From positions 1 through 64,000 of the forward strand of contig JABCSY010000006.1 in assembly GCA_018238625.1 (NCBI GenBank): DNA of 64,000 bases, read 5' to 3'. The notes beneath the pieces are model-generated. The model was not told the DNA's origin. It made no database searches and saw only the letters and a list, made by a program, of their open reading frames with translations. Shown piece after piece: positions 1-64,000 of this stretch (position 1 is its first letter; each line of letters starts with the position of its first letter). Source of the DNA: Promethearchaeota archaeon. Its GTDB lineage: Archaea; Asgardarchaeota; Lokiarchaeia; Sigyniarchaeales; SOKP01. The position numbers and the translations under genes were made by a program.

Positions 1-2
1 AT

Positions 3-794
3 ATTGTAAACGATCCTGACTTTCAAATTAAAGTGGAGTATTTAACTGATAAAATCTCGACTGTTTTTATGAATAGCGAAAAATCGTGGAATTTTGATAT
101 TACTCCTACAAGTATTTATAATTTTTACTCAAGTGAACCAGAGATCGCAAAAAGTATTAAAAATATATTTTCAAAAGAGAAGTCAGAATTAGATTCAAGT
201 ACAATTTTACCTGGCATTGAAGATAAACTTCAAAGAATTTTGGATATTAATCTTAAGCTTATGGATAAAGTTGCGGCCGAACTCTCAGAAGTTAAACGCG
301 TGCTATTCAGATTAGTACCCTCTGATATTTCGCAATCTCTGTTTGCAATTCCGTTTGAAAAGGTACCTATTGAATATATTTCAGACAACCAAAAATTAGA
401 AAGCAAAGATAAGAAGAAGAAAAAAAAAAGTAAAGATGCTGATCCATTCAAAAAAGGTAAAAAATTAAAAGGGGCTGCAGGACCCCCCAAACGATTAAAA
501 TCTATTACAACTCCAGAAGCTTTAGAAAAAGAAGATACTGAAAGTGATAAAATCACTGCGAAAAAAATAAAATCAGTAAAAGCATCGTTGTCGGCTACCT
601 CTCAAAAAACAACGCCACCCATAGCTCCTCAATCAGTCGCTAAACAAGGTTTCGTCACCCTTGATCCTCTAAAACCTCCGCCACCACCGCCAAAAATTAC
701 TATGAACGTTGGAAGTAATTCTGGACCGGCAAGAAGGGAAATAATATCTGAATTAAAGGATATGTTTGTAAAGCGAGGATTAGTTTCCAGATGA
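3..794 (+). CDS. Lys-rich and Pro-rich protein, 5' end outside the window
   Basis: The reading frame is open to the left edge of the window, so the true start is probably upstream; a GTG at 33 is the first standard start inside. I do not recognise a family. The N-terminal half is mixed helical sequence. The middle holds a very basic tract around residues 120-150 (numbered from the GTG) made of runs of lysine. A six-proline run follows (LKPPPPPPKI, about residue 215), and the protein ends in a short acidic/basic helix (ISELKDMFVKRGL). The layout of folded part, charged linker, polyproline and short C-terminal helix suggests a scaffold or ligand-bearing protein with a disordered tail. The polyproline run could bind an Asgard profilin or a similar partner, but that is a guess. 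The gene stands alone, followed by an AT-rich gap. Confidence 0.75.
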   Translation: MVNDPDFQIKVEYLTDKISTVFMNSEKSWNFDITPTSIYNFYSSEPEIAKSIKNIFSKEKSELDSSTILPGIEDKLQRILDINLKLMDKVAAELSEVKRVLFRLVPSDISQSLFAIPFEKVPIEYISDNQKLESKDKKKKKKSKDADPFKKGKKLKGAAGPPKRLKSITTPEALEKEDTESDKITAKKIKSVKASLSATSQKTTPPIAPQSVAKQGFVTLDPLKPPPPPPKITMNVGSNSGPARREIISELKDMFVKRGLVSR

Positions 795-990
795 TATTAA
801 AATATTTTTTTAATAGGTCATAATCAAGAATATTCTCAAACAACACATTTATTTAATATTTTAGATAAATACAAATTAAGTATAGTAAAAATTAATGGTT
901 TAAAGAAAATATTTACACTTTAATATCTTAACTAATTCAATATATTATTGATAGCAATGTAAAATTTTATTTTATTAGACTATTTAACAG

Positions 991-1740
991 GTGAACATAA
1001 TTTCTAAAAATGAAAAAGAAAAAAAAGATTATTATTCTGGAAAGAAGAGAATCTCTGTTTACATTTCAGATGAAGTTGAAGAAGAATGGCATGAGTTTAT
1101 AAAACAAAATAATATTTCGTCAATTTCCAAATTGGTTAGAGAGGGTATAAATTACTATATCAAAGAAAAATCGAGCCTAATGAGCCAAGATTTATCTGTT
1201 TTCACCCATTCATTAAAAGAGAGATTTACTATAATAAAGGGAAATCTACAATTAATACTTGAAAAACATCAAAAGGATCTTAATAAAGATGTTTTAAAAA
1301 TTATAAATCATTTACTAGACGAAATTAAGCAGTTCGAAGAGCGGTTTATATTCAAATTAGAAAAACCTCATGAAAGAGCCGCTCAATATGATATTCTTTT
1401 AATCGAAGATGATTTATCTACAATCGAATTAGTTACTAATTTTTTCGAGGCAAAAGGTTATATATGTAAAGGAGTTATCACAGGCGCGAAAGGTCTCGAA
1501 GAATTGACTTTTAACATCCCAAAATTGATTCTATTGGATATTATTTTACCTGATGTTAGCGGATTTACAATTTGTAAGAAAATAAAGTATAGTGAAAAGT
1601 TTAGCAACATTCCTATCATCTATCTAACCGCAGTCCCAGGAAATAAAGTAAATGAAAAAATCGAAGAAACTAAAGCGGATGGCTACATATTAAAACCTTT
1701 CGACCTTTCGGATTTTGAAATTGTGTTCCAATATTTTTAA
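991..1740 (+). CDS. Ribbon-helix-helix / receiver response regulator
   Basis: Three parts are visible. Residues 19-60 look like a ribbon-helix-helix DNA-binding domain (a beta strand RISVYIS followed by two helices). Residues 66-120 are helical and resemble a histidine-kinase dimerisation domain without an ATPase (HSLKERFTIIKGNLQLILE, His73). Residues 133-249 are a complete receiver domain with the acidic cluster EDD (139-141), phosphoacceptor Asp183 in LLDIILPD and the conserved Lys in ILKPFD. It is probably a phosphorylation-controlled DNA-binding regulator acting with the kinases downstream. The GTG at 991 is the only standard start that fits. However, GGTGA at 990-994 followed five bases later by an in-frame ATT at 1000 would give a natural N-terminus (SKNEKEKK), so ATT may be the real start. 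Confidence 0.8.
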   Translation: MNIISKNEKEKKDYYSGKKRISVYISDEVEEEWHEFIKQNNISSISKLVREGINYYIKEKSSLMSQDLSVFTHSLKERFTIIKGNLQLILEKHQKDLNKDVLKIINHLLDEIKQFEERFIFKLEKPHERAAQYDILLIEDDLSTIELVTNFFEAKGYICKGVITGAKGLEELTFNIPKLILLDIILPDVSGFTICKKIKYSEKFSNIPIIYLTAVPGNKVNEKIEETKADGYILKPFDLSDFEIVFQYF

Positions 1741-1763
1741 TATTTCTTTATCTCTCCAAAATA

Positions 1764-4094
1764 TTATTTAATCGGAAGGGAAAAGTGGAATTCCGATCCC
1801 TTACTTCTTCCTTCAGACTCAGCCCAGATTTTACCTCCATGCAATTCTATAATTTCTTTTGAAATATATAACCCCATCCCCATTCCTCCAACTGTTATAT
1901 CCCATCCTTTACCGTATCTTTCAATTTTTCCGAAAGGTTTAAACAAAAGGTTTTTTTCTTCTTCAGTTAAACCTATACCATTGTCCTTCACTGAGATCGT
2001 TAAAAAGTTTTTGTCAATGCTAGATTTAATCGAGATTTTTCCACCTTGAGGTGTATAGTCTATTGCGTTTATCAGAATATTAGATATTACAGTATAAATT
2101 TTTTCCTTATCTATGGTCGTAATTAATTTTTCGTCTAGAGACACATTAATAGTGTGTTCTCTCATTCCAATAAAACCTTCTAATTCATGTAATACCTCCT
2201 GAATCAAATCAGATACATCTTCTCGTCTTAAGTTCACTCGGATTACTGCTTTCTCTAATTGAGAACCTTCCATAAATGAGTTTATTAAAGCTTCCAACCG
2301 ATTACTTCCTTCTTTGATTCTCCTCAAAAAAGATAGTATTTTTTCATCTAGATTCACTTTGTATTCCGTTAATAAAAAGTCAGCAAAACCTTTAATAGAA
2401 ATGAGGGGCGTCTTGAATTCGTGGGAAAATCGTGTTAGTAAGCTCGATTTTATTTCTTCAATTTCCTTACTTTCAGTTATATCCTGTAGCCACAATCGTA
2501 TATTTATTAATTCACCATTTTCCGAAATAGTATATTTCCTCGTTCCCGATAGCCATTTTAGCTTTCCCTCCTTTGAATATATTCTAAATTCCACATCCCT
2601 GTCTCCATGCGACTTAAGAAGTTCTTCAAGATCCTCTGGATGTAATATTTTATAAAAGATACTATCATCTTTCAATTCTTCCCTTGAATACCCAACGATT
2701 TCTAATAATTTAGGGTTAACATACGAAATATTATTTAGCAATAGGTCAATTTCTATTAAACCCATAACAGCAGTCTCAAGTAAACCACGATGTTTTGCTT
2801 CTGATTCTATCAATTTCTGTTCGGCAATTTTACGTTCTGTTATATCAACTGAAGTCCCAATAATTCCCTTGATTTCCCCATTCTCATCAATGTATGGGAT
2901 TTTAGTTGATATAACCCATTTTAAGCCATCGACCGTCTCCCATTTTTCTTCTATATTTAATTTTGGTTTTCCACTATTAATTACTTCTAAATCATCTCTC
3001 TTTAAATTTGTAGCGAGTTCTTGAGGAAACAAATCAAAGGTCGATTTACCAATGATATCTTCTTTTTCGAGTTTTAGATAATCAGCAAAGACTTGATTTA
3101 CCCTAGTATATATACCACTTTTATTTTTTACAAAAATCATACTAGGGATAATATCCATTATAGTTTCTAATTCAATACTTAAATTTTTGTATTTTTTTTC
3201 TGAATTTCGTAATTCTTCTTCGGCAATTTTGCGATCAGTGATTTCCTCAAATGTGACTAAAATTCCGTTAACATCTCCTTTGGTTTCGATGAGAGGGACT
3301 CTACTTACATCTAACCAGATATTTTTTCCCTTCTCAATAATCCAAGATTCATTTGTATGATATGATGATTTACCCGATAACATAACACTGGTTTCACTTT
3401 CCCTAATTTGTTGAATCTTCTCTCTATTAGAGAGTAAATCTTCATCTGTTTTCCCTATTATACTTTCAGGATGTTCTATGCCAATGAACTCGGAATAATT
3501 ACCATTACAGCCCAAGTATTTAAAGTTTGTATCTTTCCAAAATACACATTGAGGGATATTCTTAATAATTACTTTTAGCATTTCAGAAGTAGTACGAATA
3601 ACGCGTTCATATTTACTGGGGGTAAAGACTTTCCAAAATTGAATTTCTGGAAAAGAATTCGTTATTTTTTGATAATTTTCTTCTTTTTTTTCTAACCTTT
3701 CTTCTAATACCTTGACTTTAGATATGTTCTTCAAAGTAATTAATATCTTTCTTTGATTGTTGTAATCTTTTATCCTTCTAGCTTTTATTTCATACCAAAT
3801 AAATTGATTCTTGTTATTTTTTAACCTAATTTCAGGTATGAAATCATGAGATTTTGGTCTTCTAAACAGAACCTTGGTTATTTTCTTAGCATCATCGGGA
3901 TGAACGAATTCATATATTTCTCGTCCAATTATTTCATCAGGTTGATAGCCTAATTCATCATAGATATAAGGATTAACATAAGTAAAAATCCCATTTAAAT
4001 CTAATTCTCCTACTACATCTAAAATATTGTCTATTAAGAAGTGATATTTTTTCTCATAAAGGTTTGATGATTTTTTTTCTACTAACAAGTGCAT
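1764..4094 (-). CDS. Multi-PAS sensor histidine kinase
   Basis: This is a cytoplasmic sensor kinase of 776 residues with no membrane segment. Four PAS domains occupy about residues 15-130, 165-290, 295-425 and 430-545. A HisKA domain follows with the phosphoacceptor in RFSHEFKTPL (His558), then an ATPase domain with the N box (NILINAIDYT), G1 (DNGIGL) and G2 (GGMGMGLYIS) motifs. It should sense a small molecule or redox state through PAS and pass phosphate to one of the separate receivers nearby. The open frame extends to 4178, but GGAGGAG ends just upstream of the ATG at 4094, so I chose that start. The gene converges with the RHH-receiver gene, with 23 bases between them. Confidence 0.9.
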   Translation of the reverse strand: MHLLVEKKSSNLYEKKYHFLIDNILDVVGELDLNGIFTYVNPYIYDELGYQPDEIIGREIYEFVHPDDAKKITKVLFRRPKSHDFIPEIRLKNNKNQFIWYEIKARRIKDYNNQRKILITLKNISKVKVLEERLEKKEENYQKITNSFPEIQFWKVFTPSKYERVIRTTSEMLKVIIKNIPQCVFWKDTNFKYLGCNGNYSEFIGIEHPESIIGKTDEDLLSNREKIQQIRESETSVMLSGKSSYHTNESWIIEKGKNIWLDVSRVPLIETKGDVNGILVTFEEITDRKIAEEELRNSEKKYKNLSIELETIMDIIPSMIFVKNKSGIYTRVNQVFADYLKLEKEDIIGKSTFDLFPQELATNLKRDDLEVINSGKPKLNIEEKWETVDGLKWVISTKIPYIDENGEIKGIIGTSVDITERKIAEQKLIESEAKHRGLLETAVMGLIEIDLLLNNISYVNPKLLEIVGYSREELKDDSIFYKILHPEDLEELLKSHGDRDVEFRIYSKEGKLKWLSGTRKYTISENGELINIRLWLQDITESKEIEEIKSSLLTRFSHEFKTPLISIKGFADFLLTEYKVNLDEKILSFLRRIKEGSNRLEALINSFMEGSQLEKAVIRVNLRREDVSDLIQEVLHELEGFIGMREHTINVSLDEKLITTIDKEKIYTVISNILINAIDYTPQGGKISIKSSIDKNFLTISVKDNGIGLTEEEKNLLFKPFGKIERYGKGWDITVGGMGMGLYISKEIIELHGGKIWAESEGRSKGSEFHFSLPIK

Positions 4095-4418
4095 TTCTCC
4101 TCCCATGAATTTTTGTTTTGTAAATTTTAACAAATAGAAATTTTCGTGGAAATAATTATACATATAATTATTAACCAAATACCCTATACAAAGGTGTATT
4201 AAGTAAAATTAGTATTTAAAATAATTGCTCGAATTAGTTGGTTGTACTAAAATCATCTTGATATTACCCATGTACAAATAATATAGTGATTAAGCAACAA
4301 CTTTTATAATTTACACTATAAATTGGATTAAATTTATATTTATTTACCTTTACTTCTTATACAATATATAAAAAATGTACATAAATTTCTTAATTTGCAC
4401 CTAATAATAAGCATAATG

Positions 4419-4428
4419 TTTATAAAAG
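4419..4428 (+). promoter_or_regulatory. TATA box
   Basis: TTTATAAAAG is a good archaeal TATA element. It lies about 30 bases upstream of the ATG at 4454, so transcription would start almost at the coding sequence. The rest of the divergent gap 4179-4453 is AT-rich and must also contain the promoter of the leftward kinase, which I could not place. Confidence 0.45.
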
Positions 4429-4453
4429 AACACATAAATAAGAGGGGTTGAAA

Positions 4454-5005
4454 ATGGTAAATTATAGAAATAGTACGAAAAAGGGCTATACAAGAAGCTT
4501 TGAAGAAGCAGAAATGATATTGGACAATATTCCAGGATTTGTTTTTTATAAGGATACTATTGGGAGTATTCCCAATCTACTACAACGTATAAATGTTGAA
4601 CAAGAATTAGCTAAAAGTGAAAGATTACTATCAACAACATTAAGAAGTATAGGTGATGCAGTTATTTCCACAAATAGTAAAGGTAATGTATCGTTTTTAA
4701 ATCCAGTTGCCGAATCTTTAACTGGTTGGAAACAAAGTGAAGCTATAGGAAATCCTATAGAAGATGTCTTTAATATAATTAATGAAAAAACACGTAAACG
4801 GGTAAAAAATCCTGTATCGAGAGTCTTTCAAGAAGGCATCATTGTCGGTCTAGCGAACCATACTATCTTAATAGCTTATGAGCTCCATGCGAATTGTTTT
4901 ATCACCAAGCCTGTTGATATGGATCAATTTATCGAAGTTGTAAAATCTATCGAGAATTTTTGGTTTTCTATCGTAAAACTACCACCAAACAAGAATTTTC
5001 ATTGA
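4454..5005 (+). pseudogene. PAS domain fused to the tail of a receiver gene (broken chimera)
   Basis: The ORF begins at an ATG behind GAGGGG. It encodes a short degenerate segment, then a PAS domain (about residues 45-140) typical of histidine kinases. In mid-domain, after [11 protein letters not shown], it switches abruptly to the last 44 residues of a receiver domain ([17 protein letters not shown] to the end). Those residues and the stop codon are almost identical in DNA to the end of the response regulator gene at 7455-7913. No kinase core and no phosphoacceptor Asp remain, so it cannot work as a kinase or a regulator. It looks like a kinase/regulator pair collapsed by recombination or deletion. 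Whether the 183-residue product is made is unknown. Confidence 0.75.
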
Positions 5006-5007
5006 AA
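4875..5007 (+). repeat. 133-bp direct repeat, copy 1 (tail of a receiver gene)
   Basis: This segment matches 7783-7915 with about four mismatches, from CTTATGAGCTCC through the stop codon and two bases beyond. It forms the 3' end of the PAS-receiver chimera. The high identity at DNA level points to a recent duplication or a recombination scar rather than ancient homology. Confidence 0.9.
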
Positions 5008-5032
5008 ATAAAGTACCCGACTGAAATAAAGG

Positions 5033-7300
5033 ATGAGAATAATAAATTCTATATTAAAAGATCGGAAAGAAACAATCAGATATATAGTTGTAGTCGCTTC
5101 AATATCAATACTATGTTTTTTAACATATTATTTTGAAATCATAATTAAAGTCCATATAATTTATTCCCATTTGTTTTATTTTCCAATTATTTTGGGGTGT
5201 TATTGGTGGAAAAAAAAAGGGCTAATTGTACCTTTCTTTTTATCGGGAATTTTAATTTTCTTTTCTTTTCTTGGTGGAGGAACGGTTACTGTTATAATTG
5301 AAGGATTTGTACGAACTATAATATTTACATTTGTTGGTTTCAGTGTTTCATTTTTAAGTCAAATTATCTCAAAAAATGAACGTTATTTAAGAGAATCCAA
5401 TGAAATGTTAGAACAACGTGTTAAAGATCGCACAGCCGATTTAGCTCTTGCAAACGAAAAATTAAACAAAGCACAAGAGCAATTGAATTCTGTTCTTTCA
5501 AGCTTAAAAGATATCGTTTTTGTCATATCAGAAGACTACAAAATTTTGTTTAAGAATGAAACTGCTCACGAAATATTCGGAAAAGAATTAATTGGAGAAG
5601 TCTGTTATAAAGTAATAAAAGGACAAAGCCAAGTGTGCGAGATTTGTCCTATAAAGACATTTGCAGAAAGCAACTTGTGTCAATTACGATTTGAACAATG
5701 CGTAAAAACACCCCTTCTTAAGGGGGAAAGAGTTTTTGATATTATTACCTCACCAATCAAAAATTACACCGGGCAACCGGCAATAGTAGAAACATTAAGA
5801 GATATTACCGATCGAAAGCAGGCAGAGGAAGAATTAAGGAAAGCCAAGACCTTTTCTGAATCAATAATAGATAGTTTACCAGGAATTTTTTATTTTTTTG
5901 ATGAGAAGGGCAAATTTCTTAGATGGAACATAAATTTTGAAGAAGTTTCTGAATACTCATCTGAAGAGATATCAAGAATGAGCATGCTTGATTTCTTTAA
6001 AGGAAAAGATAAAAAAATTATGGCTGAGAGAATTCAAGAAGTATTTATTAAAGGCAAATCTACAGCAGAAGCGGAGTTCATATCCAAAAGTAGTAAAAAA
6101 ACTCCTTATTATTTTACGGGGCTACGTATAATGATTGGTAATATACCTTATCTTGGAGGAATGGGAATAAACATTGCCGAACGTAAAAAGATCGAAGAGG
6201 AATTAAAAAAAAAAGCAAACAGTCTAGATAATGCTCAAAGAATTGCTCATATAGGTAATTGGGATTGGGATATTGTGAAGAATGAATTATTTTGGTCTGA
6301 CGAGATTTATCGGATTTTTGGTTTAAATTCGCTGGAATTTGGTGCAACATATGAAGCATTTGTGAATACGATCCATCCAGATGATCGAGAATTAGTACAG
6401 ATTTCTGTAGATGAAGCTTTACATGATAATAAACCTTATAGCATTGATCACCGTATTATTTTACCAAATGGTTCAATCCGCATTGTTCATGAACAAGCTG
6501 AGGTTAATTTTGACGAGGCTGGTAAAGCCCTTAAAATGGTTGGAACGGTTCAGGACATTACTGATCGCAAGAAAGCAGAAGATGAACTTAAAGCAACATT
6601 GAAAGATTTAAAGCGGTCAAATACTGAATTAGAGCAGTTCGCATATATAGCCTCCCACGATCTTCAAGAACCATTGCGGATGGTTGCAAGTTTTACACAA
6701 TTATTACAAAATCGTTATCAAGATAAATTGGATGAAGATGCTAATGATTTTATAAATTTCGCTGTTGATGGCGCTACTAGGATGCAGAATTTGATCAATG
6801 ATTTATTGATTTTTTCACGAGTAGGAACGCGTGGTAATCCTTTTAAAAAAATAGATATGGGCGCTGTTTTAGAAGGTGTAATTGCTACTTTTAGGCAATT
6901 AATTAAAGAAACCAACGCAACACTCACTTACAATTCCTTACCAATGATTTTCGCAGATGGATCCCAAATGATAGAACTACTACAAAATTTAATCTCTAAT
7001 GCTATTAAATTTAGGACTGAAGAACCTCCACGTATTCACGTATCAGGAGAGGTTAAAGCAGATAAATGGATCTTCTCTGTGATTGATAATGGAATTGGGA
7101 TTGATTCTCAATATTTCGATCGGATTTTTATTATTTTTCAGCGCTTACATAAAAAAGATGAATTTGGTGGTACTGGAATAGGATTGGCTATATGCAAAAA
7201 AATTGTAGAACGACACGGTGGTAAAATTTGGGTGGAATCAGAATTAGGAAAAGGTTCCACTTTTTACTTCTCAATTCCAAAAATAGAGGTTAGAAAATAA
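5033..7300 (+). CDS. Membrane-anchored PAS sensor histidine kinase
   Basis: The first 110 residues contain about four hydrophobic segments (roughly 14-36, 40-57, 60-80, 82-106), so the sensor is membrane-anchored. A coiled coil follows (112-150), then three PAS domains (about 150-260, 270-385, 395-515). The first PAS has a Cys cluster (CYKVIKG, VCEICP, a later FEQC), a pattern known in many sensor PAS domains and possibly metal- or redox-linked. The HisKA phosphoacceptor is His542 in ASHDLQEPLRM, the phytochrome-like type, followed by a full ATPase domain (DNGIGI, GTGIGLAI). The single-domain receiver just downstream is the obvious partner. AAGGATGAG overlaps the start ATG, so the exact first codon is uncertain. 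The last 220 residues are very similar to the kinase at 8192-11209. Confidence 0.92.
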   Translation: MRIINSILKDRKETIRYIVVVASISILCFLTYYFEIIIKVHIIYSHLFYFPIILGCYWWKKKGLIVPFFLSGILIFFSFLGGGTVTVIIEGFVRTIIFTFVGFSVSFLSQIISKNERYLRESNEMLEQRVKDRTADLALANEKLNKAQEQLNSVLSSLKDIVFVISEDYKILFKNETAHEIFGKELIGEVCYKVIKGQSQVCEICPIKTFAESNLCQLRFEQCVKTPLLKGERVFDIITSPIKNYTGQPAIVETLRDITDRKQAEEELRKAKTFSESIIDSLPGIFYFFDEKGKFLRWNINFEEVSEYSSEEISRMSMLDFFKGKDKKIMAERIQEVFIKGKSTAEAEFISKSSKKTPYYFTGLRIMIGNIPYLGGMGINIAERKKIEEELKKKANSLDNAQRIAHIGNWDWDIVKNELFWSDEIYRIFGLNSLEFGATYEAFVNTIHPDDRELVQISVDEALHDNKPYSIDHRIILPNGSIRIVHEQAEVNFDEAGKALKMVGTVQDITDRKKAEDELKATLKDLKRSNTELEQFAYIASHDLQEPLRMVASFTQLLQNRYQDKLDEDANDFINFAVDGATRMQNLINDLLIFSRVGTRGNPFKKIDMGAVLEGVIATFRQLIKETNATLTYNSLPMIFADGSQMIELLQNLISNAIKFRTEEPPRIHVSGEVKADKWIFSVIDNGIGIDSQYFDRIFIIFQRLHKKDEFGGTGIGLAICKKIVERHGGKIWVESELGKGSTFYFSIPKIEVRK

Positions 7301-7454
7301 CGATATTCAAGATAAATTTCAACAAATTAAAATTTATTTACTTGATATATTAATAAATAAATAAAAACCTATATGTGAAATGAGTATAAGTACTTAAGTC
7401 AAATCTAAAATTAAATATAGTATAGTTATAAAAGAAAATAAATATGTGAAAAAA

Positions 7455-7913
7455 ATGAGTTTAAGTAAAGGAATTAGACCTGTTGAGATATTACTGGTAG
7501 AAGATAATCCTGGTGACATTCGTTTAACAAAAGAAGCCATGAAAGAAGCTAAAATTATTAATAATCTTAATGTGGTTGAAGATGGTGTAGAAGCCTTAGC
7601 GTATTTAAGAAAAAAAGGGAAATTTAAGGACGCTAATCGCCCAGACATGATCCTCTTAGATATAAATTTGCCGAAGAAAAATGGTCGCGAAGTATTGGCT
7701 GAAATTAAGCAAGATAAAAATCTTAAACAAATTCCTGTAATAATTCTTACAGTATCTAAGGCAGAAGAGGACATTATCAAAACTTATGAGCTCCATGCGA
7801 ATTGTTTTATCACCAAGCCTGTTGATATGGATCAATTTATCAAAGTTGTAAAATCTATTGAGGATTTTTGGTTTTCTGTCGTAAAACTACCACCAAACAA
7901 GAATTTTCATTGA
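7455..7913 (+). CDS. Single-domain response regulator (Rcp1-like)
   Basis: This is a stand-alone receiver domain of the type usually paired with phytochrome-like kinases: [10 protein letters not shown] with the acidic pair at the N-terminus, phosphoacceptor Asp in [11 protein letters not shown], Thr/Ser in ILTVS and Lys in FITKPVD. There is no output domain, so it probably passes phosphate on or acts by protein contact. I chose the ATG at 7455, five bases after a GTGA; a GTG at 7446 is the alternative. It lies 154 bases after the membrane kinase, on the same strand. Its last 133 bp are duplicated in the chimera at 4454-5005. Confidence 0.9.
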
Positions 7914-7915
7914 AA
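7783..7915 (+). repeat. 133-bp direct repeat, copy 2 (intact gene)
   Basis: This is the likely source copy of the repeat at 4875-5007, inside an intact response regulator gene. Confidence 0.9.
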
Positions 7916-8014
7916 CATTATGAGTTATTAATGATGAGAACGAAATATTAATTTTAAAAATTATAAAAGATAAGATATTGTAGAATATCGTAAAAAAAGG
8001 GTTTAAAATTTAAG

Positions 8015-8149
8015 ATGGAAAGCAATAAACCAGATTTAAAGACGATAAATAAAAAGGTTAATTCGGGAGCTCGCGCTTATTTAATTAAAAGAAATATTTT
8101 TTCAGTATTATTAGAACACTCAATTTTCAATGCAATATTAAAAATCTAG
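8015..8149 (+). pseudogene. Short ORF, possible remnant of a kinase N-terminus
   Basis: A 44-residue ORF starts with ATG (MESNKPDLKTINKK) and contains GARAYLIK and LLEHSIFNAI, which resemble the linker and first PAS helix of sensor kinases in this region. It ends in a TAG. The frame continues after the stop as NENNLLNLL and then stops again, so it looks like the decayed 5' end of a kinase gene. The intact kinase ORF starts 43 bases downstream without a good ribosome site. A genuine small peptide cannot be excluded. Confidence 0.35.
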
Positions 8150-8191
8150 AATGAAAATAATTTATTGAATTTACTGTAAAAAAAGAATTAA

Positions 8192-11100
8192 TTGATTTTT
8201 TTGAACTTTAATAAAGTTAAAACAAATGAACAAAAATTAAAAGAATCTGAAGAAAAGTTCAGAACCATATCTGAACAATCATTAATGGGTATTGCTATAC
8301 TTCAGGACGACAGATATAAGTACGTTAATCAAGCAGCGGCAGATATGCTTGGATATACAGTTGAAGAATTGTTGGATACTCCACAGGGGGGTTTTATGAA
8401 TTACATTCATCCCGAAGACAGAGAATTTGTTCGTGAGCAAGCAACGAAGAAACAGATGGGAATGAAGGATGTTATAACAAAATACCAGTATCGAGGTTTA
8501 ACAAAACTGGGTGAGACTATTTGGGTTCAAAATTATTCTTGTACTATTACTTATGAAGGAAAACACGCAGATCTAATTACTATGATTGATTTCACAGAAA
8601 AAGTTAAAGCAAAGGCTGAAATCCACAAATTGAGCGTATATAATCGTAATCTAATTGAAGTGAGTTTAGACCCATTAGCAACAATCGATCAAGATGGAAA
8701 GATTATGGATGTAAATTTCGCTACAGAGACAATTACAGGCCAATCTCGCGAAGAATTGATAGGAACTGAGTTTTCGTCGTATTTCACCGAGCCTGAGAAA
8801 GCAACTGAAGGATATAAAAGGGTTTTTGAGACGGGTTCGGTTCGGGACTACGAATTGGGTCTCCAGCATGTAGATGGGCATGTGACGCCAGTACTATATA
8901 ATGCTTCGATTTTTAAAGACGAAAATGGTAAAGTTATGGGGGTATTTGTCGCAGCACGAGACATTACTAATCGAAAAAAAATCGAGGAAGAACTTAGAGA
9001 ATCTGAAGAAAAGTATAGATTAATCTCAGAAAACGCAAATGATTTAATCGCCATTCTAAATAGCAAATTTGAACACGAATATATAAACGAAGAGACTTAT
9101 CAAAGAATTTTAGGTTATTCTAACGAGGATATGCTGGGGAAAACACGACACGACATCGTTCATCCAGCAGATACCAAGCAAGCTTTTAAAGTGTTAAAAG
9201 ATGGTTTTAAAAGGGGCGAAGGAACGGGCGAATTAAGGCTTCGACACAAAAATGGAAATTACATTTGGGTAGAAACTAAAGGACGAACCTTTAAGGGCTC
9301 TGATGGTCTATTAAAAGCGCTTACGGTCTCAAGAGATATAACTGAACGAAAATTGTCAGAACAACGCTTAAAAGAATCTGAGGAAAAATTTCGATATTTT
9401 TTTAATAACGCACAAATAGGATTATTTTGGTCAAGAATTAGTGATGGCAAATTTCTTGAGTGTAATAATACTTTTGCTAAATTAGTTGGATATGACACAC
9501 GAGAGGAATGTTTAGCAGATTATATTGCTCTTGAGCATTATGTGGATTTAAATACGCGAAATAAAATGTTAGAAGAAATCCGTATTAATAATGAAATAAA
9601 GGATTTTGAAATACAAGTCACCAAAAGAGACGGCACTCCCTTTTGGGCGAGTATCTCTGCTCGAACAGATCTAAAAGAAAATCGTTTAGAAGGTGCTGCT
9701 ATTGATATCACTGCGCGCAAGAAAGCAGAACAGAAATTAAAAGAATCCGAAGAAAAGTATCGAAGTATACTTAAAAGAATTAAAGAGAGTTATTTTGAAG
9801 TTGATCTAAGAGGTAATTATACTTTTTTTAATAACTCTTTAGTTGAAGTCCTTGGATACTCTAAAGATGAATTACTTGGTTTAAATTTTGGTCGTCTCAT
9901 GGATAAGGAAAATAAACGGAAGGTGTTTAAAGTGTTTAACGAAGTCTACAACAGTAGTAAAGAAAAAGAGAATTTTCAATTCGAAGTTATGAAGAAAAAT
10001 GGAGAAATAATAGCAGCTGAAACTTCTATATATTTAAAATACGATCAAGATGGAAATAAAATTGGATTTGGTGGCATAGTACGTGATATAACTGACCGCA
10101 AGAAAGCGGAGAAAGCGCTTAAGGAGAGTGAAGCCAGATTCAAGGGGATTTTTGAGTCTAAAATGATTGGTACATTTTTCTGGGATGCAAATGGCGATAT
10201 TACCAACGCTAATGATGTCTATCTTGAGATGGTAGGATATTCTAAGGATGAAGTTCTTTCTGGAACTGTACGCTGGAAGGATTTAACACCCCCGGAATAT
10301 ACAGATCTTGATAATAAAGCTTTAGAGGAGATTACTACTAAGGGTGTAATGACCCCCATCGAAAAAGAATACATTCGTAAAAATGGAAGCCGCTTTCCCA
10401 TTCTTATAGGTGGATCGGCATTACCTGGTTCTACACTTGGCGGTGTGAGTTTTGCTCTGGACATTACCGAGCGCAAGAAAGGGGAACAGATAATCAAAAA
10501 TTTATTAGAAAAATTAAGGCGAATTAATATCGAACTCGAGCAGTTTGCTTATGTAGCATCCCATGATCTAAAAGAACCTCTTCGAATGATTTTAAGTTTT
10601 GCCCGACTATTGGCAAGACACTATAAAGGCAAAGTAGATGAGGATGCTGATGACTTTATTGATTTTATAGTTGCTGGAGCTATGAGAATGCAAAAATTGA
10701 TAAATGCTTTGTTATCTTATTCTCAAATCGGGAGAAGCGATAAACAATTCAGATTGATTGATGTAGATATCGTTTTAAAAGAAGTTATTGCTAATTTAAG
10801 GCACTTAATTGAAGAATCAAACACAATCATTACTATTGATCCTTTACCTAAATTAGTAGCAAATGAGGTGGAATTTATTCAATTATTTCAAAATTTAATT
10901 TCTAATGCTATAAAGTTCCATGGAGAAAGTCCTCCTCTTATTCATGTTTCAGTAAAACTTCAAAAAAAACAGTGGATATTTTCTGTTCGCGATAATGGGA
11001 TAGGGATTGATTCAAAGGACTATAAGCGAATTTTCATAATCTTTCAGCGCTTACGTACAAAGTACGAATATGAGGGCACTGGAATAGGCTTATCCATATG

Positions 11101-11209
11101 TAAAAAGATATTAGAGCATCATAAGGGAAAGATATGGGTGGAATCAGAAGTAGGAAAAGGTTCTACTTTTTACTTCTCAATCCCAAAAGAGATTGATATA
11201 AAAAGCTAA
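8192..11209 (+). CDS. Six-PAS sensor histidine kinase
   Basis: This 1005-residue soluble kinase has six PAS domains in a row (about 18-135, 150-265, 275-390, 398-515, 523-640, 648-765). Most end in the DITxRKKAE hinge that marks PAS boundaries. A phytochrome-type HisKA follows (His791 in ASHDLKEPLRM), then an ATPase domain with DNGIGI and GTGIGLSI. It resembles the membrane kinase at 5033-7300 over the whole kinase core, so the two are recent paralogues. The TTG start at 8192 lies directly after an in-frame stop and has no clear Shine-Dalgarno sequence. The original N-terminus may be lost (see the remnant at 8015-8149). The likely partner is the receiver at 11286. Confidence 0.9.
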   Translation: MIFLNFNKVKTNEQKLKESEEKFRTISEQSLMGIAILQDDRYKYVNQAAADMLGYTVEELLDTPQGGFMNYIHPEDREFVREQATKKQMGMKDVITKYQYRGLTKLGETIWVQNYSCTITYEGKHADLITMIDFTEKVKAKAEIHKLSVYNRNLIEVSLDPLATIDQDGKIMDVNFATETITGQSREELIGTEFSSYFTEPEKATEGYKRVFETGSVRDYELGLQHVDGHVTPVLYNASIFKDENGKVMGVFVAARDITNRKKIEEELRESEEKYRLISENANDLIAILNSKFEHEYINEETYQRILGYSNEDMLGKTRHDIVHPADTKQAFKVLKDGFKRGEGTGELRLRHKNGNYIWVETKGRTFKGSDGLLKALTVSRDITERKLSEQRLKESEEKFRYFFNNAQIGLFWSRISDGKFLECNNTFAKLVGYDTREECLADYIALEHYVDLNTRNKMLEEIRINNEIKDFEIQVTKRDGTPFWASISARTDLKENRLEGAAIDITARKKAEQKLKESEEKYRSILKRIKESYFEVDLRGNYTFFNNSLVEVLGYSKDELLGLNFGRLMDKENKRKVFKVFNEVYNSSKEKENFQFEVMKKNGEIIAAETSIYLKYDQDGNKIGFGGIVRDITDRKKAEKALKESEARFKGIFESKMIGTFFWDANGDITNANDVYLEMVGYSKDEVLSGTVRWKDLTPPEYTDLDNKALEEITTKGVMTPIEKEYIRKNGSRFPILIGGSALPGSTLGGVSFALDITERKKGEQIIKNLLEKLRRINIELEQFAYVASHDLKEPLRMILSFARLLARHYKGKVDEDADDFIDFIVAGAMRMQKLINALLSYSQIGRSDKQFRLIDVDIVLKEVIANLRHLIEESNTIITIDPLPKLVANEVEFIQLFQNLISNAIKFHGESPPLIHVSVKLQKKQWIFSVRDNGIGIDSKDYKRIFIIFQRLRTKYEYEGTGIGLSICKKILEHHKGKIWVESEVGKGSTFYFSIPKEIDIKS

Positions 11210-11285
11210 ATTAATCACAAGAAAGAATCAGAGTTAAAGAAGTTAAGAATTAAACTTTAGAAAATTTGAGAGCTAAACGATTAAA

Positions 11286-11726
11286 ATGAAACAAAGGAAT
11301 GAAGCAAAACCATTTGAAATATTATTGGTAGAAGTTAATCCTGCTGATGTTCGTTTAACTATGGAAGCCCTAAAAGAAAGTCCCAGGAATATTAAGCTTC
11401 ATGTAGTAGAAAATGGCATAGAAGCATTACATTTTTTAAGGAAAGAGAAAGATTATAGGGCAAGTCCAACACCAGATCTTATTTTTTTAGACTTAAATTT
11501 ACCTAAAAAAAATGGTCGAGAGGTCCTAGCTGAAATAAAGGAGGATATAAATCTTAAACAAATTCCTGTAGCTGTTCTTACAATTTCGTCAGCAGAAGAA
11601 GATATTGTAAATGCTTATGAAAATCATGCAAATTGCTATATAATAAAACCTTTGGATTTAGATCAATTCGTTAAAAAAATATTGAATATAATAGAATTCT
11701 GGTCATTAAGTGTTAGATTACCTTAA
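11286..11726 (+). CDS. Single-domain response regulator with an altered acidic pocket
   Basis: A stand-alone Rcp1-like receiver, paralogous to the one at 7455. The phosphoacceptor Asp69 (IFLDLNLPKKNG), the Thr/Ser in VLTIS and the Lys in YIIKPLD are present. In the N-terminal metal-binding pair, LLVEDNPGD has become LLVEVNPAD: Glu16 is kept but the following Asp is Val17. That Asp helps hold Mg2+ in normal receivers, so phosphorylation may be weakened or altered. The ATG start fits the family length. It lies 76 bases after the six-PAS kinase on the same strand, which suggests a kinase-regulator pair. Confidence 0.88.
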   Translation: MKQRNEAKPFEILLVEVNPADVRLTMEALKESPRNIKLHVVENGIEALHFLRKEKDYRASPTPDLIFLDLNLPKKNGREVLAEIKEDINLKQIPVAVLTISSAEEDIVNAYENHANCYIIKPLDLDQFVKKILNIIEFWSLSVRLP

Positions 11727-11782
11727 CATATAGAATGTATAAATAAGATTAAATTGAATTAAAAAGAGCTAGAAAGAGAGAA

Positions 11783-14011
11783 ATGCAGAGTAATAATGGT
11801 TTAAATCAAATTATATACATGCTTCTAATCGAAGATAATACCGGTGATATACGAATAATAAAAGAACTCCTTAAGGAGGCTAAAGAATTTATATTCGATT
11901 TGCGTATTGCCGAAAATTTTTCGAAAGGATTGATTTGTATCAAAGAGGCTTCGTTTGATATTATTCTTCTAGACCTTATGCTCCCGGACAGCTCTGGTAT
12001 AGAAACATTAGAACGGATGTTAGATGAAATTTCGATAAGTCCCATTATTGTGCTTACAGGGATGGATAACATGAATTTAGCAATTAAGGCAGTTAAAGCA
12101 GGTGCTCAAGATTATTTAGTTAAAGGACAGATTGAAAGCAATTCATTAATACTCTCAATATTTCATGCAATTGATAGACATAAAATGAAGCAAACTATTG
12201 AATCATTAGTATATAAATTACAAAAAGATGAGATTCAATTACGCAAAATAATAGAAGAGAACGCTGATAGTATTGTCATTGTCGATAAAAAAGGAGTAGT
12301 CCGTTTTGTAAACCCAATTGCAGAAAAATTTTTTGGACGATATAAGAATGAATTTATTGGGGAAAATTTTGGTTACCCTACTGGACCAGAAACTCAAGAG
12401 ATAACTATTATACGAAAGTCTGGTAATATCGCAATTGCTGAAATCAATTCAGTAGAAATAGATTGGGAAGGTGAAATTGCTGATTTATTAACTATTCGAG
12501 ATGTATCTGAACATCGAATGTATGAATTGCGCATACAAGAATCTGAAAAGAGATATCGAGATTTATTTGAAAAATCTCCATATCCAATTTTAATTTTAAA
12601 CAAACAAGGCGTAGTTATTGACTGTAATTCCGGTTTAGAGCAATTACTTGATTTTAAAAAAGAGGTTATAATTAATAAAAATTATAAAGAAACTCCCTTG
12701 GCTAATCCGGAGTATTTAGAATTATTTGATAAGGTTCACAGTGAAATATTAAAAGGAAATTTCCCAAATCCGATAGAAATTAAATATTTAAAATCAATAA
12801 AAGACGAAATTATTTGGCTTAAACTAAATTTTTCATCTATAATTATAGGAAACCAGGCTTTAATTTATATTTTAATTCAAGATATTACAGAAATTAAGCA
12901 ATCAGAGCAAGAAGTAAAAAGATTGGAGCAAACGCTTCATGAAATGAATGCGTTGATAGAGGATGCTCCTCTAGCAATATTTTTAATTGATAAAACGAGT
13001 AAGATTTTAAGAGCTAATAAAAAAGCTTTAAATTTATTTCAATATCATTTAGATGAGATATTAAATCTAAATATATTCGATTTAGTTAGTTCAGAATTTT
13101 CAGAAATTATTACAACGCACTATACTAAAGAATTATATGATTCTTCAGAACCAATTAAGATAGAAATCGTAGTTCAAAAAAAAGATGGAAAAAAGATTGA
13201 TGTAGAAATTACCTCTAGAATAATAAGAATCGCAAATAATATGATTATTCAATCTTTTTTTTCCGATATTACTGAGCGTAAAAAATATGAAAGGAATCGT
13301 CAAGAATTATTAGACAAATTAATTTCCTCCTTAGAATTTAAATCGAGATTCCTCGCAACTATGTCTCACGAGTTAAGAACGCCTTTAAATGCTATAATCG
13401 GCTTTACATCATTATTGTTAGACAGAAGTTATGGACAGTTAAATGAAGATCAAATTGATTTTTTGGAAGATGTTACTTCAGAAGCAGATCATTTAAAAAA
13501 ATTAATCGACACGATTTTAGATTTATCGATTATTGATATGGGTAAATTTGAACTAACTACAGAAAATTTTGAGTTACTCTCCATTACAAAAGAAATAGTT
13601 TCAATTGTAAATCATTTATTTAAGAAGAAAAGATTAGATATTAGTTTAGAAGGTATAAATAAACATATTTATATTAAAGCAGATCAATTTAGGTTTAAGC
13701 AAATTTTATATAATTTAATTGATAATGCGATAAAATTCACAGAACACGGTAAGATTACGTTTAGATGCATAGAAAAAGACGATTATTGGGAGTTTCATGT
13801 TGAAGACACCGGAATAGGGATTGCAAAGGAAGATTATGATGTAGTGTTTAGAGAATTTGGTAGAATTAAAAACGATAAAAGAGAAAATGTTCCTGGTTCA
13901 GGTATAGGTCTAGCACTATCAAAAAGATTAGTACAGCTTCACGGGGGAGATATCTGGTTTGAAAGCGAAGTAGGGAAAGGTACAACCTTCATTTTTACAA
14001 TCCCCAAATAA
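11783..14011 (+). CDS. Receiver-PAS sensor histidine kinase
   Basis: The order of domains is receiver (about 8-135; phosphoacceptor in LLDLMLPDSSG and Lys in YLVKGQ), three PAS domains (about 150-245, 255-370, 385-505), HisKA with FLATMSHELRTPL (His529), and an ATPase domain with DTGIGI and GSGIGLAL. An N-terminal receiver means the kinase can be driven by an upstream phosphorelay. No membrane segment is seen. The start ATG follows an AG-rich stretch (AAAGAGAGAA). It lies 56 bases after the receiver at 11286 and could be co-transcribed with it. Confidence 0.9.
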   Translation: MQSNNGLNQIIYMLLIEDNTGDIRIIKELLKEAKEFIFDLRIAENFSKGLICIKEASFDIILLDLMLPDSSGIETLERMLDEISISPIIVLTGMDNMNLAIKAVKAGAQDYLVKGQIESNSLILSIFHAIDRHKMKQTIESLVYKLQKDEIQLRKIIEENADSIVIVDKKGVVRFVNPIAEKFFGRYKNEFIGENFGYPTGPETQEITIIRKSGNIAIAEINSVEIDWEGEIADLLTIRDVSEHRMYELRIQESEKRYRDLFEKSPYPILILNKQGVVIDCNSGLEQLLDFKKEVIINKNYKETPLANPEYLELFDKVHSEILKGNFPNPIEIKYLKSIKDEIIWLKLNFSSIIIGNQALIYILIQDITEIKQSEQEVKRLEQTLHEMNALIEDAPLAIFLIDKTSKILRANKKALNLFQYHLDEILNLNIFDLVSSEFSEIITTHYTKELYDSSEPIKIEIVVQKKDGKKIDVEITSRIIRIANNMIIQSFFSDITERKKYERNRQELLDKLISSLEFKSRFLATMSHELRTPLNAIIGFTSLLLDRSYGQLNEDQIDFLEDVTSEADHLKKLIDTILDLSIIDMGKFELTTENFELLSITKEIVSIVNHLFKKKRLDISLEGINKHIYIKADQFRFKQILYNLIDNAIKFTEHGKITFRCIEKDDYWEFHVEDTGIGIAKEDYDVVFREFGRIKNDKRENVPGSGIGLALSKRLVQLHGGDIWFESEVGKGTTFIFTIPK

Positions 14012-14047
14012 TCTTGAGAATAAATTTGGACTTTTAAAATAAATTAT

Positions 14048-15199
14048 CTACTTTTTTTTTATTCTGGTTTCTGGTATTAATATTATAAAATTACTACCCT
14101 TAGTATGATCTCCTTTAATGCTATCTTCTACCCTAATTTGTCCTTTGTAACTATCTAACAGTCTTTTTACAAGGGATAAACCTATACCCATTCCGCCAAT
14201 ATAATTGTTATCTGGAGAAGCTCTAGTAAAAATTGAGGCTTTCCTCGAATCCTCTATGCCAGTCCCGTTATCTATAAACTCTATTTTGACACAGCTTATT
14301 TGATTTTCTTTCTTTTTCGAAATTTTAATTGCTATTTCTACACTCAGATTTTCGTTATGTTTTACAGCATTAACTAAAATATTTTCAAAAACATCTAATA
14401 AAAGCTCATTTGCTTGAACATAGACTCTCTTATAAGAAGAGTGAATTTTTATATTAATATTATGGGTCTGATATCCGTCTTTTAAATTATTAATTGAAGT
14501 CTTTAAAAGACTAAGTATTTCTTTTGATTGAATAGGCGTTGTGTATTCTTCAAGTTGAGATAGCTTACGAACATTAGAGATTAATGTTGAACCTCGAATG
14601 ATTTGATTTTCGATAATTCCTATTATATCCACAATATCATTTTTAACATCTAGATTCATCATTTGAAATTTACAGAGTTGGGCAACTGATAATATCCCCT
14701 GTAAAACATTACTCATATCGTGAGCAAAAATATCTTTGTAAAAATTAGCCCGTTGGAATTCTTCTTCAATTTTATTTTTAGAAAGTTCTAGTTCTAGCTT
14801 GACTTGCTGTCTTTCAATTGCATATAAAATTGAGCGTTCTAATAATACGGGATCAATTTTTCCTTTAACTAAATAATCTTGCATTCCAAGTTTAAGGGAA
14901 TTAATCGCTAATTCTTCATCATCCCTTCCTGTAAGTATAATAATTGGCATAGCCTCAACCTTTTCACGAATAATAGATATCGTGTTAAGCCCTGTGCAAT
15001 CGGGAAGATTAAGGTCCAATAGGATTACATTTATCTCGCTTTTTAGAAGCTCTTCTAATCCCTCGCTAAGCGTCTTGTGATTAAAGAAATTGAATTGAAA
15101 TCTTTTTGCCTCTTTTAACATTTCTTCAATCAATCGAGCATCTCCAGGATTATCTTCGATGATTAGGACCGAGATCTCTTCTTTAATTAGTATTTTCAA
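14048..15199 (-). CDS. Receiver-histidine kinase
   Basis: This 383-residue protein has an N-terminal receiver (acidic pair in IIEDNPGD, phosphoacceptor Asp62 in LLDLNLPD, Lys112 in YLVKGK). A dimerisation domain follows with an unusual H box, FAHDMSNVLQGI (His160), then an ATPase domain (DNGTGI, GGMGIGLSL). The H box lacks the usual Pro and resembles kinases in which Asn follows the His-Asp pair. The start is a TTG; no better start is seen upstream. It converges on the preceding kinase with a 36-base gap. Confidence 0.88.
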   Translation of the reverse strand: MKILIKEEISVLIIEDNPGDARLIEEMLKEAKRFQFNFFNHKTLSEGLEELLKSEINVILLDLNLPDCTGLNTISIIREKVEAMPIIILTGRDDEELAINSLKLGMQDYLVKGKIDPVLLERSILYAIERQQVKLELELSKNKIEEEFQRANFYKDIFAHDMSNVLQGILSVAQLCKFQMMNLDVKNDIVDIIGIIENQIIRGSTLISNVRKLSQLEEYTTPIQSKEILSLLKTSINNLKDGYQTHNINIKIHSSYKRVYVQANELLLDVFENILVNAVKHNENLSVEIAIKISKKKENQISCVKIEFIDNGTGIEDSRKASIFTRASPDNNYIGGMGIGLSLVKRLLDSYKGQIRVEDSIKGDHTKGSNFIILIPETRIKKK

Positions 15200-15568
15200 A
15201 ACCTATTTTAATTTTGTGGAGTTATTTTTTAATATAACCTTTAAAAACATTCATTTACTAAACAATTATCAATCTATCTTCCTATTTTAGGATTTTAAAA
15301 TAAATTGGAATTTTCGAAATTTAACAACTATAAAAAAGAACTAATATTAAAATGTTACCCCAAAAAATTATTTAAATGTGTTATTCCTAAACTTTTTAGT
15401 TTTCTACACTACTCAAACTTGATTTGGCACAAGAACTTATTTTTTGTTATAAAAAAGTTTAAATATAAACTAAAATATTATCTTTTTGTACAAATATTAG
15501 TAAATATTTTTTATATTCTAAAAAATTAAATTAAAAATAAATTAGACAAAATCGCAAACCAAAGAATT
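15200..15568. other. AT-rich intergenic region
   Basis: This 369-base gap lies between divergent genes. It contains a TTG-started ORF (15305-15529) of Lys-, Phe- and Tyr-rich composition that looks random. No tRNA, hairpin or convincing gene is seen. It probably holds the promoters of both flanking genes. Confidence 0.5.
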
Positions 15569-16378
15569 ATGATTGTATTCGAGCCTGATAAGTCCATTTC
15601 CATGGAGCTTCTTGGCGTAGGATTGACAAAATTATCCGATTTAAATGCTGGAGGGAAAATAAATATAATTTACCAAAAAGGAATAGGCGACCAACTCATC
15701 CAAAAATTAATTAATTTAAATAAAGAGAAAATATTAGGAAACAAACGAGGATTTTTAATTGATAATATTTGTAATTATACCGCATATATTCACTATTTTG
15801 ACAATAAACACAAGGAAATAACCGTTATAATTTATCTGGATACGAAAAAATCAATATTAAAATTCTCTAAATTTTATTATTTCTCGAAGAAATTAAACGA
15901 AGCACTTTCCTCTAAAAGATCACTTTCAGAAATTCAGCAAATTTGTGAACAAGATTTCGAAATTCCAAAATCAAATTCTTTATTAGCGCTTCTTATAATA
16001 AGCACAGCTGGACATTTATATTTTTCAAAAATTAATTACAACAAAACGAAACTCGCAAATGTTGAACTTCAAATCAGCGGTTTTATATCTGCTCTATTAT
16101 CATTTACGAAAGAATTGATTGGTCAAGGGCCGGGTATAAGCCTTAAAGAGATAAATTTTGGAAATCAGCGAATTTATCTAATTATAAAAAATGATGTCGT
16201 TTTTGCTTATTTGGTCGAAAAAGAAAAAATATTAAAAATTGATAAAAGGTATATGCAACTAATCTCTGATGAGTTTATAACTTTATTCAAAGATCGAGTA
16301 AATCCACAAACTTTTGATGGAGATGTCTCCCATTTCAAAAGATTTGGAAGCATAGTGGATAATTATTTCGTTATTTAA
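15569..16378 (+). CDS. Longin/roadblock-like protein
   Basis: The protein has 269 residues. The second half (about 135-245) reads as a longin- or roadblock-type fold: a strand pair LLALLIISTAGHLYFSKI, a long helix carrying FISALLSFTKELIG, then strands ending in QRIYLIIKNDVVFAYLVE. The first half may be a second, more diverged copy. Such domains are abundant in Asgard archaea and usually partner small GTPases. The C-terminal domains of the two 7-TM proteins at 55-57 kb have the same pattern. No membrane segment is seen. It stands alone between two-component genes and the amidohydrolase. The assignment rests on pattern only. Confidence 0.65.
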   Translation: MIVFEPDKSISMELLGVGLTKLSDLNAGGKINIIYQKGIGDQLIQKLINLNKEKILGNKRGFLIDNICNYTAYIHYFDNKHKEITVIIYLDTKKSILKFSKFYYFSKKLNEALSSKRSLSEIQQICEQDFEIPKSNSLLALLIISTAGHLYFSKINYNKTKLANVELQISGFISALLSFTKELIGQGPGISLKEINFGNQRIYLIIKNDVVFAYLVEKEKILKIDKRYMQLISDEFITLFKDRVNPQTFDGDVSHFKRFGSIVDNYFVI

Positions 16379-16515
16379 TCATTTTAGGCAAATATAATCC
16401 TACTTTATTCTTTTTCCGTTTCTCTAAAAAAAGGATATCTGTATTTACAATTTAAGTTCTTCAGATATATAAATTTAAAAAAGAATTGATATCTACAGGT
16501 GAATTAATCAAAACT

Positions 16516-18057
16516 TTAACGAAAAATCTGATTTAAGCATTCAACCGTTTGCTTTTCGTCCTTAGCCAAGTAGTTCTGTTTGAAGATAGATGCAAAAAAC
16601 GCGCGATCTTTTGGGTTGAAATATTTATAACCAAATTTATTCCAAGCGGTTTTTTTATTTAAGGGCGCAAGCAAAGCGATTTGATCTTTTACTAATTGAG
16701 TTAGTATGATTGGAACTTCTTCTTTGTTATTCGGTGTGAAAGCGTTCAATAAAATATCGTCGTTAAAGTTATCCCAAGTATCCTTGAATTGTATACAAAA
16801 TCTTCTAATATCGACCTTGTTTTCTACGATTAATTTTGCCAAAGCTTTTATAGCGATTTCATAAGAAGTAGGGTTACTATTTGATGGGTTTGATATTAAA
16901 GTGCTTGGTAAACTACTTCCGTTGTTTTTATTTTGAGGTAAGTTATACTCCGGAAGAATTTTTATCTGGTTTAACCCCATGATATTTCTGACGTCTTTAA
17001 TATTTCCACCTGTGTCAAAAAACCGTTTGTTTATAATGTATGTCAGAAGCTTTTGAGCGTGAACATCTCCAAAGTAAGGGTAATCTGAGGCGTATAGAAG
17101 GTATTCGGACCAATCTCGCTTATCGACTCTTATTTTATTTTGTGCCTTAAACCATGTTCTAAAATCTTCTAAAAAGTTCCCAGCCCCCTCTCCATGAAGC
17201 ATAGATAAATCGCCATAAGTATTTGGTTGGACAATCGCATTATAGACTTCGTAATCGCCAATATTTCCTTGAGCGAAATGTGCGATTATAACCTTGAAAT
17301 GAGGTAATAACTCGGGATAATGTTGAGCTAACGTTGTCCTAGTAGTCCTAATTAACTCGGCGATGTCTAATATCGAGCCTCTACCGCGAGTGTCGAATAA
17401 TACGGGCATTGAATGGCTTGCGGCTTCAATTAAAACCTTTTGTGGTTTACCTGTTTTAATATTATCGATCCATCTTTCTGATCGAGGATGTAATTTTAGA
17501 CCCCGGAGACCTAATACTTCTCGAGCGTATGTTACCTCCTTAATTGCCTTTTCACCTTCCATAGGATCGCAGCGAGCGTATCCAATTAGTTTCATAGAAA
17601 ATGGGAAGCGCGTAGTAAATCTGGAAACGTTAATGTTGCTAGCTCGATACAAAGCTTCTGGATGTTTATTTCTAAACACATCTTGAAAAGGAAAAACAAC
17701 GCCTTGATCGATGAAAGAATAAAATTTCGACTTTTCTTTTAAATCAGAATACCTTTTTCCCAAAGTTTCTAACGCAGCATATAATTTATCTGTAAAAGGA
17801 TAGGGGTTGAACGACCAAGCAATTTTAGTCGATTTCCCGTCCATTGAAGTTTTAAAGGATTGTTCTCCGGTTTTTACCCATTCTGATTTTAATCTTCCTT
17901 GAACGTTACCCCAAAAATCAAAAGTTCCTGTACCCGGTGCTAGTGGATTCATCATTGTTGCTCCATCCACGTCTTCTCCTAAATGCGAGTGGGCATCGAT
18001 TACATATATGTTTTCTATTCGCGTTTTTCCTTCTTGTTCGATAGTTGCTGTTAGCAT
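16516..18057 (-). CDS. Amidohydrolase-family metal-dependent hydrolase
   Basis: This is a TIM-barrel hydrolase of the amidohydrolase_2 type, 513 residues. The metal-binding DAHSHLGED is near the N-terminus, LRGLKLHPR follows the second strand, HFAQGN contributes a metal His, and LLYASDYPYFG supplies the late catalytic Asp. The family hydrolyses or decarboxylates varied substrates; the substrate here cannot be told. About 130 C-terminal residues beyond the barrel are unusual and helical (residues 380-513). Neighbours give no clue to a pathway. Confidence 0.8.
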   Translation of the reverse strand: MLTATIEQEGKTRIENIYVIDAHSHLGEDVDGATMMNPLAPGTGTFDFWGNVQGRLKSEWVKTGEQSFKTSMDGKSTKIAWSFNPYPFTDKLYAALETLGKRYSDLKEKSKFYSFIDQGVVFPFQDVFRNKHPEALYRASNINVSRFTTRFPFSMKLIGYARCDPMEGEKAIKEVTYAREVLGLRGLKLHPRSERWIDNIKTGKPQKVLIEAASHSMPVLFDTRGRGSILDIAELIRTTRTTLAQHYPELLPHFKVIIAHFAQGNIGDYEVYNAIVQPNTYGDLSMLHGEGAGNFLEDFRTWFKAQNKIRVDKRDWSEYLLYASDYPYFGDVHAQKLLTYIINKRFFDTGGNIKDVRNIMGLNQIKILPEYNLPQNKNNGSSLPSTLISNPSNSNPTSYEIAIKALAKLIVENKVDIRRFCIQFKDTWDNFNDDILLNAFTPNNKEEVPIILTQLVKDQIALLAPLNKKTAWNKFGYKYFNPKDRAFFASIFKQNYLAKDEKQTVECLNQIFR

Positions 18058-18333
18058 TTTATTTATTTTTATTGCTTTAACTTTTTTTTTTTCTTATTTC
18101 TATAGAAGAAATTTTGATTACTTTAGATTATATCAAGTTGTCTCCTTATATATTCTTAAGTAATAATTATTCCTTATATATTATAGCGTTTCGATTGTTT
18201 CTAAAAGATTGTTCAAAAAAATTTTGAATAATTAATTTTATATAAATATTATATTTTATATTCAAATTTCTTTTTTGTTAAAAAGTTAGTTTTAAGTTAG
18301 TATTAAAAATAACCCCGATATTAAAAATTTAAT

Positions 18334-18822
18334 TTACCATTCAATCTCTTCGCCAAAATGTTTTATTGGCCAAGCCCAGTAATGCTTTTCCTTTTTAACT
18401 CCTTTTTTTTTCAATTCTTTAAATAAATTCTCCTTTTGTTCTTTTACCAATCCCAATGGGTCATACAGAAGTCTCCCTTCATCCAATGCATATAAAATAA
18501 GATCGGTTTTGATTCGAACTAAATTTTTAAATTCACTTTCAGTCATCCAAAGCGAATCTACTCTTGAAGGTGAGAACTCCATTAATTTTAATTTCAGCGC
18601 GCTTCTTTTTCTATGATGTTCTGGCAGTTCATTGTCTTTAAAAATTATAATTAAATCAATATCACTTCGCTTTTCTTCTGAATAAATGGCATCTCCTCTA
18701 GCCAATGAACCAAATAAAACAATTCCTACGATGATTTTATTTACTTGAAATAGTTGAGTTAAGTAGTTTTCCAATTTTGTTGAATAATACTCGTTATTTA
18801 AAAACTTCAAATTTATGTCCAT
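18334..18822 (-). CDS. MNT-type nucleotidyltransferase
   Basis: A 162-residue protein of the minimal nucleotidyltransferase type. It shows the GSLARGD motif and the metal-binding DxD in KRSDIDLIII. It overlaps the end of the HEPN gene by 10 bases, so the two are translated together. HEPN/MNT pairs are known toxin-antitoxin modules in which the MNT partner neutralises the HEPN RNase, in studied cases by adding AMP. The same function is likely but not proven here. Confidence 0.85.
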   Translation of the reverse strand: MDINLKFLNNEYYSTKLENYLTQLFQVNKIIVGIVLFGSLARGDAIYSEEKRSDIDLIIIFKDNELPEHHRKRSALKLKLMEFSPSRVDSLWMTESEFKNLVRIKTDLILYALDEGRLLYDPLGLVKEQKENLFKELKKKGVKKEKHYWAWPIKHFGEEIEW

Positions 18823-19334
18823 TGTTTCAATTCTCCGAGTAATGATTCTAATCGATCTAAATCTTTAAATTCTTCTTTTGTCATGTTCAAGCTCTTCTTA
18901 AGAAGCTTTAAATATAAAATTACGATCTTTTCAAGATTTATGAGAAAATCTTTGATATTTTCGAAGGATTGATAAATCTCTTCAGCGATAATTAATTTAT
19001 TATTCTTGATTGTTCCATATCGAGTTTGAACCCCTTCATTCTCAAAAAATTTTGAATGTTTTAGAATTTTTTTAAGTATCTCTTTTGTTTCTAAATCTAT
19101 CGCTAAAGAAGACTCACTTTTTAGAACATCTTTTAAAATATCTGTTGGAACATGGGTTTTTTCCACTTTCAAACCCATAAAACTTAGGATAGCTTTATTT
19201 AATTTTTCTACTGCAAACTGACTTCTAAACGCTACAAGAGAAAAATAATCATTTTGAAGACTATTTATCACGATTTTTATATCACTTATAGCGGATTTGA
19301 TCAAACTTTTTCCTTGAGAAAAATTAGTATTCAT
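18813..19334 (-). CDS. HEPN-domain protein (putative toxin partner)
   Basis: This is a 173-residue all-helical protein. It has the HEPN signature around residues 25-50 (SLVAFRSQFAVEKLNKAILS) and a later TRYGTIKN segment where active family members usually have an Arg-rich catalytic loop. I do not see the R-x4-6-H catalytic motif of RNase-active HEPN toxins, so it may be inactive as an RNase or use a variant site. It is the first gene of the HEPN/MNT pair. A TATA-like stretch (ATATATATCATATAAA) lies immediately before the ATG. Confidence 0.8.
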   Translation of the reverse strand: MNTNFSQGKSLIKSAISDIKIVINSLQNDYFSLVAFRSQFAVEKLNKAILSFMGLKVEKTHVPTDILKDVLKSESSLAIDLETKEILKKILKHSKFFENEGVQTRYGTIKNNKLIIAEEIYQSFENIKDFLINLEKIVILYLKLLKKSLNMTKEEFKDLDRLESLLGELKQWT

Positions 19335-19563
19335 TTTATATGATATATATTTTCATTTATTCTACTAAATAATTATCTTTTTATTTATAAATTTTTATGA
19401 GTTTTATTCCTAAATCATTTGGAACGATTCAATTTTATTTCATTATTATAATAACATTATATTATTCTTATGCTGGAATTTAAAACAATCATTAGATTTT
19501 AATCGTTAATTTTCCTTTTGTTAGCATAAATAATCTGTGAAAGATAAAAAAAAATCAATTATA

Positions 19564-21252
19564 TTACTCTCTCATTTCTTTTGGAAGAGACAATACGCCT
19601 GTAAGCGGATTATTTAACGGATCTTGACAATATTCAATTGTGAAATATATTAAATCATTTAAAATATTTGGATCTTGTCCTGCCTTTAGTTTATAATCGT
19701 AAAGAGATAATTGATACTCCGCCTCAGTTATTGGAGGTTCCGCGTAGCTTACATTTCCAAAAACTGATTGAAGTATAGGTTTCAAAAACGGCGAGTAGAG
19801 AAAACCAAGTTCTTTTAATTCGTCTTTTAAGTAGAAAAACATCCTTTGAACTGCTTGCATCATATACCTAATAGGTTGATTCTCAGGCCCTAAATATTGT
19901 TCTGCAAAATTCGGGTCATATTGCGCGAGATGTTCTCGAGTAAGATTTTGAGGGCGGAATAACGATATTAACCCTCTTTCGATGGTAGTCTTTCTATTAT
20001 ACGCGATCGTCTCGCTACCCGCGTCCGGCACCCATACTCCTTGGTCTAATAACTTTCGAGTTTTATAACACATCGCTTGTAGTAATAAGGCGATCCCTAT
20101 TCTACGGCATATTGAAATTTGAGCGTCGCTAACTCTTATTTCAATTGTTCCCCAATCTGTGAATGGAAACACGTCTTGGAAGCGTCCATCCTCTAAACTC
20201 GCTTTCTGGACAACTTGAAGGAAGTAGTCGATTGTATCTTGGTCTCCCGAAGTTATATAGGGGGGAAAATGTTTAGGGTCGTTGTTACTTAACATTGTAG
20301 TGTTATTTTTTAACCTTAAAGAACGTACGCAATTTGGCGCTGTAATTCTATTATTAACTATTTTAATAACATCTGTTGGCTTATTATTTAATATAGGTGA
20401 ATTACATGTAAGAGCAATTATATGCGGAATAAAGTTACGAATCATACAATATGACTGCACTTTTTCTAAATCAGATTTAAAGGAGCCAATGTGGCTATGG
20501 TCCGCCTGGGTCAACCCGCGCATATATTCTTTAGCTGCTGGGTTAATGGCTGAAGCTATGATGTGTAAGTCTCTTGGTAGGGTGTTTTTTGCTAAAAGAA
20601 ATAAGGTTGATCCCCAATAAGCCAACTCCTCAACATATTCACATGGGGGCGTCACGAGTTCTAATATATAAGTAACTGCTGTAACATTACCATCACGACC
20701 AAAAGTATCAATGTCAACGACATTTCCATCTGGAAGCGGATATCTAATATCCATTACATATCCTTTTTCAATGTCATCCTTCCCATAAGGCCTTGCCAAT
20801 ACTTTTTGTCGAATATAATCGGGCACAGGTAAGAAATCGTCTCTTCCTTGGTATAAAATCTGATCCATAATTTTTATGGCATCTTTTACGATCTCTTTCA
20901 TCCGATAAACCATTTCATCACCGGGCGGGTAGTTACCACTGTCATCTGCGATAATTAATTCCATTTCAATTCCATGCGTGAAGGGTAAAGGGGTCCAATG
21001 CTCGATATCGGCTAAGATTTCCCCCCAAGATCTTTCGGGTATAAGTACTTCTCTGTAATCCGTTCCAAGAAACAATTGATCCGAAGATCTATCTATGGGT
21101 TCTCCAATAAAAACGCCTGAAGGAAGCCCCGACGCTGCTTTTGCCTTAGACTTATGCTTTTTACCCGTATCTTGTCCCATAATTTGCGAGAACGTATCGT
21201 ATTCATCTCCGCCTGATCCTTTCTTCTTTTTCTTTTTTTTATCCTTAGCCAT
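19564..21252 (-). CDS. Glutamate-cysteine ligase-like (GCS2-type) enzyme
   Basis: The core resembles the carboxylate-amine ligase/GCS2 family: HGIEMELIIAD at the start of the catalytic fold, DHSHIGS and TCNSPILNNKP in the middle, and TDWGTIEIRVSDAQ, a family hallmark, near residue 370. Relatives join Glu or a similar acid to an amine using ATP; the substrate here is unknown. The N-terminus carries a lysine-rich tail (KDKKKKKKKGSGG) and about 50 disordered residues, unusual for the family. An upstream GTG at 21264 is possible, but GAAGGAA precedes the ATG at 21252, so I chose that. The gene follows the 628-residue protein by 42 bases and is probably in one operon with it. Confidence 0.8.
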   Translation of the reverse strand: MAKDKKKKKKKGSGGDEYDTFSQIMGQDTGKKHKSKAKAASGLPSGVFIGEPIDRSSDQLFLGTDYREVLIPERSWGEILADIEHWTPLPFTHGIEMELIIADDSGNYPPGDEMVYRMKEIVKDAIKIMDQILYQGRDDFLPVPDYIRQKVLARPYGKDDIEKGYVMDIRYPLPDGNVVDIDTFGRDGNVTAVTYILELVTPPCEYVEELAYWGSTLFLLAKNTLPRDLHIIASAINPAAKEYMRGLTQADHSHIGSFKSDLEKVQSYCMIRNFIPHIIALTCNSPILNNKPTDVIKIVNNRITAPNCVRSLRLKNNTTMLSNNDPKHFPPYITSGDQDTIDYFLQVVQKASLEDGRFQDVFPFTDWGTIEIRVSDAQISICRRIGIALLLQAMCYKTRKLLDQGVWVPDAGSETIAYNRKTTIERGLISLFRPQNLTREHLAQYDPNFAEQYLGPENQPIRYMMQAVQRMFFYLKDELKELGFLYSPFLKPILQSVFGNVSYAEPPITEAEYQLSLYDYKLKAGQDPNILNDLIYFTIEYCQDPLNNPLTGVLSLPKEMRE

Positions 21253-21294
21253 AAATTCCTTCACTTTTTAATTTTAGTTTGAAAAATTATTAAA

Positions 21295-23181
21295 TTACAT
21301 TATTGTTTGGATAAACGCTTTAAATGTATCGTAATCGTTTAAGAATTCATATGATAGAATTAAATTAACTATTTTGAAATTACTACCATAGAATATGCTG
21401 TTTAGATTATCAACAGTTTTGCCCCCCTTAAATAAAGAGTCGTCTATTATTAAATCAACGCGATCTCCAAGCTTTTTAATAATTTTGGTTTTAATTGGAT
21501 TCGTCTCATTTAATTCAGAAGAGAGAATAATTGTAGGTTTTCCTAAATAGGGAATAAAGTCAAAATTAAAAACAACAACTTGTTTTGAAATTTTCTCGGG
21601 TTGGAAGAACTTTTTTAACGTAGATTGTATTACTACTAATTCTTCTTGATCGTGATTGTTGCTTGATGGATAAATGTAATACGCAAAAGATTTATCCGAA
21701 CTGTACTTTAACTCTGAATAAACTCTATCAATGATAGGAAATATGCCAAAATCAAAACTAAATAGCGATATGAGAGCAATGTTGAAGTTATAATCGCCCA
21801 TTAGAATGTTACTGCTTGCATTTCCTCCAATGAGGGAAAACTGATTTATTTCCTTAGAGCTTTTTGAAGCGTAAGTATTTAATAGAAAGAATTGAGAAAA
21901 TGTTCCTATAGGTTCAACTTTAGTTTTTTTCTCTTTAACCATCTCGTAAATTTCGTTAAATAAGTCTTTTGCAACTCTTTCTCTTAGCCCTACCGAGCTT
22001 ATTTCCCCTATGACCGTGTCAGCAGCTTCTGGACAATCTAATTCCGCAATAATGCATATAGCTCCTCTAAAAAATGCGTAAGCCGGGTTCTTATAATCTT
22101 TAGCTGATAAAACAATTTTATTAGAATTAAGAATAATTTGATTGATTTGATTTATAATTTTAAGAATTAATACATTATTCTTTTTTTCATGCAATTTTTT
22201 TATAATGTTAAATAGAACTTTAATTTTAAGGATCTCATCTTCAATAGACTCAGAAAGTTTAAGAGCTAAATTGAAACCATTTTCCAGAGATTTGCTAATG
22301 ATGTTAATAAGTGCTTTTTCCTTTAGCGAAGCGTCGTCGATAAAAGAAAGAACCCTGATAACTTGATCTTGATTAGTATTTAGTAAATCAAGCGCTATTT
22401 TTTCTACTACTTGATTTTTTTTATTTTTATCGTTTAAATTTTTAATAACTTCTATTGTAGCGTCTAAATTAACTGTTGCATTGGCTCTAATTAAGTTATA
22501 ATAAAGCTTTTTTTTTTCTCCTTCATCAGATAGTTTTAACGAGTATTCTAACGCCTTAAAAAAATTACCCATCGAGAGATATGATTTTGCTAGAACTTTT
22601 AATTTATTATCAATTTCAACAAGCTTAACCCCAGTATCTCCATCTAATAATGGCGTATCGGAAGTTTGCAGGTTTTTTTGTGTTTCGCTATGAATTTTTA
22701 TTAATTCTTTAATTTCCTTCTCAATTATCTTAACTTCACTTTTACTAGACGCTATAAATAAGTCTTTTGAGTTAAACCCATCTCCATCATCGAATTCGAG
22801 AACTTGTATATTTTTCAAAATTTTATTTATTTTACTTGCGGAAATAGTCTCTCTTATCTTTTGTATATCTACCACGTATTCGACCAATTTCATCCAATAG
22901 GCATTGATTGTTAATTTTCCGTACCCATCAGCGGTTGGTTTCAATGTTAAATCTATTTTCCTAGTTTCTCCTGATTTAAATAGAACTTCTTTGTTGAACT
23001 CTTCTGGGTTAACCTCAATATCTAGATTTTCTCCCTCAAAAACAAATTTAAAATGTTCCTCCTTTTTAGAATTATTCACAACTTCTAAAGAAACAGAATT
23101 TTTTAAACTAGGAATTAGAAGATTTTGAGGAAACTTTTTTATAGTTATGGAGATTACTTGATTAGGGTCTGAGATTGCCAT
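21295..23181 (-). CDS. Beta-sandwich plus helical-repeat protein of unknown function
   Basis: I do not recognise this 628-residue protein. Residues 1-105 look like an Ig-like beta sandwich (alternating strands, VSLEVVNNSKKEEHF, then KPTADGYGKLTINAYW). About 130-420 is a series of helix pairs of TPR or solenoid type (for example AKSYLSMGNFFKALEYSLKL). Residues 440-628 form a mixed alpha/beta domain (VVVFNFDFIPYLGKPTIIL). There is no signal peptide or membrane segment. The ATG start fits. It is the upstream partner of the GCS2-like gene, so it may scaffold or regulate that enzyme. Confidence 0.7.
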   Translation of the reverse strand: MAISDPNQVISITIKKFPQNLLIPSLKNSVSLEVVNNSKKEEHFKFVFEGENLDIEVNPEEFNKEVLFKSGETRKIDLTLKPTADGYGKLTINAYWMKLVEYVVDIQKIRETISASKINKILKNIQVLEFDDGDGFNSKDLFIASSKSEVKIIEKEIKELIKIHSETQKNLQTSDTPLLDGDTGVKLVEIDNKLKVLAKSYLSMGNFFKALEYSLKLSDEGEKKKLYYNLIRANATVNLDATIEVIKNLNDKNKKNQVVEKIALDLLNTNQDQVIRVLSFIDDASLKEKALINIISKSLENGFNLALKLSESIEDEILKIKVLFNIIKKLHEKKNNVLILKIINQINQIILNSNKIVLSAKDYKNPAYAFFRGAICIIAELDCPEAADTVIGEISSVGLRERVAKDLFNEIYEMVKEKKTKVEPIGTFSQFFLLNTYASKSSKEINQFSLIGGNASSNILMGDYNFNIALISLFSFDFGIFPIIDRVYSELKYSSDKSFAYYIYPSSNNHDQEELVVIQSTLKKFFQPEKISKQVVVFNFDFIPYLGKPTIILSSELNETNPIKTKIIKKLGDRVDLIIDDSLFKGGKTVDNLNSIFYGSNFKIVNLILSYEFLNDYDTFKAFIQTIM

Positions 23182-23343
23182 CTTAGTGTATCTTATTTAA
23201 TTTTAATATTTCTATTAATTGCGCATATCAGATATTTATTACGAATTAACAATGCATGCGTAAAAGCGCTATTTTACCTTAATATCAACAATATAAAATT
23301 TATTGATTTTAAATTTTTACAAAAAGAAAACTTCCCTTTTCTT

Positions 23344-24069
23344 CTATTTTCCTTTTCTTCTATTTCTCGCCAAGTAATCTTTGATATCTTCAATTATCAT
23401 TTCTTTATTATAATCAGGCCATAGGTCAGTTCTAAATTTGAACTCTGCATAAGATGCGTCCCATAACAGAAATCCCGAAATTCTAGCGCCATCTTCCATG
23501 CCTGTGCGAATGATGTAATCTAACTCTGGAAAACTTTTCGTATATAAATAGCTCTTGATTAAATCTCGCGTAATATCTTCTGACTTAATATTATCTTCCG
23601 TTATCTTTTTCACAGCGTCTACGATTTCTTCTTGGCCGTCATACATAATGCACAAGTTAATGAAATTTTGGTTATGGTCCTTTGTAAATTCAATTAATTC
23701 TTTGATTTTCTCCTGGACATCTTCAGGTAGCAAATGCACTCGGCCAATTACGTCAAATTTAACTTTCTCTTCTCTAACGGTTGATTCATTTATTACTGTA
23801 TCCACTGCTTTTAAAATTATCTTAAAAATATATCTAAGTTCGCTAACACTTCTTTTCCGCGCGTTTTCGAGGGATAAGGCGTAAATGCTCAAATAATGAA
23901 TTCCTGCGTCAAAAAAATCAAATAACCTATCTTTTAAATTCTCGTACCCTATTAAATGGCCCACATTTGCCTCAAACAATTTTTTTTTTGCCCATCTACG
24001 ATTACCATCTAAAATTAAACCAATGTGTTTAGGCAGCTTATTTGCGGGTATGTCCTTTAACTCTTCCAA
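23344..24069 (-). CDS. uppS: Undecaprenyl/polyprenyl diphosphate synthase (cis-prenyltransferase)
   Basis: This enzyme makes the long cis-polyprenyl diphosphate used as the dolichol-type sugar carrier. The family motifs are complete: HIGLILDGNRRWAKK with the catalytic Asp, the IYALSLENARKR segment, NLCIMYDGQEEI, and the terminal block IIRTGMEDGARISGFLLWD, AEFKF and DLWPDY. Its 241 residues are the usual length. The substrate IPP and an allylic primer would come from the pathway encoded divergently next door. The start is TTG; AAAGGT lies upstream, and in-frame ATT/ATC codons closer to it are alternatives. Confidence 0.93.
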   Translation of the reverse strand: MEELKDIPANKLPKHIGLILDGNRRWAKKKLFEANVGHLIGYENLKDRLFDFFDAGIHYLSIYALSLENARKRSVSELRYIFKIILKAVDTVINESTVREEKVKFDVIGRVHLLPEDVQEKIKELIEFTKDHNQNFINLCIMYDGQEEIVDAVKKITEDNIKSEDITRDLIKSYLYTKSFPELDYIIRTGMEDGARISGFLLWDASYAEFKFRTDLWPDYNKEMIIEDIKDYLARNRRKGK

Positions 24070-24238
24070 GATAATTTAACCTTTAGAGACATTACTACAA
24101 TTGATACTACTATTAATATTAATAGGAATATGAGATTTATTTATTATAAATTTTTATTATTTGAATTACAATTCATATTTTCTCTTATTACCACGATTAA
24201 GAATTTGAACTGTTGAGATTATTAGAAATTTAAGAAAT

Positions 24239-24248
24239 CTTATATAAC
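24239..24248 (+). promoter_or_regulatory. TATA box of the isoprenoid operon
   Basis: CTTATATAAC is a strong archaeal TATA-like element in the divergent gap 24070-24367, about 120 bases before the HMG-CoA synthase ATG. It would give a leader of roughly 100 bases. I saw no other structure in the gap. Confidence 0.4.
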
Positions 24249-24367
24249 TACCTCATATAATAAGAATAATGTTTAACTAGATAAGTTTTTGAATAAATAT
24301 TTAACTAAATAAACATTACATTTAACAATCGAACCAATTTAAACCAGCGTTAAAAGAGAGATCCCTA

Positions 24368-25996
24368 ATGATAAGCAACGAATACTTGTTTTCTGATATC
24401 GGAATCGATAGTGTAGGGTTTTATGCTCCAAAATATTATGTCAAGTTAAAAGATCTCGCTGTTGAGCGGAAAGTAGACCCTGATAAATATAAAAAGGGTC
24501 TTATGGCAATAGAAATGAGAATACCCGATGTGAACGAGGATATCATTTCTCTGGGATTGAAGGCAGGATATCAAGCTTTAGTAAAGGGAAACATATCTCC
24601 TAAGAGTATTGACGCTCTTTTCGTAGGAACAGAGACTATAACATATGCAGTAAAGTCGGTTTCAAACATCTTCGCCGAATTGTTAGGGATATCAACCAAT
24701 TCTGTTTGCCAAGACGTCTATAACGCGTGCGCAGGTGGAACTCTAGCCCTTCTCAACGCGATTGCTTTGGTAGAAAAAGATATTATAAAAAAAGCACTTG
24801 TCATAAGTGTTGATATTTCTTCATATCAAATAGGCAGTCCAAGTGAGGCTACTCAAGGTTCAGGAGCAATTGCTTTAGTTATCTCAAAAAACCCTAGGAT
24901 TGCGACCTTTGGTGAAAAATTTGGAAAGGTTTCGGGAAATGTTGACGATTTTTTCCGCCCAGCTAATGAAAAAAATGCTAAAGTTTTTGGTCATTATTCA
25001 GTAAGTACTTATCTCAATTTTCAATTGAAAGCATACGACGATTTGATTAACAATATAGGGGATTTTCACGCTGATTTCTACACATTTCACGCGCCCTTTT
25101 CTAAACTACCAATAAAAATCATGCAACAGATAATCCAAAAACGCTGGATAAAGCATATTCAAAACCTTCCAAGGGTAAAAAAAGATCAAATAACATCGTC
25201 CCTCCTTAAGAAACTTGATTATTTTATGCACGATATTACTGTTTTACCAGAGTGGTTATATTTGAAACTGAAAGAGAGAGGTTACTCCTCCGAAACATTG
25301 GAAAATATATCATACAAACTTATAGCAAATGTTAAAGGTAAAGTACTTCCACAATTAAGAGTGCCTTCGCATTTCGGGAATCTTTACAACGCTAGTATCT
25401 GGGCTCAAATCATTTATCTTCTTGAAAATTATTCTCGAGCAAACGACACGATTTATTTTGGTTCATATGGGTCTGGGGCGACATGCATTTCTGGATTGTT
25501 AAAAGTTAAGGAAGGTTTTAAGACAGTCGTTGATAAAAGTCCAAAGATTAATGATTTTATTGAAAATAAAGAACGCAAAAGTGTGAAAGAATACGAGTTA
25601 ATAAGGTCTGGTGATTATGTGCCTACAACGGTATTAGGTGAAATTGCTGAACACGAGATCAATAAAAACAGAGGGTTTACGCTTCATTTTTGCGATGATG
25701 GGTGTATCATTCCAAATATAGAAGGATTAGATCATTGTCCAAAAGGACATTCTGGTTTTCACAAGAGATTTTTTCCATTGTTTGCGATATTAAAGTCAGA
25801 ACCAATCGTAAATCCTAACGAAAATGATCTTAGTTTCCTCAGCAATGGGTTAGTAAGGATTGCTGGTAACGCTAAACAGGGGGCTTGTTTAGAGTACGAG
25901 ATAAGACGCATTGAAAATAAAGAAGAAACAAATATTAACGCTATTGGTTTATTAAACTGGAGCCCCTTGTATGTTCCCGTTCAAAGAATTTATTGA
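24368..25996 (+). CDS. Hydroxymethylglutaryl-CoA synthase with long C-terminal extension
   Basis: This enzyme condenses acetyl-CoA with acetoacetyl-CoA to HMG-CoA, the first committed step toward isoprenoids. The thiolase-fold active site is present: Glu89 in VGTET, the nucleophile Cys121 in NACAGGT, His241 in FHAPFSKL, and a glycine-rich SYGSGA near residue 370. At 542 residues it is longer than typical archaeal enzymes (about 350). Roughly 130 extra C-terminal residues contain CDDGC, DHCPKGH and later GNAKQGACLEYEI, a possible zinc-binding/OB-like module reminiscent of the DUF35 partner used by other archaea. GAGAGATC precedes the ATG. It heads the mevalonate operon. Confidence 0.93.
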   Translation: MISNEYLFSDIGIDSVGFYAPKYYVKLKDLAVERKVDPDKYKKGLMAIEMRIPDVNEDIISLGLKAGYQALVKGNISPKSIDALFVGTETITYAVKSVSNIFAELLGISTNSVCQDVYNACAGGTLALLNAIALVEKDIIKKALVISVDISSYQIGSPSEATQGSGAIALVISKNPRIATFGEKFGKVSGNVDDFFRPANEKNAKVFGHYSVSTYLNFQLKAYDDLINNIGDFHADFYTFHAPFSKLPIKIMQQIIQKRWIKHIQNLPRVKKDQITSSLLKKLDYFMHDITVLPEWLYLKLKERGYSSETLENISYKLIANVKGKVLPQLRVPSHFGNLYNASIWAQIIYLLENYSRANDTIYFGSYGSGATCISGLLKVKEGFKTVVDKSPKINDFIENKERKSVKEYELIRSGDYVPTTVLGEIAEHEINKNRGFTLHFCDDGCIIPNIEGLDHCPKGHSGFHKRFFPLFAILKSEPIVNPNENDLSFLSNGLVRIAGNAKQGACLEYEIRRIENKEETNINAIGLLNWSPLYVPVQRIY

Positions 25997-26146
25997 CCAA
26001 TAATCCATTGTGGAAGAGTTCCTCTGCCGGTATTATAATAAATAATGACATCTTCTATTTTTCACCATTCTATCAACCAAAAGTTCAATATTATCTAGGG
26101 CAAGACAATTAGAAGATGATATAAATAATTTCAAATTAAGATTAAT

Positions 26147-27439
26147 GTGAATAAAGATATGCAAGAAATTCGTTCAGATATATCGGGTTTTTATAAGTTA
26201 TCCTTAGAAGAACGCCAGCATCAATTAGCTAAATTGATTAACTTAAAACACGAAGAAATTAAATTATTGCAAGCTTTGGGGTATTTTACGTCCAATCAAA
26301 TTGACACGCTAATAGAAAATGTAATTGGGAGCTACCAATTGCCCTTGGGGATTGCTTTAAACTTTAAGATTAATGGAAAAGATTATATTTTGCCCATGGT
26401 GATTGAAGAACCTTCAGTAGTGGCCGCTGCTTCTAACGCAGCTAAGATAGCAAGAAAAAACGGGGGTTTTCAGTCTGAAGAAGTTAAATCAATCATGATT
26501 TCTCAAATCCAAATAACTCAATTAAAAGATATTGCTGCTGCCAAGGAAATTTTAGCGAGAAATAAGGAAAAAATCTTAAAAATTGCAAATGAGCAAGATC
26601 CCTTATTAAATAAGCTAGGTGGAGGTGCTATAGATATTGAGCTTCGAGAAATAGAAACAAAAAAAGGAAAAATGCTAATCCTTCACCTTCTGGTTAATGT
26701 CTTAGACGCTATGGGTGCTAATGTAGTAAATACGATGGCTGAAGCCGTAAGTCCTTACATTGAAGAAATTAGCGAAGGGAAGATATATCTGCGAATTGTA
26801 TCTAACTTGGCTACACATCGAATTGCGAAATGTAAAGCCACATTTGATAAGAACTTGCTGGGTGGAGAAGAAGTAGTTGAGGGTATTTTAAACGCTTATG
26901 AATTTGCGCTCGCCGATCCCTATAGAGCAACGACCCATAATAAAGGGATAATGAATGGAATAATTGCGTTAACTTTAGCAACAGGAAATGACACTCGTGC
27001 TATTGAAGCAGGAGCTCACGCATACGCTTCCTTGAGCGGTAAATACAAACCTCTTACGAAATTTAAATCTGACTCAGAGGGTAATTTAGTTGGCGAGATA
27101 GAAGTTCCTTTAGCTCTTGGAATTGTTGGAGGAATGACAAAAATTCATCCAATGGCACGTTTAGCACTGAAAATTTTAGGTGTTAAGAGTGCAGAAGAGT
27201 TATCTCAAATTGCTGCGGCGTTAGGGTTAGCCCAGAATGTAGCCGCCTTAAGAGCCTTAGCATCAGAAGGTATCCAGAAGGGTCATATGACACTTCATTC
27301 TCGTAATATAGCGAAATTAGCTGGTGTACCCGAAAATTTGATTGAAGAGGTTGCAAATAAAATAGTAGAAGATAAAAAAATAAGAGTAGATTACGCAAAG
27401 GAAGTTTTAAAGGAAATAATTAAAAGTAAAAACCTTTAG
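26147..27439 (+). CDS. hmgA: HMG-CoA reductase, class II type
   Basis: This enzyme reduces HMG-CoA to mevalonate. All four catalytic residues known for the family are visible: Glu in IEEPSVVAAAS, Lys in HNKGIMNG, Asp in GNDTRAIEAGAHA and His in GHMTLHSRNI. The EEPSVVAAAS block and the start GFYKLSLEERQ are of the class II (bacterial-type) enzyme, not the class I form common in archaea, so the gene was probably acquired by transfer at some point. The GTG at 26147 is taken as the start; the ATG four codons later is possible. It lies 150 bases after HMG-CoA synthase. Confidence 0.93.
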   Translation: MNKDMQEIRSDISGFYKLSLEERQHQLAKLINLKHEEIKLLQALGYFTSNQIDTLIENVIGSYQLPLGIALNFKINGKDYILPMVIEEPSVVAAASNAAKIARKNGGFQSEEVKSIMISQIQITQLKDIAAAKEILARNKEKILKIANEQDPLLNKLGGGAIDIELREIETKKGKMLILHLLVNVLDAMGANVVNTMAEAVSPYIEEISEGKIYLRIVSNLATHRIAKCKATFDKNLLGGEEVVEGILNAYEFALADPYRATTHNKGIMNGIIALTLATGNDTRAIEAGAHAYASLSGKYKPLTKFKSDSEGNLVGEIEVPLALGIVGGMTKIHPMARLALKILGVKSAEELSQIAAALGLAQNVAALRALASEGIQKGHMTLHSRNIAKLAGVPENLIEEVANKIVEDKKIRVDYAKEVLKEIIKSKNL

Positions 27440-27529
27440 TTTTATAAAAAGTGTTTCATAAACTCCTCTAATAAAAAGCGATATAATTGATAACTGCATA
27501 ACGATAAATAAAATTTTGAGATGATATTT

Positions 27530-28831
27530 ATGGGATTTAGAGATTATATAAATAAAATTGATGAGAAAGGTCTCCTTCAAAAGGTAGATATCGAAACTTC
27601 GAAGAATTTAGAGATTTCTGGAATTTTAAAAGAGAAAGAACCAACTTCCTTAATGTTTAATAATGTTAAAGAATCTGAATTCAGGTTGGTTGGTAATATG
27701 TTCTGTACTAAGAATGTGATTGCTTCGTATTTCAATGTAACTCCCACAGACATCATACCAATGCTTTCAAAAGCAATTACTGAATGTTCAGAACCCGAAA
27801 TCGTACCAAATGCTCCTTGTCAAGAAGTTATAGCATCAAGCGTAGATTTAGATAAATTACCAATTTTATTTCATTGCGAAAAGGACGGCGGGAATTACAT
27901 AAGTTCTGCTGTCGTAATCACAAGAGACCCAGATTACGGACAAAACATGGATTTTCATCGGGCTATGCAATTTTCCAAAAACAAATTTTCTACTCGAATA
28001 GTTAGAGGTCGACATTTTCATACATTTTTAGAAAAAAATAGCGAATTAGATGTTGCTTTTTGCATAGGTAATACTCCTAACATTCTAATTGCCGGAGCTA
28101 CGTCTGTGGATATTGGGGTTGACGAATTACATATTGCAAATGCATTAGAACCAATAAAAGTTGTTAAAGCAAATACAGTTGATCTTTTAATCCCTGCAGA
28201 TGCAGAATTTGTATTAGAAGGGCGTGTCTATTTAGAAGAAAAACACGCTGAAGGCCCTTTTCTCGACTTAACAGAAACTTATGATATTATAAGAGAAGAA
28301 CCCGTTTTTGAAGTTAAAAAAATAACTCATAGAAAGGACGCGATCTGGCAAGCGTTATTACCCGGTGCGCTTGAACATAAAATATTGATGGGTATGCCAA
28401 GAGAACCAACTATTTTCAATAAAGTGAACGAATCTGGTGTTAAATGCCTAGATGTTAATATAAATCCTGGAGGATGTTCGTGGCTACATGCAATTGTGCA
28501 AATTGATAAAAAATCAGAAGATGATGGCAAAAAAGCTATTGAAGGTGCATTTATTGGACATAGTAGTTGCAAACACATATTTATTGTGGATAAAGATATT
28601 GATATTTACGACCCGTTATCTGTGGAATGGGCGATGGCAACTCGCTTTCAAGGCGATGTTAATATGAAAATTAAAGATAAGGAACCTGGAAGTAGTTTAG
28701 ATCCTAGCGCAGAACCAGGAACGAAAATGACAACTAAAATGGGATTTGATTTAACGAAACCCTTAGTGACTAAAGGAAAGAGCTTTGATAGAGCTAGTTT
28801 CCCAAAAGTAGATTTGAACAAATATTTTTAA
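27530..28831 (+). CDS. UbiD-like decarboxylase (anhydromevalonate phosphate decarboxylase)
   Basis: This is a UbiD-family prenyl-FMN enzyme. The central signature is present: GPFLDLTETYDI followed by FEVKKITHRKDAIWQALLPG. Between HMG-CoA reductase and phosphomevalonate dehydratase its role is almost certainly decarboxylation of trans-anhydromevalonate 5-phosphate to isopentenyl phosphate, the step that defines the archaeal pathway. The cofactor would be made by UbiX, encoded at 33309-33863. A first ATG lies at 27521, but GAGATGAT five bases before the ATG at 27530 favours the latter. Confidence 0.9.
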   Translation: MGFRDYINKIDEKGLLQKVDIETSKNLEISGILKEKEPTSLMFNNVKESEFRLVGNMFCTKNVIASYFNVTPTDIIPMLSKAITECSEPEIVPNAPCQEVIASSVDLDKLPILFHCEKDGGNYISSAVVITRDPDYGQNMDFHRAMQFSKNKFSTRIVRGRHFHTFLEKNSELDVAFCIGNTPNILIAGATSVDIGVDELHIANALEPIKVVKANTVDLLIPADAEFVLEGRVYLEEKHAEGPFLDLTETYDIIREEPVFEVKKITHRKDAIWQALLPGALEHKILMGMPREPTIFNKVNESGVKCLDVNINPGGCSWLHAIVQIDKKSEDDGKKAIEGAFIGHSSCKHIFIVDKDIDIYDPLSVEWAMATRFQGDVNMKIKDKEPGSSLDPSAEPGTKMTTKMGFDLTKPLVTKGKSFDRASFPKVDLNKYF

Positions 28832-28850
28832 TACAAAGCATTTGAGGATT

Positions 28851-30044
28851 ATGAGACTAGAACAAATAGAAAAAGATATGCTTGACGGAAAGCATGGAAA
28901 GTCCGCCCAGAAATCCATGGAAATATTAACCACTTTAGGCGAAATATTTGGTGCTGAATGTATGGTTGATGTTTATGGGGTTCAAATAGCAGGAGTTTCC
29001 TACGCTAATCTTGGAGAAGCGGGGTTGGAATTCTTGAACGAAATGGCAGAGGATGGAAAGGTCAGGGTTTTAACTACTTTAAATCCCGCTGGAATGGATC
29101 GCGAAAATTGGCGAGCGTTAGGGATAGACGAAGAATTTTTTAAAAATCAGAATCGAGCTATAGATGCTTTTGCAAAAATGGGAATAATTACGACGTGTTC
29201 TTGTACACCTTATTTAATTGGAAACGCACCCCATTATGGACAGCACATTGCTTGGGCCGAAAGTAGCGCTGTTTGTTATTCCAACTCTGTTATTGGAGCT
29301 CGAACGAATCGAGAGGGAGGACCAAGCGCTCTAGCAGCGGCTATAACCGGTAAGACGCCTAAATACGGCTATCATTTGGAAAAGAATCGTCATGGCCAAG
29401 TCTTGTTTAAGATAAACGCTTCAGTCAAGGGTACTGATGAGTTTGGCGTGTTGGGAAAATTTATTGGCGATAAACTAGTTGAAAATGGAAAAAAAATCCC
29501 TTATATTGCGGGAATTCCTTCTGCTACCGTTGAAGAACTTAAGTCCTTTTGCGCTTCAGTCGCTACCTATGGTGGAACGGCATTATTCCACATGGAAGGA
29601 ATTACTCCTGAGTACAATAAGTACGCTAAACCAAGTGAAATTGTCATCGAAATCAATCAGGACGATTTAGATAAAACTCGTGCTGAGCTTATTGACGACG
29701 ATCTTGAGATAGATTTTGTAAGTCTAGGTTGTCCTCACGCTTCAATTCACGAAATAGCGGAAATTGCGAAATTGTTAGAGGGAAAAAATGTAAAGAAAGA
29801 ATTTTGGATTACTACGGCACGACCTACAAAAAGGATCGCAGACGAAGCCGGTTATTCTAAAATTATTGAAGAAGCTGGAGCAAAATTTGCGGCAGACACC
29901 TGTTGCGTCGTAGCTCCAATTAAAGGTCGCTTCAAGGGAATTATGGTCGATTCAGCAAAGGCGTGTTATTACGGCCGCGCAAAAAATAAATTTAAAGTAA
30001 AAATTGGTTCAATAGAACAATGCGTTGAGGAGGCGATTAAATGA
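28851..30044 (+). CDS. Phosphomevalonate dehydratase large subunit (aconitase X)
   Basis: This is the large chain of the aconitase-X type enzyme that removes water from mevalonate 5-phosphate to give trans-anhydromevalonate 5-phosphate. The sequence begins with the family's LEQIEKDMLDGKHG. It has Cys-bearing loops expected to hold the iron-sulfur centre: ITTCSCTPYL, SLGCPHAS and ADTCCVVAPI. The ATG at 28851 follows GAGGA by four bases, so I preferred it to the TTG at 28842. It lies 19 bases after the decarboxylase and overlaps the small subunit by four bases (ATGA), so the two chains are translated together. Confidence 0.92.
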   Translation: MRLEQIEKDMLDGKHGKSAQKSMEILTTLGEIFGAECMVDVYGVQIAGVSYANLGEAGLEFLNEMAEDGKVRVLTTLNPAGMDRENWRALGIDEEFFKNQNRAIDAFAKMGIITTCSCTPYLIGNAPHYGQHIAWAESSAVCYSNSVIGARTNREGGPSALAAAITGKTPKYGYHLEKNRHGQVLFKINASVKGTDEFGVLGKFIGDKLVENGKKIPYIAGIPSATVEELKSFCASVATYGGTALFHMEGITPEYNKYAKPSEIVIEINQDDLDKTRAELIDDDLEIDFVSLGCPHASIHEIAEIAKLLEGKNVKKEFWITTARPTKRIADEAGYSKIIEEAGAKFAADTCCVVAPIKGRFKGIMVDSAKACYYGRAKNKFKVKIGSIEQCVEEAIK

Positions 30045-30430
30045 AGCTAGAAGGACGGAAAATTTATAAAGGAATTGCGAAAGCAGAAGCGATAGTAACT
30101 AAAGATGGGATCTCATTTTATGGTGGCGTAGATCCTGACACCGGTATAGTTGTTGAGGTTGGGCACGATCTTGAAGGACAATCAATAACCGGAAAAGTGC
30201 TAGTCTTTCCTACTGGTAAAGGCTCGACTGTAGGGTCGTACACGATGTATAGGATGAAAAAGAACAACAAGGCTCCAGCAGCAATCGTAAACGAAGAGAT
30301 CGATACTATAATAGCAGTGGGTTGTATAATTAGTGAAATTCCATGCGTAGATAAAATTGATATTAAAAATATTAAGACTGGGCAAAAATTAATTGTAAAT
30401 GGTTCAGAAGGTACTGTGGAGGTGAAATAA
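30041..30430 (+). CDS. Phosphomevalonate dehydratase small subunit (DUF126)
   Basis: A 129-residue swivelling-domain chain with the family block FPTGKGSTVGSYTMYRM followed by NKAPAAIVNEEID. It forms the active enzyme with the large subunit. Its last codons contain the ribosome site (GGAGGTGA) of the next gene, mevalonate kinase, whose coding sequence begins immediately after this stop codon. Confidence 0.92.
   Translation: MKLEGRKIYKGIAKAEAIVTKDGISFYGGVDPDTGIVVEVGHDLEGQSITGKVLVFPTGKGSTVGSYTMYRMKKNNKAPAAIVNEEIDTIIAVGCIISEIPCVDKIDIKNIKTGQKLIVNGSEGTVEVK
30418..30425 (+). promoter_or_regulatory. Shine-Dalgarno site that fixes the mevalonate kinase start
   Basis: GGAGGTGA is a near-perfect archaeal ribosome site. 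The codon five bases downstream, in frame with the mevalonate kinase N-terminus, is ACG (30431). No ATG, GTG or TTG exists in that frame before the conserved motif. Confidence 0.6.
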
Positions 30431-31397
30431 ACGGGAACTGGAAAAGGATACGGTAAGACCATTCTCTTTGGCGAAATTTACTTCTCATTTCGGTAGTAGA
30501 CGCAATCATTTTGTAGTTTATGGTCTTCCCGCTATTGCTTCGGCTTTAGGTACCTATACAACCGCAGATGTTAAAGTTGTTGAAGGGCAAAATTGGACTG
30601 TTGACGATCAGAGACCCGCTACACCGGGTTATAAAAAAAAGAAATACGATGAAGCTATGCAATCAATTAGAAATGTATTGGAACTTTTAAAAATAGATAC
30701 AGATAGTCAAAAACTTGAAATAACTTTTACCGGAGATTTATTTGCTGCGAGTGGAGTTGGAGCTTCTGCTGCTCAATGCACATCTCTTACTCGTGCACTC
30801 AACGATTGCTTTAATCTAAAATTAGACGATGAAAAGATAAACGAGGCTGCGTACGAAGGAGAAAAAGCTTATCACGGAACCCCTTCTGGTATTGACAACA
30901 CGGCTTCGACTTACGGTGGTTTGATTTGGTTTGTGAAAAATTTAAGTGGTGGAAAAAATACGATGGACTTCCTTCAATCGCCAAAAAAGATGCCCTTAGT
31001 AATCGCAAATTCAGGAATAACGGCTTCAACAACGGAAGTAGTTGCTGATGTTCGACGTTTAAAGGAAGCTAATTCAGAAGAATTTGAGAAGATACTAAAC
31101 GAATATAAGACTCTATCAGAAAAAGCAAAAAAAGCCTTGCTTGAAGGTGATATTGCCATTATAGGTAAATTAATGAATCAAAACCACGAATTACTTCAAA
31201 AAATCTCAGTTTCAGGAGAAATAAACGATAAATTAGTGGAGATAGCACTAAAAAATGGAGCGGTTGGAGCTAAAATGACGGGAACTGGTCGGGGAGGTTT
31301 AGTAATCGCTTTAGCAGAAAATGAAGAAATGCAAGAATTTATCGCCAAGGCTATCGAAAAAGAAGGCTATGCCGCCTGGAGAACAATGATAGGATGA
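30431..31397 (+). CDS. mvk: Mevalonate kinase, interrupted by a 31-nt intron-like insertion
   Basis: This GHMP kinase phosphorylates mevalonate at O5. Exon 1 (30431-30475) encodes GTGKGYGKTILFGE and exon 2 (30507-31397) starts HFVVYGLPAIASAL. Joined, they give the family's GKTILFGEHFVVYG block with the active-site Lys (Lys9). The GHMP ATP loop SGVGASAAQCTSL and the C-terminal GAKMTGTGRGG are intact. In the DNA the two exons are in different frames. Exon 1 read on without splicing stops seven codons later; a TTG ORF from 30468 lacks the conserved Lys and Gly-Glu. The spliced protein has 311 residues, normal for the family. The first codon is ACG behind a strong ribosome site. A pseudogene is unlikely because everything downstream is conserved. 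Confidence 0.85.
30476..30506 (+). other. Putative 31-nt archaeal (bulge-helix-bulge type) intron in mevalonate kinase
   Basis: The insertion sits between the codons for Glu and His of ILFGE|HFVVYG. Its ends can be placed in only one way if the protein motif is restored. The RNA can fold as follows: exon GGCG (30470-30473) faces CGCA (30501-30504) with three pairs and one G-A mismatch. A 3-nt bulge AA|A follows (30474-30476). The inner stem is TTTACT (30477-30482) with AGTAGA (30495-30500), including one G-U pair. The second bulge is AT|C (30505-30507). The two cuts fall after the second base of each bulge, as the archaeal splicing endonuclease requires. The outer exon helix is weak. Confidence 0.75.
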
Positions 31398-31410
31398 GTG
31401 TTAATTAAAA

Positions 31411-33315
31411 TTGAAAAGTAGTAATGAAATATTTCTGTTAAAATTGGGTGGAAGTTTATTAACGGATAAAAATATTCCTTTTTCTATCCGAACAGAAGTT
31501 GTAAATAGCGCAATTCAACAAATTATAGATGCTAATAAAAAATTGATCTTAATCCATGGAGGAGGTTCCTTTGGACATCCGATCGCTAAAAAATATGGTA
31601 TTTCTCAAGGAATCGATATTTCTATTAAAAATCAGATATTTGGGCTAACTAAAACGCACGAAGCGATGATTAAATTCAATTCGCAAATAATTGAAGGATT
31701 TTTGGAAAAAAAATATCCAGCTCTTTCCATTCAACCTTCTAGTATTTTTATCAAACATTTAAACGAGATTTCTTTTGAATCTATCGAGCCAATTGAAACT
31801 TCGCTTGATCTTGGAGTTCTACCCGTTTTATATGGAGACATTATTCTTAATAAAGAAGGCAATTTTTCAATAATTTCTGGAGATCGCATAATTTTGGAAT
31901 TGTGTAAAAAATTGAATAAGTATAGCATTTCTAAAGTTATTTTTGCTATTGAAAAAGATGGAATTTTTGTTGAAAGTATTGAAAATGATAAAAAAATCAT
32001 AAAATTAGCCTCAGAAATTAGTCTTGATGAGTTAGATAAAATTAAATTAGCCAATTTAGGAAATAAGATTGATGTTACGGGAAGTATTAGAGGAAAAATA
32101 CAGGCTATTAAAGAAATTTGTAGATTAAATATTCCGGTTCAAGTTATAAACGGTCTGACGGATGGTAATATTTTAAAGGCCTTAAGCAGTCAAAAATTAA
32201 AATGTACGAGCATTAGTGGAATTCACGACGAAAAAAGGTTATCAGAGATTTACATGAGAAAGATAGAACATCTCAAGATACCAATCACATCTAATGTCCA
32301 ACACATAAAAAATTATTTTGACGATATAAAATTAATTCATCATTCGCTTCCGGAAGTAGAACTAAATGATATTGACATCTCAACAATGTTTTTTAATAAA
32401 AAAATTTCTGCTCCAATTTGTATTTCCGCTATAACCGGTGGCCATCCAATCTCTAAAGCAATAAACAGAATTTTAGCTAAAGCCGCAGAAGAAGAAAACA
32501 TCATAATGAGCGTAGGAAGCCAACGCATAGGCTTGGAAGATCTCTCTACCATTGAGTCTTTTGAGGTTGTTCGCGAAGTTGCGCCTAACATTCCGATAAT
32601 TGGAAACATAGGAATCGGCCAAATAAATTCTTCCACCTTTAAAAAAGAAGATTTTATCGAATGTATTGAAATGGTAAAAGCAGATGTAATGGCTATTCAT
32701 TTTAATGCTTTACACGAATTGGTCCAAAGCAACGGGAATATTTCCTACAAAAATTTCTTAGAAAAATTTCAAAAATTTCGAAAAGAAATTAACATTCCAA
32801 TCATCGCAAAAGAAGTGGGAACTGGCTTCAATAAGGACTTAGCCTTGAGTCTTGATTCGCTAGGATTCGATGGATTTGATGTCGGAGGCACTGGAGGTAC
32901 AAGTTTTGCTGCAATTGAATCTCACCGCGATAATTTTAGTTTTGAAAAATATACGAGAAGACTCGCAGATTCTTTTAGAGAATGGGGTATCCCCACACCT
33001 CTAACCATTCTTTATGTAAGAGAAGTTACTAAAAAATTGATTATAGCCACTGGTGGACTAAGGAATGGAATAGATATTGCTAAAAGCATCGCATTAGGTG
33101 CTGATATCGGAGGATTTGCTTATAAATTTCTATTATCCGCTTGGAAAGATTACAACAACAACACTTTTAATCATACAATTAAAGAAATTAAAACATTGAA
33201 AGACGAGTTGCGTTCTTCCTTATGGTTAACGAACGTAACAAACTTAAAAAAACTTAAGGGCAATAAGGACAAGCGAGTTCTGCTTGGAGAACTCTATCAA
33301 TGGGTAAATCAATAG
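31411..33315 (+). CDS. Fusion of isopentenyl phosphate kinase and type 2 IPP isomerase
   Basis: One 634-residue chain carries two consecutive enzymes. Residues 1 to about 255 are isopentenyl phosphate kinase: LLKLGGSLLTDK with Lys11, LIHGGGSFGHP with catalytic His56, ISGDRI, and DVTGSIRGKI near the end. About 270-634 are the FMN-dependent type 2 isomerase: ICISAITGGHP, MSVGSQRIGL, GNIGIGQ, EVGTGF, DGFDVGGTGGTSFA and ATGGLRNGIDIAK. The product would turn isopentenyl phosphate into IPP and then DMAPP. No stop or frameshift separates the halves. The start is a TTG 13 bases after the mevalonate kinase stop. The 3' end overlaps the convergent ubiX gene by seven bases. Confidence 0.93.
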   Translation: MKSSNEIFLLKLGGSLLTDKNIPFSIRTEVVNSAIQQIIDANKKLILIHGGGSFGHPIAKKYGISQGIDISIKNQIFGLTKTHEAMIKFNSQIIEGFLEKKYPALSIQPSSIFIKHLNEISFESIEPIETSLDLGVLPVLYGDIILNKEGNFSIISGDRIILELCKKLNKYSISKVIFAIEKDGIFVESIENDKKIIKLASEISLDELDKIKLANLGNKIDVTGSIRGKIQAIKEICRLNIPVQVINGLTDGNILKALSSQKLKCTSISGIHDEKRLSEIYMRKIEHLKIPITSNVQHIKNYFDDIKLIHHSLPEVELNDIDISTMFFNKKISAPICISAITGGHPISKAINRILAKAAEEENIIMSVGSQRIGLEDLSTIESFEVVREVAPNIPIIGNIGIGQINSSTFKKEDFIECIEMVKADVMAIHFNALHELVQSNGNISYKNFLEKFQKFRKEINIPIIAKEVGTGFNKDLALSLDSLGFDGFDVGGTGGTSFAAIESHRDNFSFEKYTRRLADSFREWGIPTPLTILYVREVTKKLIIATGGLRNGIDIAKSIALGADIGGFAYKFLLSAWKDYNNNTFNHTIKEIKTLKDELRSSLWLTNVTNLKKLKGNKDKRVLLGELYQWVNQ

Positions 33316-33863
33316 CCCCCCCATCTCTTTATCCCGCTTTCAATACCTATTTGATCAAGTATTCTTCCTACGAAATAATTATTTAGTTCATTGATATTTT
33401 TAGGTTTAATATAATAAGAAGGAATTGGTGGCGCGATTATAACTCCAATTCTTGCTAATTTAAGCATATTTTCAAGGTGTATCGCGCTAAAAGGAGTTTC
33501 TCGAACTACTAATACGAGTTTTCTTCGTTCTTTAATTGTTACATCTGCGGCTCTGGTTATTAAGTTATCTGCATAACCGTTAGCAATAGAAGCCAAAGTT
33601 TTCATCGAGCACGGAATAATTACCATAGCATCAATTTTATAAGAACCACTGGCGGGGTTTGCCGTTAAATCATTAACATCGTAATGTTTTGTTGATAAAT
33701 CAATAATATCATTTAGCTTGAAATCAGTTTCAATGTCAATGATTTTCTCAGCTACTCTTGATATTATTAATTCAGTTACAACTTCTTTTTTCTTCAGTTG
33801 TTGTAGCAAGATAATCGCTAGGTTAGCCCCACTAGCGCCCGTGATAGCAACTAACAAAACCAA
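33309..33863 (-). CDS. ubiX: UbiX-family flavin prenyltransferase
   Basis: The enzyme joins a dimethylallyl unit to FMN to make prenyl-FMN, the cofactor of UbiD enzymes. The family blocks ITGASGANLA, IIPCSMKTLASIANGYADNLITRAADV, RKLVLVVRETPFS and the GVIIAPPIPSYY region are all present. Its 184 residues are normal. The location next to the UbiD-like decarboxylase operon makes that enzyme its natural client, and the dimethylallyl substrate comes from the same pathway. The start is TTG, seven bases after GGTGA. Confidence 0.93.
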   Translation of the reverse strand: MVLLVAITGASGANLAIILLQQLKKKEVVTELIISRVAEKIIDIETDFKLNDIIDLSTKHYDVNDLTANPASGSYKIDAMVIIPCSMKTLASIANGYADNLITRAADVTIKERRKLVLVVRETPFSAIHLENMLKLARIGVIIAPPIPSYYIKPKNINELNNYFVGRILDQIGIESGIKRWGGY

Positions 33864-34092
33864 TATTTTTCACCACTAGAGTTTAAGGTATTTTAATTAT
33901 TAATTATTCTTTAATTATTTATAGTTCTTATCTATTTTCTCTAAATTATGATAAAAAAAAAATATTGAAAAAGTTAGTGGAATTAATGAAAAGTTAAATT
34001 GGGATGGTTCATTTAATTACTAAGATGTTAATTACTTTAGTTATAATTCATCTTATTTAGGTTATTATACATCAACTTAACACAAATATTTT

Positions 34093-34098
34093 GAGGAG
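34093..34098 (+). promoter_or_regulatory. Shine-Dalgarno site of the TBP gene
   Basis: GAGGAG is the only good ribosome site before TBP. In the TBP frame the codons at the right distance are ATT (34103) and ATT (34106). The first standard start codon, TTG, is 50 bases downstream of the site. Confidence 0.55.
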
Positions 34099-34105
34099 AT
34101 AAATT

Positions 34106-34729
34106 ATTAGCCAAGAAAACCTTGATGATAAGCTTATAATTCGGGATTTGGTGGAACACCATCGCGAGGATGACCTTAGATGTTCTTATAAAGTTGTAAA
34201 TATTGTAGCTACAGTTATTACCGAAATTGATGCTTCGATTGATTTAAACCAAATAATTCAAGAACTCTCCAACGTGGAATATCATCCTGATCGTTTTCCA
34301 GGCCTAATTATGAGAATTGAAAATCCACATGCTACTTTATTAATTTTTTCTTCGGGTAAAATGGTAATTACTGGTCTTAAAAAAACCGTAGATGCTAACT
34401 TGGCAGCTCAACAAGCAGTTGAAAAGTTGCAGAACATCGGATTTAATATAAAAAACCCAAAAGTTACCATTCAAAATTTTGTAGCAACTAGTAGTCTGAA
34501 TATTAATGTTGATTTAAACATGTTAACTATTATGATGGACAATGTTATGTACGAACCTGAAGTATTTCCAGCAGCAATTTACAAAATGCCAGTTCCAAAG
34601 GTAGTTTTCTTAATTTTTTCGTCTGGCAAAATAGTATGTTTAGGTGCTAAAGTAAAGGAAACAATTGATGAAGCTATACCGATACTAATTAAACAACTTA
34701 GTGAATCTGAGGTTACAGATTTATTTTAA
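34106..34729 (+). CDS. tbp: TATA-box-binding protein
   Basis: The general transcription factor TBP binds TATA boxes in archaeal promoters. The saddle made of two repeats is plain. The first repeat has VNIVATVITEIDASIDLN, NVEYHPDRFPGLI and LLIFSSGKMVITGLK; the second has VATSSLNINVDLNM, VMYEPEVFPAAIYKMP and FLIFSSGKIVCLGAK. The length and ending are normal. I placed the start at an ATT seven bases after GAGGAG, giving the N-terminus SQENLDDKLIIRDL. A TTG at 34148 is the conservative alternative and would still contain the whole core. Confidence 0.93.
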   Translation: MSQENLDDKLIIRDLVEHHREDDLRCSYKVVNIVATVITEIDASIDLNQIIQELSNVEYHPDRFPGLIMRIENPHATLLIFSSGKMVITGLKKTVDANLAAQQAVEKLQNIGFNIKNPKVTIQNFVATSSLNINVDLNMLTIMMDNVMYEPEVFPAAIYKMPVPKVVFLIFSSGKIVCLGAKVKETIDEAIPILIKQLSESEVTDLF

Positions 34730-34753
34730 AAGTATTTTAAAACAATAGAGCTA

Positions 34754-36016
34754 TTACAAAAAGGAAATCATATCTTTTATTGCTCGGCTCACTAAATAAA
34801 GTTGTATATTTCTAGCCCCACCAATAATCTCTTGCACTTTTGCAACCTCTAAAGCTTTATCGATTCGTAGGTTATCTGTGAAAGCAATTCCTCCGCATAA
34901 TTGCTGAGTCTCATACGAAATTTTGTGAGCTAAGTTCGAGGCAAGGAATTTCGCTCCTGAGCTAAACGATGCGTTGTACTTTATGTATTTTTTCTCTTCA
35001 AAATGTTGGCGTTCTATAGTCTTATCGTATTCTGTTGCGCTTGTGAAACCTAACTCCGTAGCGGCCATTAACTCCGTAATTAGCTGAGTAATGGGGAAAG
35101 AAACACCTTGAAAGTCGTATATCGGGCGATTAAATTGAGATCTTATGTTTGTATATATAAGAGCCGTAATTGCAGTAAGCCAAGCGATACCAAGGCTAGA
35201 ACCTATAATAGCGCACCTTTCAGCAACTAACCCAGAAAAAAGGTTCTTATATCCTTGACCTTTAGCCCCAAGAACATTTTCTTTGGGAATTTTAACTGAA
35301 TTAAAAATTGTTTGTCCAATTTCTACCCGGGGAACGGATTGAATGCCAAGCCTGTTAGTTTCTAAACCTTCAAAACCTCGCTCAACAATTACTTGGTACA
35401 TTGTGCCTCGAGGATTTGATGTGTCTGATACGCCATAAACTATGAAATAGTCCGCGTTAGGTCCATTTGTCGTGTATAATTTTTCCCCATCCATAATTAG
35501 ATAATCTCCCTTTTCCTGAATTTTAGTTTTCATATTAACCGCATCAGACCCTTGGTACTTTTCCGTTATACATATACAACCAATCTTTTCACCCGTTACG
35601 ATTTGATGTAAAACCTCAGTGATACGCTCGCTTTTACCAAATTGGAATAAAGGATTTGCAAATATTACGCCAGTTACTACTCTTGCCAAGTCTAGTTCAG
35701 GATCGACGATCGAGGTTGCCATAGCTAATAACATCTCATATCGCATATTACACCTATTACAATCACCAAAATTATTTAATCTTTGAATGTAATTTTTTTT
35801 CCCAAGAATAGGAAAAAGCTCATACACCTCTGTGTTGAGGTCTATATTAGGTTCAATATGTTTAAGCAGAAAAAGTTCTAATTCTTCTAAAAAAGCTCTC
35901 TCTTCTTCGGTAATGAGGGGCATAATAAAATTATTAAAAATTTTATAGATATTTTTAGTTGTTAATTTTTCCTTTACTTCTTCGTCTAAAATATCTACTC
36001 CAGTTATTTTTTTCAT
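34754..36016 (-). CDS. Acyl-CoA dehydrogenase-family flavoprotein
   Basis: A 420-residue member of the acyl-CoA dehydrogenase family. ICITEKYQGSDAVNMKT matches the FAD-binding mid-domain, YLIMDGEKLYTTNGPNAD follows it, and KENVLGAKGQGYKNLFSGL precedes the C-terminal helical domain. Near the end, QLCGGIAFTDNLRIDKAL and VQEIIGG hold the position of the catalytic Glu. Substrate unknown. The first 90 residues are longer and less conserved than in typical family members and include CNRCN. No electron-transfer flavoprotein gene is nearby. Confidence 0.85.
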   Translation of the reverse strand: MKKITGVDILDEEVKEKLTTKNIYKIFNNFIMPLITEEERAFLEELELFLLKHIEPNIDLNTEVYELFPILGKKNYIQRLNNFGDCNRCNMRYEMLLAMATSIVDPELDLARVVTGVIFANPLFQFGKSERITEVLHQIVTGEKIGCICITEKYQGSDAVNMKTKIQEKGDYLIMDGEKLYTTNGPNADYFIVYGVSDTSNPRGTMYQVIVERGFEGLETNRLGIQSVPRVEIGQTIFNSVKIPKENVLGAKGQGYKNLFSGLVAERCAIIGSSLGIAWLTAITALIYTNIRSQFNRPIYDFQGVSFPITQLITELMAATELGFTSATEYDKTIERQHFEEKKYIKYNASFSSGAKFLASNLAHKISYETQQLCGGIAFTDNLRIDKALEVAKVQEIIGGARNIQLYLVSRAIKDMISFL

Positions 36017-36104
36017 TCTAAGCTCTATTCCTTATTATTTCATCTTTTTTATTTACTTTTTCAGTTTATTAAGTAAAATGAAGGATAAAATCCTTACTCT
36101 CTCT

Positions 36105-36536
36105 TTAGGGATTCTTAGGGATAGGATCTATGACTTCAAGTCCGGATATTCTTTTGAAAGCATTATCGTGCGTACAAATCTTTTTAATTCCTTTCTTTTT
36201 TAAAAAAGATAGGATAGTAGCATCTCGGCTTCCTATTCCCAAATGAGTATGATCACATAGTTCAGAAAAGATAGATCCTAAATCTTCAAAGAGTAAATTA
36301 CCAAAATAAAAATCTATCGATGAGAAAATTTCCCATTTCTTTTTTGCAACAGATACACCTAATTTTTTGACTAGATAATGCATCGTTTCAATCATTATAA
36401 CTGTATTTACAGCAATTGTGTAATTATCATAAATCTCATCAAAAAACTTCTTGACATAAGGATGTTCTGGAGTTGTTTGATCAAAAAGATAAACCCAAAA
36501 ATTAGAGTCAATAAAGATTATTCTTTCAGTTTCCAT
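36105..36536 (-). CDS. PIN-domain toxin (VapC-like)
   Basis: A 143-residue PIN nuclease. The four acidic active-site positions are visible: Asp in IFIDSNFW, Glu in MIETMHY, Asp in GSRDATIL and Asp in CTHDNAF. It overlaps the AbrB-type gene upstream by 19 bases, the usual antitoxin-then-toxin order. Such toxins cut RNA and are held in check by their partner. Confidence 0.88.
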   Translation of the reverse strand: METERIIFIDSNFWVYLFDQTTPEHPYVKKFFDEIYDNYTIAVNTVIMIETMHYLVKKLGVSVAKKKWEIFSSIDFYFGNLLFEDLGSIFSELCDHTHLGIGSRDATILSFLKKKGIKKICTHDNAFKRISGLEVIDPIPKNP

Positions 36537-36799
36537 ATTTTTTTAATCGACTCCGGTGTGGGTGTTTCTTCTGAAGGAATTTTTATGCATCCAACAAGTT
36601 CTTTAAAAATAATTTCCTTAGATGGTTTCTTATATAATATTATCTTATCTGAATTTGTGGTAACTGTTAATTTATCACCAGTCTTTATTCCTAATTTCTT
36701 TCTTACTTTAGATGGAAGCGTTAATCTTCCTCTTTCATCAATTTCGATTTTTCCCATATTATTTCCCATATCACTACCCATACCCATTATAATACCCAC
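36518..36799 (-). CDS. AbrB-type antitoxin/DNA-binding protein
   Basis: The swapped-hairpin AbrB domain is clear at residues 15-60 (MGKIEIDERGRLTLPSKVR, then LGIKTGDKLTVTT). The tail would bind and inhibit the PIN toxin. The first 15 codons are odd: GTG followed by ATG-GGT/GGA units (MGIIMGMGSDMGNNMG), so there are five possible in-frame starts. The domain itself begins at the last one (36757). No Shine-Dalgarno site distinguishes them. Confidence 0.85.
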   Translation of the reverse strand: MGIIMGMGSDMGNNMGKIEIDERGRLTLPSKVRKKLGIKTGDKLTVTTNSDKIILYKKPSKEIIFKELVGCIKIPSEETPTPESIKKIWKLKE

Positions 36800-36817
36800 A
36801 AATATTTAAATTTATGC

Positions 36818-37885
36818 TCAAAATTTCCTTTCTAACACAAATTTTAATAGGTTTTCATAAAACTCTAACTCAGAATTCTGAATAACTGGCTTTAATTTTT
36901 CAAGGGCAACTTTCGCTTCTTTATAATAAATATCTGCAAGCTTTTTACTACGATTAATGACATCTGCTTTAAGAAACAATTCTCTTACTTCTTGAACTTC
37001 CTCTTGAGTCATATTAATGCTTTCGAGTAATTCATTGAGTCTGATTTTATCATTATCTTTTAGCGTATTATTGGCCTTTATTAATAAACATGTTTTTTTT
37101 GATTCTCTAATATCTCCGTCTATTGGTTTTCCCGTTGTTGTTTCATCACCAAAGGTTCCTAAAATGTCGTCTATTATCTGGAATATAATTCCTAAGTTTT
37201 TTCCATAAATAGATAAATATGATTTATATTTTTCTTCCACTTTTGCGTAATTAGCACCAATTAATATCGATTTTTCTAGTAATGCTCCCGTTTTAAGAGA
37301 AACCATGTGGATATAATCTTCCATTTTTAGATTTTTCTTGTTTACCATATCAATTTCGATCAAAACACCATTTGCTATTTCTCTAAAAGCATGTTCGTAA
37401 TATTGAATTGCTCTGAGATTTAAGTTATTATCAAAATTGTTAAAAAAAAAAGCTTCTATACCTAGAAAAAATGCGGAATCTCCCCCAATAATACCTATCG
37501 AATTACCATAATCTTCAGCTGCTATTTTTTTAAGCCTATTTTCTAAGTAAAATTGCCTAAATCTATAATGAAACGCGGGTTTTCCTCGTCTAAAATTATC
37601 CTTATCAATAATATCATCGTGGATTAAAGTAGCGTTATGTAGGAATTCGACACCAACGCTTGGGAAGATAATATCGTCGTTTTGTTTTTCACTAAAAGCG
37701 TTATAAGTAGCGATACAAAGTAATGGACGAATTCTTTTTCCTCCCGCTAAGAAATAGTCTCGTAATTCTGAATAATAGGCTTTTAAGAACGAAATCTTTA
37801 CTTCTTTTAATTGTCTATTATAGATTAATGCTATTGCATCGTTTATCTTAGGTTTATAAAAACTCACGTATTCAGTAAATTTCAT
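36818..37885 (-). CDS. Trans-polyprenyl diphosphate synthase (GGPP synthase type)
   Basis: This enzyme elongates DMAPP with IPP to make the chains of archaeal lipids. Motifs: AGGKRIRPLL, the first Asp-rich motif HDDIID and the second IDDILG, plus KTGALLEKS. The residues four and five positions before the first Asp motif are Thr and Ala; in the family, small side chains there allow chains longer than the aromatic residues of short-chain enzymes do. So the product may be C20 or longer. Length 355. Its ATG lies within the end of the reductase gene, overlapping by 14 bases. Confidence 0.92.
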   Translation of the reverse strand: MKFTEYVSFYKPKINDAIALIYNRQLKEVKISFLKAYYSELRDYFLAGGKRIRPLLCIATYNAFSEKQNDDIIFPSVGVEFLHNATLIHDDIIDKDNFRRGKPAFHYRFRQFYLENRLKKIAAEDYGNSIGIIGGDSAFFLGIEAFFFNNFDNNLNLRAIQYYEHAFREIANGVLIEIDMVNKKNLKMEDYIHMVSLKTGALLEKSILIGANYAKVEEKYKSYLSIYGKNLGIIFQIIDDILGTFGDETTTGKPIDGDIRESKKTCLLIKANNTLKDNDKIRLNELLESINMTQEEVQEVRELFLKADVINRSKKLADIYYKEAKVALEKLKPVIQNSELEFYENLLKFVLERKF

Positions 37886-39005
37886 ATAGACTCACTTGAT
37901 CCATTAAATTTTTCATGGCTATTACTGAACTACGATGATTTTCCCACAACGATAAGAATTTCTTCAAATTTTCATCACTTTGAAAAATCTTGTCTCTTAA
38001 AATCCGTTTTGCTTTTAAAACTCTGAGAAATTTATTGTCTAAAATTCCTTCATAAATAGAACCTAATTTATCTAACTTGTCTTTTTCTTCGCATGTTTTA
38101 ATAGCGTCAATAGCAAATTGACCCGACATCATGGCATAGGGTATCCCTTTTCCAGAAATTGGGTCTACGATTCCTCCAGAATCACCTATAGCAAAAACTT
38201 TATCTTCATATAATTTAGATCTTAACCCAACGGGAATTAAATGGGGTTTAAAGATTTCCATTGTTGAATTTTTTAGCGCTAGTTTTACAAATGGAAGCTC
38301 TAGAAATTTTCTAAATTCTTCTCTTGAATTTTTCACTAAATTAATTTGATTACCCCATCCTACTGTAATCCTCTCAGTTTTTGGAAACAACCAAGCGTAA
38401 CCAACACGAATAAGGCTTTCAATACCAAAAAACAAATGAACTGTATCATGTCCAAGAGTTTTATCTATATTGGACTTAGTAGTTTTCATCTCTTGAGTAA
38501 TCGTTAAAATTAAGTCTTCACTTTTGAAAAAAGGCCAATTTAGCAATTTTAAAGTGGGCGAAGTAACGCCATCAGCGGCAATTATGTATTTTGCAGTATA
38601 TTTTTCTCTGTTAGTACTGATATTGTAAAAGGTATCAACTTTTTCAATGTTAATCATAAGCTCTTTCTCTTTTAATAAGGCTCCACTATCAACAGCCATG
38701 TCAGTTAAAAATTTATCAAAAGTGCTTCGCCAAACGACAGCACCTTTACCTTTTTTAGAATAAGTTTCTCCGTCAACATGGTGCAATTCTAAAGATTCAA
38801 TAACCCTACCAATTTTATCTTCTGGGTAGTTTATTTCGTCTATTAGTTCCCATGCCGTAGCTCCTCCACACGCTTTATATCTTCCTTTCTCACCAAGCGT
38901 TTCTTTTTCAAGGATACAGGTTGAATACCCGTTTTCGGAGGCTACTTTAGCTGCAACAGAACCTCCTGGTCCTGCGCCTATGATAATAATATCAAAATTT
39001 TTCAT
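37872..39005 (-). CDS. Geranylgeranyl reductase-family flavoprotein
   Basis: An FAD-dependent reductase that saturates the isoprenoid chains of archaeal lipids or quinones. The N-terminal Rossmann motif is IIIGAGPGGSVAAK. KACGGATAWEL matches the conserved Cys-Gly-Gly region of the family, and VFAIGDSGGIVDPISGKGIPYAM is the second FAD-contact block. 377 residues. It is translated just upstream of, and overlapping, the polyprenyl synthase, so chain synthesis and reduction are co-expressed. Confidence 0.92.
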   Translation of the reverse strand: MKNFDIIIIGAGPGGSVAAKVASENGYSTCILEKETLGEKGRYKACGGATAWELIDEINYPEDKIGRVIESLELHHVDGETYSKKGKGAVVWRSTFDKFLTDMAVDSGALLKEKELMINIEKVDTFYNISTNREKYTAKYIIAADGVTSPTLKLLNWPFFKSEDLILTITQEMKTTKSNIDKTLGHDTVHLFFGIESLIRVGYAWLFPKTERITVGWGNQINLVKNSREEFRKFLELPFVKLALKNSTMEIFKPHLIPVGLRSKLYEDKVFAIGDSGGIVDPISGKGIPYAMMSGQFAIDAIKTCEEKDKLDKLGSIYEGILDNKFLRVLKAKRILRDKIFQSDENLKKFLSLWENHRSSVIAMKNLMDQVSLYEIY

Positions 39006-39174
39006 AAGTTTTTCGACCTTTTATTTTATTTAGAAGTTAGCTAAAAAGTTGATGATACTATAAAAAGAGTATCACATAACCAATATTATTAAAAATAGAT
39101 ATATTTTAAACTGGATTTTAGGATTTTTAAATAATAAAAGTAAATTTTAAATGGCGAAAATTAGATAAATATAT

Positions 39175-39924
39175 ATGAGTTATACTCCATTTGAACTGCG
39201 TGTAATGCCACTCTTTTTTTATTACCTACTGCTTTCTGGGCTAGGGCTCCTACTTACAATAAAAATGTTTTTGAAATGGCGCGAAAGGAAAGTACCTGCT
39301 CCCTTATATTTGACTCTCGTTTTTATTTTTCTAACTACCGCTTTGGTAGGACTTACAATAGGCTTGTCTGAGGCCGTAATTACGGGATTTTATAAAGAAA
39401 TATATAGAATCTCTTTACCATTTGCTTATGGTATGGTTCTTTTTGCAGATTTCTTTTTGTTTCTTTTCGTGAGTCAGATAACAGAAAAAGGAAGAAAGGT
39501 GCTTATCCCGTTATTTATTATAGGGATAGGTGTATTCATTATGCTATTTTTACCTTGGAATTGGTGGGGGGTACCTCCTGAAGACTATGAAGGCTTATTA
39601 AATATTAGAATATACTCAACGTTGAGTCTAATATTATATTCATATGTTATTTACGTTTTAATCGCCATTACATGTCGTAAGGCAATGAAAAAAACAGATG
39701 ACAAGATAACTTCTACAGGCTTAAATTTATTATTTTATTCAATGATCTCTATGATTCTTTTCTTTCTAATGTTTATTGGGGATACTTTAATGATACAACT
39801 ATTCGATCATCCCGGTTACTCTGAGTTTGTTTATGTTGCTTGGATATTTGCTATAATCTTTTATGTTTTATCTTATTTATCGCTGGTTATGCCTAAGTGG
39901 CTTGTTAATCGGATTGAAAAATAA
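39175..39924 (+). CDS. Seven-TM membrane protein of unknown function
   Basis: A 249-residue, strongly hydrophobic protein with about seven membrane segments (near residues 10-30, 42-66, 78-101, 108-125, 140-163, 180-205, 215-240). The loops carry Arg/Lys (KWRERKVPAP, CRKAMKKTDDK). I do not recognise the family. The layout resembles the 7-TM parts of the proteins at 55-57 kb, but without a C-terminal domain. The ATG has no clear ribosome site; the transcript may be leaderless. Confidence 0.7.
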   Translation: MSYTPFELRVMPLFFYYLLLSGLGLLLTIKMFLKWRERKVPAPLYLTLVFIFLTTALVGLTIGLSEAVITGFYKEIYRISLPFAYGMVLFADFFLFLFVSQITEKGRKVLIPLFIIGIGVFIMLFLPWNWWGVPPEDYEGLLNIRIYSTLSLILYSYVIYVLIAITCRKAMKKTDDKITSTGLNLLFYSMISMILFFLMFIGDTLMIQLFDHPGYSEFVYVAWIFAIIFYVLSYLSLVMPKWLVNRIEK

Positions 39925-39958
39925 AATACAAAAATAATTTTTTTTTATTTAATTTTAT

Positions 39959-42781
39959 TTAATAGTTATTCTCAAGCTCAAGTTTTATCGTTACTATTAT
40001 GTGCGGTTCCAAAGTTAAATCAAGATGATTCCCTTTACTTGAATCAATTTTTGCCTTAATGTCGTTTTCTGGCTTTTCTTCCAAAAAGTTTACAATATCC
40101 GCACTTTTGATGGAAGTTTTTTCGTGTAATGTTAACCTAGCTTTTTGAGTGGTTGGAGTGATGTTGTAGACTCTAACAACTAAAAACTCTCCTTCCTCCG
40201 ATTTCTTCAAAGCGCTAAGCATCACATTCCTGTTATCGATTTCAAGAAAGCTTAATTCAGCGGGTAAATAAGGTTTTAACGGTTGAGTAGGTGCTGGTTT
40301 AAAATATGAGATGATTCCAACAGGTGCTAGGATAACTTTATTCGAAGCTCTCATTGATGTTCTAACTATTGAGGGAACCACCACCTCAAAAGGGTTGTTA
40401 AATTCTTTACTTTTTATGTGAACGCTCGAATCTAACCAATTAGACTTGTTTCCTTCGACGACGAGAGAAAGTTCGAAAGTATGCTTGCCAAGACATTGAG
40501 CTTCTGGAGTATTTAGGTCTGGACCGGCGTTACTCCTTCTCGAGGCAAAATCGCCTCTTGAAAGCCATTCAATACACCGCAGTAATGTAATAGCCAGCGA
40601 AATAGTTCCATCTTTGTTTATAACTGCTTCGTATTCGGGTAATCCTTTGTTTATAACCGAAAAAGTTCTTGATGCATCGTTAACAGACACAAAGTCTTTC
40701 TGATGGTTAGTAGGTAAAGGCTGTTGGGCCCACCCTTCAGACTCTGGCATCTCAACATCTCGCGAAATGACGTAAAAATGACCGTCGGATTCTACTTTTT
40801 TAGATTTAATATTTGAAGGAAAAATTACTCGTATTCGATGGTCTTTACTATTGTTTTCTAATTCAATCTTAAAATCAATTCGTTTAATGTCTTTATATAC
40901 CGTTATATAGATATCAATTAAGTTTGAAATTAGATATTCGTCTCTACTATATCTATCATCGGTTAAAGAATTAGGCAAATTGATGTTTGCTCGTATTTTT
41001 ATCGTTTTTTGGGTTGCCCCGTCTAAAAACGGTGTTATTTCTAGAACATTCAGATCTTCTGAGGTGAATTTTAGATCAGTTTGATTATCATATGGTCCAG
41101 AAAAGTCATATTCGTCCCCCCAATCTCCTACATCTTCAAAATAACAAATATTTTCGTACAAAGTTTTGCTTTCCTTATCTAAAACATCGATTTTTCCTTT
41201 AAAACTTATGTCGATTTTGAAAAACTGATTTTCTAAGCTATTTATACCTAACTTCAATTGTTCGCTCTTTACTACAGATTCTTCTGGTTTTTCTCCTGGT
41301 ACGATATAATAACACCTGTATCCACAAGCAGGAACCTCGGCTAAGAACGAACAATAATAACTAATCGAACCAATAATTCGATATCTTGGTTCTTCGTTGA
41401 TTTGAACGTATTGGTATGAGATCTCGTTACCTTCAGAGTCGAGAATTTTGAAAGCGTCTGGATTTTTAAATCCAGCTTTTTTAGTCATAGATATAATGTT
41501 AATATTTGCGATATCTTTTCGTTTCCAAGGAAGAGGATTAAATACTACGATCGGAATTTTATTCTCGTCTTCCTCAACTGTGATCAAATCGTATAGATAC
41601 AATAATGAATTTTTAAACACTTCAACACCGATTTGCTCCGCCCAATCAAACCTAGTTTTCATTTCTCTATGAACTTGATCAATAGAACAGCCACATATGC
41701 TATCGTGGGGGTGGTTTTTAATAAGCCATTTTAAACCTGTGAGCATATAAGCTTGAGGGTAATTAAAATTTTTATATTTATCGAGAGACCATATAATTGT
41801 TGATAAGGGTTCTGTATATTTTTCGTACAGATATTCAATTGCTGTGTTTCTCTGTTTGATCCACATGCGAGCTGAAAATACTCCTGAAAGTAGATGAGCG
41901 TACTTTCCCCCTCTTAATTCGCCTTTGAACTGTTTTAACTCTGGATTACAGCCTAATACTTTATCGATGTAATATTCAAAATCGTTTTGTTCTAAAAGTT
42001 TCTCGGGATACATTTCGTTCCATTGTCTGACTATTTCAGGAATTTCCGATCGAGCTTCATGATGATCTGAACCGCTATTCAGAAGAACATAAGGTGTAGC
42101 TGTGAATTTTTCGAACTTGGAAACAACCCTTTTTATCTTATGAAGCGCTAGTTTATATTTTCCACTTTTTTTTGATAAATTAAGATCAGCAACCGAACCG
42201 TAGCTCTGCTTTAAAAATATTCCTAAAATAGAGCTAGAATCTCCGGGGGAATTCCAAATAAATTCAATGTTCAAGTTGTTTTCTTCGAATTCGTTACCAA
42301 ACCCTCGCCAGAATAAAATCGAAGGGATTTCAAATCCTTGAAGTATTTGAGGTAATTGAGCAATGTGGCCAAATGGATCAGGGATATAGCCTGCCTTCAT
42401 AACCCTTCCAAATCTTTTAGCAACTTTATGTCCAATTATTAAGTTCCTAATTAGAGATTCGCCACTTACCAAAAACTCATCTGGTAAAATATACATAGGG
42501 CCAATCGAAAGCCGCCTTTCTTTTACGTATTTTTTTATCTCATCTTCAAATTCAGGTCGAACTTCAAGATAGTCTTCTATCGGAATCGTTTGTCCGTCAA
42601 GAGTGAAGTTTTTATAATTTGGGTCGCTTCTTAGGATATCTAAGAGCTTATCCATCATAAGAACTAGTCTTCCTCTATACTCTTGAAACGGGAGATACCA
42701 ATCATGCTTTATACATCAATTGTATAAAGTTTCACGGTCCCAATGAGTTTCAGGAACTATAATTATGTTATTAGCTTTCAC
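39959..42781 (-). CDS. GH38 alpha-mannosidase, interrupted by a 30-nt intron-like insertion
   Basis: A glycoside hydrolase of family 38 (alpha-mannosidase), about 930 residues when spliced. Exon 1 (42731-42781) starts at GTG and encodes ANNIIIVPETHWDRE; exon 2 (39959-42700) continues WYLPFQEYRGRLV. The join restores HWDREW, the zinc-binding signature at the start of the family. Downstream, FTLDGQTIPIEDYLEVRPE, the nucleophile region AGYIPDPFGH and NHPHDSICGCSIDQVHREM are all conserved. Without splicing, the frame carries a TGA in the insertion and the protein would start at an internal ATG, losing the zinc-binding His and Asp. It would trim mannose from glycans. The C-terminal beta domains are complete. 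Confidence 0.88.
42701..42730 (-). other. Putative 30-nt archaeal (bulge-helix-bulge) intron in the GH38 gene
   Basis: On the coding strand the insertion lies exactly between GAA and TGG of HWDRE|W. It contains a perfect 9-bp stem, CTTTATACA with TGTATAAAG, closed by a 5-nt loop. Exon CGTG pairs with intron CATG in four base pairs (one G-U). The bulge AA|A lies on the 5' strand and AT|T on the 3' strand, each three bases and on opposite sides of the 4-bp helix. Cutting after the second base of each bulge removes exactly these 30 bases and restores the motif. The insertion is a multiple of three but contains an in-frame TGA. The outer exon helix is weak. Confidence 0.85.
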
Positions 42782-42900
42782 TTTAATTACTTGATTTTAT
42801 AATTTAATAATAATAATTGGAATTAATTTTACTTAATATTACATATCTTTTTGAAAATATTAAGATAAAAGAAGAAAAAAAATCAGATTTTCTTTTGTAA

Positions 42901-43761
42901 TTATCTCATTGAAGATTCTTTACTATCTATCTTTAAAGGATTTGTTAAAGGTTCAGTAATTCCAATTTTTTTTGCTATTTTTTGTATGTATCTCTTTCTA
43001 TGTTTTGCTGTGATATCTAATATAACAAATGCTGGAACAGCCATGACAATTAATAAAAAAGGTAATAATGGAATTAGAAAAACACCCGGATTAATGTCAA
43101 CAACTGCCAATGTATCAATTGTAAACTTCGCATAAATAAAAACAATAGAAATTCCTGCATATCCTTTTAGGATGTAATTATACCAACCTCCCACGCTCCG
43201 TACTTCTATAGGGTCTCGTATCCCGTTTACTTTTTCTTTATTTGTAAAGACAATCCCTCCATCAAGTAAAAACCAAATTGGTGAAAAAAGACCCATGGAT
43301 ATTCCAAACATTAAAGGAAGAATTGTCACAAGCGTCACCAAGGGAATTTTTAATTTGTCACTTACCTCTACTACATAAGTTGGAGATAATATTATATTTT
43401 GAACCCATTCAAACTGTGAAAACATTAGCGCAAAATTTATCGCCATGAGTGTTGGCCAAATTGCTTTAAAACCAATCTTTACTTTAAATGGCTCAGGTCG
43501 GTCTTGGATTCCATATTTCATCCTAATTCCTAAAGTATATTTATGAACAATTAGAAAAATAGGACCTAAGATATATCCTATAAAAATACTTCCAATGATC
43601 CCCGCAATTGCTGACATCCAAAATATGTAATACATTTGAAAGCCTAAATGATCTGGTAATAATTGAGTATACCCTGGAGAATCAACGAAAATTGTAAGCG
43701 CAAGAACTCCTAGCACGACTGAGAAAACAATTAGATGCTTTTTATAACTAATTTCTGACAT
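42901..43761 (-). CDS. Multi-pass membrane protein of unknown function
   Basis: A 286-residue protein with about six hydrophobic segments (near 9-27, 45-70, 95-118, 135-165, 195-218, 225-250). A loop with charged residues (RMKYGIQDRPEPFKVK) lies between the second and third. The C-terminus is a Lys/Arg-rich cytoplasmic tail (KHRKRYIQKIAKKIG). I do not recognise the family. It lies between the phosphatase-like gene and the mannosidase on the same strand. Confidence 0.65.
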   Translation of the reverse strand: MSEISYKKHLIVFSVVLGVLALTIFVDSPGYTQLLPDHLGFQMYYIFWMSAIAGIIGSIFIGYILGPIFLIVHKYTLGIRMKYGIQDRPEPFKVKIGFKAIWPTLMAINFALMFSQFEWVQNIILSPTYVVEVSDKLKIPLVTLVTILPLMFGISMGLFSPIWFLLDGGIVFTNKEKVNGIRDPIEVRSVGGWYNYILKGYAGISIVFIYAKFTIDTLAVVDINPGVFLIPLLPFLLIVMAVPAFVILDITAKHRKRYIQKIAKKIGITEPLTNPLKIDSKESSMR

Positions 43762-43872
43762 TTTCTAATCTAGATTTGTTTTAATTTAATTAAATGGAAT
43801 AGGGTTTTAAGGTAAAAAAGGATTACAAATTATTTTGACTATATTGTTAAAAAACTGTTTCATTAGTTAAGA

Positions 43873-45393
43873 TTAATACTTAAAAACAGATTTTCCAACA
43901 ACGCTGAAATGTGGTTTTTCGCCTAATAAATCTAAGAGCGTCGGAACCATATCCGTCGTTTTACAGTACGATAACTCCGTTGAGGGGATGTTTGGAGACC
44001 CTCCTATGATGAATGGCACAGTCATCGACTTTTTAAGTCCTATATCGTGAGTATATGGAGAATAAGGTTTAGATTCCCCATGTTCATAACCAAATCCATA
44101 TTCGCCAATCGTGGATATCATAATATCGCAAGAACGCGGATTTTTAAAATATCGAGGGATTTGATCTACTATCATCGGAAAATCAATTTTATTCGTTCCT
44201 TCTAACCACTCATCAATATTGTGAGCTTTATTATCTAAAAGCGCAGCGGATTCCTCGTAAGCTTCGTATTTGTATAAATCGCTTTCATCAACGATATATT
44301 TTGTTCGTTGATTTTTTCCATGACCCTCATATTCAATAATGTTTTTTGAAATTTTTCCTGATTTCTCGTTTAGATGTTCCACATATATTCTCCCTTTGTC
44401 AGGTGTGTTATCGTCGTCGCGGTAATACATCAATTTCACGCCCGGAATCTTCCATAAAGTTTCAAATAAATTCAATTTAGTCTTTCCTAAACCGCTTGGA
44501 ACAAATTCTTTTAATTGGTTAGTAGTCGGATGATGATGCCAATCTTTCCCTGGAAAGTTGAAAAATCCAACTGAACCAAAGCTAACGTCAAAATCACCAA
44601 TTCCTTTTCTAGGTAAGTATTGCATTAAACCCAATTCTTTAAAATAAGGTTCAACGTCATACAATTTTTCAGTTTTATAGTTTCCATGATCTGAAATAAT
44701 TCCAATCGCAGTTGAATCAAAATACCCTTTTTCCTTTAACATTTTAATTATTAGGCCAATAGATTCATCGCATTTAATAATTTCATTAATGTATTGTGGA
44801 TGAGAAAACCCTTTTTTATGCATAAGGTCGTCTGTTTTGGGGATATAAGCAACGCTTACTTTAGGTACTTCTTTGTTTGAAAAGATTTTTTTAGGATCTT
44901 TATATATCTCTTCAACCCCCTTTAATATCGATTGAGTGGTGTATTCTACTGGGGGAATTAATACCGATCCTCGATTAAAAAGGTTCAACGAGCTTAAAAA
45001 ATTACCTTCTCCTGCTTGTTCAAAAATAGTTCGACAATTTGGTCCTAAATCATTGTTAAATTTTAGGATATGGCTTCCCTTTCCGCCATTTCGGATAATT
45101 GGAAATTTCTTTCCTTCTGATGGCGGGTCTGTTCTGCCAACCCAATGATACATTGGTATACCACTTCCTTCTATAGGATAGTATCCCGAATAGGCTCCAA
45201 GAACTATATTAGTGTAACAAGGATATGTAATACTCGGAAAAGAAGTAGTACAATTTTGGCACGAGATTCCACTCTCAGCAAGTTGAGCTATATTTGGTAG
45301 CTTTCTTTGCTTAATTAAATCAAAAAGGTGGGACGCTCGGACATCATCAATAACGATTAAAATTACTTGATTAACTAAACTATTTCGAGGCAT
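43873..45393 (-). CDS. Alkaline phosphatase superfamily / nucleotide pyrophosphatase-like enzyme
   Basis: A 506-residue member of the type I phosphodiesterase/nucleotide pyrophosphatase group. VILIVIDDVRASH gives the first metal Asp, TTSFPSITYPCYTNI holds the Thr/Ser nucleophile region, KTDDLMHKKGFSH carries metal ligands, and IGIISDHGNYKT is the conserved SDHG block. The end, TDMVPTLLDLLGEKP, is typical. There is no signal peptide, so it acts in the cytoplasm. Substrate unknown; phosphodiesters or phosphonates are usual. The nearby mannosidase hints at sugar metabolism, but weakly. Confidence 0.85.
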   Translation of the reverse strand: MPRNSLVNQVILIVIDDVRASHLFDLIKQRKLPNIAQLAESGISCQNCTTSFPSITYPCYTNIVLGAYSGYYPIEGSGIPMYHWVGRTDPPSEGKKFPIIRNGGKGSHILKFNNDLGPNCRTIFEQAGEGNFLSSLNLFNRGSVLIPPVEYTTQSILKGVEEIYKDPKKIFSNKEVPKVSVAYIPKTDDLMHKKGFSHPQYINEIIKCDESIGLIIKMLKEKGYFDSTAIGIISDHGNYKTEKLYDVEPYFKELGLMQYLPRKGIGDFDVSFGSVGFFNFPGKDWHHHPTTNQLKEFVPSGLGKTKLNLFETLWKIPGVKLMYYRDDDNTPDKGRIYVEHLNEKSGKISKNIIEYEGHGKNQRTKYIVDESDLYKYEAYEESAALLDNKAHNIDEWLEGTNKIDFPMIVDQIPRYFKNPRSCDIMISTIGEYGFGYEHGESKPYSPYTHDIGLKKSMTVPFIIGGSPNIPSTELSYCKTTDMVPTLLDLLGEKPHFSVVGKSVFKY

Positions 45394-45479
45394 AATTAAA
45401 TTAAAAATATTATTTTAGTGGATAAATTCGCAATACATTAAAAAATTTTTTTATCGAACGCGATTACGGTTACTTTTAT

Positions 45480-46835
45480 CATTTTTCGCAAAAGAAAACA
45501 CGTTCCTTTAGGGATGCGATGAATTTTGCATCACTAAAAATTGAACCTCTTCTTCTTTAAATACAAGAAAATAATAGATTAACCAATGCAACTCGTTCGA
45601 CAAGTTCAATTCAAACGATCAAATCTCTTGGACGAGATAACTTTTCTTTCAAAAAACTTGTTTAACGTTGCCACCTACACGGTTCGACAACGGTTCTTCG
45701 TGGATCGTCATTGGGCTCGATATAACGAGTTATGGAAATTGCTAAAAACTCACGAGGCGTATAAAAAGCTTCAAGAGACGTGCGGTTCTCATCCGCCACA
45801 GCAAGTCCTTAAACAAGTAGATCGAAACTTCAAGAGCTTTTTTAAAGCGATTAAAATATGGAAAAAAGAACCGTCTAAATTTCAAGGAATGCCAAGGCTC
45901 CCACATTACAAACGTAAGAACGGTCGTAATTTGGTCTATTTCACTTCATTACAATGTAGGTTGAAGGACGGTTTTGTTTTACTCACGAGAAAGATGGAAA
46001 GATTAGGCTTTCCGAAAATAAAAACGGATCTCGAAAGCGTGAAAGGAGTTCGCATCGTTCCTTTCGGGGATCGATATAACATCGAATTGATCTACGACTA
46101 CGAGCCACTAGACTTGTACTTGAACGAGGATAACGTGTTAGGGATCGATTTAGGACTTAACAACATCGTAACTGCGTCAGATAACGTTGGAAACAACCCA
46201 CTGATTATCAAGGGCGGTGTCGTGAAGTCGATCAATCAATTCTATAACAAGCAATTAGCCAAATACAAATCATTCAGCAAGATTTGTAACGACACCGAAT
46301 TGACTAAGCGCATCTTGAAGCTTCATCGAAAGCGAAACAATAAAATTAGAGATTTTTTCCACAAAACTTCGAGAAAAGTAATCAATTACTGCATTTCTAA
46401 CGATATAGGAACGATAATCATCGGGTATAACGAAGGTTGGAAGCAAATGATCGCGATAGGGAAGAAAAACAACCAGAACTTCGTTTCCGTGCCATTGTTA
46501 AAACTCGTTCGGCAAGTAGAATACAAGTCCGAGATGGTTGGAATTAAAGTGGTGAGAATCACCGAAGAATATACTTCGCAAACGTGCTCTTCGTGTGGAG
46601 TCGTACGCAAGTCAAACCGCAAGTATCGCGGTCTATATGCGTGTAAAGATTGCGGAGTTGTTCTAAACGCCGATGTGAACGCTTCAAGAAACATGATACA
46701 GAAAGGAGTCCCTGAGTCCAAGTGGTTAGGGGATAGAGGATGCTTGAACCATCCATTAGTGTTAAAAGTTTAACGACTCTTAACCTGCGAATCCAAGCCC
46801 TTTAGGGTGTGGTAGTTCAATCAAGCGTGATTCCA
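45480..46835 (+). mobile_element. TnpB-only IS200/IS605-type element
   Basis: A single tnpB gene is flanked by end-like sequences. On the left is a hairpin-rich stretch (GATGC near 45516 pairing with GCATC near 45531, next to CCTTTAGGG). On the right, CCCTTTAGGG and GTGTGGTAGTTCAAT lie 15-45 bases after the gene, typical of this family's right end, where the guide (omega) RNA is encoded. No tnpA transposase gene is present, so the element moves only if a TnpA acts from elsewhere. Exact ends cannot be fixed without an empty site. Confidence 0.6.
45586..46773 (+). CDS. tnpB: TnpB RNA-guided nuclease
   Basis: A 395-residue TnpB. The RuvC active site is complete: Asp in VLGIDLGLNNI, Glu in IIIGYNEGWK and Asp in NADVNAS. 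The zinc ribbon has TCSSCG and CKDCG. The N-terminal part starts LVRQVQFKRSN and has the family's helical region. The gene is less AT-rich than its neighbours, which fits recent arrival. It looks intact and probably active. Confidence 0.93.
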   Translation: MQLVRQVQFKRSNLLDEITFLSKNLFNVATYTVRQRFFVDRHWARYNELWKLLKTHEAYKKLQETCGSHPPQQVLKQVDRNFKSFFKAIKIWKKEPSKFQGMPRLPHYKRKNGRNLVYFTSLQCRLKDGFVLLTRKMERLGFPKIKTDLESVKGVRIVPFGDRYNIELIYDYEPLDLYLNEDNVLGIDLGLNNIVTASDNVGNNPLIIKGGVVKSINQFYNKQLAKYKSFSKICNDTELTKRILKLHRKRNNKIRDFFHKTSRKVINYCISNDIGTIIIGYNEGWKQMIAIGKKNNQNFVSVPLLKLVRQVEYKSEMVGIKVVRITEEYTSQTCSSCGVVRKSNRKYRGLYACKDCGVVLNADVNASRNMIQKGVPESKWLGDRGCLNHPLVLKV

Positions 46836-46871
46836 AAAAGTTTTTGATGTTTAAAATATTTAATAAGACAA

Positions 46872-47972
46872 ATGAGTGAAGCAATTGAAAGAAATTTTAT
46901 TGTGGGAATCTTAGGGGATAATTTTGATATTAATAATCTAATAGGACAAGCGTTAGGTTCCCCCGGAACAAAATCAGATATTCTATTTTACAATCGCTTG
47001 GATGTAAGCCTAAATCAAGTGTTTTGTGGGCTAACTCCTATTGACTATCCCGAAAAAATTAAACCGCTTTTACAAACTCTAGCAATATCTAATATTCATT
47101 GTCTTGTAATAGATTTAAATGTGGGGTTAAATGCCTCTATTGGAGAAATATTAGTTGGAATGGATTTATTTTATCAACTCTTTAAAACTAAAGCTTTAAT
47201 AGTGATAGCTGGGATAAACTCGAAAACAGAGTGGAAGCTGCCTGAGATAAGAAAGAAGCTCGAAGCAATTTTGGAGAGCACTAGTTTGAACAATACAGAA
47301 ATATTCGAGTTAAAAATCAAAGAGGATTACGAAAATTTAAAGAAGAAAATTATTGATCTTGGCATTAAACTTCTGGAAAAAGAGCCAAATTCCGAAGAAA
47401 ATACTAAGATATTAATCGATCACGTGTTTCCAGTTAAAGGAATTGGTACTGTGATACTTGGAATTGTAAAGCAAGGAAAGGTTCAAAGCGGTCAAATGCT
47501 CGAAATAGTAGGTTATGAAGCAGCAGTAAAAAAAGTAATAATTCGAAGCATACAGAAACACGATAGAACTTTTAAGGTCGCCTACGAGGGCGATCGAGTA
47601 GGTCTTGCTTTAAAGGGAAATATTTCACCCCATGATGTTAGTCGAGATAATCTTTTAGTTAGTCCTGGAGTTTTTAAACAAGAACTTGAAATAAAAGCTA
47701 AGGTTTTTATAAATCAGTATTATGCGCCCAAAGGGGGAATAATAAAACCCGGCGATGGAGTTCAGTATTACGGTTTAGTAGGCTTAAAATTATCTCCTCT
47801 CAAATTTATTGAAGGCCAAGAATTAACTCCCGGTAAGAGCGGAGTCGTCAAGATTCTTTTTGATAAAACAGTAGTTCACGATGCCGAGGGACTTAAAGGA
47901 ATTATTACAGAATTAAATCGCTTCAATAATAAGCTACGCATTGTAGGATATTTTTTGCAAATCGAGGACTAA
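46872..47972 (+). CDS. EF-Tu/SelB-like protein with a degenerate GTPase domain
   Basis: A 366-residue protein whose C-terminal two thirds read as elongation-factor beta-barrel domains 2 and 3 (HVFPVKGIGTVILGIVKQGKV, then YEGDRVGLALKG, and a last barrel from residue 270). The N-terminal GTPase-like domain begins NFIVGILGDNFDIN where a P-loop GHVDHGK should be, so GTP binding is probably lost. A similar GTPase-dead protein family exists in archaea; its role is unknown. It is convergent with the Rag-like GTPase gene, eight bases apart. Confidence 0.75.
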   Translation: MSEAIERNFIVGILGDNFDINNLIGQALGSPGTKSDILFYNRLDVSLNQVFCGLTPIDYPEKIKPLLQTLAISNIHCLVIDLNVGLNASIGEILVGMDLFYQLFKTKALIVIAGINSKTEWKLPEIRKKLEAILESTSLNNTEIFELKIKEDYENLKKKIIDLGIKLLEKEPNSEENTKILIDHVFPVKGIGTVILGIVKQGKVQSGQMLEIVGYEAAVKKVIIRSIQKHDRTFKVAYEGDRVGLALKGNISPHDVSRDNLLVSPGVFKQELEIKAKVFINQYYAPKGGIIKPGDGVQYYGLVGLKLSPLKFIEGQELTPGKSGVVKILFDKTVVHDAEGLKGIITELNRFNNKLRIVGYFLQIED

Positions 47973-47980
47973 GAATTCAA

Positions 47981-48907
47981 TTAAGTTTTATACTTATTAA
48001 TTTTTAAATTTTCTAAAATCTTTTTCATGAGCTTATACAACACTCCTTCTTCAAACGATTCTGTAGCGACTACTAGTGATTTAAGATTTATATTAGGTAT
48101 ATCAAGCGGTACCATTAGCATTCTGAGTATTTTATCGTCTACATTTATTAAATGTGTTTCTCCATCATTAAGATCTATCGTTTTTTTCTTTTGAGTTAAA
48201 TGGTAAAAGATTCGATAAGACTCATAAATTAAATTAATATCGAAATCATTAGATTTTGATTGGACAATTATACCATTATTATAATCTGTAATATAACAGA
48301 TCGATTTCGAAAAATCCCTAACGCTAACATCGAGAGATTTTTTAAGAGAAAAAGTTTTATCGGAAAATTTACTAAGGATTTCAGAAAAAGCATTATGAAT
48401 ACTATAAACGAATTCTTCATCTATACTCGTGAAATAAAGCAAATGTTCCATAGGTAAGTTGATGATACTCTGAATTTGGTATGTAAGTATTTTAACATTA
48501 TTTCTAATAGCCTTTGGAATTAGATCGATTTTATGAAAAATTATCATCAGTTTTGTTTCTTTATTAATCCTTTTAATAATATTATGTACTTCTTTAATCT
48601 CATCAGCGATTTCCTGTGAATTACTTTGCCAATTATCGTAATCAAAAATATAAATAACAGCGGCGGCATTTCCAAAAGCAATAATTTGTTCTGATTCTTC
48701 TTTCAGTAAACTATCTAATTCTTGTCCAGAAGTATCAAAAACGCTTAACTCTAAATCTAACCAAGAATAGTTTGATGTTTCTATTCCTCGAGTTGGCTCG
48801 AGAGAATGAACTAAAAGCTCGTTGGGGTCCCCACCCTCAAATATAATTCTTTTTAATGTTGATTTTCCTACACCCGCTCTTCCTAATAATAATAGTTTTC
48901 GTGCCAT
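47981..48907 (-). CDS. Rag/Gtr-like small GTPase with C-terminal roadblock-like domain
   Basis: The GTPase domain (1-180) has the P-loop LLGRAGVGKSTLKR, SLEPTRGIE in switch I, SVFDTSGQE in switch II and FHKIDLI as the G4 motif. HKxD in place of NKxD is characteristic of Rag/Gtr GTPases, the eukaryotic lysosomal nutrient sensors. Residues 190-308 form a C-terminal alpha/beta domain as in Rag proteins, which carry a roadblock domain there. Such proteins are one of the eukaryotic-like features of Asgard archaea. The ATG follows GATGATC. Confidence 0.85.
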   Translation of the reverse strand: MARKLLLLGRAGVGKSTLKRIIFEGGDPNELLVHSLEPTRGIETSNYSWLDLELSVFDTSGQELDSLLKEESEQIIAFGNAAAVIYIFDYDNWQSNSQEIADEIKEVHNIIKRINKETKLMIIFHKIDLIPKAIRNNVKILTYQIQSIINLPMEHLLYFTSIDEEFVYSIHNAFSEILSKFSDKTFSLKKSLDVSVRDFSKSICYITDYNNGIIVQSKSNDFDINLIYESYRIFYHLTQKKKTIDLNDGETHLINVDDKILRMLMVPLDIPNINLKSLVVATESFEEGVLYKLMKKILENLKINKYKT

Positions 48908-49097
48908 AAAAGATCATCTTGTTATTTTAGATTTTCATTTATTAAATAGGATATTCCAATAGTTAAGCAATGACAATTTTTATATTTAAATTTAAAGAAA
49001 AAATAGATTGATAAATATTCATTAATTAAAAGTTTTAATAAGTTCGAAGAGCTAAATATAAGCAATAAAATGCATATTAAAGATTACTAATTTTATA

Positions 49098-50171
49098 ATG
49101 GAAACTGTTCACAAATTTTTTTTTAAGAATTCTTCTGATATGAGCGAAGTAAAATCAGATACAATTGATTTGGTAATAACTTCGCCCCCCTACCCTATGA
49201 TAGAAATGTGGGATAAGTTATTTTCAACGCTGAACGAAGATATCCAACAATCCCTTCAAGAGGGAGACGGTTATAGCGCTTTTAATCTTATGCATGAAGA
49301 GTTAGAAAAGATTTGGAAAGAAGTTGTGAGAGTGGTAAAACCGGGGGGAATTGTTTGTATCAATGTTGGAGATGCTACAAGAAATATTAATAAAAATTTT
49401 CAACTATTTACTAACCATGTTAGGATAACTACTTTTTTTCAAAACAATGGATTTATAGTTTTACCATGCATTCTATGGAGAAAACCAACAAATAGTCCTA
49501 ATAAATTCTTAGGCTCAGGTATGTTGCCAACAAATGCATATATAACCCTTGAACACGAGTATATATTAATTTTTAGAAAAGGAGATAAAAAAAGGAAGCT
49601 GTCTCCTGGCCTAGAGCATAGATATAATAGCGCTTATTTTTGGGAAGAAAGAAATAAATGGTTTTCAGACTTGTGGCCAGATATCAGAGGTATGTCCCAA
49701 AAATTGAGTAGTATAAATGAAAATAAAAAAATAATAAGAGAAAGATCAGCAGCTTTTCCTTTAAAGCTACCATATAGATTGATTAATATGTTTTCTATTT
49801 ATGGAGACACGGTTTTAGATCCTTTTTGGGGGACAGGTACAACGACTTTCGCTGCGATGGTTTCTGGGAGAAATTCTATTGGGTACGAGATTAATTCTGA
49901 GTTTTTAGAAGGCTTTAAAATCAATCTTAAAGAACTAAAAAATACGACTAAATCGATTAACAATAACCGAATTAAAAATCATATTGAATTTATAGAAAGT
50001 TACAAGAAATCAGGAAAGGAGCCTAAATATCTAGCGAATAACTATAAGTTTCCTGTTATCACAAAACAAGAAATTGAAATTTTATTATTTTCCATAATAA
50101 ATTATATCGAAAATAACAATGAATTTACTGTTAACTATAGTAAATTTGAGTTAGAACAAAAAGATAATTGA
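49098..50171 (+). CDS. DNA methyltransferase (SPPY type, probably N4-cytosine)
   Basis: A 357-residue amino-methyltransferase. The catalytic motif is TSPPYPMIEMWDKLF near residue 30, and the S-adenosylmethionine-binding motif LDPFWGTGTTTFAA comes late (about 235-248), so it is of the circularly ordered beta type. SPPY, rather than DPPY or NPPY, favours N4-cytosine methylation. No endonuclease gene adjoins it, so it is either a solitary methylase or the remnant of a restriction system. Confidence 0.85.
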   Translation: METVHKFFFKNSSDMSEVKSDTIDLVITSPPYPMIEMWDKLFSTLNEDIQQSLQEGDGYSAFNLMHEELEKIWKEVVRVVKPGGIVCINVGDATRNINKNFQLFTNHVRITTFFQNNGFIVLPCILWRKPTNSPNKFLGSGMLPTNAYITLEHEYILIFRKGDKKRKLSPGLEHRYNSAYFWEERNKWFSDLWPDIRGMSQKLSSINENKKIIRERSAAFPLKLPYRLINMFSIYGDTVLDPFWGTGTTTFAAMVSGRNSIGYEINSEFLEGFKINLKELKNTTKSINNNRIKNHIEFIESYKKSGKEPKYLANNYKFPVITKQEIEILLFSIINYIENNNEFTVNYSKFELEQKDN

Positions 50172-50309
50172 TATACTCAAACATCGAATATCTATCCTTA
50201 AATAAACTACATAAGCAGTAATATAGCCATAGCAAGTCCCAACTCTCGCGGAGAATTCATCAAATAACTTCCCTAATTGGGCTTTTTTATTTGAATCATT
50301 AAATAGGAC
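50172..50309. other. Intergenic stretch with a GC-richer hairpin and T-run
   Basis: Near 50240-50260, CTCTCGCGGAG is a short self-complementary, GC-rich patch in an AT-rich region. About 20 bases later CCCTAATTGGGC is followed by TTTTTT, which could end transcription of the methyltransferase gene. No tRNA or family RNA was recognised. Confidence 0.25.
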
Positions 50310-51176
50310 TTATTCGTTACAATCAATTGATTTTTGGAGGTTAATTTTAATGAAAGCTTCTTCTTGTCTGTTTCTTTGTTCTGATTTTACCGATCTGTTT
50401 ACTTGCGACAAAAACTTCATTGCGTTAGTTTTGCCTTCGTTAATGTTTTCAATTAATTCTTCTTTGCTTAAAGCTCCAGAAATAACTAGCGCCGTTTGAA
50501 ACGATTGGTCTGGTTCTAAAGTTTTGAATTCAATTTGCAAAGCCGATAAGATCTCTCCAGCCTCGCCGTGTAAAGTATTTGACAGATTCAACCTTTCGTT
50601 ATTGATTTTAAAGTCTTTCGTTAAACAAGTTTCGTAATTCGTCGATTTTGATATGGGAGAAAAACCAGCATATAAACCTGTATGATCGTATTGGTAAAGT
50701 ATATCGTTCTCTTCGTTATAACCAGATAAGTCGTTATCGAAACCCTCTAATCCGTTGACGTCAAAGTCAAACACAAAGTACATCGAGAAGTCAATTAAAC
50801 TGAAATCGGAAATATTCTTTAGCGTGAAAAAAGTGTTGACGTAAGGAACTTTTGGACGATTAAAAACGTCAATATACAAACGAATCGAAGAATGTTCCTT
50901 TTTAAATGTAATCGGTTGAATTTTCTTTTCTCTTATTAATATTTTTAAGTATTCTTTTACGTCAAAATCTAGCGTTATGCGGTCGATCACAGTTCCCGTC
51001 CGGCTGTTTACCATTTTATAGATCGGCGTTGGCTCAATATTTTTCAACACAACAGGAATAGTGCCAATTTTTTTGCCTATTAATTTAAAACTAAACCATG
51101 GCCCGGCAAACTGCTGTTCTGTCAAAAAGAGCAAATATTTTCCCTGATATGTTAATTCTTTTATCGAAAACCCCAT
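50310..51176 (-). CDS. Hypothetical protein, probably beta-rich
   Basis: I do not recognise this 288-residue protein. It alternates short strands and charged turns, has no signal peptide or membrane segment, and carries aromatic-rich strands such as LIDFSMYFVFDFDVNG and YDHTGLYAGFSP. The last 40 residues are helical and charged. The ATG follows AGGTTA. It lies between the methyltransferase and the roadblock-Rab gene with gaps of 140-170 bases on each side, so no operon is evident. Confidence 0.6.
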   Translation of the reverse strand: MGFSIKELTYQGKYLLFLTEQQFAGPWFSFKLIGKKIGTIPVVLKNIEPTPIYKMVNSRTGTVIDRITLDFDVKEYLKILIREKKIQPITFKKEHSSIRLYIDVFNRPKVPYVNTFFTLKNISDFSLIDFSMYFVFDFDVNGLEGFDNDLSGYNEENDILYQYDHTGLYAGFSPISKSTNYETCLTKDFKINNERLNLSNTLHGEAGEILSALQIEFKTLEPDQSFQTALVISGALSKEELIENINEGKTNAMKFLSQVNRSVKSEQRNRQEEAFIKINLQKSIDCNE

Positions 51177-51346
51177 TAAATAACCTGACTGATTTCAAGT
51201 AGCCAAAACATCGTTGAATAATACTTTTAATACTATTTTTTTACAACCTCCTTTATTTATTTCTAAATAAATATTTAACAAACTTGATGCTAGTCTTACA
51301 ATAATAAGAATATATACGAAAATTAAAAAAGTTTCTAGCGATTAAT

Positions 51347-52324
51347 TTACGCTTTTTCAATAAATCTGTAGGCAATATAAAGGAAAGCCTCGTTGACATT
51401 TTCGCCTGTTCGGGCAGAAGTCAAAATGTGGTGAAAGCCTAGTTGTTTGGCAACAACCTTTATTTCTTCTTCGCTAATAACTATTTCTTCTTGTAAATCC
51501 GATTTATTTCCAACTATCACGACGGGTATATCTCTCGATACAGAAGTTTTGATGTCCTTATACCATTTCTTAACGCTTTCTAGATTGTTTGGACGAGTTC
51601 TGTCAATTACAATAAAAGCTGCGCTTGCTCCTTCGTAAAATCTCTGTCTATAAGGTGCCATTGAGCCTATTTGACCCCCAATATCCCATAGGACGAAATT
51701 AATGTTTGTATCTTCGTTCATTACAACGGATTTTTTAGAGATCTCAACTCCAATAGTAGAGATATATTTTTCATTGAATTCGTTATCGACAAATCTCTTA
51801 ATTAATGAGGTTTTCCCCGTTCCATAATCGCCATTTAGAATGAGTTTTGCCGTAAATTGACCCTTCGGTAGCTTACCCTCCTTTCTTTTTGATAAAACTC
51901 GAATAATTTCTGGAATATCCGTAGAAACATTATCGAAACCATCGAGAATCAGTTCTACTTTACCGGCAATATATTCCGAATAAATTCTTAGTTCTGTATT
52001 TGAAGTAGTTGGATCAGCGATTGTAGTTAATATACAATGAGGTCCCATGGAACAATAAGCAAATTTTTTATCTTGCATTGAGGTTATATTAAAAAAATTG
52101 CTCTGGGTTTTATATTCACTTTTTATTCTGTCAATATAAACATCAAGAAATGCTGAAATTGCTCCAATTACTAAATTCGATTCGTGTCCTCCTTTTTCTT
52201 TACTCTCAGAGGCGATAATAAAACCATCTCTATCGCAAATTGTCACCGCTGCGGCACCATCTACATCGAACATGTAGTTTTCTAATAATGACTGAATTAA
52301 ATCGATATTGGGTAGACCTTCCAT
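51347..52324 (-). CDS. Roadblock domain fused to a Rab-like small GTPase
   Basis: Residues 5-115 form a roadblock/LC7 domain (LLENYMFDVDGAAAVTICDRDGF start). Residues 155-325 form a Ras/Rab-type GTPase with all five boxes: LNGDYGTGKTSL (P-loop, about 165-173), STIGVEI, LWDIGGQ, GNKSDL and TSA. The roadblock part may serve as a built-in regulator, as MglB-type proteins do for small GTPases. There is no C-terminal lipidation Cys. The open frame runs upstream to 52414, but that leader is AT-rich, hydrophobic and contains TATA-like sequence, so I start at the ATG before EGLPNIDL. Confidence 0.9.
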   Translation of the reverse strand: MEGLPNIDLIQSLLENYMFDVDGAAAVTICDRDGFIIASESKEKGGHESNLVIGAISAFLDVYIDRIKSEYKTQSNFFNITSMQDKKFAYCSMGPHCILTTIADPTTSNTELRIYSEYIAGKVELILDGFDNVSTDIPEIIRVLSKRKEGKLPKGQFTAKLILNGDYGTGKTSLIKRFVDNEFNEKYISTIGVEISKKSVVMNEDTNINFVLWDIGGQIGSMAPYRQRFYEGASAAFIVIDRTRPNNLESVKKWYKDIKTSVSRDIPVVIVGNKSDLQEEIVISEEEIKVVAKQLGFHHILTSARTGENVNEAFLYIAYRFIEKA

Positions 52325-52481
52325 AGAATTCAACTTTGTTGGTAGCTTTCTTAAAATTATATTAGTTTTAAAAAATATAAATATAGCTATTAGAAAATTG
52401 TTACATGAAGTCATTTTTAAACTCTGAGTATCTCCATGACATAAACTTATTTATTTTCTAATTTGCATTGATTTTTGTAGA

Positions 52482-52634
52482 ATGGAAGAAAATTTTTTAA
52501 AGCACGAGGAAAACATAGCAAAAATTCTGAGTCGCGTAGTTTCCCTATGCAAACAAGCAGATCTTACGGACCTATCAAAAAAAGGAGAACAAGTTCTAAA
52601 GAACTACGACAAAGCAAAATCGTTAAGAAAATAA
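52482..52634 (+). CDS. Mini-protein, tandem copy 1
   Basis: A 50-residue ORF from ATG (MEENFLKHEENIAKIL) that ends LKNYDKAKSLRK. It is a short helical, charged protein. It matches the next small ORF in spacing and residues: IxKxLxRxVxLxKxxxLTxL, then a helix ending xxxLKNY. Shared sequence between two short neighbouring ORFs is the evidence that both are real. Function unknown. Confidence 0.6.
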   Translation: MEENFLKHEENIAKILSRVVSLCKQADLTDLSKKGEQVLKNYDKAKSLRK

Positions 52635-52763
52635 TTTAACGGTTCAGAATTACTTTTTGTCGATTCTTAAGGAAGTTATCTCGTTTTATTCCAAAAACAA
52701 TATGTTTAGAGTTATATCACAATATTATTCTTTTTTTTATTCGAAGTATTTGTTCTATATTTT

Positions 52764-52928
52764 ATGATAGACAATATACATTTGGAAAACGACTTGTTTG
52801 AAGAAAAGCAAATTGAAAAAGTTTTATTTAGAGCCGTTGATCTCTTTAAAAAAACCGGACTAACAGAATTAGCTGAAAAATGGGACAGAATTCTGAAAAA
52901 TTATGTAGCAAAAAAAGAATTAGTTTAG
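52764..52928 (+). CDS. Mini-protein, tandem copy 2
   Basis: A 54-residue ORF from ATG (MIDNIHLENDLFEEKQ) with VLFRAVDLFKKTGLTEL and RILKNY aligning to the preceding mini-protein. Both are predicted helical hairpins. They lie in the same direction, 129 bases apart, between the roadblock-Rab GTPase and the N6-methyltransferase, and may be small regulators. Function unknown. Confidence 0.6.
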   Translation: MIDNIHLENDLFEEKQIEKVLFRAVDLFKKTGLTELAEKWDRILKNYVAKKELV

Positions 52929-52988
52929 TATTCATTTTTTTAATTACTTTTTTCCAATATCTCTCAAATTTTATAGAAGCATGAAGGA

Positions 52989-54872
52989 TCATAAATTCTT
53001 CAAAACTTTAGATATATAATTACGTTGCTCATTTGTTATTCGATAGAGATCGAAAACAACTGAATTAATTTTATTTTGTAAATTAGTATAGTGTTCGGTA
53101 TCAAATTTATCTAATTTCAGGATGGTTTTGACGAGTATTATAATTTCTCTTGAAAGATTCTTTTCAATATCGATTTCAGGAACTACTATAGGCATACTCT
53201 TTAAATTCTCTATAAGAATCCTTGGGAATAATTTTTTATAAGAGCCAAATGATTTAATAAAGTAAAACGTTAATAGTTGCGAATTTAAAAGCCCTAGAAG
53301 GTAATAATTATTAAATTCTGTAATAGGAGATTTAAGTATTTTTAAGTTGTAAAGCGATTGCGAAGTCAATGAACCCTTATCATAAGTAGCACATATTAAG
53401 CTATTTTCTACTAACTGTCTTACTATTACGCGATTTTCGTAGCGATTCAACTCCTTATAATTAATGCCTTGTTTAGTCGTATCAATATATTTTAAATCTT
53501 TGACTTGGTATCGATTAATAGAATAGAGAAATGGTTTATATTTTTTTTTTAAATCGCCTTTAATACTTTTTATTATTATACATTCTATAGAATCTTTGCT
53601 TAATTCTGATTTACATTCTTTGCAAATATAATTATTTTTTGGAAGAGGAAAATATTTTTTACAAGTATTACAGAATATAACCTTTCCATTTTTACCTAAT
53701 TCAACGCCCCTCCATAGATCTATTTTAAAATTTGGATTAGCATTTAAATCATTTAATTCTGGAAAATTTATGTTCAAAAACTCGATAATTTCTCTATCCT
53801 GGTCATTTAAATTAATTAGAAATCGATAACTCCATTTTTCTATTATATTTTGACTGATTTTACTTGGCTCAGTTCGATTTTTATCATGTTTGATTTGAAT
53901 TAGGTTTGTTAATCTTTTGGTTTCATCAGATTCTTTTTGTAAAGTAATTACAATATTTGAAACGACGGGATCATCGAATTGAGGACCGCTATAATAAATC
54001 TCCCTTATTTTAGTTGACTCATATATATATCTCCTAAGAATCTTACGATTTGATAACACGAGTAAAGAATCTGGGATTATATATCCAAGTAAACCATTTT
54101 GCTTTAATATTTGAATTCCTATTTCGGTAAACAGTTGATAATAGTCATACTGTCCTTTATTGGTCTCCAAAGGGAGGTTTTCAATCATTTTTCTATAATC
54201 GTGTGGAATCGCTCGAATAAATAAATATGGGGGATTCCCAACTACATAGTCGTATTTATTATTAAAATTAAATTGAAGAGTATCTTTATTGAGAATATTA
54301 AATACGGGTATTAGGTAATCTTTATTTGATTCTAAAATTATTGTGATGAGTTCGAAAAGCGTATAATAAAAGTTGATTTGGCATAAAATACAAGCAATTG
54401 GATTTATGTCAATACCAAAGATATTCGCTTTAATTTTATTGATAATTTCTATCGCTTGTTTAGGCGTTAACTCTGGGTTCTCTTTCGAATTAATTTGCTT
54501 TTTTAATTTTTCTAAGAGAACTTTTACAGCTCTAATTAAAAAACTTCCTGAACCACAACTTAAATCTATTAATTTTTTATTTTCAATCTCTTGCCGTTCT
54601 GTGTAGCCAACTCTATTTAGTATGTAATCAACGATTTGAATGGGAGTGAAAAACTCGCCCATTGTTTTTCTTTGGGAATGAGGAATAATCTTTTCGTAAG
54701 ATTTCGCTAGGATATCCAAATCATGAATTTTTTTGGATTCAATCTTAGTTAAATTTTTGACTATATTATGGATGAAATCGTTTATTTCTTTATCTTTTAA
54801 ATCGATTCCATATCGTTTTATTAGGTTTGAAATTACTCGCTTATCTATTAGGAATTTTTGAAAATCGCTCAT
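52989..54872 (-). CDS. N6-adenine DNA methyltransferase with TaqI-like specificity region
   Basis: A 627-residue gamma-type methylase. MGEFFTPIQIVDYIL and LIDLSCGSGSFLIRAVK bind S-adenosylmethionine, and VVGNPPYLF is the catalytic NPPY motif. The C-terminal half reads as a target-recognition region of the TaqI/type IIG kind and includes a zinc ribbon (FCNTCKKYF and YICKECKSE, around residues 390-415). I see no nuclease domain and no neighbouring restriction gene. It is probably solitary, or the methylase half of a lost system. Confidence 0.87.
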   Translation of the reverse strand: MSDFQKFLIDKRVISNLIKRYGIDLKDKEINDFIHNIVKNLTKIESKKIHDLDILAKSYEKIIPHSQRKTMGEFFTPIQIVDYILNRVGYTERQEIENKKLIDLSCGSGSFLIRAVKVLLEKLKKQINSKENPELTPKQAIEIINKIKANIFGIDINPIACILCQINFYYTLFELITIILESNKDYLIPVFNILNKDTLQFNFNNKYDYVVGNPPYLFIRAIPHDYRKMIENLPLETNKGQYDYYQLFTEIGIQILKQNGLLGYIIPDSLLVLSNRKILRRYIYESTKIREIYYSGPQFDDPVVSNIVITLQKESDETKRLTNLIQIKHDKNRTEPSKISQNIIEKWSYRFLINLNDQDREIIEFLNINFPELNDLNANPNFKIDLWRGVELGKNGKVIFCNTCKKYFPLPKNNYICKECKSELSKDSIECIIIKSIKGDLKKKYKPFLYSINRYQVKDLKYIDTTKQGINYKELNRYENRVIVRQLVENSLICATYDKGSLTSQSLYNLKILKSPITEFNNYYLLGLLNSQLLTFYFIKSFGSYKKLFPRILIENLKSMPIVVPEIDIEKNLSREIIILVKTILKLDKFDTEHYTNLQNKINSVVFDLYRITNEQRNYISKVLKNL

Positions 54873-55113
54873 AAAGTTCGGTTTTAGGTATTATAAATCA
54901 AATTATTTTTATCAAATTATATTTCCATTTAATTTAATCTGAATAAAGTTTATTATTTAATATTTAATTATGAGTTCTTTAAAAATATGCAAATAAAATA
55001 TTCACATAAAACTTCTTATAGGTTGTTGAACCAATATTTATATAAAAATATTCAATATCTTCTTTGACACAAAAGGAAGAAATTAAAAATAATTAAGAAA
55101 TCCCTTAAAATTA
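54873..55113. promoter_or_regulatory. Divergent promoter region
   Basis: This AT-rich 241-base gap between divergent genes must hold both promoters. TTTATATAAAAAT near 55037-55049 is a TATA-like element for the rightward 7-TM gene. Nothing else was found. Confidence 0.3.
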
Positions 55114-56214
55114 ATGATTGCAAGCATATTTATTGTCGCTTACTTTACGATATGTTCTATTGGTTTAATATACGGATTATTTCACAGAGAAAATTACAAG
55201 CCTGAAGTAGGTTTTTTTATCGTAATTATGCTATATGTAGCGAGTGAAAGTGTTTACTTCATTTTATTTAATCTATCAGTCGAGACCTTTTTTGACGTAA
55301 ATTTAGCCCTGATATTATGGAGTGTATCGATCTTTGCTAGAGTAATATCAAATGGGACATGGTCTGCTATTCATAGTATGGAATTAAACAAATCTAGCCG
55401 AGTTAGATTTTTACCCGTTATTATATACATCTTATTGGGAGGGATTATACTTAGCTTATTGTTCAATCCCGTTTCGTTTTTAGTTACCCAGACTGAATTT
55501 GAGTACTATTACTTTTTCAGTAACCTCCCCTTATTAATTTCGATTGTTTCATTCAATGGGTTTATTGTAGTTATTTCTTGGATTACGCAAATAAAAGGAT
55601 ACAAAGATATTAACGATAGAAAGTTAGGTAAACTCTATTTCCTCTTCGTATTTCTCTTATGTTTAAAAATCCTATGGTATACTCTCTATATATTAACTCT
55701 AAATTCACTTTTTAAAATTCTACATCAAACGTTTTACATTATTTTTATAGGATTTGTAGTCTTTCTTGTAGTTAAGAAACCAAATGTGCTCGTAGTTTTC
55801 ACTAATAAAATATACGATTTTATTATTTTCCATAAATCTGGCATCTTACTATATTCTTTTAATTTCGAAAAACAATCAGAAGTCGATGAATCATTTTTAA
55901 AAGGGAGTATACTGATCGGAATTAATCACATTTTAGCTAATTTATCAAACGTCGAAAATCAGATAACCCTTATTAAGATGAGCGATCGAGCGATTGTTTT
56001 TAACTATAACAACCAATTAGGTTACGCAGTTTTACTAATCGCAAAACACAAAAATAAAATACTCGAAAGCGCAGTAGATAATTTTACGAATAAATTTGCC
56101 GAGATCAATAAAGATAGCTTAAAAAAGCTAGGTGGTCTAATTGATGTTTCAATTTTTAAAAATGCTCACGATCTAATCGAAGAATATTTTAGCCATTATT
56201 TAACTGGAAAATAA
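55114..56214 (+). CDS. 7-TM protein with cytoplasmic longin/roadblock-like domain, copy 1
   Basis: About seven membrane segments fill residues 1-225. A C-terminal soluble domain (about 235-366) starts at IYDFIIFHKSGILLYSFNFE and has the strand-helix-strand order of longin or roadblock folds (helix with GINHILANLS, strands around YAVLLIAKHKN, last helices). A receptor-like membrane part joined to a domain that normally contacts small GTPases suggests a membrane sensor or GTPase docking site, in an organism rich in such GTPases. The next gene is a paralogue. No kinase or other enzyme domain is present. Confidence 0.75.
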   Translation: MIASIFIVAYFTICSIGLIYGLFHRENYKPEVGFFIVIMLYVASESVYFILFNLSVETFFDVNLALILWSVSIFARVISNGTWSAIHSMELNKSSRVRFLPVIIYILLGGIILSLLFNPVSFLVTQTEFEYYYFFSNLPLLISIVSFNGFIVVISWITQIKGYKDINDRKLGKLYFLFVFLLCLKILWYTLYILTLNSLFKILHQTFYIIFIGFVVFLVVKKPNVLVVFTNKIYDFIIFHKSGILLYSFNFEKQSEVDESFLKGSILIGINHILANLSNVENQITLIKMSDRAIVFNYNNQLGYAVLLIAKHKNKILESAVDNFTNKFAEINKDSLKKLGGLIDVSIFKNAHDLIEEYFSHYLTGK

Positions 56215-56405
56215 ATAAAGCACCTACATTTTTACACAGATTTGTATCGTAATTTATGTTTTTAAAAGATTTTATCACATTTTTTTAGAAATACGTTCAG
56301 TAATTCTTAAAAACCAATAATTCTTCTCTATTTATAAGAATATTTTTTGATATTTCTAAGAAATCTCATAGTTTTTCTTATTTAAATTTTGAACCATTTT
56401 AAATT

Positions 56406-57554
56406 ATGAATTATACTACTTCCATATCGCTCATCATTGGCTATATTATTATATTATGTTTAAGTGCTATAACAATAATTCACATCATCCGATATCGAAA
56501 AAAATATGGAACGGAACTAATAGCTTTTTTGCTTGCGGCAACAGTTCTTACCGGGGGTATTATTTATTCAACATTATTCGTCTTTTCAGTTACTTTTTTC
56601 ATATCAAATGAAATCAACGTTTTATTCTGGAAACTATCACTTGTATCTGGGGTTATTTCACTAATAATATCTTCATTCGTGTATTCATTTTTTAACGAAT
56701 ATAAAAAAATTAAACCTTTTCCATTTCTATACTACACGCTCCTTCTTGGCATGTTGATTGGGGCTTTACTAACTCCTGATTCAATCGAATTAATTCTTGA
56801 TATCCCCCCTCCTTCGTCGTTTTCAGTTATAGATCCGGCTCTAATTAATTTTCGCTTTAACTTTATAACTGGAGCAATAATTATATTGTTGCAAAGTTTA
56901 ATCACGATTTATTATCTTTATATCGCTTCTTTAATTAATATCCGATCAAAAAAAAAGGAAGAAAGTTTGCCTTTAATATTAAATACTATTGTTTTTACGA
57001 TTCCCATATTAATGAATATTTATTACGTAATATTACAACAGACCATCTTTAGAGAGTTATACATAATTCTTATTTGGATAACATACTTTGCCGTTAATAT
57101 CATGCTAATTAAAAAACCAGAGATGTTTTTCGTTATACCAAATAGAATTTATTCAATTAATATTTATCACAAATCAGGCATCTTACTATATTCTTTTAAT
57201 TTCGATAAAAAATCAGATAAAAAAGATGAATCACCCATCTGGGGGAATATCCTTATAGGTCTAAATCATATTCTCAGCGAGTTTATTGGCAAAAAAGATA
57301 AAATTGACGTCATCCAAACAAAGAAATCGGATATCGTTGTTAAATATGAAATTGACTATGGATACGCTTTGGTAGTTATCACTAATAAAAAAAATAGCAT
57401 AATAGAAGACCTTATGCTAAACTTTTCGATTGAATTTAAAAGAAAATATGAGGCTGAGCTAACCGATCTTCAAGATATAAATCGGTTAATTAACGTTTCC
57501 GAATTCAGCGGCGCAAAAGAAATGGTTGAGAAAAACTTTCAATTGTATTTATAA
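56406..57554 (+). CDS. 7-TM protein with cytoplasmic longin/roadblock-like domain, copy 2
   Basis: A paralogue of the preceding gene with the same plan: about seven membrane segments (1-240) and a soluble domain from IYSINIYHKSGILLYSFNFD onward. HKSGILLYSFNF is identical in the two proteins although their membrane parts have diverged, so this junction is probably functional. The helix here reads GLNHILSEFIG, followed by YALVVITNKKN. The gene starts 191 bases after copy 1 with its own AT-rich upstream region, so it may be separately controlled. Confidence 0.75.
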   Translation: MNYTTSISLIIGYIIILCLSAITIIHIIRYRKKYGTELIAFLLAATVLTGGIIYSTLFVFSVTFFISNEINVLFWKLSLVSGVISLIISSFVYSFFNEYKKIKPFPFLYYTLLLGMLIGALLTPDSIELILDIPPPSSFSVIDPALINFRFNFITGAIIILLQSLITIYYLYIASLINIRSKKKEESLPLILNTIVFTIPILMNIYYVILQQTIFRELYIILIWITYFAVNIMLIKKPEMFFVIPNRIYSINIYHKSGILLYSFNFDKKSDKKDESPIWGNILIGLNHILSEFIGKKDKIDVIQTKKSDIVVKYEIDYGYALVVITNKKNSIIEDLMLNFSIEFKRKYEAELTDLQDINRLINVSEFSGAKEMVEKNFQLYL

Positions 57555-57686
57555 TCCAGAACATTCGCGAAATATGGAAATTACTAAATTATAGATATCT
57601 AAACATTTTTTAATAGGTGTAACTATAGGATTCATAAAGAAGTTATAATTCAATTAAAAAACTTTAAGATTTAACAATTTCATAAA

Positions 57687-57899
57687 ATGGAACAATTAGA
57701 AATTCAAGATAAAGAATGGGCGAGCGATTGGAAGGTTATCGTAGAAGTTTTTAACACAATAGATCACCTTAAAGGATTATTTGAAAGCTTTAACGTACCA
57801 TACTTGAGAGAAATACAACAAAAAGTTTTAATTTTAAATCTTGAAAAGTATGCCTGGTCTTTGCAAAATTATATTATAGAGAAATATTCTAGAGCGTAA
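57687..57899 (+). CDS. Small helical protein of unknown function
   Basis: A 70-residue ORF with an ATG start, composed like a real protein (two Trp, balanced charge: EWASDWKVIVEVFNTIDHL). Predicted as two or three helices. There is no recognised family and no strong ribosome site. It lies between the 7-TM pair and the sugar transporter. Confidence 0.5.
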   Translation: MEQLEIQDKEWASDWKVIVEVFNTIDHLKGLFESFNVPYLREIQQKVLILNLEKYAWSLQNYIIEKYSRA

Positions 57900-58118
57900 A
57901 GCACGATAGCCCTTTTCTATTTGACTTTTCTTAGTTAAAAGAGAAATGTTGTAATATTAGACATATAATTATAAATTTAAATAAGTAGAATATGCTAAAT
58001 TTATATTTTGATATTGAAATAGTTTAAAATTGCTTATTTTTATATGTGAAAGAATCTAATACCTTATATAAATTTTAAAAATAAACAATAAAATAATTAA
58101 ATTATTGGTTTTAAAAAG

Positions 58119-59498
58119 ATGAATCAAAATAAAGATAGAAGTACTCAAGGATTTGGGGCGCTACAAAAGTGGAGTTTCGGTTCAATTTCGTTCGGACTAT
58201 TTTTTATTAATAGTGCATTTAATACATGGGTTTTTTCTTTTTATTATGTCGCTGTTGGCTTGGATATAGCGTTAATAATGTTAGCATATGTTTTGTGGAC
58301 AATTTGGAACGCAGTAAATGACCCACTAATTGGTTACTTTTCAGATCGTACACATACACGTTGGGGTCGACGAAAACCATATATAATGCTTGGATTAATA
58401 CCTGTTCTCATAATCGAGATAATTTTATGGTTGCCCCCTGTTGGTAATCAAATGCTAGGCTTTATCTATCTTCTTACCATGCTTATATGTTATGATACCT
58501 TCTATACTATGTTGGCATTACCTTCAGATTCATTATTTCCTGAATTGTATACATCTGTAGAAGAACGGGCACAAGTAAATACTATTAGACAAGTTTTATC
58601 TACAGTTGGGTTGATATTAGCTTTCTTAGTTCCAGGTTTTTTCATTGAAGAATTGGAAGAGATGTCTGGTTACCTAACAAATGGTATTGTTACATCGATA
58701 ATCGTAGGAATAACAATGCTTATTTTTCTAAAATGGGGTGCTGTTGAACGCGTAGAATTTAAAGAAGACTACAAACAAGCATTTTCCTTTTTTGGAGGAT
58801 TAAAATATGCTTTAAAGAATAAAGGTTTTGTATTCTATACACTCATGTTTTTCTTATATGAGTATGTCCTACTGGTGCTCGCAACAACCGTACCATTGTA
58901 TGGTAAACATGTTCTAGGCGTAGGTACATTTCCTACATCGATAATGTTAGGGCTGTTGTTTATCGTAGGAATTGTCACGGTAATAATTTGGAGGAAGTTA
59001 GATGTTAAACTTGGAAGCAAAAAAGGATATTTTATCTCAATTGTCGCATATTTTGTTGCTTCAATCCCATTGTTATTTATAGAGACATACGAAATAGCAT
59101 TAATTGTAGTATCTTTAATGGGCTTTGGATTTGGAGGCATGTTGTATTTCATTTACTTGATTATTGCAGATGTTATTGACGAGGATGAGTTAAAAACGGG
59201 CGTACGGCACGAAGGAATCTTCTTTGGAATTACAAATTTCTTCATGCGACTTTCAATGGTTCTTTCTATTTTAACTGTAGGGCTCGTATTCACAGCGTCG
59301 GGTTGGGGAGATTACCAACCTTCTCCAGGTGTAGATGAAATTTTTGGACTTAGATTATTAGTATTTCTGTTCCCAGCCATTGCACTAGGTCTAAACCTGA
59401 TTTGCTTAAAATTTTACCCCTTCTCAAAATCTAGAGTTGAAGATATTAAGCAACAAATCACGGAACTTCATAACCAGAAGAAAGAAAAAGTTACTTAA
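58119..59498 (+). CDS. GPH/MelB-type MFS transporter
   Basis: A 459-residue transporter with about 12 membrane segments. NDPLIGYFSDRTHTRWGRRK is the signature of the glycoside-pentoside-hexuronide cation symporter group, which moves sugars or sugar derivatives with Na+ or H+. The second half has the matching KLGSKKGYF loop. There is no adjacent sugar-catabolic gene. The methyltransferase region downstream might use a small osmolyte as substrate, but the family points to sugars. Confidence 0.88.
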   Translation: MNQNKDRSTQGFGALQKWSFGSISFGLFFINSAFNTWVFSFYYVAVGLDIALIMLAYVLWTIWNAVNDPLIGYFSDRTHTRWGRRKPYIMLGLIPVLIIEIILWLPPVGNQMLGFIYLLTMLICYDTFYTMLALPSDSLFPELYTSVEERAQVNTIRQVLSTVGLILAFLVPGFFIEELEEMSGYLTNGIVTSIIVGITMLIFLKWGAVERVEFKEDYKQAFSFFGGLKYALKNKGFVFYTLMFFLYEYVLLVLATTVPLYGKHVLGVGTFPTSIMLGLLFIVGIVTVIIWRKLDVKLGSKKGYFISIVAYFVASIPLLFIETYEIALIVVSLMGFGFGGMLYFIYLIIADVIDEDELKTGVRHEGIFFGITNFFMRLSMVLSILTVGLVFTASGWGDYQPSPGVDEIFGLRLLVFLFPAIALGLNLICLKFYPFSKSRVEDIKQQITELHNQKKEKVT

Positions 59499-59570
59499 AT
59501 TAACTAAAAAATTATTTTAATATTCTTTTTTTTTATTTTTTTTAGGCTCAAGTTCTAATCTTAATATAAC

Positions 59571-60848
59571 TTATAGATTTTTTAAGGCTTGATCCAAATC
59601 TCTGATCAAATCACTAGGATCTTCTAAACCGACCGAAAATCTAAAGTGAGTATCAGACATTCCCATGGTTCGCTTTTCCCACGAAGCTAGATCAATTCCC
59701 GTCATAACGGCAGTATATTCTATTAATGAAGTCGTGTCTCCTAACGATACTCCAACTTTGATTAGTTTTAATAAATCGATAAACTTATAACTAGCATCCA
59801 TCGACTCCAATTCGAAGCCAATCATGCCACCAAAATCCGTCATTTGCTTTTTAGCGATTTTGTGACCCAAATCTGATTCTAAACCCGGGTAAACAACACT
59901 TGTCACTTTTGGATGTTTACTCAAGAATTCTGCTATTTTTATTGCACTTGAACTATGTCTTTTCATTCGCAAGCTAAGAGTTCTACATCCGCGCAAAATT
60001 AGCCATGCGCTAAACGGGCTTAAAACGGCACCTTGTGTTTCTAACCAGAAATACCGAATATTTTGTAGAGCGTTTTTAGGACCTATTATTGCTCCACCAA
60101 GGCAATCACCGTGGCCATTAATAAATTTAGTTAAACTTTCAATTACCAAATCAGCACCTAATTCTATTGGTTTTTGTAACGCTGGACTTGCGAATGTGTT
60201 ATCCACGATACATTTTCCACCTATTTCGTGAATAAGTTCAGCGCATTTCTGAATGTTTATTATGTCAATTGTGGGGTTTGCTGGCGTTTCAACAAATACA
60301 AACTTAGTTTGTTCGTCAATAGCCTTTTTGACAGCGTTTAAATCCCGCATATCAATTATTCTCGGTTCGTATCCCATTTGTGGGTATACATTTGTAAAAA
60401 GGCGATATGTTCCCGTGTATTGATTTTTATGCATAATAAAGTTTGGAATATGATCTGGTTTACTTTGAGGAAAATATTTAGAAAAATTTTTCGGTTTCAC
60501 TCTCTTAATCCGTTTTTGGAGGACGCTCGAACAAGCAAGATGAACAGCCGCCATCCCAGAAGCAACGGATATAGCATCTTCTCCCCCATGCAATGTCGCG
60601 AGTTTCTTATCCAAAGCAAACAATGTAGGATTTTCTGTTCTCGAATAAAAGTAATGGTGTTTTAAAAGCTCTGTTAGAGAGGAGTATACGTATGATTTAG
60701 TCGCATATAAAGGTACGCGTAAACTATGGGTAGTGCTAGGGTATGGATCTTCTCCAGCTCTGATTAGTTGTGAATCAAATTCTAAGTTATCCCACTTTTC
60801 TCTTAATTCTTTATTGATTTGATCTTGTGGTTTTTTTTCTGCCATCAT
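59571..60848 (-). CDS. Cys/Met-metabolism PLP enzyme (methionine gamma-lyase / cystathionine gamma-synthase type)
   Basis: A 425-residue PLP-dependent enzyme. YSRTENPTLFALDKKLATL is the family's phosphate-contact region, ASGMAAVHLA follows, CIVDNTFASP gives the PLP-binding Asp, and the Schiff-base Lys is in IESLTKFINGHGD. It could be a lyase or a synthase; the sequence does not decide. The start overlaps the stop of the upstream MttB-like gene (TAATGATG, with GGAGG just before), so the two are translationally coupled. The second ATG is spaced best. Confidence 0.9.
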   Translation of the reverse strand: MMAEKKPQDQINKELREKWDNLEFDSQLIRAGEDPYPSTTHSLRVPLYATKSYVYSSLTELLKHHYFYSRTENPTLFALDKKLATLHGGEDAISVASGMAAVHLACSSVLQKRIKRVKPKNFSKYFPQSKPDHIPNFIMHKNQYTGTYRLFTNVYPQMGYEPRIIDMRDLNAVKKAIDEQTKFVFVETPANPTIDIINIQKCAELIHEIGGKCIVDNTFASPALQKPIELGADLVIESLTKFINGHGDCLGGAIIGPKNALQNIRYFWLETQGAVLSPFSAWLILRGCRTLSLRMKRHSSSAIKIAEFLSKHPKVTSVVYPGLESDLGHKIAKKQMTDFGGMIGFELESMDASYKFIDLLKLIKVGVSLGDTTSLIEYTAVMTGIDLASWEKRTMGMSDTHFRFSVGLEDPSDLIRDLDQALKNL

Positions 60849-62356
60849 TATCCCTCCAGACCAATAATTTCTTGAGGATCGTCAGATTCATCTAACCCTT
60901 CGGCTTTTCGAAATTCATCCATGGTGCGGGATGCTATAATTTTAAAGTACTCTTTTAGTTCTTTATCAACTTCTGGAGCAATTCCGGGGCCTACTTGGTT
61001 TTCAAGTATTAAATTAACTTTTTCTTTAGCTCTCACGATTATATCTTTTGATCCGTTCCTTCTCCAAACCCCTCTTTTATCTCTATCTGCTAATTTTGGG
61101 ACAAAAATTTCTTTCCTAGTATTTTTTGATGTGTGCTTTAACATCATATAATTCTTCCCCTCATTTGCTACCCTTTTAATTTCATTTATAGCAAGTGTTT
61201 CCTCGTTGAATCTAATCCCTTTCATTCCATGATTAATCATATCAATTAATTCATCATCAATAACGAGTAATTCTAACGCTTCCGCTAAAGAAGATTCGTA
61301 GGTTCCCGCACACGTAATGTAATTTATTCCCGCTTGTACAGCGAAGAAGAGCGTCATAAATCTCTCAAATCCGTTTTGAATATCGAAACATTTTGATTCT
61401 GTAACGGCTCCTGGACCTCTAGAAGGAATCTTATAGAAGCGAGCTAACTGAGCTGCAGCTGCAGTGATTAAACCCGTTTCTATTGATCCCCAAGCAACAT
61501 TCCCGCTGGGAGGATCCATTGGACAATTCATTGTCGAATAAAAAACAGGTGTTCCAGGATTAATGAGTTCAGTAAGAACGATTGAAGATAAGACTTCCAT
61601 ATTTGTTTGTATTAACAATCCCGCTAAAGTTACTGGTGCAGTCGCTCCAGCACTAGCCGCAGACGCAATAATTATTGGCTGCTTGTATTTTGCAAAAACG
61701 AATAAGCCATTTAACATAATTTTAGTAAGCATAAGTGGACTTGTTGGGTTAAAAAACCCAATTAACCTTGGTCTTTTTTTTAGTTCATCTTCACCGCCAG
61801 CGATAATTGAAGTTAGATCCATCATATCCTTGCTTGCAACCCTCCCATAACACCCTAATCCAAAGGGTTTGTAACTATGTTCTGCCCAAGCACGTATACT
61901 GTGATAATGAGTTTCCGTATAGGGCACATCGTTTGGCCACACGTCTACGTGCGAACAAACTATGTTTTTTAGACTGTCTACGATCCGAATTTGACTTATA
62001 GTATCTTCAAGCAACGATTTTCGTACTCCGCTTTTTTTTTCAGGGGCGTACATTTTAACTGGCGTACCAACGGTCGCAAATTTTGTACTGGATGTATTTA
62101 CTTCAAACTTAAACGAACCGTCTGGCCCCCATAGACTGAAAGAATCGGGCACGATTTTAATAGTGTCTTTTACAAGGCTTTCAGGAAATTTTACATATTT
62201 ACTATTTTTATCAAATTCGGCTCCATTGTCAATTAGAAGATTCCTAGCTTCGGTAGACTCTATTCTAACGCCAATTGTTTCTAATAGTTCAATAGTGTTT
62301 TGATGTATAAGTTCAATTTCATCCTTTGTTAAAACTTCAATTTGATTCATTCTCAT
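60848..62356 (-). CDS. MttB-like (non-pyrrolysine) methyltransferase
   Basis: A 502-residue member of the trimethylamine methyltransferase superfamily. It has GPDGSFKFEVN, GTPVKMYAPEKKSG, CSHVDVWPNDVPYTE, IGFFNPTSPLML and APVTLAGLL. The frame has no internal TAG, so it lacks the pyrrolysine of true MttB and belongs with homologues that demethylate betaines and other quaternary amines. The methyl group would go to the corrinoid protein encoded divergently at 62529. Downstream it is coupled to the PLP enzyme. Confidence 0.9.
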   Translation of the reverse strand: MRMNQIEVLTKDEIELIHQNTIELLETIGVRIESTEARNLLIDNGAEFDKNSKYVKFPESLVKDTIKIVPDSFSLWGPDGSFKFEVNTSSTKFATVGTPVKMYAPEKKSGVRKSLLEDTISQIRIVDSLKNIVCSHVDVWPNDVPYTETHYHSIRAWAEHSYKPFGLGCYGRVASKDMMDLTSIIAGGEDELKKRPRLIGFFNPTSPLMLTKIMLNGLFVFAKYKQPIIIASAASAGATAPVTLAGLLIQTNMEVLSSIVLTELINPGTPVFYSTMNCPMDPPSGNVAWGSIETGLITAAAAQLARFYKIPSRGPGAVTESKCFDIQNGFERFMTLFFAVQAGINYITCAGTYESSLAEALELLVIDDELIDMINHGMKGIRFNEETLAINEIKRVANEGKNYMMLKHTSKNTRKEIFVPKLADRDKRGVWRRNGSKDIIVRAKEKVNLILENQVGPGIAPEVDKELKEYFKIIASRTMDEFRKAEGLDESDDPQEIIGLEG

Positions 62357-62528
62357 TGTGATTTCAAACCAGATAAGATATTTAAATTCTCTTTTAACAA
62401 GATATTATTTCATTATTTTAGTTCTAGAAACCATTAATTTATCTACTTTTTGAAAAACTTTTTTTTTCATAGAGGTTAGTAGATAACTAATAACTTTATT
62501 TTAAATTCTATTATTCAAAGGAGTTAAA

Positions 62529-63170
62529 ATGTCATTAGAAGAACAAGTGAAAGAACTTGTTGAGGAATGGGATGAGGATGGCTTAAAAGATCTATGTCAT
62601 TCAGTGTTAGATAACGAAGAAGCATCAGCAGAAGACCTCTTGGAAATTATTGGCAACCTCATGAAATTTATTGGTTCTCAATTTGAAAATGAAGATATTT
62701 TTCTACCTGACTTAATTGGTGCTGCGGGAGTCGTTAAAGTCGCAATCGACGAAGTCTTAGACCCTGCAATCAGAGCTTCTGGTAGTGAAAAGAAAACGCT
62801 CGGAAAAATTGTTATTGGAACCGTTGAAAGCGATGTACATAGTATTGGGAAGGATTTAGTATCGTCTTTTCTATTTTCAAATGGATTCGATGTCTATAAT
62901 TTAGGGGTAGAGGTTACTGCTGACGAATTTATTACTAAAGCAGAAGAAGTTGGCGCCAAAATTATAGGAATGTCTTCGTTATTAACGATGTCTATGGATT
63001 TTCAACGACAAGTTATAGAAGAATTGAAAAAAAGGGGATTGAGGGAGAAATATAAGGTTATCGTTGGTGGTGCTCCTACAACAGATGAATGGTCTGAGCA
63101 AATTGGAGCCGATGGCTGGGCAGATGATGCTATTGAAACGGTAAGTTTAGTAAAGAAATTAATTGAATAG
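62529..63170 (+). CDS. Corrinoid (B12-binding) methyl carrier protein
   Basis: A 213-residue methyl-carrier protein of the MtbC/MttC group. A helical cap domain (1-90) is followed by the B12-binding domain with VESDVHSIGKDLV (Asp-x-His-x-x-Gly, the His that ligates cobalt), IGMSSLLTMSM and VIVGGAPT. It accepts methyl groups from the flanking MttB-like enzymes. GGAG lies six bases before the ATG. No corrinoid reductive activator gene is seen in the window. Confidence 0.94.
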   Translation: MSLEEQVKELVEEWDEDGLKDLCHSVLDNEEASAEDLLEIIGNLMKFIGSQFENEDIFLPDLIGAAGVVKVAIDEVLDPAIRASGSEKKTLGKIVIGTVESDVHSIGKDLVSSFLFSNGFDVYNLGVEVTADEFITKAEEVGAKIIGMSSLLTMSMDFQRQVIEELKKRGLREKYKVIVGGAPTTDEWSEQIGADGWADDAIETVSLVKKLIE

Positions 63171-63200
63171 ATAAAAATAAGAGTGTAAGTCTGATTAACT

Positions 63201-64000
63201 ATGAAAATGGAAAAATTGAAAGTATTATCTACAGATGAAATTGAATTAATTCATTCTGCATCAATGGAATTACTATCAACCGTCGGTATTAAGATTGATG
63301 ATCAAGAAGTTAGAGAGTTACTTCAGGAAAAAGGTGCTGTTATTAATGATAATACCAAATTTGTAAAATTTCCTGAAAATTTTATTGAAGAGCAGATAAA
63401 AAAAGTACCCAGTTCTTTTAAATTACACGGGCCTGATGGATCTTTTAATTTTGAAGTAAATACGCACGATACCATTTTTGCAACTATAGGAACTCCAGTT
63501 AAAATATACGACCCAGAGAAAAAAAGCGGAGTACGAAAATCGTTGCTTGAAGATACAATTAAACAGATACGCGTCGTAGATAGCCTGGAAAACATCGTAT
63601 GTTCGCACGTAGACGTGTGGCCGGGAGATATACAATATACGACTATCCACGCTCGTTGTATCTACGAATGGGCTAAGAATACTAAGAAACCTTACGGTCT
63701 AGGCGTTTATGGGAAGCTTGCAAGTACAGATGTGATAAACATGGTCTCTATGATTGTAGGAGGAAACGATGAATTAATCAACAGACCTCGTCTTGTTGGG
63801 TTTTTTAACCCTACTAGCCCGCTTCATTTACCCCAAATCATGACAAATGGATTGCAAATCTTTGCGAAATACAAGCAGCCAACAATAATTGCTCCAGAAG
63901 CTCTTGCTGGATCCTCAGCACCAGTTACTTTAGCGGGATTATTAGCCCAAACCAACGCTGAAATTTTGGGTGGTGCTATTCTTGCTCAGATTTTTAACCC
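63201..64000 (+). CDS. Second MttB-like methyltransferase (cut by window end)
   Basis: This gene starts with ATG 31 bases after the corrinoid protein and runs off the right edge. The visible 266 residues align end to end with the MttB-like protein at 60848-62356 (GPDGSFNFEVN, GTPVKIYDPEKKSG, CSHVDVWPGDIQYT, VGFFNPTSPLHL, APVTLAGLL). The two are clear paralogues. It is in one operon with the corrinoid gene. Whether a TAG pyrrolysine codon lies further on cannot be seen. Confidence 0.9.
   Translation, partial: MKMEKLKVLSTDEIELIHSASMELLSTVGIKIDDQEVRELLQEKGAVINDNTKFVKFPENFIEEQIKKVPSSFKLHGPDGSFNFEVNTHDTIFATIGTPVKIYDPEKKSGVRKSLLEDTIKQIRVVDSLENIVCSHVDVWPGDIQYTTIHARCIYEWAKNTKKPYGLGVYGKLASTDVINMVSMIVGGNDELINRPRLVGFFNPTSPLHLPQIMTNGLQIFAKYKQPTIIAPEALAGSSAPVTLAGLLAQTNAEILGGAILAQIFN

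Follow-up and report, generated by a model that had tools for sequence, protein, structure and literature searches.

Evidence for a probable mobile BHB-type pre-mRNA intron in Lokiarchaeal GH38 genes, with homing endonuclease genes beside some of the genes and not inside the intron

Pre-mRNA introns in the cbf5 gene of Crenarchaeota were reportedly described by Watanabe in 2002. These BHB introns of archaeal mRNA measure 16-44 bp and are too short to hold an endonuclease gene (Yokobori 2009, PMC2738675). In Haloferax, a BHB intron in the 5' UTR of HVO_1309 is cut from the mRNA by the splicing endonuclease, and the 2020 paper describing it named cbf5 as the only other case of a BHB mRNA intron then reported (PMC7714728). 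Both systems differ from the putative Lokiarchaeal introns considered here. The cbf5 intron belongs to another gene and another phylum, lacks an endonuclease gene and agrees with vertical inheritance followed by losses, whereas the Lokiarchaeal introns are patchy, linked to LAGLIDADG homing endonuclease genes (HEGs), placed at active-site codons and found in several core genes. The HVO_1309 intron, which likewise is a BHB intron taken from mRNA, lies outside coding sequence, is a single case and has no HEG.

LAGLIDADG genes within archaeal BHB introns are well known. The archaeal rRNA introns with such ORFs resemble the Lokiarchaeal ones in BHB splicing and in having a homing endonuclease at a conserved target, but their ORF lies inside the intron, whereas the Lokiarchaeal intron has only ~30 nt and the ORF lies outside it, upstream of the protein gene. 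In 'collaborative homing', free-standing HEGs target the insertion sites of phage group I introns; there too the endonuclease gene adjoins the intron and is absent from intronless alleles, but the intron there is a group I ribozyme that splices itself and not a putatively protein-spliced mini-intron. HEG elements of the Allomyces atp6 type in fungal mitochondria replace an end of a host gene, so that the HEG enters with a replacement gene end and the old end is left as a remnant; these elements differ in residing in a fungal organelle, in usually replacing the 3' end and in lacking a BHB intron. The open-access PMC literature yielded no description of a BHB intron in any protein gene of Asgard archaea, and since subscription papers and most preprints lay outside that search, priority is not proven.

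The GH38 locus of the window

The window (the whole 64,000-nt stretch of DNA analysed) harbors on its minus strand a GH38 gene that starts with GTG at 42781 and reads through 17 codons (VKANNIIIVPETHWDRE) before it is interrupted at 42730-42701. The interruption is 30 nt long (ACTTTATACAATTGATGTATAAAGCATGAT) and contains a TGA in frame, at 42718-42716. The GH38 reading resumes at TGG (TGGTATCTC..., WYLPFQEYR) and runs for 913 more codons to a stop at 39959, and deletion of 42701-42730 in silico yielded a single ORF of 930 aa. The GTG start agrees with the starts of the orthologs, and stops close the frame slightly upstream. Exon 2 matches the Pfam family GH38 (PF01074, E=1e-28) together with the mid and GH38C domains. 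The first-pass annotation, made from the sequence alone, had placed a 30-nt insertion at 42701-42730, splitting the zinc-binding motif of a GH38 enzyme, and the coordinates proved exact and the Pfam family the same. Its 9-bp stem, CGTG/CATG helix and AAA and ATT bulges are likewise correct to the base pair, and its contention that cuts by the bulge rule remove the 30 bases and restore HWDREW holds in silico in all eight genomes found to carry the insertion (hereafter carriers). The predicted spliced junction, also in silico, is ...GACCGTGAA/TGGTATCT..., the slash marking the join. The features, all on the minus strand, are as follows.

42731-42781, minus: GH38 exon 1, 17 codons from the GTG, ending ...CAT TGG GAC CGT GAA; exon 1 of the orthologs is also 51 nt.
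42701-42730, minus: putative 30-nt BHB intron ACTTTATACAATTGATGTATAAAGCATGAT, the sole copy within the window.
39959-42700, minus: GH38 exon 2, from WYLPFQEYRG... to the stop, with the N, mid and C domains of GH38.
42730-42732, minus: 5' bulge AAA; cut after base 2 inferred from the canonical BHB rule (exon ...GAA / A intron).
42733-42736, minus: central helix, exon strand CGTG, pairing with 42703-42706; 4/4 pairs in 8/8 carriers.
42721-42729, minus: inner stem, 5' strand CTTTATACA; from sequence and covariation.
42716-42720, minus: loop ATTGA, in which the in-frame stop TGA occupies 42718-42716.
42707-42715, minus: inner stem, 3' strand TGTATAAAG; from sequence and covariation.
42703-42706, minus: intron side of the central helix, CATG; six further carriers read CACG (G-U to G-C).
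42700-42702, minus: 3' bulge ATT; cut after base 2 inferred, exon 2 beginning with the T of TGG.

No second copy of the 30-nt insertion was found in the window, which leaves an origin by tandem or direct repeat unsupported. Several known kinds of insert were also rejected: identity with the cbf5 pre-mRNA intron, the host gene being GH38 and not cbf5; a group I or II intron, which needs a catalytic core of at least ~200 nt where the insert has only 30; and an intein, which needs an in-frame protein splicing domain where the insert is 30 nt with a stop codon. Near the GH38 locus, an IS605 OrfB/TnpB-like ORF (PF01385, PF07282) is present on the plus strand at 45586-46773 of the window.

The insertion in relatives, its fold and its putative removal from RNA

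A search with the spliced GH38 protein against 117 related genomes and GTDB contigs revealed a 30-nt insertion at HWDRE^W in eight Lokiarchaeal genomes (G000, that of the window, and G009, G005, G003, G001, G034, G041 and G061). The DNA-level comparison of Asgard GH38 relatives, which the first-pass annotation had proposed as a check, thereby divides the genes into eight with the insertion and 39 orthologs without it, in which GAA or GAG runs straight into TGG. All eight insertions lie at the identical codon boundary, have exactly 30 nt and contain at least one in-frame stop, which is TGA, TAA or TAG depending on the genome. An exact-pattern scan of 79 genomes of the order returned the eight GH38 copies and no further copy. 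At E<1e-14, a covariance model of the GH38 intron retrieved the eight GH38 copies and nothing else from the 117 genomes, indicating that this intron sequence itself has not dispersed to other genes; its marginal matches include intronless GH38 genes from other families.

An equivalent insertion in the proteins of relatives had been named at the outset as an outcome that would refute an intron. Relatives do have such an insertion, at the DNA level only, and as it holds in-frame stops in every one of them it cannot be a protein insertion. Readthrough of the stop, by selenocysteine or other recoding, would turn the insert into 10 additional amino acids, as its length in GH38, divisible by three, and the UGA of the window would allow; this reading has almost nothing left to recommend it, given that the stop is not the same in every genome, that the sister introns elsewhere have 29, 31, 32 or 33 nt and that the insert would break the metal-binding motif. 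A pseudogene or an assembly error deserves mention in that all sequences compared are MAGs, the window's own assembly being 7.6% contaminated, and perfect hairpins are known to be prone to errors. The carriers, however, are Lokiarchaeota/Lokiarchaeia MAGs from several independent projects, which excludes an assembly error for practical purposes; moreover, site and length are kept in all eight with covarying stems, the remainder of the 930-aa frame is intact and like insertions occur in single essential genes (aIF2gamma, EF-1alpha), so that the chance of either defect is judged negligible.

Folding of the window's intron as a single sequence gave an MFE structure with the 9-bp stem and not the full BHB (z=-2.3), and the outer exon helix of the window's BHB is weak, with one C-G pair. 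For the seven distinct GH38 introns, RNAalifold, left to itself, arrived at the BHB core as the consensus, with the 4-bp helix of exon and intron separated by the 3-nt 5' bulge from the inner stem of 9 bp. In the GH38 intron alignment, 94.5% of the cells were paired, compared with only 25-56% for slid structures; two-sided compensatory changes were found in 5 of 13 pairs (1.7 in the shuffled control), and the covariation score was 0.264 against 0.116 for shuffled alignments, with 0/500 shuffles as high. Exon 1 ends in GACCGTGAA, the bases that the central helix needs for its four pairs, in all eight carriers and in none of the 39 non-carriers, which show 18 other versions at this position; base-pairing constraint as well as co-conversion could be the source of this exon conservation. 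A scan for BHB structures combined with an open frame over 0.9 Mb of the window's own genome gave 82 real and 76 decoy hits, without significance. As real hits equal decoys, structure alone is unconvincing and the comparative evidence carries the case.

The window's own genome encodes an alpha-like splicing-endonuclease subunit (L001) that keeps the catalytic His and Lys and whose nearest PDB entry is 3p1z (E=8e-35), the Aeropyrum enzyme. It also encodes a second subunit (L002) from which the His is absent and which, judging by its alignment, looks like a structural beta subunit, as well as an RtcB ligase (L294); the catalytic residues of both subunits were read by inspecting alignments. ARAGORN detected one tRNA on 60 contigs of this genome. 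It is with heteromeric splicing endonucleases that relaxed motifs and the splicing of cbf5 have been associated (PMC2738675). In the proposed mechanism, the alpha/beta enzyme would cut after base 2 of each 3-nt bulge flanking the 4-bp helix, and RtcB would join the exons to give ...HWDREWYLPF... and a full-length GH38 enzyme, RNA cleavage and ligation both being inferred.

Ribosomes might instead hop over the 30-nt hairpin without any splicing, as in T4 gene 60; the hairpin is short with a stop codon near its start, and bypassed hairpins of like size are known from other systems. In most carriers, however, the predicted landing triplet, GAT (GAA in one carrier), differs from the GAA of take-off. 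Several unrelated sites also form the exon-intron helix and obey the 2-base bulge rule, neither of which bypassing requires, and splicing enzymes are present in the genome, all of which makes bypassing a very improbable account. The insertion is very probably a tiny intron excised from RNA by the archaeal tRNA-splicing machinery, splicing being inferred without RNA evidence. The earlier description of it as intron-like is backed by the conserved site and length, the compensatory pairs, the retention of the exon bases and the enzymes in the genome; site, length, fold and covariation are all directly visible in the sequences.

Patchy occurrence and adjacent homing endonuclease genes

A LAGLIDADG ORF was found antisense to and directly upstream of the intron-bearing GH38 gene in G009, G003 and G001, that is, in 3/8 carriers and 0/39 non-carriers (47 loci), absence being judged only within the flanking stretch examined. 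The GH38-site HEG, which in G009 spans 567-1826 of L035, has two motifs (WLGFLYADGS and W(V/L)LGxYDGDG) and matches Pfam LAGLIDADG_3, and the profile of its family matched I-AniI (E=2.6e-5) and, more weakly, I-MsoI and I-HjeMI in the PDB; an AlphaFold model of the endonuclease (3 sequences) reached a pLDDT of 46 and was set aside. Beyond the HEG of G009 there is another exon 1, without an intron (...CATTGGGATCGCGAA/T). Its break coincides precisely with the intron site, and the DNA upstream of it is native, with 92% identity over 148 nt to the intronless L034. In the working gene, exon 1 is recoded and the upstream DNA is unrelated. The simplest reading of this arrangement is that a cassette of HEG, replacement exon 1 and intron may have entered an intronless allele where its target had been cut.

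Relatives of this HEG, 30-37% identical (alignment A3) and with invariant catalytic Asp positions, sit upstream of other conserved genes that are likewise interrupted. The window's own genome contains two further LAGLIDADG ORFs, L161 (G000:C12) and L213 (G000:C42), with 37% and 27% identity to the GH38-site enzyme, respectively. In addition, related HEGs (L152, L203, L204 and L210) lie between two copies of a gene's 3' end, in a SNF2 helicase, an aldolase-like protein ending ...SVDEAYKIYENGPKGL and a phosphoglucomutase (RPSGTGPDVRFY), suggesting putative intronless 3'-end replacement elements.

On a tree of 47 GH38 proteins built from exon 2 only, the eight carriers need 8 gains or losses, at least 6 of them forced by supported branches, and their scatter equals that of shuffled labels. 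Each carrier has an intronless sister, that of the window being L033. The window's intron (g1) is identical to the intron (g8) of G061. That genome belongs to a different genus, and its gene shows ~97% identity to the intronless gene of G059 except near the intron, where it resembles the window gene instead. The exon beside the intron is more diverged than the gene remainder in several carrier pairs; because some intronless pairs also diverge locally, the pattern in G061/G059 and G009/L034 is suggestive of co-conversion and not decisive. No endonuclease gene adjoins the window's copy, and its upstream DNA is common with G005 and not with an element, consistent with the inferred transfer of the intron and a short tract.

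These data bear on whether the intron is mobile at all. A BHB intron ancestral to the Lokiarchaeal genes and lost many times, with nearby endonuclease genes coincidental or directed at other targets, would parallel the cbf5 introns, which show vertical inheritance and losses (PMC2738675). Close relatives do have similar intron sequences, and five of the eight carriers have no adjacent HEG, so that the mobility of those copies is inferred. We nevertheless consider an immobile intron unlikely, in view of the intronless sister of every carrier, the g1 sequence in G061 despite the kinship of that gene with G059, the HEG beside carriers only, the 5' end of the G009 remnant broken at the intron site and the recurrence of a G009-like arrangement in the CobA gene (see below). 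The mini-intron family to which the GH38 intron belongs, and which also interrupts core genes of translation and transcription, appears rather to have been spread by DNA-cutting homing endonucleases. A LAGLIDADG endonuclease would cut intronless alleles at the conserved HWDRE^W codons, and repair would copy the intron with a short flanking exon stretch, the presence of the intron destroying the target site; repair would sometimes also copy the endonuclease gene with a replacement 5' exon. DNA cleavage and the direction of transfer are inferences, and the patchiness, the endonuclease-gene linkage and the broken G009 remnant are observed. We hold with high confidence, in the absence of RNA evidence, that the best explanation overall is a mobile BHB-type pre-mRNA intron whose homing endonuclease has its own gene next to the host gene. 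The first-pass annotation had overlooked the patchiness of the intron, its link to HEGs and its membership of a class that occurs in several core genes.

Mini-introns in other conserved genes

Further introns were located by following relatives of the GH38-site HEG. As the genes inspected were solely those next to such relatives, the number of introns should be taken as a minimum. BHB introns of 29-35 nt were identified in EF-1alpha (5+2 genomes), aIF2gamma (17), cobalamin adenosyltransferase (CobA; 17) and RNA polymerase A' (RpoA1; 6), all carriers found falling in one family (f1) among the families sampled. In these four genes, canonical cuts restore P-loop or active-site motifs, in silico only. 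EF-1alpha is interrupted at GHIDHGK^ST by introns of 31-33 nt in five genomes, where the canonical cut ([ATGG]AA/N...[CCAT]AN/A) restores GHIDHGKST in 5/5 and, of all the cuts that restore the protein, gives the best BHB, again in 5/5. A second site, GH^ID (G008), has a 31-nt intron with a perfect central helix, and the canonical BHB fit is imperfect at a third, LV^II (G061).

In aIF2gamma, an intron of 29-30 nt at GHVDHGK^TT was found in 17 genomes. At this length the reading frame is also shifted in most of them, and the canonical cut restores GHVDHGKTT; the canonical BHB rule is fully met in 14/17, the other three being imperfect. The window's own assembly contains two aIF2gamma genes, L215 (G000:C165) and L231 (G000:C106), one with an intron and one intronless; the intron on contig G000:C165, which is not counted among the 17 genomes, is identical to that of G012 and lies near the contig end, and this contig is probably contamination. 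Lokiarchaeal aIF2gamma proteins (L139, L147, L214-L230) also have an N-terminal helix-hairpin-helix extension of ~110 aa before the G domain.

CobA harbors an intron of 29-31 nt at VYFGRGK^GKTTAA in 17 genomes, and the canonical cut both restores VYFGRGKGKTTAA and is the best cut in 17/17. The window's own genome is among those with such a mini-intron (29 nt at VYFGRGK^GKTT in L295; G000:C195:4500-7500, minus strand, about 1976-2070). In G052 and G064, the order at CobA is remnant exon, endonuclease and new exon, as in the GH38 locus of G009. Six genomes have an interrupted RpoA1, with as many as three sites affected, and both site-1 introns are imperfect against the canonical BHB. The RpoA1 gene of G037 (L312) has two insertions 5 nt apart, GH^IE and IE^LA, of which that of G031 (L313) has the second only; in G037, the TATA/TATA central helix of the second insertion forms only once the first is removed. 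Pooled over all genes, 4/4 central pairs are present in 44 of 48 distinct introns, compared with 12.6% for cross-gene halves, and when at least 5/6 inner pairs are also required the values are 75% and 1.4%, respectively.

It is likely that Lokiarchaeia harbor an undescribed class of mobile element, in which a free-standing LAGLIDADG gene moves together with a ~30-nt BHB mini-intron and a 5' exon that replaces the old one, and that pre-mRNA splicing is routine for their core genes. The proposed class would target the most conserved codons of protein genes, namely the P-loops of EF-1alpha and aIF2gamma and conserved codons in CobA, RNA polymerase A' and GH38. BHB introns in archaeal coding sequence had hitherto rested on cbf5 alone; a single Asgard family now contributes five or more genes with roughly nine sites. 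As single-copy essential genes are included, these archaea probably rely on the splicing of mRNA. With standard gene callers, the intron-bearing proteins come out truncated or are missed. This affects Asgard trees and 'missing' genes, since EF-1alpha, aIF2gamma and RpoA1 serve as standard markers in phylogenetics. Furthermore, a minimal spliced intron with a separately encoded homing enzyme provides a testable model for the spread of short mRNA introns, set in a lineage close to eukaryotes.
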